From positions 1-24,796 of the IMG/VR virus record IMGVR_UViG_3300003321_000148: a stretch of 24,796 nucleotides of DNA; one strand, given 5' to 3'. Below, piece after piece: positions 1-24,796 of the stretch; within the stretch, counting starts at the first letter, position 1; every line of letters starts with the position of its first letter. Source of the stretch: a virus. The translations under genes were made by a program, and so were the position numbers. A model generated the notes under the pieces. The model did no database searches and was not told where the DNA came from. It saw only the letters and a program-made list of their open reading frames with translations.

Positions 1-2
1 AT

Positions 3-113
3 TATGAAGTTCCCCACCGAACCGTCCCACACCCGCAGTACTGGCGACGTTTTAGGTACAATGACCGAGAGGAGTACACGAGGTTGATTGAGGAGGCTGC
101 AGGACTTGATTAG
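3..113 (+). CDS. C-terminal end of an unidentified gene (partial)
   Basis: The frame beginning at base 3 is open from the window edge to a TAG at 111-113 and encodes about 36 residues rich in Tyr, Arg and Glu, ending in EEAAGLD. The other two forward frames stop earlier. Its last bases contain the AGGAGG (91-96) that would serve the next gene, which is usual in this window where genes overlap by a few bases. The fragment is too short to assign a function. Confidence 0.45.
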   Translation, partial: YEVPHRTVPHPQYWRRFRYNDREEYTRLIEEAAGLD

Positions 114-873
114 TGCTTCGGGCGCGGTTGTCATTACTGACAATCTCTCGCTCTACTATCCACAACTACTTAGCTACGTCATGGGTGTGGGAGACACGAT
201 TCCGTCACGAATCGGTGAGACACGTGAAATCCTCAACTTGCGCCTCGAACTTCTCAATCCGAGAAATTGCGTTGTAGGTCGAGCGGGCTTCTCCGAGAGC
301 TTCATGGAAGAGGAGATTACGCAGCTGATTGCCGGAATACACGATAATGACCGTCTGCGCGCGATTACGCCTCAGGCTGCTGACTTAATCACAGCTAAGA
401 CCGCATACGGACCTCGAACGTGGGAGCAGTTGAACGCCGTAGAGAATGAACTTCGCACGGCCAACTCACGTCGCGCCGTAGTTTACATCGGACGACCTGA
501 GGATCTAGTCGGTATCGGAGATGACACCGCAGGAGAGATGCCCTGCACCGAAACGTGGCAGTTTCACGCACGTGACGGGAGACTTCACATGACAGTGACC
601 ATGAGGTCGTGGGATCTCGTTTGGGGACTATCATACGACGTTCCGTCGTTCGTAGCCGTTCAGGAGATTCTTGCGGATTCCCTCGGCCTTGAGGTAGGAA
701 CCTACGTTCACAACGCCGGATCTGGTCATATCTACTCCAGACACTACGAGATCGACGCGTGGCCCGTATTTGACGGAACCCTTGATCTTCTTGCATTTAA
801 GCTGGGCTCGATGGCCGATGCACGTGCCTACGCGCTCAGTCGACTAAATGAACCTGTCGGAAGGGAGGTGTAA
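106..873 (+). CDS. Thymidylate synthase-family enzyme, predicted dCMP hydroxymethylase/methylase
   Basis: The C-terminal half has the thymidylate synthase core. An Arg pair (SRRAV) is followed by the catalytic Cys in MPCTETWQF (about residue 147), then RSWDLVWGLSYD, then HIYSRHYE, matching the TS nucleotide-binding His/Tyr motif. In E. coli TS the equivalent of the last residue of RSWDLVWGLSYD is Asn177, which reads the uracil ring. Here it is Asp, the residue used by dCMP hydroxymethylases such as T4 gp42, and Asn-to-Asp at this site is known to switch TS towards dCMP. I therefore infer 5-hydroxymethyl-dCMP or 5-methyl-dCMP production using methylene-tetrahydrofolate. The TTG at 106 is chosen because AGGAGG at 91-96 sits 9 bases upstream; TTG at 88 is an alternative. 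The N-terminal part is divergent from cellular TS. The family call is firm; the substrate is a prediction. Confidence 0.8.
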   Translation: MISASGAVVITDNLSLYYPQLLSYVMGVGDTIPSRIGETREILNLRLELLNPRNCVVGRAGFSESFMEEEITQLIAGIHDNDRLRAITPQAADLITAKTAYGPRTWEQLNAVENELRTANSRRAVVYIGRPEDLVGIGDDTAGEMPCTETWQFHARDGRLHMTVTMRSWDLVWGLSYDVPSFVAVQEILADSLGLEVGTYVHNAGSGHIYSRHYEIDAWPVFDGTLDLLAFKLGSMADARAYALSRLNEPVGREV

Positions 874-876
874 CGC

Positions 877-1182
877 ATGAAGGTAACGAACGCAACGAAG
901 GCGTTTGGCCTCGGTGTCGGAAACGGGACCGTACTCGGTCTCCTTCCGGTGTTTGGTGTTGACACTAATGATCCGAAGGTCCAGGCTATTATCGCCATCC
1001 TTAACGTCGCAGGCGGCGTACTCATCTGGCTGACGCGTAAGAACAGCCCGAAGTGGGGCGAGGTTCCTGCGGAAGTCTCACAGGTCACCCAGGCCGTGAA
1101 GGAGATCCGGGCAAACGAGAAGGCTCTTGAAACGGTTAAGAAGCCTGCCGCTCCGAAGAAGTCTCCTCCGAAGAAGCAGTAA
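877..1182 (+). CDS. Small membrane protein, holin-like
   Basis: This 101-residue protein has a weakly hydrophobic stretch at about residues 9-27 and a clear membrane segment at about 37-53 (IIAILNVAGGVLIWLT). A charged helix follows, then a Lys/Pro-rich tail (KKPAAPKKSPPKKQ). Small size, one or two membrane segments and a basic cytoplasmic tail are typical of phage holins, but no endolysin gene lies in the window, so the role is inferred. The start has a strong site (GGGAGGTG at 863-870) just after the previous stop. It is the last rightward gene before a hairpin terminator and converges with the integrase gene. Confidence 0.6.
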   Translation: MKVTNATKAFGLGVGNGTVLGLLPVFGVDTNDPKVQAIIAILNVAGGVLIWLTRKNSPKWGEVPAEVSQVTQAVKEIRANEKALETVKKPAAPKKSPPKKQ

Positions 1183-1185
1183 CAG

Positions 1186-1209
1186 TCAGCCCCTCGCTTG
1201 AGGGGCTGA
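1186..1209. terminator. Hairpin terminator between convergent genes
   Basis: A perfect 10-bp stem (TCAGCCCCTC with GAGGGGCTGA) closes a GCTT loop directly after the stop codon of the holin-like gene and just before the end of the leftward integrase gene. There is no long U tract on either side, so it resembles the GC-rich terminators of actinobacteria. It could act in both directions. Confidence 0.75.
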
Positions 1210-1211
1210 TC

Positions 1212-1865
1212 TCAATCCCCTCTTACGAACTTTCTAACGTCACGCCCGTGTGCGCGGGCGTAGCGTAGCGACATCGTCGGCGAGGTGTGGCCGAGCCAGT
1301 CTTGTAGAACCGCTACGGTCGCACCGTTCTCAAGAAGACGGTGGGCGCCCGTATGTCTAAAGACGTGGGGATGAACCTTCTCGTCCACACCAGCCCTCTT
1401 ACACATCCTCTTAACCATCCCGTAGACATACGTGCGTGAAAGCGCCTGTCCGGTGGTGGTCGGAAAGACCCAGTCGTCTTTTCCCTCAAACGGAAGTTCC
1501 TTCTTCCGGCGTTCGAGCCAGGTCGCCAGCTCGAAGTCCATCTCCTTCGGCCAGGGAACCGTCCGACGTGCGGCAGCCGTCTTTCCCTCTCGAATCTTTA
1601 AGGTACCTTGTTTGAGATTCAGGTCCTTCATCTGAAGTCCGCAGACTTCTCCTACGCGAAGGCCGCAGTACAGCATCATCTTCATCACCATCCGGTTTCT
1701 GAAGGCCGTGATGTACTTGGCGTTCGGTGCGTTTACGATCTTCTCGGCGGTCTCCAGGGGAATAGACTTTAGTTCGCCGGTGGCTGAACCTGCCTTCTTT
1801 TTAGGCTTTTCCCCTGCAATTTGCGAGTTTTTGAGTTTTCTCGGCGGTCTACCCATGATATACAT
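1212..1865 (-). CDS. int: Tyrosine recombinase / integrase, minimal form
   Basis: The catalytic domain of phage integrases is complete: Arg70 in GLRVGEV, Lys95, His167 and Arg170 in HPHVFRHT, His193 in WLGH and the nucleophile Tyr202 in SLRYARAH. At 217 residues it is much shorter than most integrases (300-400). The first ~35 residues are a basic linker (GRPPRKLK, KPKKKAG) rather than the usual arm-binding and SAM-like core-binding domains. It should catalyse site-specific integration and excision, probably with help from other factors. It is the only minus-strand gene seen. Two starts are possible, ATG at 1865 and ATG at 1856 (MGRPP); neither has a Shine-Dalgarno site, so the message may be nearly leaderless. 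Its start overlaps a palindrome that may be an operator. Confidence 0.9.
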   Translation of the reverse strand: MYIMGRPPRKLKNSQIAGEKPKKKAGSATGELKSIPLETAEKIVNAPNAKYITAFRNRMVMKMMLYCGLRVGEVCGLQMKDLNLKQGTLKIREGKTAAARRTVPWPKEMDFELATWLERRKKELPFEGKDDWVFPTTTGQALSRTYVYGMVKRMCKRAGVDEKVHPHVFRHTGAHRLLENGATVAVLQDWLGHTSPTMSLRYARAHGRDVRKFVRGD

Positions 1866-1883
1866 TCTACACTAGAATGTATA
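1859..1883. promoter_or_regulatory. Perfect inverted repeat over the integrase start (possible operator)
   Basis: TATACATTCTA (1859-1869) and TAGAATGTATA (1873-1883) form a perfect 11-bp inverted repeat around CAC. It covers the upstream integrase start codon and the candidate integrase -10 box. The 9-mer AATGTATAC at 1876-1884 recurs at 1916-1924, exactly 40 bp away, inside a second palindrome. Two related sites about four helical turns apart suggest a regulator that binds both, perhaps an integrase/excision control factor. No regulator gene is identified in the window. Confidence 0.55.
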
Positions 1884-1903
1884 CTGATCATCAGAACTTT
1901 CAA
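1876..1903 (-). promoter_or_regulatory. Candidate integrase promoter
   Basis: On the minus strand, TTGAAA (plus-strand 1898-1903) is followed after 16 bp by TACATT (plus-strand 1876-1881). These match sigma-70-type boxes at 5 of 6 and 4 of 6 positions. Transcription would begin a few bases before the ATG at 1865, giving a nearly leaderless message. This fits the absence of a ribosome binding site. The -10 lies inside the 11-bp inverted repeat. Confidence 0.4.
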
Positions 1904-1906
1904 ATG

Positions 1907-1940
1907 TTCATACATAATGTATACAGTATTATGATACTCT
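1907..1940 (+). promoter_or_regulatory. Candidate rightward promoter with embedded palindrome
   Basis: TTCATA (1907-1912) is followed after 17 bp by TATGAT (1930-1935), with TGATACTCT, an extended -10 of TGnTAnnnT type, overlapping at 1932-1940. The palindrome ATACAT-A-ATGTAT (1910-1922) sits in the spacer, sharing AATGTATAC with the operator-like repeat over the integrase start. This divergent promoter would drive the rightward genes beginning at 1951. The same TGATACnnT string occurs at four other gene junctions. Confidence 0.45.
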
Positions 1941-1950
1941 AGGTACTGAA

Positions 1951-2427
1951 ATGAAGATCATAATTCCTTACCACAGAGTTAACGCGTCGGCTGAATCAGC
2001 ACTTAGAGAACTCGGTATCGACTACCGACCGTATGATACTTCATTGGACGATGAGGCATACTTTAGGGTACTCGAGGCTGTATGGGATCAGGGAGAAGGA
2101 TTCATCGTGCTTGAGGGCGACAAGGTACCTGATGGGACAGCCCTTCAGGAACTTTGGAACTGCAAACATGACTGGTGCACCTATCCGGTTCCCTTACGAG
2201 ACGGAACGGATTCGTGGAATGAGTACGCGTCGCTAAGCTGTACTAAGTTCTCAACTGAACTGATTCATACGTTACCAAACCTCTTTGAAGACGTTGCTCG
2301 CTTTAACATGGGTTTCGGTCATAAACATTGGGATCGGTTGAACCTCGCGGTTTGGTGTGCGCTTCGAAGACACGTTGACGTACACTGGCACGGGTCAGGA
2401 CGAGTTGCTCACCTTCATCAAACCTGA
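1951..2427 (+). CDS. Glycosyltransferase-like protein (GT-A type, short)
   Basis: This 158-residue protein begins with a Rossmann-like strand (MKIIIPYHRV). It contains EGFIVLEGDKVPDG, which resembles the acidic strand-end motif of GT-A glycosyltransferases, then a Trp/Cys-rich stretch (LWNCKHDWCTYPVPL) and a His-rich C-terminus (HWHGSGRVAHLH). Short proteins of this pattern are often annotated as phage glycosyltransferases. No donor or acceptor can be read from the sequence. Glycosylation of a modified base or a virion component are both possible, and the first is attractive given the dCMP-type enzyme nearby. It is the first gene of the long rightward set. Confidence 0.5.
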   Translation: MKIIIPYHRVNASAESALRELGIDYRPYDTSLDDEAYFRVLEAVWDQGEGFIVLEGDKVPDGTALQELWNCKHDWCTYPVPLRDGTDSWNEYASLSCTKFSTELIHTLPNLFEDVARFNMGFGHKHWDRLNLAVWCALRRHVDVHWHGSGRVAHLHQT

Positions 2428-2433
2428 TACCCT
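2425..2433 (+). promoter_or_regulatory. TGATACCCT motif, possible extended -10
   Basis: TGATACCCT overlaps the stop codon of the upstream gene. TTGCTC at 2405-2410 lies 17 bp before TACCCT, a weak -35. Five copies of TGATACnnT sit at gene junctions in this window and fit the TGnTAnnnT form of actinobacterial promoters. Confidence 0.3.
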
Positions 2434-2461
2434 AAATCGGTTCAGTACCAAGGAGGAATTA

Positions 2462-2692
2462 GTGAAAATCTTTGAGGAGCATAAATTCTCTCCAATTTGT
2501 CTTTCTCCTGGTGACACGCTCAAATTGACGTATCAACACCCGTTTTCAAATGAAAAGACGCTCGCAACTTATGTATTTGATCGCCAACGCGTCATTGACA
2601 CGGCGATCATTTATGAACTTCCACGTGAAGAAGCTGAAGCTCTTTTTCTAAAGGACGGAATCGCGATTATCATTGGAGAAGAACGTTTCTGA
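2462..2692 (+). CDS. Hypothetical small protein
   Basis: The GTG at 2462 has AGGAGG at 2451-2456, five bases upstream, which favours it over the longer frame that overlaps the previous gene. The 76-residue product (MKIFEEHKFSPICLSPGDTL at its start) is acidic with alternating hydrophobic strands and has no recognisable motif. A hand count over 2461-2520 gives about 40% GC, clearly below most neighbours. It is flanked on both sides by the TGATACnnT motif, so it could be a recently acquired small cassette. Confidence 0.65.
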   Translation: MKIFEEHKFSPICLSPGDTLKLTYQHPFSNEKTLATYVFDRQRVIDTAIIYELPREEAEALFLKDGIAIIIGEERF

Positions 2693-2698
2693 TACAGT
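2690..2698 (+). promoter_or_regulatory. TGATACAGT motif, possible extended -10
   Basis: TGATACAGT overlaps the stop codon of the gene ending at 2692 and lies 12 bases before the ATG at 2711. It is the third copy of the recurring TGATACnnT string. No convincing -35 box is seen at standard spacing. Confidence 0.25.
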
Positions 2699-2710
2699 AG
2701 AGGATGACGC

Positions 2711-3166
2711 ATGACTGAAGAGACTACTAAGCAGCGTAAGAAGGTCTATGCCGAAGTTATCGCGAAGATCTCGTTTACAGGTGCCGAAGAAGACGTTCTT
2801 CGGATCGCAGCCCAGTTTCTAGGCCGTCGCGGCATCACGATGAGGAGCGACATCGGTCGAACGAAGGCCTCACCGTGGTCAAGCGCGATTCGCGTTGACT
2901 TTGAGGTGTCTTACCGCGTTCACGGCGGTTGGCGCTCCGACATCGTTCGTAAGATCGAGACCGACGCTGCCGATCTGGGCGCGTCATTCTTTGATCTCGA
3001 AGTTGAGATTCAGCGAACCGAGCTTCCCCAGGAGTGTCCTCGTCGTGAGTGTGTACCGTGTGCAGTAGCTCGCGGGGAAACAAGGTACTCCGATGTATAC
3101 CAACGTCTCGAACCTATAACCGAAGTGCCGCAGGAACGCGGTCTTCTTTCTCGATTTAGGAGGTAA
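2711..3166 (+). CDS. Hypothetical protein with Cys-rich C-terminal segment
   Basis: The product has 151 residues. The N-terminal two thirds look like an alternating beta/alpha fold (AEVIAKISFTGAEEDVLRIA, then FEVSYRVHGGW), followed by a short cluster of three cysteines, CPRRECVPC, and a basic end (LLSRFRR). The cysteines might bind a metal, but a fourth ligand is not obvious. AGAGGA at 2699-2704 is a reasonable ribosome binding site. Its stop is followed two bases later by the next ATG, so the two are probably co-translated. I do not recognise the family. Confidence 0.7.
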   Translation: MTEETTKQRKKVYAEVIAKISFTGAEEDVLRIAAQFLGRRGITMRSDIGRTKASPWSSAIRVDFEVSYRVHGGWRSDIVRKIETDAADLGASFFDLEVEIQRTELPQECPRRECVPCAVARGETRYSDVYQRLEPITEVPQERGLLSRFRR

Positions 3167-3168
3167 TA

Positions 3169-3684
3169 ATGACCGAGGTAGTAGCAGATATTCCGGGCGA
3201 TCCGCCTAATCCTGTGGAGAAACCTGAAATCTTTCGTGAGGTTCCTAACTTCGACGAGCGTACGCTCGTGCTGAAGCTGGGTGAGAAACTTCTCGACCTC
3301 CAGTTCTGTGCGTGTCCGAACAAGTATAAGAAGCGGTTCTCCGCGTTTCTTAAGGAGAACACGGTCTTGATCGAGGACATTAGACAGTCGGCTCTCAATC
3401 TTGCAGAGGGAGGATACGAGGTTGATGTTCGGGAGATTCTGAGCTCACTTCGCTTTAACGCGAAACTCAGTACGCCGGCAGCGGATTACCTTCGACTGTT
3501 TCCGCATGACTTCGAGCTTGACTCACTTCCTCGGGCGTATCTCATTCGCAAGCTAATGATGGAGGAACCTAAGCTCTTTGACAAGTTCGAGCTTAGTCCC
3601 GTTAAGTGTCGCTCAAACTGCGGTTATCCGTCAGATCCCGAGCCTGAGGAAGAGGAAACAGCAACCGATCTTGCTGGGTTTTAA
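3169..3684 (+). CDS. Hypothetical protein with acidic tail
   Basis: This 171-residue protein starts just downstream of AGGAGG (3158-3163). It has a Pro-rich, acidic N-terminus (DIPGDPPNPVEKPE) and a mostly helical middle containing CACPNKYKKRFSAFLKEN. A short Cys pair (KCRSNCGYPSD) precedes a strongly acidic tail (EPEEEET). Acidic, helix-rich phage proteins of this size can bind host proteins or DNA sites, but nothing specific can be claimed. It is separated from the GroES gene by 37 bases. Confidence 0.7.
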   Translation: MTEVVADIPGDPPNPVEKPEIFREVPNFDERTLVLKLGEKLLDLQFCACPNKYKKRFSAFLKENTVLIEDIRQSALNLAEGGYEVDVREILSSLRFNAKLSTPAADYLRLFPHDFELDSLPRAYLIRKLMMEEPKLFDKFELSPVKCRSNCGYPSDPEPEEEETATDLAGF

Positions 3685-3721
3685 TCATGAAACATGTCAA
3701 AGAAAATGAGGAGGAGTACAA

Positions 3722-4012
3722 ATGAAGATTCGTCCCATCGGAGAGAATGTGGTTGTCGAGCGTCTCGAGGAAGATACCGTGCGTGCGAGCGGACTCATCA
3801 TCCCGGATGTTGCACAGGAGAAGTCTCAGCTCGGTATCGTTGTAGGCGTAGGTCCGGGTTCGGTAACAGACACTGGTGAGCGTGTACCGATGGAGGTCTC
3901 GGTAGGAGACACCGTCGTGTTCTCTAAGTTCGGAAACAACGAGATTAAGGTTCGCGATGAGAGCTTCATTCTTCTTCGCGAAAGCGACATCTTCGGTGTC
4001 GTAGAGGACTAA
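3722..4012 (+). CDS. groES: GroES / Cpn10 co-chaperonin
   Basis: The 96-residue product matches GroES along its whole length. It begins MKIRPIGENVVVERLEEDTV, has the mobile-loop region with ASGLIIPDVAQEKSQ, then GIVVGVGPG, VSVGDTVVFSKFGNNEIK and the terminal ESFILLRESDIFGVVED. GroES caps the GroEL folding chamber; phage versions such as T4 gp31 replace or retune the host co-chaperonin to fold phage proteins. The mobile-loop hydrophobic triad is LII, close to the usual IVL-type sequence that contacts GroEL. A strong GAGGAGGAG site precedes the ATG. No GroEL gene is present in the window, so the host chaperonin is the likely partner. Confidence 0.93.
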   Translation: MKIRPIGENVVVERLEEDTVRASGLIIPDVAQEKSQLGIVVGVGPGSVTDTGERVPMEVSVGDTVVFSKFGNNEIKVRDESFILLRESDIFGVVED

Positions 4013-4022
4013 TCCTCTGAAA

Positions 4023-4043
4023 GATCTGGCACAAGCCAAGATC
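4023..4043 (+). other. Imperfect hairpin after the GroES gene
   Basis: GATCTGGC (4023-4030) can pair with GCCAAGATC (4035-4043) through an ACAA loop with one bulged A. It lies in the 64-base gap between GroES and the polymerase gene and could be a weak terminator or an RNA-processing site. There is no U tract after it. Confidence 0.3.
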
Positions 4044-4076
4044 ACGCTTTGTACGTCCTTTAGCGATCTTCAAAAC

Positions 4077-5804
4077 ATGAAGTCCTGGCTCGGCGAGAGT
4101 CGTGACTTTCTTGCGATCGACACTGAGACATCAGGACTTAATCGCGGTAAAGATCGCGTTCGACTCATCCAGTTTGCGGATCAAGACACCGGATGGGCAG
4201 TACCTTACGAGGACTACAAGGGATTCGCGCGCGAGGTAATTCACGAATATCGCGGCGCGATGGTTTGTCATAACCTCCTCTACGACTCGTCGATGTTAAA
4301 GAGGGACGGAATCATAATTCCGCAGCATCTAGCGCATGACACACTCGTTCTTGCATTCTTGAAGAATCCGGCAGCTCGCCTCGACCTCAAGGGTGCGGCG
4401 ACGATCTACGTAGACAAGCGCGCTGCCGTCGGTCGAGGACTTCTCGAACAGTTTATGGGTGGAGGAGGGTATACGTGGGGGACGGTGCCTGTAGATGCAC
4501 CTCCTTACTGGCTCTACGGTACGATGGACGTAATTCTGACGAGTAGGTTGGCATCGAAGCTCTACCCTGAAATCATGATGAAGTACCGCGAGGCGTATGA
4601 ACTCGAACTTGGGGTTATTCACTGTCTTCGCGAGGCCGAACTTAACGGGTTGATGATCGACCAGGACTACATCGACCGCGCGACGGCTAAACTCCGCGCG
4701 GAGTTGGACGCGCTGCGTCCTCAAATTCCTTGCGATCCGATGTCGGATAAGCAGGTAGTCGACTACCTCACCGGAATCGGTGTTCCGCTCTTCGTTAGAA
4801 CCGATAAAGGGAACCTCTCGACCGACAAGACGGTCATGGCATACTTCAAAGATCGTTACCCGGTGTGCGGTCTCATCGCGGACTACAAGTCCAAAAGAAA
4901 TCAGTTGCACAACTACCTCCTCAAGTTCAGAGAACTCGCAGTCGATAACATCCTTCGAGCGTCAACTCGTCCTCTTCAGGCTAAGACTGGCAGAATGTCA
5001 ATTACCGCGCCGCCTCTTCAAACCTTGCCTCGCGGACGAGTCGTTCGCGACGCGATTGTTGCTAGGCCAGGTCACAAAATTCTTCAGGCTGACTTCGCCG
5101 GGATGGAGATGCGCGCTCTAGCGTCGGACGCTCGTGAGGAAGGAATGCTAGGAGCATTCGCGCGCGGGGAGGACATCCACAACTTCACGGCTGCAGCGTT
5201 GTACGGCGACTCATTTACGAAGCCTCAACGCGGAGTTTGTAAGAACGCGGGCTTCGCAAAGATCTACGGCGCGGGCCTTGAACAGTTCGCTACGACCGCG
5301 AGAATCCCCGTTGACGAAGCCAAGGCGTTTCTTGAGAAGTACGATGTTCTATTCCCTGGCGTGGCAGCCTACATGCAGAACGTAGTTAATAAGGTCATGG
5401 AGCGAGCCGGAGGAAAGCGAACGGGAACGGGTTGGATCACGCTCATCGACGGACGTGATCTACCCGTTCCCGGTGATAAGGCCTATGTTGCAACGAACTA
5501 CCGAATTCAGGGAAGTTGCGCGGTCGTTATGAAGCGTAAGATCGTCGAGCTTGATGCTGCCGGCCTCGGTGAGTTCTTCCGTCTTCCCGTTCACGACGAG
5601 GTTTTGTTTGAAGTGCCCGACGACTTGTGTTATGATGCGTACCACACGATCAAGGAGGTCATGCCCGATCGGTACTCGTTCCCAGGTGTAACTCTTGAGA
5701 TCGACCAAGACGTAGTTCATAGGTGGGGGCAACATTATCGCGGTGATGACTACCCGAAGTACGTAGAGACGGAGGACCAGGACTGGTTAGGAGTTGCAGC
5801 GTGA
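4077..5804 (+). CDS. polA: Family A DNA polymerase with 3'-5' exonuclease domain
   Basis: This is the phage replicative polymerase, 575 residues. The N-terminal DnaQ-like exonuclease has Asp15/Glu17 in FLAIDTETSGL, Asp70 in HNLLYD and Tyr147/Asp151 in YGTMDV, so proofreading should be active. The polymerase domain has motif A (LQADFAGMEMRAL, Asp339), motif B (RGVCKNAGFAKIYG, Lys389, Phe393, Tyr397) and motif C (LPVHDEVLF, Asp507). There is no 5'-3' nuclease domain, as in T7-type enzymes. Phe393 corresponds to E. coli Phe762, the residue that discriminates against dideoxynucleotides. The ATG at 4077 has no clear Shine-Dalgarno site. The frame stays open upstream but without another standard start before the GroES gene. 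The stop overlaps the next start (GTGA). Confidence 0.95.
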   Translation: MKSWLGESRDFLAIDTETSGLNRGKDRVRLIQFADQDTGWAVPYEDYKGFAREVIHEYRGAMVCHNLLYDSSMLKRDGIIIPQHLAHDTLVLAFLKNPAARLDLKGAATIYVDKRAAVGRGLLEQFMGGGGYTWGTVPVDAPPYWLYGTMDVILTSRLASKLYPEIMMKYREAYELELGVIHCLREAELNGLMIDQDYIDRATAKLRAELDALRPQIPCDPMSDKQVVDYLTGIGVPLFVRTDKGNLSTDKTVMAYFKDRYPVCGLIADYKSKRNQLHNYLLKFRELAVDNILRASTRPLQAKTGRMSITAPPLQTLPRGRVVRDAIVARPGHKILQADFAGMEMRALASDAREEGMLGAFARGEDIHNFTAAALYGDSFTKPQRGVCKNAGFAKIYGAGLEQFATTARIPVDEAKAFLEKYDVLFPGVAAYMQNVVNKVMERAGGKRTGTGWITLIDGRDLPVPGDKAYVATNYRIQGSCAVVMKRKIVELDAAGLGEFFRLPVHDEVLFEVPDDLCYDAYHTIKEVMPDRYSFPGVTLEIDQDVVHRWGQHYRGDDYPKYVETEDQDWLGVAA

Positions 5805-6199
5805 AACTGAAACCCATCGTGTTTCAAGCTCATCATTCGACGGGTGTTGTATGGACTCACATCCATCTTTACTTCTTTAAGAACCGTCCCCACGCGCGAG
5901 GAACCATTACCGGTATGGCCGTTAAAAGACGACGACGGGATGGAATGTGGCGACATGTTTCTGCATTTAGAATGAGGTATAAGTCAAAGGAGAAGGCTTG
6001 CGGCGTCGTTAGTCACGTAGAACTGGTTTGGCACTTATCGACCAAGTGCAGTAAGGGAAGAATTCAGTATAGTAAACGCTACCTCAGACTCAAGACTTGC
6101 TTAGGAGGAGGAAGAAAACATGATCAAGGTAAAAGTAGAACTCGTGCCGTACGGAATCGGCGAACCCGTCGAGATGGGTACCGCAACGATCGTGAATGA
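5801..6199 (+). CDS. Hypothetical basic protein
   Basis: The GTG at 5801 overlaps the polymerase stop, the arrangement used by many neighbours, and the frame is open for 132 residues. The product is very basic and aromatic (HSTGVVWTHIHLYFF; AVKRRRRDGMWRHV) with a few Cys and His. The final ~27 codons overlap the well-supported gene at 6120 in another frame and look like shadow sequence (KSRTRAVRNRRTRRDGYRND). About 42% GC was counted over 5941-6000, lower than most neighbours. It may be an acquired or decaying gene, since the other forward frames contain early stops. Confidence is moderate. Confidence 0.45.
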   Translation: MKLKPIVFQAHHSTGVVWTHIHLYFFKNRPHARGTITGMAVKRRRRDGMWRHVSAFRMRYKSKEKACGVVSHVELVWHLSTKCSKGRIQYSKRYLRLKTCLGGGRKHDQGKSRTRAVRNRRTRRDGYRNDRE

Positions 6200-6365
6200 C
6201 GGCATTCAGACCCGTGAGACTGAGGGTGCGCGAGGTTCATACACGTATCGCTTTACAAAGAAAGGCCACGAACGTGCTGTCGGAGAAGTTCATGACTTTC
6301 CTCGTCAAAGCGCAGACGTGTGGCAGCTGATCGCCCGGTGCCTAGCTGAGGCAGGAATTAGATGA
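6120..6365 (+). CDS. Hypothetical small protein
   Basis: This 81-residue product follows a strong AGGAGGAGG site. It begins with a beta-strand-like segment (MIKVKVELVPYGIGEP), continues through charged strands (GSYTYRFTKKGHER) and ends in a helix (DVWQLIARCLAEAGIR). The composition suggests a compact alpha/beta domain. No motif identifies it. It ends in an ATGA overlap with the next gene, so the two are probably translationally coupled, and it sits between the polymerase and the resolvase genes. Confidence 0.75.
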   Translation: MIKVKVELVPYGIGEPVEMGTATIVNDGIQTRETEGARGSYTYRFTKKGHERAVGEVHDFPRQSADVWQLIARCLAEAGIR

Positions 6366-6562
6366 CGACGCGAAACATCCGCGTAATCGTTGCGCAGTTT
6401 AGAAGGTTATCCGATGAAGATCGATACCTGCTCCTCTCTGAACTGTTTAGAGAACCTGCAGAGACACCAGCTGAACTTTCATGGCGCGCTCGACTCTGCA
6501 CAGCGCTTCGGAAAGCACACGTCTATCCTCAGGAGAAGCCACGTGAAAATCATCGCAGTTGA
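6362..6562 (+). CDS. Hypothetical small helical protein
   Basis: The start overlaps the previous stop (ATGA), and the 66-residue frame runs into the resolvase gene by 20 bases. The product is rich in Arg, Glu and Leu and appears helical (LSDEDRYLLLSELFREP; ELSWRARLCTALRKA). It resembles small DNA- or protein-binding phage accessory proteins but has no recognisable domain. It is supported mainly by position and by the coupling. Confidence 0.55.
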   Translation: MTTRNIRVIVAQFRRLSDEDRYLLLSELFREPAETPAELSWRARLCTALRKAHVYPQEKPRENHRS

Positions 6563-6998
6563 TCCGGGCGTTACGACCGGTGTAGCGTGGGCCGACTTTA
6601 GTGAAGAAGGAATTCCTGAGCTTCATACGTCAATGCCTAAAGGTTTCGAGGCCGCTTGTACTCTCTTCGAGAGGTTTGGCGGATCTCCTTATCGTTCAAA
6701 CTTCGACCTTCTCGTCATCGAGCGATTCTCAATCACCGCGAAGACGGCCACTAAGACACGCGAGGGAAGTAACCTCGCAATCGAATTGATCGGCGTCGCG
6801 AAGTGGGTAGCACTGCAGTGCGGACTAAAGGTCGAGGAACAAAGTCCCGCCGACGCGAAGAACTTCGCGTCTGACATGAAGCTAAGAAAACTTGGCTGGT
6901 ACACACCCGGGCCGGATCACGCCCGTGACGCAACGAGACATCTACTTCTCGCCGCCGTTCGTCACAAAGCTATTGACTTGAAGTACCTGATACCCTAG
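6543..6998 (+). CDS. RuvC-like Holliday junction resolvase
   Basis: Beginning at GTG 6543, with AGGAGA at 6531-6536, the 151-residue product has the RNase H-like fold of RuvC: Asp7 in IIAVDPGVTTGVAWAD, Glu60 in FDLLVIERFS and a C-terminal acidic site in DHARDATRHLLLAA (Asp129). These residues would bind two metal ions to cut branched DNA. Phages use such enzymes to resolve recombination intermediates and branched replication products before packaging. It fits the recombination set downstream (Cas4/RecB-like nuclease, Sak4-like ATPase, SSB-like protein). The longer in-frame extension upstream overlaps another gene and lacks the fold. Confidence 0.85.
   Translation: MKIIAVDPGVTTGVAWADFSEEGIPELHTSMPKGFEAACTLFERFGGSPYRSNFDLLVIERFSITAKTATKTREGSNLAIELIGVAKWVALQCGLKVEEQSPADAKNFASDMKLRKLGWYTPGPDHARDATRHLLLAAVRHKAIDLKYLIP
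6988..6996 (+). promoter_or_regulatory. TGATACCCT motif, possible extended -10
   Basis: TGATACCCT, identical to the copy at 2425-2433, lies at the end of the resolvase gene and 20 bases before the next ATG. TTGACT at 6973-6978 is close, but its 12-bp spacing is too short for a normal -35, so an extended -10 reading is preferred. Confidence 0.3.
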
Positions 6999-7016
6999 AC
7001 GGGTAAGGAGGAACAA

Positions 7017-7193
7017 ATGACTTTCTTTAGAGACATTCTTGATCAGCTTCATAAAGAAAGTACGCGACTGTACGTTTCAGGTCCACGGTCTGACACCTAT
7101 AAACGAGGATTGACAGATCTACTTAAGGAAGCATTAAAGCAACATGATCTTTACCAGCGTGCGGCTAGCCAAGAAGACAGAATCGGCTTTTAG
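7017..7193 (+). CDS. Small hypothetical protein (58 aa)
   Basis: An ATG at 7017 follows AAGGAGGA at 7005-7012 with ideal spacing and opens a 58-residue frame ending three bases before the helicase start. The product (MTFFRDILDQLHKESTRLYV at its start) looks like two amphipathic helices with a charged end (ASQEDRIGF). GC content over 7021-7080 is about 38%, well below the average here. It has no recognised motif. The strong site and exact fit between neighbours make it likely real. Confidence 0.65.
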   Translation: MTFFRDILDQLHKESTRLYVSGPRSDTYKRGLTDLLKEALKQHDLYQRAASQEDRIGF

Positions 7194-7196
7194 AAG

Positions 7197-8927
7197 ATGC
7201 CAGTCGCTGAACTTGTAGACGGTCGTATCGTGCTCGGCTCCGAGTACCGCGAGCGTGAACGTATCAAATTACTTCCCGGCGCAAAGTGGGACACACACGC
7301 GCAGACGTGGTGGTGTCCTCTCTCGTGGGCGGCCTGCATTCAGTTACGCGGAATCTTCGGGGAAGACCTACAGGTAGGCGAGAGTCTCAGCACGTGGGCA
7401 CAGAATGAGCGACGGACGCGAATTGATCCGTGCCTTGCATTGAGAACGGCCGAAGACGGACCTCTCGAATACGAAGATCTCGGTCTGCGACCGTTTCAGC
7501 GAGCCGGTATTCAGTTTCTTGCGACGGCAAGACAGGCACTAATCGCGGATGACATGGGACTCGGAAAGACGGTTCAGACCATACTCGCATTTGAGGTGAT
7601 GGGAGATGATGCGTTCCCTCTTCTCGTTGTCTGTCCTAACTCGATGAAGTTTACGTGGGAGGACGAATATAAGAAGTGGGCTCCCCATCGTCGAGTGGCC
7701 GTCGTAAACGGCGGGAAGGCGACACGTCTTAAGCAAATCGCGTCGGTTCGAGACGGCGTGAACGATGTAGCGGTCATCAACTGGGAGTCACTTAGGAACC
7801 ACACGCGTCTCGCGAGTTATCCGTCAGTACGGCTTACGGACGATGAAAAGATCGAAAAGGAACTTAACGAGGTCGGATTCGTGTCTGTTGCCGCTGATGA
7901 ATGCCACAAGGCTAAGGATCCTCGCGCAAAGCAGACCAGAGCACTCTGGTATATCGGTGATAAGGCACAGAACCGCATCGCACTTACGGGAACACCCGTT
8001 GCCAACTCGCCTGAAGACATCTGGTCGATCATGCGATTCGTTGCGCCAAATGAGTGGCCTGCTAAGAGTCAAATGATCAACCGGTATGCGCTTCAGTCGT
8101 GGAACATGTTCGGTTTTATGGAGATCTGTGGCCTCAAGTCGGAGACTAAAGACGAGCTCTTTAAGATCCTTGATCCGCGCTTCATCCGACGCACTAAGGA
8201 AGCCGTCCTTACACAACTTCCTGCGAAGACGTATACGACGCGTACGGTTGAGATGACGCCTAAGCAGCGAAAGGCGTATGACGAGATTCGCAAGGTAATG
8301 ATTACTGAGCTTGAAGAGGGTATTCTCGTCGCGACGAATCCGCTCGCTAAGATGACGAGGCTCCTTCAGTTTGCATCGGCGTACGGTGAGATCGTGGACG
8401 GTAATCTCGTTCTTACCGATCCCTCGTGTAAGGTAGACGCTCTACTTGAGATCGTTGATGAACTCGGAGATCAGCGTGCGGTCGTGTTCGCGGAGTCGCG
8501 ACAGCTAATTGAGTTAGCGTATAAGCGTCTCATTCGAGCACGTCCGCACGGTCCTGGTCTTTCGGTAGGAATGATTACCGGCAACATCGATGAACACTCA
8601 CGTAAGGAAGCCGTAGACGCGTTTAACGCGGGCAAGCATAAGGTAATGCTGATGACCCTCGGTGCGGGGTCGGAGGGACTCTCATTTCCAGGCTGCTCAA
8701 CTGAGGTGTTTCTGCAAAGAAGCTTCTCCGCAGTGAAGAATAAGCAGGCTGAGGATCGCTGTCACGGAATCGGTCGCGGTGTTGAGGGAGTGTCAACGAC
8801 AATCATTGACGTAGTTGCCGAGGGAACTCTCGAGGAACGCGTTAGGGAAGTACTTCTCGAAAAGGGAGAAATGATGGAAGAGGTAGTTCGCGACGAAGAA
8901 ATACTCATGAAGTGGCTCGCAAAGTGA
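7197..8927 (+). CDS. SNF2/DEAD-like superfamily 2 helicase
   Basis: This 576-residue ATPase has an N-terminal HARP-like segment (GAKWDTHAQTWWCPLSW), then SNF2 motif I with Walker A (DDMGLGKT, about 118-125) and motif II as DECH (234-237). Motif III is LTGTP (263-267), and a C-terminal RecA lobe carries ITGN and GSEGLSF. Motif VI reads DRCHGIGR where most members have DRxHRIGQ, so one conserved Arg is replaced. It should translocate on duplex DNA, and phage versions are linked to replication, fork remodelling or strand annealing. Upstream is only a weak site (TTTTAGAAG). Its end overlaps the next gene. Confidence 0.92.
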   Translation: MPVAELVDGRIVLGSEYRERERIKLLPGAKWDTHAQTWWCPLSWAACIQLRGIFGEDLQVGESLSTWAQNERRTRIDPCLALRTAEDGPLEYEDLGLRPFQRAGIQFLATARQALIADDMGLGKTVQTILAFEVMGDDAFPLLVVCPNSMKFTWEDEYKKWAPHRRVAVVNGGKATRLKQIASVRDGVNDVAVINWESLRNHTRLASYPSVRLTDDEKIEKELNEVGFVSVAADECHKAKDPRAKQTRALWYIGDKAQNRIALTGTPVANSPEDIWSIMRFVAPNEWPAKSQMINRYALQSWNMFGFMEICGLKSETKDELFKILDPRFIRRTKEAVLTQLPAKTYTTRTVEMTPKQRKAYDEIRKVMITELEEGILVATNPLAKMTRLLQFASAYGEIVDGNLVLTDPSCKVDALLEIVDELGDQRAVVFAESRQLIELAYKRLIRARPHGPGLSVGMITGNIDEHSRKEAVDAFNAGKHKVMLMTLGAGSEGLSFPGCSTEVFLQRSFSAVKNKQAEDRCHGIGRGVEGVSTTIIDVVAEGTLEERVREVLLEKGEMMEEVVRDEEILMKWLAK

Positions 8928-9475
8928 ATAGTCACATTCAAGTAGCCCACGGTCGCGTCATCGATCCGCTCAATCCCGATCCTGACAAGATCAAGATCGT
9001 TGACATCGCACACTCGCTTGCGCATCAGTGTCGCTACGCCGGACACGTGAAGGAGTTCTATAGCGTCGCGCAGCATAGCATCATCGCGTCGATGATCGTT
9101 TCCGTTGAGAACGCGTTTTCCGCGCTAATGCACGATGCCTCCGAGGCGTACCTGGTAGACGTACCGTCACCTCTGAAGAACGCGCTCTTTGGTGACCGGT
9201 ACCGTGAGGTCGAGAACCTCCTAATGACTACCATCGCTAAGAAGTACGGATTCGCGTGGCCCATGCCTAAGGAGGTGGAGTACGCCGACAACGCACTGCT
9301 ACGTACCGAGGTGCGTGACCTGATGTGGCCAGTATCGGACTGCTCATTCGACCTCTGGAGTCCGTGGTTCTTTGCTGATCCGCTTCCTGATACGATCGCT
9401 CCGTGGGCACCTGTGTTTACCGAGAAGGCATTCATTAAAAGATTCATCGAACTAGGAGGGAACGTTGACGACTAA
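8924..9475 (+). CDS. HD-domain phosphohydrolase (YfbR-like nucleotidase)
   Basis: The product carries an HD metal site: EFYSVAQHS (His51), then ALMHDASEAYLVDVPSPLK with the His70-Asp71 pair, and a later YADN acidic residue. This matches the phage group related to the 5'-deoxynucleotidase YfbR, which hydrolyses deoxynucleoside monophosphates. A role in remodelling the nucleotide pool, for example removing unmodified dNMPs, suits the nearby pyrimidine-modifying genes but is inference. The GTG at 8924 gives a GTGA overlap with the helicase stop; another GTG at 8912 adds four residues. The C-terminus is Trp-rich (FDLWSPWFF). Confidence 0.8.
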   Translation: MNSHIQVAHGRVIDPLNPDPDKIKIVDIAHSLAHQCRYAGHVKEFYSVAQHSIIASMIVSVENAFSALMHDASEAYLVDVPSPLKNALFGDRYREVENLLMTTIAKKYGFAWPMPKEVEYADNALLRTEVRDLMWPVSDCSFDLWSPWFFADPLPDTIAPWAPVFTEKAFIKRFIELGGNVDD

Positions 9476-9743
9476 GAAGGAAGCAGACGAGGCAGTCAAT
9501 CCCAAGCACTACTCGGACTTCGGTGATTACAGCGCCGTCATCATCATTCGCGTGTGGGATAAGATCCGCAAGGCCGCCGGCGTCGAACCAATAAGTTTCG
9601 CAGTAGGAAATGCCATTAAGTACATTCAGCGCGCAGGATTTAAGCCCGGTGAGGAGGAGGTACGTGATCTAAAGAAATCGATCTGGTACCTTCAGTCACG
9701 AATTCACGAGATTGACCCAACCGAACCGGATCCCGCAGCATGA
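9465..9743 (+). CDS. DUF3310-family protein
   Basis: The 92-residue product contains VNPKHYSDF near the N-terminus, a middle helix FAVGNAIKYIQRAG, and DLKKSIWYLQSRI near the end. This is the pattern of the DUF3310 family common in tailed phages and often loosely labelled nucleotide kinase, although no P-loop is present. The function is not established. A TTG start at 9465 is supported by AGGAGG at 9454-9459. It overlaps both the HD gene and the following gene by a few bases, so it belongs to the same translational unit. Confidence 0.8.
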   Translation: MTTKKEADEAVNPKHYSDFGDYSAVIIIRVWDKIRKAAGVEPISFAVGNAIKYIQRAGFKPGEEEVRDLKKSIWYLQSRIHEIDPTEPDPAA

Positions 9744-10372
9744 CCTGCATCGTCGGACTTGTAGGTACGAAGGGAGTCCTAATTGCCGGTGACGCCCAGG
9801 GAAGCACCGACTGGACGAAGCGTGAAGACGTTTCCGCCAAAGTCTATCAGCTCTCTGAGCTTCTCGCCGTAGGATACTGCGGATCAGGTCGATTTGGTCA
9901 AATCCTTCAGTACCACCTCATGGACTCACTCGATGATCCTCCGCTCGGTGTTGACGAACATCGCTGGGTCGTACGTGACTTCGTACCGTATCTTCGAGAC
10001 CTTACCGAACAGCACGGACATCTTCACGTTTACCACAACGTCGAGGAGTTCGGTCCGTCTGAGTTTCTCTTCGGCGTGCGAGGACGACTCTTCTCCGTGT
10101 TTAATGACTTTAGCGTAGGTGAGCACATTCTTCCGTTCGAAGCGATCGGATCCGGAGGCGAGACTGCTGCAGGCTCCGTCCACGGTGAGCTAGGGGATGA
10201 TCCGGGACCTATTGAGGATCGCCTTCTTCTTCCGATCGCTACGCGTGCGATCGAAGCCGCTGAGCGACTAACTCTTCACGTAGGAGGAAAGATTTCAGCC
10301 GTCAAAACGAAGCAGTGGACGACTGAAGAAATTCAGCTCGCACGATTGATCATAGGAGGTAGGAAGAGATAA
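9740..10372 (+). CDS. Proteasome beta / HslV-like Ntn hydrolase
   Basis: The protein begins M-T-CIVGLVGTKGVLIAGD. If Met1 is removed, Thr becomes residue 1, and then Asp17 (IAGD) and Lys33 (VSAK) fall exactly at the positions of the proteasome/HslV catalytic residues. A later AIGSGGETAAGS matches the Ser-Gly-Gly near the active site. It therefore looks like an N-terminal nucleophile peptidase without a propeptide, 210 residues. Family members form rings that degrade unfolded proteins delivered by an ATPase; phage versions may process phage or host proteins. No HslU-like unfoldase lies beside it, though an FtsH-like AAA gene occurs at 23824. The start overlaps the previous stop (ATGA). Confidence 0.75.
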   Translation: MTCIVGLVGTKGVLIAGDAQGSTDWTKREDVSAKVYQLSELLAVGYCGSGRFGQILQYHLMDSLDDPPLGVDEHRWVVRDFVPYLRDLTEQHGHLHVYHNVEEFGPSEFLFGVRGRLFSVFNDFSVGEHILPFEAIGSGGETAAGSVHGELGDDPGPIEDRLLLPIATRAIEAAERLTLHVGGKISAVKTKQWTTEEIQLARLIIGGRKR

Positions 10373-11037
10373 TGACTGTTGAGTTTCCGAGTCCTGTTCA
10401 TGAATTTGAGTTTCCGCATCCGTTTCCTACGCACGAGTTCACTATCGTGGAGGAACCGCATGATCGCTGGCAGGAACTTGTTGCGCTCTTGAAGAAGCCT
10501 AATACGCTCGTTGTGAACCTCTACGGCGGCCCCGGCACGGGGAAGTCAACGACCGCAGCGCTCGTATTCGGTTTGTTAAAGCAGCGAGGAATTACAGCCG
10601 AGCTAGCTCCTGAGGTTGCGAAGGACTTCGTGTGGGAACAGCGTGAGAGAACTCTAGAGAATCAGGTGTACATCTTCGGTAAGCAGTATCATCGAATCTG
10701 GCGCCTTGTAGGACAGGTCGATGTTGTCATCTCAGACGGTCCCTTACTTCTTTCGCTTTACTACGCAAGAAACGTCGTAGGAGGTCCCGAGGTAGCGGCG
10801 CTTGCAAAGATTGCGCACGCATCGATGAACAACCTCGACATCTACCTAACTCGTAACAACGTTAACCATCCCTATGACACGAGCGGTCGCTACCAGACGC
10901 TTCAGCAGGCCGAGAAGGTTGATCGCGAGATCAGAAAGACACTCGATGACGCCGGTTGCTCGTACATCGAAGTTGAGATGGGTGACGGCGCTGCTGAGAC
11001 TATCGCGGACCTCGTAGAGAAACTTGTTACGCCTTAG
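10372..11037 (+). CDS. P-loop ATPase / nucleotide kinase-like (AAA_28 type)
   Basis: A Walker A motif (GGPGTGKST, residues 52-60) lies after a short Phe/Pro-rich leader (FEFPHPFPTHEF). The body resembles phage AAA_28/NadR-like proteins: LAPEVAKDFVWE, IFGKQYHRIWRL, VVISDGPLLLSLYY as a likely Walker B region, and YLTRNN before a lid-like Arg segment. These proteins are thought to phosphorylate small molecules or nucleotides, but the substrate is not known. It could supply the nucleotide kinase step for a modified deoxynucleotide. AGGAGGT at 10354-10360 drives a TAATG start overlapping the previous stop. Confidence 0.75.
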   Translation: MTVEFPSPVHEFEFPHPFPTHEFTIVEEPHDRWQELVALLKKPNTLVVNLYGGPGTGKSTTAALVFGLLKQRGITAELAPEVAKDFVWEQRERTLENQVYIFGKQYHRIWRLVGQVDVVISDGPLLLSLYYARNVVGGPEVAALAKIAHASMNNLDIYLTRNNVNHPYDTSGRYQTLQQAEKVDREIRKTLDDAGCSYIEVEMGDGAAETIADLVEKLVTP

Positions 11038-11953
11038 TAACTCGGAGATGACAACCTTCCGTCGCTGTCGGCGGAAGTGGTGGCTGTCTTACTACAGACG
11101 GTTAATTCCTCGCGCGACATATCCGTACGGATCTCCCATCTCGATCGGAAACCTCGTGCATGACGCGCTTGCGGCGTACTACGACCCGAATCTTCGGACC
11201 GATCCCGTTCACTACGCACAAGATAAGGTTAATGAGGCGATCGAGAGTGATCCGGGTTACGCAATCGAGATTGAGAAGGAGTGGGAACTCGTTCAGGCAA
11301 TGCTTATGGGATATGTTGAATGGCTAGAGGAAACAGGCGCGGACTCCGACCTACGTTTCTTAGGATCGGAGCGTAAGGTAGAAGTTCCGATGACCGAAAA
11401 CGTAACATTGATTTCCAAGCTCGATGCTCCCGTTGAGCAGATCTCAGACGGCGCTAAGCTCGCACTCGAGCACAAGACCGTAGGATCCCTCACCCAACCT
11501 CTTGAGGGTCTTAAGATCGACACGCAACTGCTGACGGAGCACCTCGTTCGCTTCCTAGACGCACAAGCTAAGGGAGCAACGGTCGAGGAGGCGTATGATC
11601 AGTGTCAAGGAGTTCTCTACAACATGCTTCGGAAGGTTAAGCGGACGGCACGCGCGACACCTCCCTTCTACGGCCGTGAGATCGTTCCGCACAACATCCA
11701 CGAGCTTCGAAATCACTGGAAGCACGTTCTCACGATCGCGAATGAAATTCTAACGACGACGGCTCGACTTGACGCGGGAGAAAATCCTCATACTGTGGTA
11801 CTGCCGTCACCCGACAGGTCTTGCGGATGGCAGTGCCAGTTCTTCAAGATCTGTGCGATGTTCGATGACAACTCACGTGTCGAGGACGCAATCGAAGCAA
11901 TGTATGAGGAAGGTGACCCGCTCGCCCGCTATCAGGATACGGAGGACCTATAG
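11024..11953 (+). CDS. Cas4/RecB-like PD-(D/E)XK exonuclease with Fe-S cluster
   Basis: The 309-residue protein has His46, Asp134 (ISKLDAPVE), Glu149-x-Lys151 (LALEHKT) and a downstream Gln, forming the PD-(D/E)XK nuclease site. Cys15 (FRRCRRKWW) combines with Cys267, Cys271 and Cys277 (CGWQCQFFKIC), the arrangement of the 4Fe-4S cluster in Cas4 and AddB. Phages use such nucleases to resect DNA ends for recombination. The next conserved genes are a Sak4-like ATPase and an SSB-like protein, a complete recombination set. TTG at 11024 is used because it just overlaps the previous stop; the upstream site is weak. Confidence 0.88.
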   Translation: MLRLSNSEMTTFRRCRRKWWLSYYRRLIPRATYPYGSPISIGNLVHDALAAYYDPNLRTDPVHYAQDKVNEAIESDPGYAIEIEKEWELVQAMLMGYVEWLEETGADSDLRFLGSERKVEVPMTENVTLISKLDAPVEQISDGAKLALEHKTVGSLTQPLEGLKIDTQLLTEHLVRFLDAQAKGATVEEAYDQCQGVLYNMLRKVKRTARATPPFYGREIVPHNIHELRNHWKHVLTIANEILTTTARLDAGENPHTVVLPSPDRSCGWQCQFFKICAMFDDNSRVEDAIEAMYEEGDPLARYQDTEDL

Positions 11954-12162
11954 TGTACACAATCGTCTTTTTAGAAGACTGGGTGGTGCTTTATGACCCG
12001 GAGGGTAAGTGCGTCTATCAAGATCACTCAATTAGTGAAGATAAGATGCTTGATCTTTTGAAGATCAAATACGAGGTTATCATTGATGACGAGGTAGTAC
12101 GCGACTACGCGTATGAAAATGGATACTTACCTAACAACCTAAGTGATCTTCCCCGTTCCTGA
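11953..12162 (+). CDS. Hypothetical small acidic protein
   Basis: A GTG at 11953 overlaps the nuclease stop codon by one base. The 69-residue product (MYTIVFLEDWVVLYDPEGKC at its start) is acidic and aromatic with alternating strands, and ends in LPNNLSDLPRS. GC content over 12001-12060 is about 38%, lower than the flanking nuclease and ATPase genes. Its stop codon is part of the TGATACAAT promoter-like motif. No family is recognised. Confidence 0.6.
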   Translation: MYTIVFLEDWVVLYDPEGKCVYQDHSISEDKMLDLLKIKYEVIIDDEVVRDYAYENGYLPNNLSDLPRS

Positions 12163-12168
12163 TACAAT
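12160..12168 (+). promoter_or_regulatory. Extended -10 motif TGATACAAT
   Basis: TG-A-TACAAT is a strong extended -10 (5 of 6 matches to TATAAT). It lies 28 bases before the proposed ATT start of the Sak4-like gene. It is the best promoter match among the five TGATACnnT copies and could give recombination genes their own transcript. Confidence 0.4.
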
Positions 12169-12195
12169 GAACCTCGTCAACTGAGGAGGAAAGAG

Positions 12196-12924
12196 ATTCG
12201 CGCAACACTAACAGGACTCGTTCACGGCGAGTCGAAGGTCGGAAAGTCGTGGTTCGGTGCGTCAGGTCCGGCGCCTCGTCTAATCCTTGACGCAGAAGGC
12301 CGGGGTAAGTTCACGCCTTGTGAGATCGGTCGCGTGTACTGGGATCCTCGCGCCGGTGCACCGCCTCGCTACGACGGGACATGGGACACGTGCATCGCTT
12401 CGATCGCTGAGTATGACCTCATGCAACTGGCATACCGTTGGCTGCGTCAGGGAGAACACGACTTCGTGTCGATCTCCGTTGACTCACTGATGGAGATTCA
12501 GAAGCGTTGCATCGATAACGAGGTCGGTCCTAACGCGCTTCAGATTCAGGATTGGGGAACGTTACTTCGTCACCTCGAGAAGTTGGTGCGTGAATATCGA
12601 GATTTAACACTCGTGAGCAACAGCCCGATCAGCGTGGTGACGTTCATCGTCGGGACGCAGCTTATCGACGGCGTGCAGCGCCCACTACTTCAAGGTGCAC
12701 TTCGCAACACCGTACCTTACTACGTCGACTTTACGGGCTACATCTTTAAGCAGCCTGTAACATCTCCCGAGGGTGTAACAACATACGTGAAGTCGATGCT
12801 CGTTGATGCGCAGCCGGGTTTCGTAGCCGGTGACGGTACGGGAAATCAGCTTGGCGGACCGATCATTCGTGAACCTAACCTAACTAAACTCTATGAACGA
12901 ATCCAGGAGGGTAGCTCTAAGTGA
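12196..12924 (+). CDS. Sak4-like recombinase ATPase (RecA-fold, AAA_24), ATT start
   Basis: The frame holds Walker A HGESKVGKSWFGAS, followed by RLILDAEGRGKF and a Walker B-like FVSISVDSL, the pattern of phage Sak4/AAA_24 ATPases that promote annealing or strand exchange with SSB. No ATG, GTG or TTG exists in this frame between the stop at 12160 and GTG 12334, and starting there would delete the ATP site. AGGAGGA at 12184-12190 is ideally placed for ATT at 12196, so an ATT start is proposed, giving 242 residues; a sequence error is the alternative. The stop overlaps the next gene (GTGA). Confidence 0.85.
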   Translation: MRATLTGLVHGESKVGKSWFGASGPAPRLILDAEGRGKFTPCEIGRVYWDPRAGAPPRYDGTWDTCIASIAEYDLMQLAYRWLRQGEHDFVSISVDSLMEIQKRCIDNEVGPNALQIQDWGTLLRHLEKLVREYRDLTLVSNSPISVVTFIVGTQLIDGVQRPLLQGALRNTVPYYVDFTGYIFKQPVTSPEGVTTYVKSMLVDAQPGFVAGDGTGNQLGGPIIREPNLTKLYERIQEGSSK

Positions 12925-13460
12925 GTAATGAACAGACTCTCGGCGCACTTTTCGCCGAGTACGAACAGAACGCGGCAATCACGGTTCTTCCTGCGGGTAA
13001 GACCAAGCTCGAGGTAACCGCGTGCACCGTACGCAATAAGGGCGTTTGTCCCGTCTACAAGGTAGTTGAAGGTCCTGACGCGGGTAAGCGCGCGATGGCG
13101 GGCGGCATCTACCCGGGTGACACCGAGGGCGGTCGCATTGCGTTCTTCCGGAAGCTCGAGAAGTTCGGCCTCGGTAAGGAGTTCTTCCAGGCGAACCCGA
13201 CTCTCGAGGATGTCGCAAAGGCGCTGAAGGGTCGCGTTGTGGTTGTTGACCTCTCCGTTAAGGAGTGGCAGGGCGAGCCTCGTAACGAGATGGGCTTCAG
13301 CATTGAACTCGTCTCGGCTCCGAGTCTGCCTCCTGTAGGTGGCGTGCCGGTAACCACGCCGGTAGCTGATACGACCACGACGACGGTCATTCCTACGCCG
13401 GCGTCATCGGGAACTCCTGCCGTCATTCCTACAGTAACCGATACCGATCCGGGGTTCTAA
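12921..13460 (+). CDS. Single-strand DNA-binding-like protein (DUF669 type)
   Basis: The 179-residue protein has the features of phage SSB-like proteins next to Sak4 genes: an OB-like domain (TKLEVTACTVRNKG; RVVVVDLSVKEWQGEPRNEM), an AFFRKLEKFGLGKEFF-type helix (starting IAFFRKL) and a low-complexity Pro/Thr linker (TTTTTVIPTPASSGTP). The tail ends in an acidic tip plus Phe (TDTDPGF), reminiscent of the bacterial SSB tip DDDIPF that recruits partners. It should protect single strands and work with the Sak4-like ATPase. GC content over 13081-13140 reaches about 72%, perhaps from selection for expression. The GTG at 12921 overlaps the previous stop. Confidence 0.8.
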   Translation: MSNEQTLGALFAEYEQNAAITVLPAGKTKLEVTACTVRNKGVCPVYKVVEGPDAGKRAMAGGIYPGDTEGGRIAFFRKLEKFGLGKEFFQANPTLEDVAKALKGRVVVVDLSVKEWQGEPRNEMGFSIELVSAPSLPPVGGVPVTTPVADTTTTTVIPTPASSGTPAVIPTVTDTDPGF

Positions 13461-13535
13461 ATGCTAATCGCGATTCTTGTCATCACGGCAATTACGTTGC
13501 TCATCGTAGCTGCTAAAAACGGTCCAAGTACGTAA
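13461..13535 (+). CDS. 24-residue single-pass membrane microprotein
   Basis: An ATG immediately after the TAA of the previous gene opens a 24-residue frame whose TAA overlaps the next ATG (TAATG). The peptide is nearly all hydrophobic (MLIAILVITAITLLIVAA) with a short polar end (KNGPST), so it should be a single transmembrane helix. The exact fit between stop and start codons argues for a real gene. It might be a regulator of lysis or a small membrane effector, but there is no direct evidence. Confidence 0.5.
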   Translation: MLIAILVITAITLLIVAAKNGPST

Positions 13536-13888
13536 TGCTCTTCGGAACATGGCTCGCTGAGACCGCTGAGCTTCAGCGGTTGTCATACGGTCGCGACATC
13601 GACGAGATGGAGTTCGAGTCCTGGATCACGTACGTTCGTGAGCAGACGCTCGCGGCGTTCGTTGAGCTAGGTGAGTTCATCCAGAAGCTTCGCTGGAAGC
13701 CCTGGGGAAAGGTCAAGTCTCCTCCCGATGACTGGGAGCGAGAGGAGATCATCGAGGAAATCGTGGACGTACTTCACTTCATCGCAAATGACCTCTACGC
13801 TCTCGGTGTAAGCGATGAAGAGCTTTCAACCGCGTATAAGAAGAAAATGGATAAGAACCGTGAACGTATGGCTGCAGGAGGTCACTAG
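13535..13888 (+). CDS. All-alpha NTP pyrophosphatase (MazG / dimeric dUTPase-like)
   Basis: The 117-residue helical protein contains FVELGEFIQKLRWKPWG and, after a gap, EIIEEIVDVLHFIANDLYALG. The acidic ExxE and ExxxD residues that bind magnesium are there (Glu44/Glu47, Glu74/Asp78). The KxW and DVLHF elements resemble dimeric dUTPases and T4 dCTPase more than general MazG. It likely converts dUTP or dCTP to the monophosphate plus pyrophosphate. With the dCMP-type TS-family enzyme at 106, a dCTPase role feeding dCMP would parallel T4. The start overlaps the upstream stop and the end overlaps the methyltransferase start. Confidence 0.75.
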   Translation: MLFGTWLAETAELQRLSYGRDIDEMEFESWITYVREQTLAAFVELGEFIQKLRWKPWGKVKSPPDDWEREEIIEEIVDVLHFIANDLYALGVSDEELSTAYKKKMDKNRERMAAGGH

Positions 13889-15225
13889 TGAAGTTCACAA
13901 AACTTAAGAATCGCGCGCGCAGGTCTAACCCGGAAGAGATGAATTTACGCGCGCGTAAGGACTACCTAACCCATATTGATTGCCAGGGATTAGCTGGCCA
14001 TTGGACATACGCTACGGGAACAGTCGGGTTTGACCTCGTTCATCGCGCGTCACTCGGAGCGTTTGGTGACGCTGTCATCGATTCAAATCGCGCGCTCGTT
14101 CCCGGTCCGTGGGAACAGGACACCGGTAACGGTGCGCTCGATTGGGAACCGATGCAGGCGGCTTACCTGACAGGTACACCTCCGTGCAGCGGGTTCTCGC
14201 TCCTGAACAACTCCAAGAAGAACAACGCACGCGGTCCCGACAGCAAGATCAACGAGTGTATGTGGGAACTTATTCGTTATGCCGGTCGCTGTACGGGCGC
14301 CGACGGTAAGCGAGGACCCGAGGTCGTCTCGTTCGAGTCGGTCCAGGGAGCGGGTAAGGAGGGACGCGATCTAATGCGTGCTCTTCGCGCTCAGCTCGAG
14401 AAGGACACCAAGCAGAAATACGGACTCTCCCACGTGTTTACAGCAGGAGCAACTGTAGGCGCTGCACAGATGAGGCACAGATATTACTTCGTGGCTCATC
14501 GCATCCCATTCGGAATCGACATGCCTGAGAAGCGCCGTGTCGCGACGTATCAGGACGCACTCGGTGACCTCCTCGGTCTTAAGGATACTTGGGACACTCA
14601 GCTAGTGAAAAATGACACCGAGCGTGACTGGTGGCTGTGGGAACAGGGAATCGTTTCCGACGCTAATTTCAAGTACAAGAAGCGTGAGATCGACGCGCAC
14701 ATTACGGCTGACAGTCCGCGCATTCGGATCATGCTCGAAGAACTCATCCCGTTTTGGCCTGCGGGAAAGAACGTCGAAGTCGCAATGCGTAATTACCGCG
14801 ACAAGAAGGGCAAGTTCCCGGAGGGAGCAGACAAGTGGTGGGATCACGAACGTGACCAGATGAAGGGTTTCGCGCATCCGACCAGAATCGCACCCGATCG
14901 TCCCGGCTACGTCTGTACCGGTAATTGCATCGGTGACTTCATTCATTGGAAGGAACCGCGGATGCTGAGCGTACGCGAGTGCTCGCGTCTCATGGGCCTT
15001 CCGGATTCGTGGACATGGAAGGCGGCCACTACGGTCACGCAGGCCGGAGCATATGTTGGCAAATGTTGTCCGTGTAATACAGGACGATGGATCTCTACTT
15101 GGGTACGCAATGCGCTTGAGAACAATCCGGGCGCGTCCCTTACAGAAATTGGCGAACGCGAGTATGTTCATAACTCAACCAATCTTTATACGGGTTGGCT
15201 AAAGGAACAGCAAACTGCCTACTGA
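13888..15225 (+). CDS. C5-cytosine DNA methyltransferase
   Basis: The 445-residue protein has motif IV TGTPPCSGFSLLN with catalytic Cys100, motif VI as FESV (usually ENV; Asn replaced by Ser), motif VIII QMRHRYYFVAH and motif IX-like LSVRECSRLMGLPDSW. Motif X-like AYVGKC follows. The SAM-binding N-terminus reads DCQGLAGHWTYATGTVGFD, a divergent form seen in phage enzymes rather than the usual FAGAGG. It should methylate cytosine C5 in phage DNA, giving protection from restriction. No cognate endonuclease is seen, so it is an orphan. The GTG at 13888 overlaps the previous stop. Its C-terminus runs into a low-GC LAGLIDADG-like frame. Confidence 0.9.
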   Translation: MKFTKLKNRARRSNPEEMNLRARKDYLTHIDCQGLAGHWTYATGTVGFDLVHRASLGAFGDAVIDSNRALVPGPWEQDTGNGALDWEPMQAAYLTGTPPCSGFSLLNNSKKNNARGPDSKINECMWELIRYAGRCTGADGKRGPEVVSFESVQGAGKEGRDLMRALRAQLEKDTKQKYGLSHVFTAGATVGAAQMRHRYYFVAHRIPFGIDMPEKRRVATYQDALGDLLGLKDTWDTQLVKNDTERDWWLWEQGIVSDANFKYKKREIDAHITADSPRIRIMLEELIPFWPAGKNVEVAMRNYRDKKGKFPEGADKWWDHERDQMKGFAHPTRIAPDRPGYVCTGNCIGDFIHWKEPRMLSVRECSRLMGLPDSWTWKAATTVTQAGAYVGKCCPCNTGRWISTWVRNALENNPGASLTEIGEREYVHNSTNLYTGWLKEQQTAY

Positions 15226-15616
15226 AGCTGAAATAGCATGGGCTGCCGGCCTTTATGAAGGAGAAGGCTCAGGTAGTGTTGTAGGAATGGCACTGACAAT
15301 GTGTGATGAAATGCCTGTTCGCAACTTCCATAGAATCGTTGGCGTAGGTACGGTTTGGGAGAACAAGCAACTTACTAAGGCAGGTAAGAGAAGTTGGAAG
15401 TGGAAAGTAGGAAACTATGAAGGATCCTGCCACGTTCGGGATCTTTTCTGGCCTTGGTTGAGTGAAAGACGCCGACAGCAGTTTGTCTTAAGTGAAAGTA
15501 AAGCACCTACTCGTCGTTCAAATCATAATTCAGTCTGCCCAAATTGCGGTTTTGTAAGTACAGCAGCTGGAATAGTTACACATCGAAAACGATGTGATAA
15601 GGAGCAAAATGCCTAA
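15215..15616 (+). CDS. LAGLIDADG-like homing endonuclease ORF with uncertain start
   Basis: The frame is open from 15203 and encodes [16 protein letters not shown], a good match to the LAGLIDADG active-site helix (LAGFFDGEGS form). A short C-terminal domain ends in a Cys2-His-Cys-like finger (CPNCGF, then THRKRC). The first ATG (15287) lies after the active-site helix, so a functional enzyme would need a start such as CTG 15215, eight bases after AAAGGA (15201-15206). About 40% GC was counted over 15361-15420 and 15481-15540, below its neighbours, which fits a mobile element inserted after the methyltransferase gene. It may be a degenerate remnant. Only one LAGLIDADG motif is present, so it would act as a dimer. 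Confidence 0.6.
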
Positions 15617-16700
15617 GATTCGCGTCGCGATCATCGGCGTCGGGAACTGCGCCAACTCGTTCATACAGGGCCTTAGTTACTATCGAGACCTCGATGACGA
15701 CAAGCCGGTTCCCGGACTAATGCACAACGTTCTTGGCGGTTACCGCGTTAAGGACATTGAAGTTGTTGCCGCGTTTGACGTCGTCAAGGGTAAGGTCGGT
15801 CGACCTCTCTACGAGGCAATTTGGGCGAAGCCTAATGACACGATTCAGTTCGTGTCACCTGGTGAAGTTACGCGAATGACGTACGTTGGCGGTCCGATCG
15901 TTCAGCGAGGAATGGTGCACGATGGCATCGGTAAGTACCTCGCTGACGTCGTGGAGATCGACGAGAGCGAAGCGGTCGACGTAGCTGAGGTACTCAAGGA
16001 ACGTCAGGTTGACGTCGTGATTAACTACCTTCCGGTCGGATCTGAGGAAGCTGTTAAGTGGTATGTTGAGCAAATTCTCGATGCCAAGTGCGCGATGATC
16101 AATTGCATGCCGGTGTTCATCGCTCGAGAACCGTACTGGCAGAAGCGCTTTAAGAAAGCCGGTGTGCCGATCGTCGGCGACGACATCAAGTCGCAGGTGG
16201 GCGCGACGATTATCCATCGTGTACTCGCGCAGCTCTTCGATGAACGAGGCGTCAAGCTAGAAAGAACGATGCAGCTTAACGTCGGAGGTAACAGTGATTT
16301 CCTCAATATGTTGGAGCGAGAACGTCTTGCTTCGAAGAAGGAGTCAAAGACAAACGCAGTTACATCTGTTGCTGGTGTGGAATTTTGGCCCGGTAACATC
16401 CATGTTGGTCCGTCTGATCACGTCCCCTGGCTTAGTGATCGGAAGTGGGCGTACATTCGCCTGGAGGGATCAGGATTCGGGGACGTTCCACTTAACTGTG
16501 AACTTAAGTTAGAGGTATGGGATTCCCCAAACAGCGCGGGGGTTGTCGTGGACGCGGTACGTCTTGCTAAGCTAGGTCTTGATAACGGTGACACCGGAAC
16601 GCTGAACGCGGCGTCGTCATACCTAATGAAGTCACCGCCTGTTCAGATTCGCGATGACAAAGCGCGAGAGCAGCTCGAATCATTCATTCGTCACTCGTAG
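15609..16700 (+). CDS. ino1: myo-Inositol-1-phosphate synthase
   Basis: The 363-residue product matches the short actinobacterial/archaeal type of MIPS. It starts [18 protein letters not shown] (NAD-binding Gly motif) and YYRD, and continues with [30 protein letters not shown] and the conserved [12 protein letters not shown]. Next come [11 protein letters not shown] and [13 protein letters not shown] with active-site lysines. It converts glucose-6-phosphate to inositol-1-phosphate. Such genes are unusual in phages. The ATG at 15609 has AAGGAG (15599-15604) and overlaps the preceding ORF by eight bases; the ATG at 15594 is less well placed. The HAD phosphatase that follows could release inositol. 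Confidence 0.95.
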
Positions 16701-16708
16701 GAGGTAAA

Positions 16709-17416
16709 GTGAGAATCGTCTTTGACTTTGACGGGACTCTCGTCGACTCGATGCCTGCGCTTCGCGCGTTGGGATCCGAGATTGTTGCAGACGCGTACGG
16801 TCTTTCATTAGATGACGCCGATAAGAAGTACATGAAGTCAGTCGGTCGAACGTTCAGGGATCAGCTAGAACTGATTAAGCCTGGCGACCCGATTAACTCG
16901 AAGGCCTCGATGGAGTTCTACGCCAAGCAGCAGCGTCTTTATGACGATGTTCGACTACATACCGGGGTAATTGAAACGATTGAGTTTCTCAACACGACAC
17001 CGATCAAGTACGGAGTGTGCTCGAGTACACACGGCGACCTTGCAAGCAACGTAGTTCGACGCTTACTTCCTGAATTCAGAGGTGTCGTTACGGGTCGCGA
17101 CTACGGCTCGAAGTTCTCACAGTTGAAGTCGCACTTTGGTAGCGCTGATAAGAGGGACTCCTGGTTTATCGGCGATACCTCGTTCGACGGAACAATCGCA
17201 AGTGAAGCTAACGTTAACTTCATTGCGGTTCGTCATACGTTCAACGGGATGTACTTCAAGGCGTTTTCACTCCGATCCGCTGCAGACATCCCGACGGCGG
17301 TCGATGAGGTCCTCAGAGAGGACGTAGGGCCGCTTCAAACGACCCTGGTTGGAACCGAGGGTCGTGTGCAGGTGAGACCTCAGAAGTCTCACCAGGAGCG
17401 CGTGGGTCGCTTCTAA
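16709..17416 (+). CDS. HAD-superfamily phosphatase
   Basis: The catalytic motif DFDGTLVDS (Asp6 and Asp8) opens the protein. A cap domain follows, then the CSS motif (YGVCSSTHGD), a Lys in KFSQLK and the metal-binding GDTSFDG, which together define a HAD phosphohydrolase of the phosphoglycolate phosphatase type. At 235 residues it is of usual length, except that the last ~30 residues are unstructured and basic (VRPQKSHQERVGRF), and their coding DNA forms two hairpins. Placed directly after inositol-phosphate synthase with AGGAGGT at its start, a role in dephosphorylating inositol-1-phosphate is attractive but inferred. Confidence 0.85.
   Translation: MRIVFDFDGTLVDSMPALRALGSEIVADAYGLSLDDADKKYMKSVGRTFRDQLELIKPGDPINSKASMEFYAKQQRLYDDVRLHTGVIETIEFLNTTPIKYGVCSSTHGDLASNVVRRLLPEFRGVVTGRDYGSKFSQLKSHFGSADKRDSWFIGDTSFDGTIASEANVNFIAVRHTFNGMYFKAFSLRSAADIPTAVDEVLREDVGPLQTTLVGTEGRVQVRPQKSHQERVGRF
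17339..17393 (+). other. Two tandem hairpins at the 3' end of the HAD gene
   Basis: ACGACCCTGGTT (17339-17350) pairs with AACC-G-AGGGTCGT (17353-17365), a 12-bp stem with one bulge. GGTGAGAC (17371-17378) pairs with GTCTCACC (17386-17393) around a 7-base loop. Both lie inside the last codons, 20-80 bases before the next start. They may act in RNA stability, attenuation or coupling. Confidence 0.45.
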
Positions 17417-18414
17417 TGCCTGATCAGAGGGTCCTAGACCAGTTCGGAGAGTTCTGCCTTCTGAAGAAGTGCGTGAACGGTCCTGACGTGCACATGAAGC
17501 TAGCAGGTGTAGGAACCGAGGACGCCGGGGATGAACGTCCATGGCGTTTAGCTGTCTACAACAACTTCTGCTCGGTACCCAGTGCTGCTGTTATTTGGGC
17601 TCGATGGTCGCATGAACAGATCAGTAGACAGCAACCTGATTACGTATTAGAAACATGGATCTCCAAAAATTGGGCAGGAATTCCGATCCGTCAGAACAGA
17701 CGACCAGCGAGATCGGTTGTCAAGCTAACAAAGAGCCTTGAGTCCCTTGCCTGGTGGATGAAAACGGACTACCAAAACCTAGGAGAAATGTCGTATGAAG
17801 AAACGTGGAAGTCACTTGACTCCGTCTACACGTGGGGTCGATATGTTAAGATCAAGTTTCTCGAAACTGCACGTCGTTATCTGGGGTTCACGCACCTGGT
17901 CGCCCCGAACATCGAAGCTGCGGGAGGGTGGTCCCCGCGTAAGGCACTAGGAATCATCTACCCGGAATACGCGTCGGTAATCGCTAATAAAGATCGTAAT
18001 GATCGCCGCACACTCGCGCATGTCTACTCCGTTGCCGATGAGGTACGCGCGTACGTGTCTGAGAACTGGGTTGAGGTAAGTAACTACGAACTCGAGGCTC
18101 TTCTCTGCAACTACAAGCAGACGCTGTCAACCCGCAAGGCGTTCTACGTAGGCCGCACGATTGACAGCGAGCTCGAGTATGACAAGAAGATTCGTGCGTA
18201 CTGGGGAGATGATCCGTATAGAGGCACATTTGACTTCTTCGATGCTAGATGGAGAACGTTCCCTCTCGTTTGTCTCGGTGAGAGAATGGGATGGGACGGA
18301 GTGCGTAAGGACCTGAGTAATGTACTTTCACAGTACGACTACATCTGGGCAGATACCATTTACAGCTATCAAGATTCGAAGAATGACCTCGAACATCCGG
18401 TGAGGTGGAAATGA
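17416..18414 (+). CDS. Protein resembling amino acid:DNA transferases (aGPT-Pplase clade), tentative
   Basis: This 332-residue protein begins after a TAATG overlap and is rich in aromatic residues. The N-terminal LLKKCVNGPDVHMKLAG, RPWRLAVYNNFCSVPSAAV and a run of Arg in IPIRQNRRPARS resemble the phage family annotated as alpha-glutamyl/putrescinyl thymine pyrophosphorylase. Those enzymes are thought to attach amino acids or polyamines to phosphorylated hydroxymethyl bases in DNA. The match is from memory of family style, so it is low confidence. The kinase-like gene at 18880 strengthens it, because the two occur together in hypermodification clusters. The middle contains ARRYLGFTHLVAPNIEAAGG and the end YDYIWADTIYSYQDS. 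Confidence 0.4.
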   Translation: MPDQRVLDQFGEFCLLKKCVNGPDVHMKLAGVGTEDAGDERPWRLAVYNNFCSVPSAAVIWARWSHEQISRQQPDYVLETWISKNWAGIPIRQNRRPARSVVKLTKSLESLAWWMKTDYQNLGEMSYEETWKSLDSVYTWGRYVKIKFLETARRYLGFTHLVAPNIEAAGGWSPRKALGIIYPEYASVIANKDRNDRRTLAHVYSVADEVRAYVSENWVEVSNYELEALLCNYKQTLSTRKAFYVGRTIDSELEYDKKIRAYWGDDPYRGTFDFFDARWRTFPLVCLGERMGWDGVRKDLSNVLSQYDYIWADTIYSYQDSKNDLEHPVRWK

Positions 18415-18860
18415 ACGTTTGGAGTATTCCTACAGTCCTGTTTCCAGGTCGTCTTTACATTAGAGGGATGTTTGACAAGCGTCCTAACAAACTTGAGGAG
18501 CTACAGGACCTAGGAATTGACACGGTAATTTGCATGCTCAGAAAGCGTGACCCTGACCTCGAAAACGTTCCGTGGCTGTTATACCAAAATTTCCCACTTC
18601 CCGATACGGACACCGTCAAGGAAACGGCTCTCTGGGACGCTGCTAACACGGCAGCCTCACGAATTAAGGAGGGGAGAAGTGTTCTCATTCACTGCATTGC
18701 GGCGAGGGACCGCGCGCCGACGACGGCTGCGCTTACTCTTACGATTCTGGAAGGAATTAGCGGAAGCGAGGCGATGTACCGAGTGAAGTCGAAGAAGCCC
18801 ACGACATTCCACAACCGTGCATTCGTCGCGTACCTTAACAAAATCGAGCCAAAGTGTTAA
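18411..18860 (+). CDS. Dual-specificity protein phosphatase-like
   Basis: The Cys-based phosphatase loop HCIAARDRAPT carries Cys95 and Arg101 in the CX5R pattern, and Asp65 in FPLPDTDTV is placed as the general acid. The fold matches short dual-specificity phosphatases (149 residues), which remove phosphate from proteins, RNA 5' ends or small molecules. The ATG at 18411 overlaps the previous stop (ATGA) and follows GAGGTGG; a GTG at 18405 would add two residues. Position between the transferase-like and kinase-like genes suggests a role in the same pathway, perhaps on phosphorylated bases, but this is inference. Confidence 0.75.
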   Translation: MNVWSIPTVLFPGRLYIRGMFDKRPNKLEELQDLGIDTVICMLRKRDPDLENVPWLLYQNFPLPDTDTVKETALWDAANTAASRIKEGRSVLIHCIAARDRAPTTAALTLTILEGISGSEAMYRVKSKKPTTFHNRAFVAYLNKIEPKC

Positions 18861-18879
18861 CTTTGAAAGCTAACAAGTC

Positions 18880-19758
18880 ATGCTGATTAACGTACGCGGC
18901 ACGAACGGAAGCGGGAAGACGTACATCTCGCATAAGCTGATCCTCGATCATCAGCATACCGAGCTCGTTGAGCCTGAGGTAGTGAGAGAGAAGCGGTTCG
19001 TTAAGCCTAATTGCTACGCGATTGAGGATGAACTTTACGTAGCGGGACGTTGGAAGTCAGGACTCGACGGTATCTTCCCCCAGGAGATCGTTGAGGACAT
19101 TCTGCGCTACTGGGCTCCTAAGAAAAACGTGATTTGGGAAAACGTTCTTGTTTCTGCAAATATCGGTCGCTGGGCCGTGCTTGCGAAGGAGCTTGAGTCT
19201 GTCAATCATAACGTCTGGCTGTATCTCGATACTCCACTTGAGGTTTGCATCGAGCGTGTTCAAAGACGACGCCAGGAGGCCAGGGATCGGGGATTTGATC
19301 ATCGTCAGGAAGACACCGACGTCAAACTCGACGTGATTGCGGGACACTGGCGTCGCGTGCGTCGCTCGGCCGCGCGTGCGGTAAAGGAGGGAATTGATGT
19401 GCGCTGGCTTGATCACACGCGCGCATACGAACAGGTTTATACACTACTTGTTCACGAGGGAAACTGGAATCCGTCGACGCTCGACGGTTTTGATCCTAAG
19501 ATCAGTCCAATACCGTGGAGGCCCACGCCTGAGGAACTTCAGTATGTACTGAAAACAGCGAAACTTCCTTGGGAGCCTGATGATACAGTTACCAAGGTCG
19601 CATACAGGTCAAAACCCAAGTCAACCGAGCCTAGTGATCAGTTTCTCGGTATGAAGATCAAGCGGTGGGGCGGCGAAAAACCCGCCGAGTTGCAAGGCTT
19701 TGGCGTACTCGTCAAGCCGTGGGAGAGTACCATTCAACTAGCACAGGAGACTTTGTGA
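18880..19758 (+). CDS. P-loop kinase resembling 5-hydroxymethyl-pyrimidine DNA kinase
   Basis: The 292-residue protein opens with MLINVRGTNGSGKTYIS (Walker A GTNGSGKT, residues 7-14). It continues with VIWENVLVS as a Walker B-like strand and VWLYLDTPLEVCIERVQRRR, a lid region with Arg residues. The C-terminal ~90 residues are extra (PWRPTPEELQYVLKTAKLPW). The RGTNGSGKT start and length resemble phage 5-hydroxymethyl-deoxyuridine DNA kinases that phosphorylate the base in polymerised DNA before hypermodification. The substrate could instead be hydroxymethylcytosine, given the dCMP-type enzyme at 106. There is no strong ribosome binding site. Kinase activity is likely; the DNA-base substrate is inferred. 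Confidence 0.6.
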   Translation: MLINVRGTNGSGKTYISHKLILDHQHTELVEPEVVREKRFVKPNCYAIEDELYVAGRWKSGLDGIFPQEIVEDILRYWAPKKNVIWENVLVSANIGRWAVLAKELESVNHNVWLYLDTPLEVCIERVQRRRQEARDRGFDHRQEDTDVKLDVIAGHWRRVRRSAARAVKEGIDVRWLDHTRAYEQVYTLLVHEGNWNPSTLDGFDPKISPIPWRPTPEELQYVLKTAKLPWEPDDTVTKVAYRSKPKSTEPSDQFLGMKIKRWGGEKPAELQGFGVLVKPWESTIQLAQETL

Positions 19759-20495
19759 AGATTCTCGTAATCGACATTGAAACGAAGCCGTCACTCGCCC
19801 ACGTTTGGTCGCTCTGGGATGAGAACATTCCACTTGATCGTCTTATCGAATCAGGAGAGATGATTTGTTGGTCTGCGAAGTGGCTAGGTGAAAAGAAGGT
19901 ATCATTTGCCGATATTCACCACGACGGTAAGAAGGAAATGGTTAAGCAGGTATGGAAGCTTCTCGATGAAGCTGACGCCGTTGTTCACTACAACGGCAAG
20001 CGCTTCGACGTTCCGTATCTTCAGCGAGCGTTCCTCGAAGAGGGCTTGACACCTCCCTCGCCCTACCAGCAGATTGACCTATTCGAGACGGTTAAACGTC
20101 AGTTCAACTTTCCCAGCTCAAAGCTCCAGTACGCTGCTGAGCACCTACTCGGTAAGGGTAAGCTGCCGCATGCTGGGTTCTCGGTCTGGGAGCGTTGCAT
20201 GGACGGTGACGAGGCCGCGTGGAAAGTAATGAAGAAGTATAACATCATGGACGTTAAAATCACCGAGGAGCTTTACGGTGTTATTCGTCCGTGGATTAAG
20301 GCTCATCCGTCACGTGCCGCGTTTACAGGCGACAACGTCTGCCCGAAGTGCGGCGAGGAAAAACTCTCAAAGCGCGGTTACGTGTTCCTACGAACCGGTC
20401 GTTACCAGCGTTTTCAGTGCGGCAGCTGCGGTGCGTGGTCGCGCTCGACTAAGCGCTTCGATAAGACCGACGTAACCGAAGCTCTTAACTCGTGA
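19755..20495 (+). CDS. DnaQ/YprB-like 3'-5' exonuclease with zinc ribbon
   Basis: Starting at GTG 19755, which overlaps the kinase stop, the product begins MKILVIDIETKPS with exonuclease motif I (Asp7, Glu9). It then has DAVVHYNGKRFDVPYL as motif II and YNIMDVKITEEL as motif III. This is the RNase H-like DEDD fold of YprB-type nucleases. The C-terminus adds a zinc ribbon (CPKCGEEK and CGSCGAW), a known partner of this domain in phages. It probably trims DNA or RNA ends during replication or recombination. An in-frame extension upstream to 19665 overlaps the kinase gene and lacks domain content. Confidence 0.85.
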   Translation: MKILVIDIETKPSLAHVWSLWDENIPLDRLIESGEMICWSAKWLGEKKVSFADIHHDGKKEMVKQVWKLLDEADAVVHYNGKRFDVPYLQRAFLEEGLTPPSPYQQIDLFETVKRQFNFPSSKLQYAAEHLLGKGKLPHAGFSVWERCMDGDEAAWKVMKKYNIMDVKITEELYGVIRPWIKAHPSRAAFTGDNVCPKCGEEKLSKRGYVFLRTGRYQRFQCGSCGAWSRSTKRFDKTDVTEALNS

Positions 20496-21310
20496 CGTTT
20501 CCGTACTACTCGACACAACTTCCCGGTGAGCATCAGGTTGTGTACGTCGGACCTGATCAGTTGGAGTGGTCCTATGAAGCAATTGGTGAGGCAACTGTTC
20601 AGCCTTATCGCTTCTTCGGTAATAAGCGCGCATACTCGACCAAGGTTTATCCCACACCGGCGTATAGTCACGACATCAACCAAGTTAAGAGCATTCTCAA
20701 GGAGTGCCGCGACATTGCGCCTCTATGCGCTCCCGTAACCGTTAACGTGTTAGGTGTAATAGATAAGCGGCTTGTAAACGGATGGGCGCAGCAACAGTGG
20801 GAACATTACAAGTGCCATACTCCCGATGACTGTCAGTGTGATGTAATCATCGAGAAGGAAGACGGAACGAAGGTTAAGCGGGGGACTCGGAACTGGGACG
20901 GTGTTATTGCGCTTTCAGGCCGTACGACCGAGATTCACCCGGCTATTACCAGGTACGTAACTCCTCACGAGTACGGTCATATCGTAGAGGAAGCACTGGG
21001 TCTTATCCGCTACGGTGATCAGACCGGTGTAAGTAACTTCGGGGGTCGTCTTCTTGAGGACTGGGCTAAGGTACGCGGTGTTGAGTATCCGTCCACCAAA
21101 GCTTACGGGCCGACAACACATCACCTCATGCCTAGTGAGATCTTTGCGAATGACTTCCGCTTCATGTGTAACTTCGAAACGGACTGGTGGCCGCACGAAG
21201 AAATCGTTCCGGCTCTCGGTAAGCGAGGAACGGCTAAGGCCGTTCGCTGGTGGGATGAGGCAATTTCGGAGTTGCATGACTGCTACGACGAGGCTACACT
21301 AGCTAAGTAA
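20492..21310 (+). CDS. Zinc metallopeptidase-like protein (HExxH)
   Basis: The 272-residue protein contains TPHEYGHIVEE, a gluzincin-like HExxH motif with His159, Glu160 and His163, and a later PSEIFANDFRF (Glu216, Asp221) that could supply the third zinc ligand. Three Cys (KCHTPDDCQCD) lie before it. The N-terminus is Tyr-rich and has no signal peptide, so it is probably cytoplasmic. The target is unknown; a role in cleaving host or phage proteins is inferred. The GTG at 20492 overlaps the preceding stop (GTGA), linking it to the exonuclease gene. Confidence 0.65.
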   Translation: MTFPYYSTQLPGEHQVVYVGPDQLEWSYEAIGEATVQPYRFFGNKRAYSTKVYPTPAYSHDINQVKSILKECRDIAPLCAPVTVNVLGVIDKRLVNGWAQQQWEHYKCHTPDDCQCDVIIEKEDGTKVKRGTRNWDGVIALSGRTTEIHPAITRYVTPHEYGHIVEEALGLIRYGDQTGVSNFGGRLLEDWAKVRGVEYPSTKAYGPTTHHLMPSEIFANDFRFMCNFETDWWPHEEIVPALGKRGTAKAVRWWDEAISELHDCYDEATLAK

Positions 21311-21329
21311 TAAGCTAAGGAGGAGGAGC

Positions 21330-21710
21330 ATGGAACTTAAAGAAGAGATTCCCTTCGTTTCGAAGATCGTGTCGGCGCCTAAGCAGATAAGAAGGCCGTC
21401 TGATTTACTTGCTGAGCGTCAGTCATATATGCGTCGAATCTTACGCGATCAGCCGTCGGTTGAACAGTTACTAAAACACGCTGAACGGTTCGGGACGGAT
21501 CAGGTACCCGAGACCGCTGCTGAACTAGGCTACGGCGCAGAGACGTTGGAGAGGATCATCGATAAGTGTGACCTCATCGACGCCGCCGAGTTTCGGAAGC
21601 TTCATCCTCACGGAAAAACTCCGCGAGGAGGGAAGTCCGCCGAGGAGCGCGCCAAGCTCCTAATCGGAGACGACGAGGTAGAGTTAGAGAATGGTACAGG
21701 TAGTAGTTAA
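21330..21710 (+). CDS. Hypothetical helical protein
   Basis: A strong AAGGAGGAGGAG site precedes the ATG at 21330. The 126-residue protein is charged and helix-rich (RPSDLLAERQSYMRRILRDQ; VEQLLKHAERFG), with TAAELGYGAETLERIIDKCD resembling a helix-turn-helix recognition segment and an acidic tail (GDDEVELENGTGSS). A DNA-binding role is possible. Its end overlaps the next small frame by 20 bases. I do not recognise the family. Confidence 0.7.
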   Translation: MELKEEIPFVSKIVSAPKQIRRPSDLLAERQSYMRRILRDQPSVEQLLKHAERFGTDQVPETAAELGYGAETLERIIDKCDLIDAAEFRKLHPHGKTPRGGKSAEERAKLLIGDDEVELENGTGSS

Positions 21711-21843
21711 GGGAGGAACGAATGCCGGACGACGACGCCCCCTTAAGGAACCCTACGGAGCTAGGTGGATTTGTAAACACGATGTCAAACACGAAAGCTA
21801 CGTCCGCAAAGCAATCTGCGGTTGTAAGCGACCTAAGGAGTGA
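21691..21843 (+). CDS. 50-residue Cys/His microprotein, probable zinc binder
   Basis: The ATG at 21691 opens a 50-residue frame ending TGA at 21843, immediately before the membrane operon. The product starts MVQVVVKGGTNAGRRRPLKE and then contains WICKHDVKHESYV and ICGCKR; its Cys and His could bind zinc. The exact junction with the next gene and the sensible composition support it. A competing frame from ATG 21722 has a better ribosome binding site but its second half merely shadows the next gene. Confidence 0.5.
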   Translation: MVQVVVKGGTNAGRRRPLKEPYGARWICKHDVKHESYVRKAICGCKRPKE

Positions 21844-22335
21844 GTGTACTTGCCAAAGGTACTTTCGAAGACGAAACTGTCCGAAGCACGGTCACGAAAA
21901 CTTTTCCTTCACCTCACTCTCCTTAGCGCGCTCTCCGCGCTCATCCTCGCAGCGCTAGGAATTACGTACGCGAAGCAAATTTCTGGACCGTCACTCGTCG
22001 TAATCCCGATCATTCTCATTGTGTATGCACTAACACTGGCATATGCCGGAGGACTCTGCTGGAAGGCAGACGGAGCTGACTACGCACAGAGGGAGCGAAT
22101 CCTACACGAGGCTGACAACATTACGTTCTGGGCGTGGGTCGTGCAGATGATCGGCATTCTCGGAACTGTCTTTGGCTTCTGGCACATTCTCGCAAAGGGC
22201 GGTACCGATGCCGACCTACACGCGCGAATCCTCGACGGCGGCGGCGTCGCCCTCACAGGCACATTCGTCGGTGTTTACTGTTCGATCGTTCTATCACGTG
22301 CTTATAGAATGATTGAACACGACCTAAGGGGTTAG
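21844..22335 (+). CDS. MotA/TolQ/ExbB-like ion channel protein
   Basis: Four membrane segments are seen at about residues 21-43, 49-73, 94-116 and 134-152. The third holds MIGILGTVFGFWHIL and the fourth GGGVALTGTFVGVYCSIVL, the paired motif of MotA, TolQ and ExbB stators, whose channel passes protons or sodium. At 163 residues it is smaller than MotA and has a short cytoplasmic loop between segments 2 and 3. AAGGAG (21835-21840) lies 3 bases from GTG 21844 and 9 bases from TTG 21850, so the latter may be the true start. The next gene encodes the expected single-pass partner. Confidence 0.75.
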   Translation: MYLPKVLSKTKLSEARSRKLFLHLTLLSALSALILAALGITYAKQISGPSLVVIPIILIVYALTLAYAGGLCWKADGADYAQRERILHEADNITFWAWVVQMIGILGTVFGFWHILAKGGTDADLHARILDGGGVALTGTFVGVYCSIVLSRAYRMIEHDLRG

Positions 22336-22338
22336 CAC

Positions 22339-22938
22339 GTGCATAAGAACCCGCTCGTAGCCGGTTTCGACCTCGTTACTGTTCTTATGATGATGTTCCT
22401 AATTTTGGCACTGACTGACAAGCCCAAGCAGCCGACCGTACCGACGTTCGGGCAGTTTGCCGTCACGATTACGTGGAAGGATAAGTCGAATGACGACGTC
22501 GATCTGTACGTTCGCGATCCGTCGGGTAATATTGCGTACTTCGGGTACCCAAGCATCGGTCTAATGCACCTCGAACAAGACGACCTAGGATACGGAATTA
22601 CCGGTTATCAGACACTGCCGAACGGACGTTCCGTCACCGTAACGTACAACGGTGAACGTACGGTAATTTCGGGAATCATCCCCGGCGAGTACACCGTTAA
22701 TGTACACATGTATCGAAAGAGCGACCCGGGCCCGACGACAGTAGACGTAAGCCTCTGGAGCCTACGAGGATCAGACGAAGTTTTGCTTCATAAGATCATC
22801 ACACTTGAGAAGTCCGGTGACGAGGTTACGGTCTGGAGATTTACCGCCAACGAACGCGGAGAAATCTCTGACGTAAACTCTCGACCTGTTACTCTGGTCT
22901 ATAACAAGTATTCGTCGATCCAGGGAAGTAATCCGTGA
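22339..22938 (+). CDS. MotB/ExbD/TolR-like partner with DUF2135-like domain
   Basis: A short cytoplasmic N-terminus leads into one membrane helix, GFDLVTVLMMMFLILALT, with Asp11 placed as the ion-carrying Asp of MotB, ExbD and TolR (compare ADFMTAMMAFF in MotB). The remaining ~160 residues are outside the membrane and beta-rich: TITWKDKSNDDVDLYVRDPS and DDLGYGITGYQTLPNG resemble the DUF2135 fold. The usual peptidoglycan-binding domain of MotB is absent. AAGGGG at 22325-22330 and the GTG at 22339 are suitably spaced, three bases after the channel gene. The end overlaps the next gene by GTGA. Confidence 0.7.
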   Translation: MHKNPLVAGFDLVTVLMMMFLILALTDKPKQPTVPTFGQFAVTITWKDKSNDDVDLYVRDPSGNIAYFGYPSIGLMHLEQDDLGYGITGYQTLPNGRSVTVTYNGERTVISGIIPGEYTVNVHMYRKSDPGPTTVDVSLWSLRGSDEVLLHKIITLEKSGDEVTVWRFTANERGEISDVNSRPVTLVYNKYSSIQGSNP

Positions 22939-23465
22939 CAGGCGCACCGATCTTCATCGCACTAGTCGTTACGAACGCTCTCCTTCTCTGGCTTCTAATC
23001 AAGACGAGAGGTCACTGGGCTCTTCGGTTCGGCGCAATTCTCTTCGTTCTCGTGTTTACCGCCGTCGCCTGGTACTCGATTGAGTCCTACCGGGGATGGC
23101 CTACAACCAGCTCACTGCCCAAGCGGGTGGTGTTTCTTAGTGCCGTCATCCACGAACCCACGACCCAGGACAGAGGATCAATCGACTTATGGGCGGTTCC
23201 GCTCGAGCACGGTTTTGATCCGCTAGGTTATCATCCTTCACAGTACGAACCGCGAGCGTACCGAATGCGGTATTCTGAACCGCTTGAGCGTGCCGTGTTA
23301 AATGCGCAGAAGTTAAGAAAGAGCGGTCACGGGCGTCCGGTAGAACTAGACCTAAGTCCGTCTAAGAACAAGATTAACTCAAGTAGCGGTAGACGAATTC
23401 CGAAGTGGGCGGTTCGCTTCTATCGCCTACCTCATGAACAGACACCCCGAAAGGAACGATCGTGA
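22935..23465 (+). CDS. Membrane protein with two transmembrane segments
   Basis: The 176-residue product has helices at about residues 4-22 (PIFIALVVTNALLLWLLI) and 32-48 (GAILFVLVFTAVAWY). A soluble domain of ~125 residues follows, containing KRVVFLSAVIHEPTTQDRG and IDLWAVPLEHGFDPLGY, then a basic end. With two helices the domain should be on the same side as the N-terminus, probably cytoplasmic. The GTG at 22935 overlaps the previous stop and the end overlaps the next start. Coupling to the MotA/MotB-like pair implies a shared complex, but I do not recognise the family. Confidence 0.7.
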   Translation: MTGAPIFIALVVTNALLLWLLIKTRGHWALRFGAILFVLVFTAVAWYSIESYRGWPTTSSLPKRVVFLSAVIHEPTTQDRGSIDLWAVPLEHGFDPLGYHPSQYEPRAYRMRYSEPLERAVLNAQKLRKSGHGRPVELDLSPSKNKINSSSGRRIPKWAVRFYRLPHEQTPRKERS

Positions 23466-23827
23466 TTAAGAAGGTAGCTCCGTGGATCGTAATGATGACA
23501 CTACTTATCGGTTCAGTTTGCGGACTTATCTTCATTCACTGGGACGGTACGAAAAAGAGTAATCTCACTACCTCGCAGGATGACGTCAACCTCGCGATGA
23601 ATATCGGTTTCAGCTTTCTACACTACGTAAATCAGTCAGATCAATTTAGGAGTCGCGGCGTAACCGCCCTAGGTATTGAGGGATGTAAGGTAGAGAAGAA
23701 GATTACCTGTCGTTACATTCTTAACGCGCAGGGACACGTGGTTTGCATGGACGTTAAGTTCAATCGAGATCGTACAATTCTCGGATCGGTTCCTCGTCCT
23801 AACGCAACATGCGGTCTTCCCTCATGA
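23462..23827 (+). CDS. Membrane-anchored extracytoplasmic protein with four cysteines
   Basis: One N-terminal helix (about residues 7-27, APWIVMMTLLIGSVCGLIFI) acts as a signal anchor, followed by a ~90-residue domain exposed outside. It carries four Cys outside the helix (GCKVEKKITC, VVCMDV and ATCGLPS), which could form two disulfides. The N-terminal Lys residues fit a cytoplasmic start. The GTG at 23462 and the ATGA end tie it to the neighbouring operon genes. No family is recognised, but the position suggests it works with the DUF2135-like protein outside the membrane. Confidence 0.7.
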   Translation: MIKKVAPWIVMMTLLIGSVCGLIFIHWDGTKKSNLTTSQDDVNLAMNIGFSFLHYVNQSDQFRSRGVTALGIEGCKVEKKITCRYILNAQGHVVCMDVKFNRDRTILGSVPRPNATCGLPS

Positions 23828-24796
23828 CGACACGTAAACGATTCACACGGATCGCGACACTAGCGGCCGTATTCGAGTCGCCGATTCTTGTCTGGTACTT
23901 TCACCATCAGCACGGCTACCCGTGGCGCGGTGCAGTCGCATTAACATTACTAACGATCGGTGCATTTCGCGCGTGCGTTGACATTCTTCTAAAGAATCTA
24001 CTTGAGCACCCCAACCTCTTCGAGAACAACTCCAAGGAGGAACGAGATGATGACGCGCGCTACAAGAGGCGTGTCTCGTTCTGGGTACATAAGGCAAAGT
24101 GGGCCGCGCTGTTTCTCGGATATGTCGTAACTGTCTGGGGCACCGCAAGACTGATTGGTCACCCGGTTAAGTTCGGAACGGTCTTTTACTTCATTCCCTC
24201 ATATCTACACGGAAACATCAGTCCGTCAATGCTCTTCCAGCTTCCGATGCTCTTCTTCTTTAACTTCATTATCTTCATGGGTCCGATGATGCTGATGGGT
24301 GTCTCGCAAATTCGCGCGTATGAACCCGGTGACGCGACATGGGGTGTCAAGCTCGACGACGTACGCGGCCAGAAGGAGGTTAAGGATGAGATCAGTAAGA
24401 TCATCACGCTCTGGCAGGCGGGAGACCACTTTAGAAAGTTCGGTGGTAAAAGTGAAAGAGGTATTCTCTTCCTCGGTGCTCCCGGCACTGGCAAGACGAT
24501 GCTAGCGAAGGCGATCGCTACAGGATTCAACTCACCGATCGTCACAATTCCAGGTTCCGGCTTTGCGCAGACGTTCATCGGTATCGACGTTCTGATCGTT
24601 CGCTGGCTAGTTCGCAAGGCGAAGAAGCTCGCGCGCAAGTGGGGCGGCCAGTGCATCGTCTTCATCGACGAGATCGACGCCGTCGGCCGCCGGCGCGCGG
24701 GCGTGACGAGCATGCAGCCGTCGTCGCTCGAGGACCTGCTGTTCTACGGGCCGCACGGGGCGCTGAACCCGAGCGGCGACCTGATCCTCGAGACGC
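23824..24796 (+). CDS. FtsH-like membrane AAA ATPase (3' end beyond window)
   Basis: The frame is open to the window end (324 residues so far). Several hydrophobic segments at about 12-28, 93-111 and 138-162 precede an AAA module. That module has the linker WGVKLDDVRGQKEVKDEI, Walker A GAPGTGKT (218-225), pore-like FIGI, and Walker B IVFIDEID (278-285), the signature of FtsH-type ATPases. FtsH normally carries a zinc protease domain after this point, so it cannot be judged here. The start overlaps the previous stop (ATGA). From about 24620 the DNA shifts to about 71% GC, so the end may not belong to the same molecule. Confidence 0.8.
   Translation, partial: MTTRKRFTRIATLAAVFESPILVWYFHHQHGYPWRGAVALTLLTIGAFRACVDILLKNLLEHPNLFENNSKEERDDDARYKRRVSFWVHKAKWAALFLGYVVTVWGTARLIGHPVKFGTVFYFIPSYLHGNISPSMLFQLPMLFFFNFIIFMGPMMLMGVSQIRAYEPGDATWGVKLDDVRGQKEVKDEISKIITLWQAGDHFRKFGGKSERGILFLGAPGTGKTMLAKAIATGFNSPIVTIPGSGFAQTFIGIDVLIVRWLVRKAKKLARKWGGQCIVFIDEIDAVGRRRAGVTSMQPSSLEDLLFYGPHGALNPSGDLILET

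Follow-up and report, generated by a model that had tools for sequence, protein, structure and literature searches.

The window, by which we mean the whole stretch of 24,796 nucleotides that was analysed, is taken from the virus record IMGVR_UViG_3300003321_000148. Five open reading frames, A to E, were verified at its 3' end, all on the same strand, and a small gene precedes them:

21330..21710, + strand: small gene upstream of A, with a counterpart directly upstream of A in the viral contig L004
21844..22335, + strand: A, channel subunit of the MotA/TolQ/ExbB family (Pfam, PDB profile, AlphaFold model)
22339..22938, + strand: B, single-helix partner with an invariant Asp11 and a periplasmic beta domain (alignment, AlphaFold, hhalign)
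22935..23465, + strand: C, hairpin of two helices followed by a soluble C-terminal domain (gene order, loop charge)
23462..23827, + strand: D, small protein with a single helix and three conserved cysteines (alignment)
23824..24796, + strand: E, 5' part of an FtsH-like membrane AAA protein (FtsH_fam match)

The preliminary description had these genes joined by GTGA and ATGA overlaps. Such overlaps were found between B and C (GTGA, 22935-22938), C and D (GTGA, 23462-23465) and D and E (ATGA, 23824-23827), whereas A and B are separated by a 3-nt gap. The start of E is best placed at the ATG at 23824, and on its 3' side the gene ends with the contig, inside the AAA domain. The GTG start of A is preceded by AAGGAG; comparison with L003 and L004, two further soil viral contigs, suggests that the real start could be further downstream. 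The order A-B-C-D-E recurs in both contigs and, because of this repetition, is far beyond chance. In the window as well as in the Rhizobium phages the cassette sits among replication and nucleotide genes, not among lysis genes. Family searches with the gene at 21330..21710 gave no family; by eye it resembles L004 positions 5610-6032 (AERFGT..., ETGYGADA/ELGYGAET). A SNF2 helicase is encoded about 13 kb from the cassette and matches the helicase parts of ZorD, DpdE and DrmD alike. The DNA polymerase of the window phage is nearest to actinophages (about 33%), and its inositol synthase to Stenotrophomonas/Caulobacter phages.

A is a protein of 163 amino acids with four helices and a very short cytoplasmic loop, and contains the segments GILGTVFGF and GGGVALTGTFVG. 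Its earlier assignment to the MotA/TolQ/ExbB type was confirmed by the Pfam MotA_ExbB profile (E 3.8e-6, 27.1 bits, cut-off 22.9), which was also matched individually by 20 of 25 diverse relatives (E <= 0.01). When the profile of the A family was compared with the PDB, MotA (9.9e-7) and PomA obtained the top scores, and TolQ, ZorA and ExbB were matched as well. In the AlphaFold model (pLDDT 87.8) the last helix (122-162) terminates the protein, and the closest natural proteins are ExbB (Z 12.3), TolQ (12.0), ZorA (10.7) and MotA (9.5). Because helical bundles reach Z scores in this range (12) by chance, the fold match counts only in combination with the sequence evidence. Neither a scan of viral contigs for close relatives of A alone nor a tblastn search of isolated phages with A gave a match; A diverges too fast; B was the productive query.

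The pore residues of A are G104, T108, A136, G139 and T140. Among 127 unique homologues, a set that includes near relatives and whose counts are not independent, G104 is kept in 125, T108 (as T/S) in 122, A136 in 119 and T140 (as T/S) in 111. The pore-facing threonines that mark the two core helices of MotA, TolQ and ExbB are both present, as T108 and T140. In the profile alignment G104, T108, A136 and T140 correspond to G154, T158, A182 and T186 of PomA, which are residues of the described Na+ site (PMC10374538). All three threonines of the PomA type (T158, T185 and T186; pattern T/TT) are found in 84 of the 127 homologues, whereas the window protein has the pattern T/GT (T108, G139, T140), in which the middle threonine is absent. 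Since this threonine is lacking, H+ is likelier than Na+, and the motor of the window would probably be H+-driven. In ZorB, D24 facing a Ser/Thr ring is required for function (PMC11890865).

B has one transmembrane helix, predicted at residues 5-26, which bears Asp11. This residue was invariant in 27 and then in 32 aligned homologues from phages and cells, as were, in the set of 32, W46, D53, V54, D55, V58, P61, D81, D82, G84 and E106. B has the single N-terminal, Asp-bearing helix of MotB, ExbD and TolR, which supports its description as a partner carrying the ion-relay Asp. The helix is followed by a beta domain (approximately residues 37-190, AlphaFold pLDDT 89), in which no OmpA, ExbD or MotB profile match was detected with Pfam, and none of 27 B members exceeded the cut-off for PF09906 (DUF2135) in single-sequence scans. 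Profile-profile comparison with hhalign nevertheless aligned B to DUF2135 over 121 columns with a score of 80.4 (Prob 97.8, E 7.8e-13), whereas the maximum score of 30 column-shuffled control profiles was 22.3, and the B profile recovered known DUF2135 proteins at 3.4e-10 and 6.1e-7. By profile comparison, then, the head of B is homologous to DUF2135, as had been suggested for the domain that replaces the peptidoglycan-binding domain. It lies below the Pfam threshold of this YfaP-type family, and in B it is joined to an Asp-bearing, motor-type helix.

The model of the B head is predicted to have a TerD-like fold: comparison with proteins of the tellurite-resistance TerD type gave Z 11.1 (3.6 A, 138 aligned residues), 9.9, 9.5 and 8.5. 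Foldseek on its own yielded nothing useful for B; the TerD match came from a second structure comparison. B differs from TerD in being joined to a membrane helix and in having no significant sequence similarity to it; sequence homology was rejected, with an hhalign score of 17.7 while shuffled profiles reached 19.8. Structure matches below about Z 6 (toxins, adhesins, p53, antibodies) were regarded as generic beta sandwiches, and a weak PPC match below the cut-off as pointing towards the same beta class rather than assigning a family. That the Asp/Glu cluster of B is a metal (Ca2+) site is a guess. Searches for TerD and DUF2135 in nine cellular genomes carrying the cassette found none, and therefore no Ter system accompanies it.

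The preliminary description had also listed two further membrane-anchored proteins and an FtsH-like AAA gene, and these were recognised as such. C is a membrane hairpin with two transmembrane helices, a G[WY]P motif after helix 2 and a soluble C-terminal domain. In 20 of 21 members the loop between the helices carries a net positive charge, and the topology is predicted to be N-out/C-out with the C-terminal domain outside. C members have no common Pfam family and gave no PDB match. D is anchored by one transmembrane helix and was found in L002, L003 and L004 and nowhere else among the loci fetched. The part of E that is present matches NCBIfam FtsH_fam at 2e-33 and contains the AAA module, while the protease part falls beyond the contig end. 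Its full-length relatives in L002 and L003 have HEAGH and Peptidase_M41 over the cut-off (6.5e-24 and 4.4e-27), and the L003 protein has FtsH as its top match in the PDB (2.5e-51). E shares the membrane anchor and the AAA module with FtsH, the M41 membrane AAA protease, but is divergent, has an insert after Walker B and is a neighbour outside the conserved cassette. In two other phage lineages the candidate protease partner is of trypsin type.

A neighbourhood survey, which had been proposed as a check, showed that the gene order is conserved. In 66 viral B loci A was found upstream in 65 and C downstream in 61; the corresponding numbers for 80 bacterial loci were 76 and 71. Two of the three outcomes that the preliminary description had named as refuting it, missing homology and a gene order not kept in related genomes, did not arise. 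The conserved unit is A-B-C: the claim of a five-gene unit holds for the order kept in L003 and L004, but D and E occur only in the close phage group of the window. Pairwise dN/dS values between viral loci (A 0.07-0.15, B 0.07-0.31, C 0.16-0.56) show that all three genes are under purifying selection. The cassette occurs in about 29 divergent viral groups, with some contigs longer than 250 kb. Its carriers include Rhizobium phage 16-3, which has a close relative, AP-16-3, described as temperate, and large Pootjesviridae; annotated phage copies are labelled 'hypothetical'. The cassette is not specific to phages. Chromosomal copies occur in Alpha-, Beta- and Gammaproteobacteria, a few contigs labelled as Patescibacteria carry it too, a free-standing three-gene locus was found in about 13 of 299 sampled Pseudomonadota (about 4%), and near-identical copies lie on Azospirillum megaplasmids. 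Virus and cell rows are intermixed in the tree. Patescibacteria as a regular host or source were rejected, with B in only 1 of 380 sampled genomes, and because of this count the sister grouping with L069-L071 is taken as no more than a hint. In three viral groups the neighbourhood of the cassette includes a gene for a SleB-like hydrolase. No description of the A-B-C cassette was found in the open literature, outside which most subscription journals and preprints lie.

Ion motors of 5:2 stoichiometry have been described for flagella, gliding, secretion, Ton/Tol and Zorya. MotAB and PomAB stators share with the cassette the four-helix layout of A, and most relatives keep the Na+-site residues, but the torque-generating cytoplasmic domain and the OmpA-like anchor are missing, and the recurrent-neighbour test revealed no flagellar genes near the cassette. 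A is homologous to ExbB and TolQ, which are its best natural fold matches, and three membrane genes stand in a row as in ExbBD-TonB and TolQR-TolA. A differs from ExbB/TolQ by its four helices and its minimal cytoplasmic part, B has no detectable ExbD/TolR-type domain, and C forms a hairpin of two helices in which Pfam and PDB searches detected no similarity to TonB/TolA. No TonB/TolA, TolB, Pal or receptor gene was recognised as a recurrent neighbour in 80 cellular loci, and with the partner genes missing Ton/Tol-Pal membership was not supported. ZorAB has in common with A and B a MotA/ExbB-type subunit and a single-helix subunit whose Asp faces a Ser/Thr ring. Zorya requires peptidoglycan binding by ZorB and the ZorA tail (PMC11890865). 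In the cassette the B head is DUF2135-related, and ZorC, ZorD and ZorE are absent among the recurrent neighbour families of viral and cellular loci; because the peptidoglycan-binding head, the long ZorA tail and the partner genes are all missing, membership in Zorya was rejected.

The best explanation overall, which we consider probable, is that A and B together make up a small motor driven by ions, of the same kind as MotAB, ExbBD, TolQR and ZorAB but with a new head in the periplasm. Homology suggests that two B helices would lie within five A subunits, that ions would pass Asp11 of B opposite the ring formed by hydroxyl residues of A, and that the two subunits would rotate or shift against each other. 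The novelty is this head: outside the membrane B has a DUF2135-related domain of predicted TerD-like fold where the known motors have a peptidoglycan-binding or ExbD/TolR domain. As a third subunit, C would supply a hairpin in the membrane and a further outside domain, perhaps for force transmission or gating. Tentatively, the phage might use this inner-membrane machine early in infection, a timing suggested by gene position, to change or stabilise the host envelope so that the infected cell withstands superinfection or stress; the co-encoded protease, of FtsH type in the window, could tune this machine or what it acts on.

If the B head instead sensed an incoming phage and the motor then opened, draining the ion gradient or pulling on the envelope, the cassette would serve superinfection exclusion or inter-phage defence like ZorAB without the nuclease arm. 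Homology of A to ZorA, the position among early genes, carriage by phage 16-3 (with its temperate relative) and large Pootjesviridae, and the ion flow needed for ZorAB action (PMC11890865) fit such a function, but the Zorya-required ZorB peptidoglycan binding and ZorA tail are absent, ZorC/D/E belong to no recurrent neighbour family, and cellular copies lie outside defence islands by the recurrent-neighbour test; we regard it as rather unlikely. Similar doubt attaches to an ordinary Ton/Tol-like envelope energiser, a cellular maintenance or uptake motor acquired by phages that keeps the infected cell sound. The free-standing proteobacterial loci, the Azospirillum megaplasmid copies, the interleaving of virus and cell rows and a three-part layout resembling ExbB-ExbD-TonB speak for it. 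Against it stand the lack of recurrent TonB/TolA-like, TolB, Pal or receptor genes, a B head unlike ExbD/TolR, and two helices in C versus one in TonB/TolA, and Patescibacteria-labelled carriers, if the binning is right, would not fit an outer-membrane job.

Phage A or B could also act as decoys that enter host ExbBD, TolQR or MotAB complexes and poison them: a short A and an altered B head could form mixed inactive rings, and a Ton/Tol block would keep out other phages. Conservation of the relay Asp and the pore hydroxyls, which a decoy need not keep, and the occurrence of A, B and C as a set that is also found in cells make this improbable. A depolarising pore or pinholin-like lysis helper, which the small multi-span A and the nearby SleB-like hydrolase gene might recall, seems highly improbable: its position outside the lysis modules of the window and of annotated Rhizobium phages disfavours a lysis function, a pore would need neither a conserved DUF2135 head nor a third subunit, and chromosomal copies exist.

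The motor interpretation can be extended to a joint reading, which we hold to be doubtful as a whole: A-B-C would be an unnamed ion-driven rotary class and the first regular motor of phage genomes, in which a minimal MotA-like ring turns paired DUF2135/TerD-like, possibly Ca-binding heads in the periplasm and C is a two-helix force transmitter. Most members would use Na+, the group of the window would have switched to H+, and phages would re-engineer the envelope of the host while infecting it, with a membrane or periplasmic protease partner. A branch that is conserved, under selection and unannotated, and whose periplasmic head differs, means a new output module for the 5:2 motor family, and the natural full and partial Na+ sites provide a ready-made series for the study of ion selectivity. 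Its presence on phages raises the question of what a virus gains from a motor, which can be tested directly in Rhizobium phages that grow in culture (16-3, RHph_N3_19, Pootjesviridae) as well as in Azospirillum.

The window is a linear fragment of 24.8 kb that makes up the entire IMG/VR virus record. Five ORFs (A to E), all on the same strand, lie at its end:

21844-22335, same strand as B to E: A, ORF with a MotA_ExbB match
22339-22938, same strand as A and C to E: B, one helix followed by a beta domain
22935-23465, same strand as A, B, D and E: C, two helices
23462-23827, same strand as A to C and E: D, one helix
ATG at 23824 to the contig end, same strand as A to D: E, N-terminal membrane part and FtsH-type AAA domain, the latter cut by the contig end

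The GTGA/ATGA overlaps described earlier were confirmed at B/C and C/D (GTGA) and at D/E (ATGA); A and B are 3 nt apart. Directly upstream of A are two small overlapping candidate ORFs (21691-21958) of 50 and 78 aa; the TGA stop of the former immediately precedes the GTG of A, and the latter extends 115 nt into A.

Using E as query, three related viral contigs were found (L002, L003 and L004), which together with the window form one viral group. The order A-B-C-D-E is repeated in L003 and L004, whereas in L002 A-B-C-D is followed by E at a distance of about 5 kb. L004 has neither of the small-ORF arrangements seen upstream of the window's A. Following the Walker B motif, E of the window has GVTSMQPSSLEDLLFYGPHGALNPSGDLILET (24700-24796), where the other three contigs have a glycine-rich insert instead. 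Among the loci compared, D, and E-type genes with high scores, were confined to this group. Of the five-gene operon proposed in the preliminary description it is the A-B-C cassette that is widespread. A tblastn search with B found homologues in 27 phage records, nearly all of Rhizobium/Sinorhizobium phages and annotated as 'hypothetical'; in RHph_N3_19, RHph_Y68, 16-3 and RL38J1 the B homologue is preceded by an ExbB-like gene and followed by a C-like gene. When B was used in an alignment-based scan, 58 viral loci were obtained. By iterated profile searches A was found upstream of B at 64 viral loci, with L002 at 65 of 66, and C downstream at 61 of 66, the usual spacing being a short overlap. 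The viral loci fall into 29 groups at 75% identity. Scanning of bacterial genomes added 80 loci, of which 76 include A and 71 include C. Of the genomes sampled, about 13 of 299 from Pseudomonadota have B with strong scores, and one of 380 from Patescibacteria has B. Because several loci duplicate one another (L011 = L004, L012 = L003, L064 = 16-3), these figures count loci and should not be read as numbers of independent events. No description of the cassette was found in the open-access literature searched.

The assignment of A to the MotA/TolQ/ExbB type was borne out by a MotA_ExbB match above the curated cut-off. Against solved structures, A-family profiles matched MotA (best 5.3e-7 and 9.9e-7), PomA, TolQ, ZorA and ExbB, and little else. 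The AlphaFold model of A has four helices (pLDDT 87.8), and its best natural structure matches were ExbB, TolQ, ZorA and MotA, although a Z of about 12 is not by itself decisive for such a helical bundle. Residues G104, T108, A136, G139 and T140 of A align with PomA G154, T158, A182, T185 and T186 (numbering by u139872), by which PomAB holds sodium; sodium motors conserve T158, T185 and T186, and the proton motors compared have alanine at T158 and T185 (PMC10374538). Of 127 unique A proteins, 84 have the full threonine trio. The residues at these sites are T/GT in the window, T/AT in L002, S/GT in L003 and T/GS in L004. From these residues we infer that the window's group may be proton-driven and most of its relatives sodium-driven.

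In B, the proposed relay Asp (Asp11) is invariant in 32 phage and cellular sequences and occupies the same place as the relay Asp of MotB, ExbD and ZorB. B is modelled as a helix and an all-beta domain (pLDDT 89). The DUF2135-like character of this domain was confirmed by a profile score of 80.4 (E 7.8e-13; shuffled controls at most 22.3), and in reverse the B profile matched large DUF2135 proteins in two genomes. The predicted fold resembles TerD (Z 11.1, 9.9, 9.5 and 8.5 against TerD-type chains); an SCP2 model (9.3) and a radial-spoke protein (9.1) scored in this range too, and the next match was at 5.9. A TerD sequence profile did not match B. D53, D55, D81, D82 and E106, all in the beta domain, are invariant, and our guess is that they might form a metal site.

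A family search with C returned no known family. The loop between its helices is net positive in 20 of 21 members, and the positive-inside rule therefore places the C-terminal domain outside. Between viral pairs, those with saturated dS excluded, dN/dS was 0.07-0.15 for A, 0.07-0.31 for B and 0.16-0.56 for C. The three genes are retained for function, A under the strictest constraint.

When 61 B proteins were placed in a tree, viral and cellular sequences were interleaved, and supported branches force at least four label changes; deep placements are rough because of long branches and unsettled bootstraps. The window's group adjoins three Patescibacteria-type contigs; on one of them, L070, a ribosomal protein gene was recognized by eye. 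The cassette was seen on four such contigs (L069, L070, L071 and L093; genomes of about 1 Mb), L093 being placed among alphaproteobacterial sequences. Patescibacteria are held to be without an outer membrane. Such copies are seldom seen, and they may reflect errors of binning.

At the cellular loci no further recurrent neighbour was recognized as a partner. A trypsin-like protease gene (Trypsin_2) directly flanks phage cassettes in two separate arrangements: it follows C in L015, L038, L040, L042, L044, L046 and L052 and precedes A in 16-3 (L009), L056, L065 and L066. Elsewhere it lies some kb off or far off, or is absent. Together with the FtsH-type E of the window's group these genes hint at a protease link, which amounts to two or three events because records inside each arrangement are related. 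Also near the cassette are an SbmA/BacA-like transporter (1.5e-135) and a ClpP-like gene (L013 9568-10563, L014, L030; one of these viral contigs is 328 kb) and, in three viral groups, a SleB-like cell-wall hydrolase gene recognized by eye (L025 5383-5868; L061/L062; L063).

The other genes of the window are of the phage early region type: thymidylate synthase, integrase, Cpn10, DNA polymerase I, SNF2 helicase, PD-(D/E)XK nuclease, cytosine methylase and inositol-phosphate synthase. No tRNA was found in the 24.8 kb. The SNF2 helicase (7197-8927), which lies about 13 kb away from A-B-C, has the helicase part of ZorD as best defence-library match (3e-53), with DpdE and DrmD close behind, and is without the ZorD N-terminal part. 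The phage-borne myo-inositol-1-phosphate synthase (15594-16700) has its nearest relatives among isolated phages in Stenotrophomonas and Caulobacter phages (about 39% identity). Cpn10 (GroES) is phage-encoded (3722-4012), and no Cpn60-sized gene was recognized in the fragment. A single tyrosine recombinase (1212-1865) is on the minus strand, the rest of the early region being plus-strand; this lone recombinase suggests a temperate phage.

From homology to MotAB, ExbBD and ZorAB, the likeliest working principle, which we hold with fair confidence, is that A and B would assemble as A5:B2 and that ions would flow past Asp11 of B. C is probably part of the machine, since it is constantly linked to A and B. 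Membership of A-B-C in Zorya is not supported, since it lacks the peptidoglycan head, the tail and recurrent partner genes of that system, nor is membership in Ton/Tol, from which it differs in partner genes and head; the 5:2-motor claim is not weakened by this. As to what the cassette does for the phage, plain housekeeping carried along, a decoy and a pore are each less preferred readings. Our tentative preference is that it may serve envelope remodelling or exclusion.
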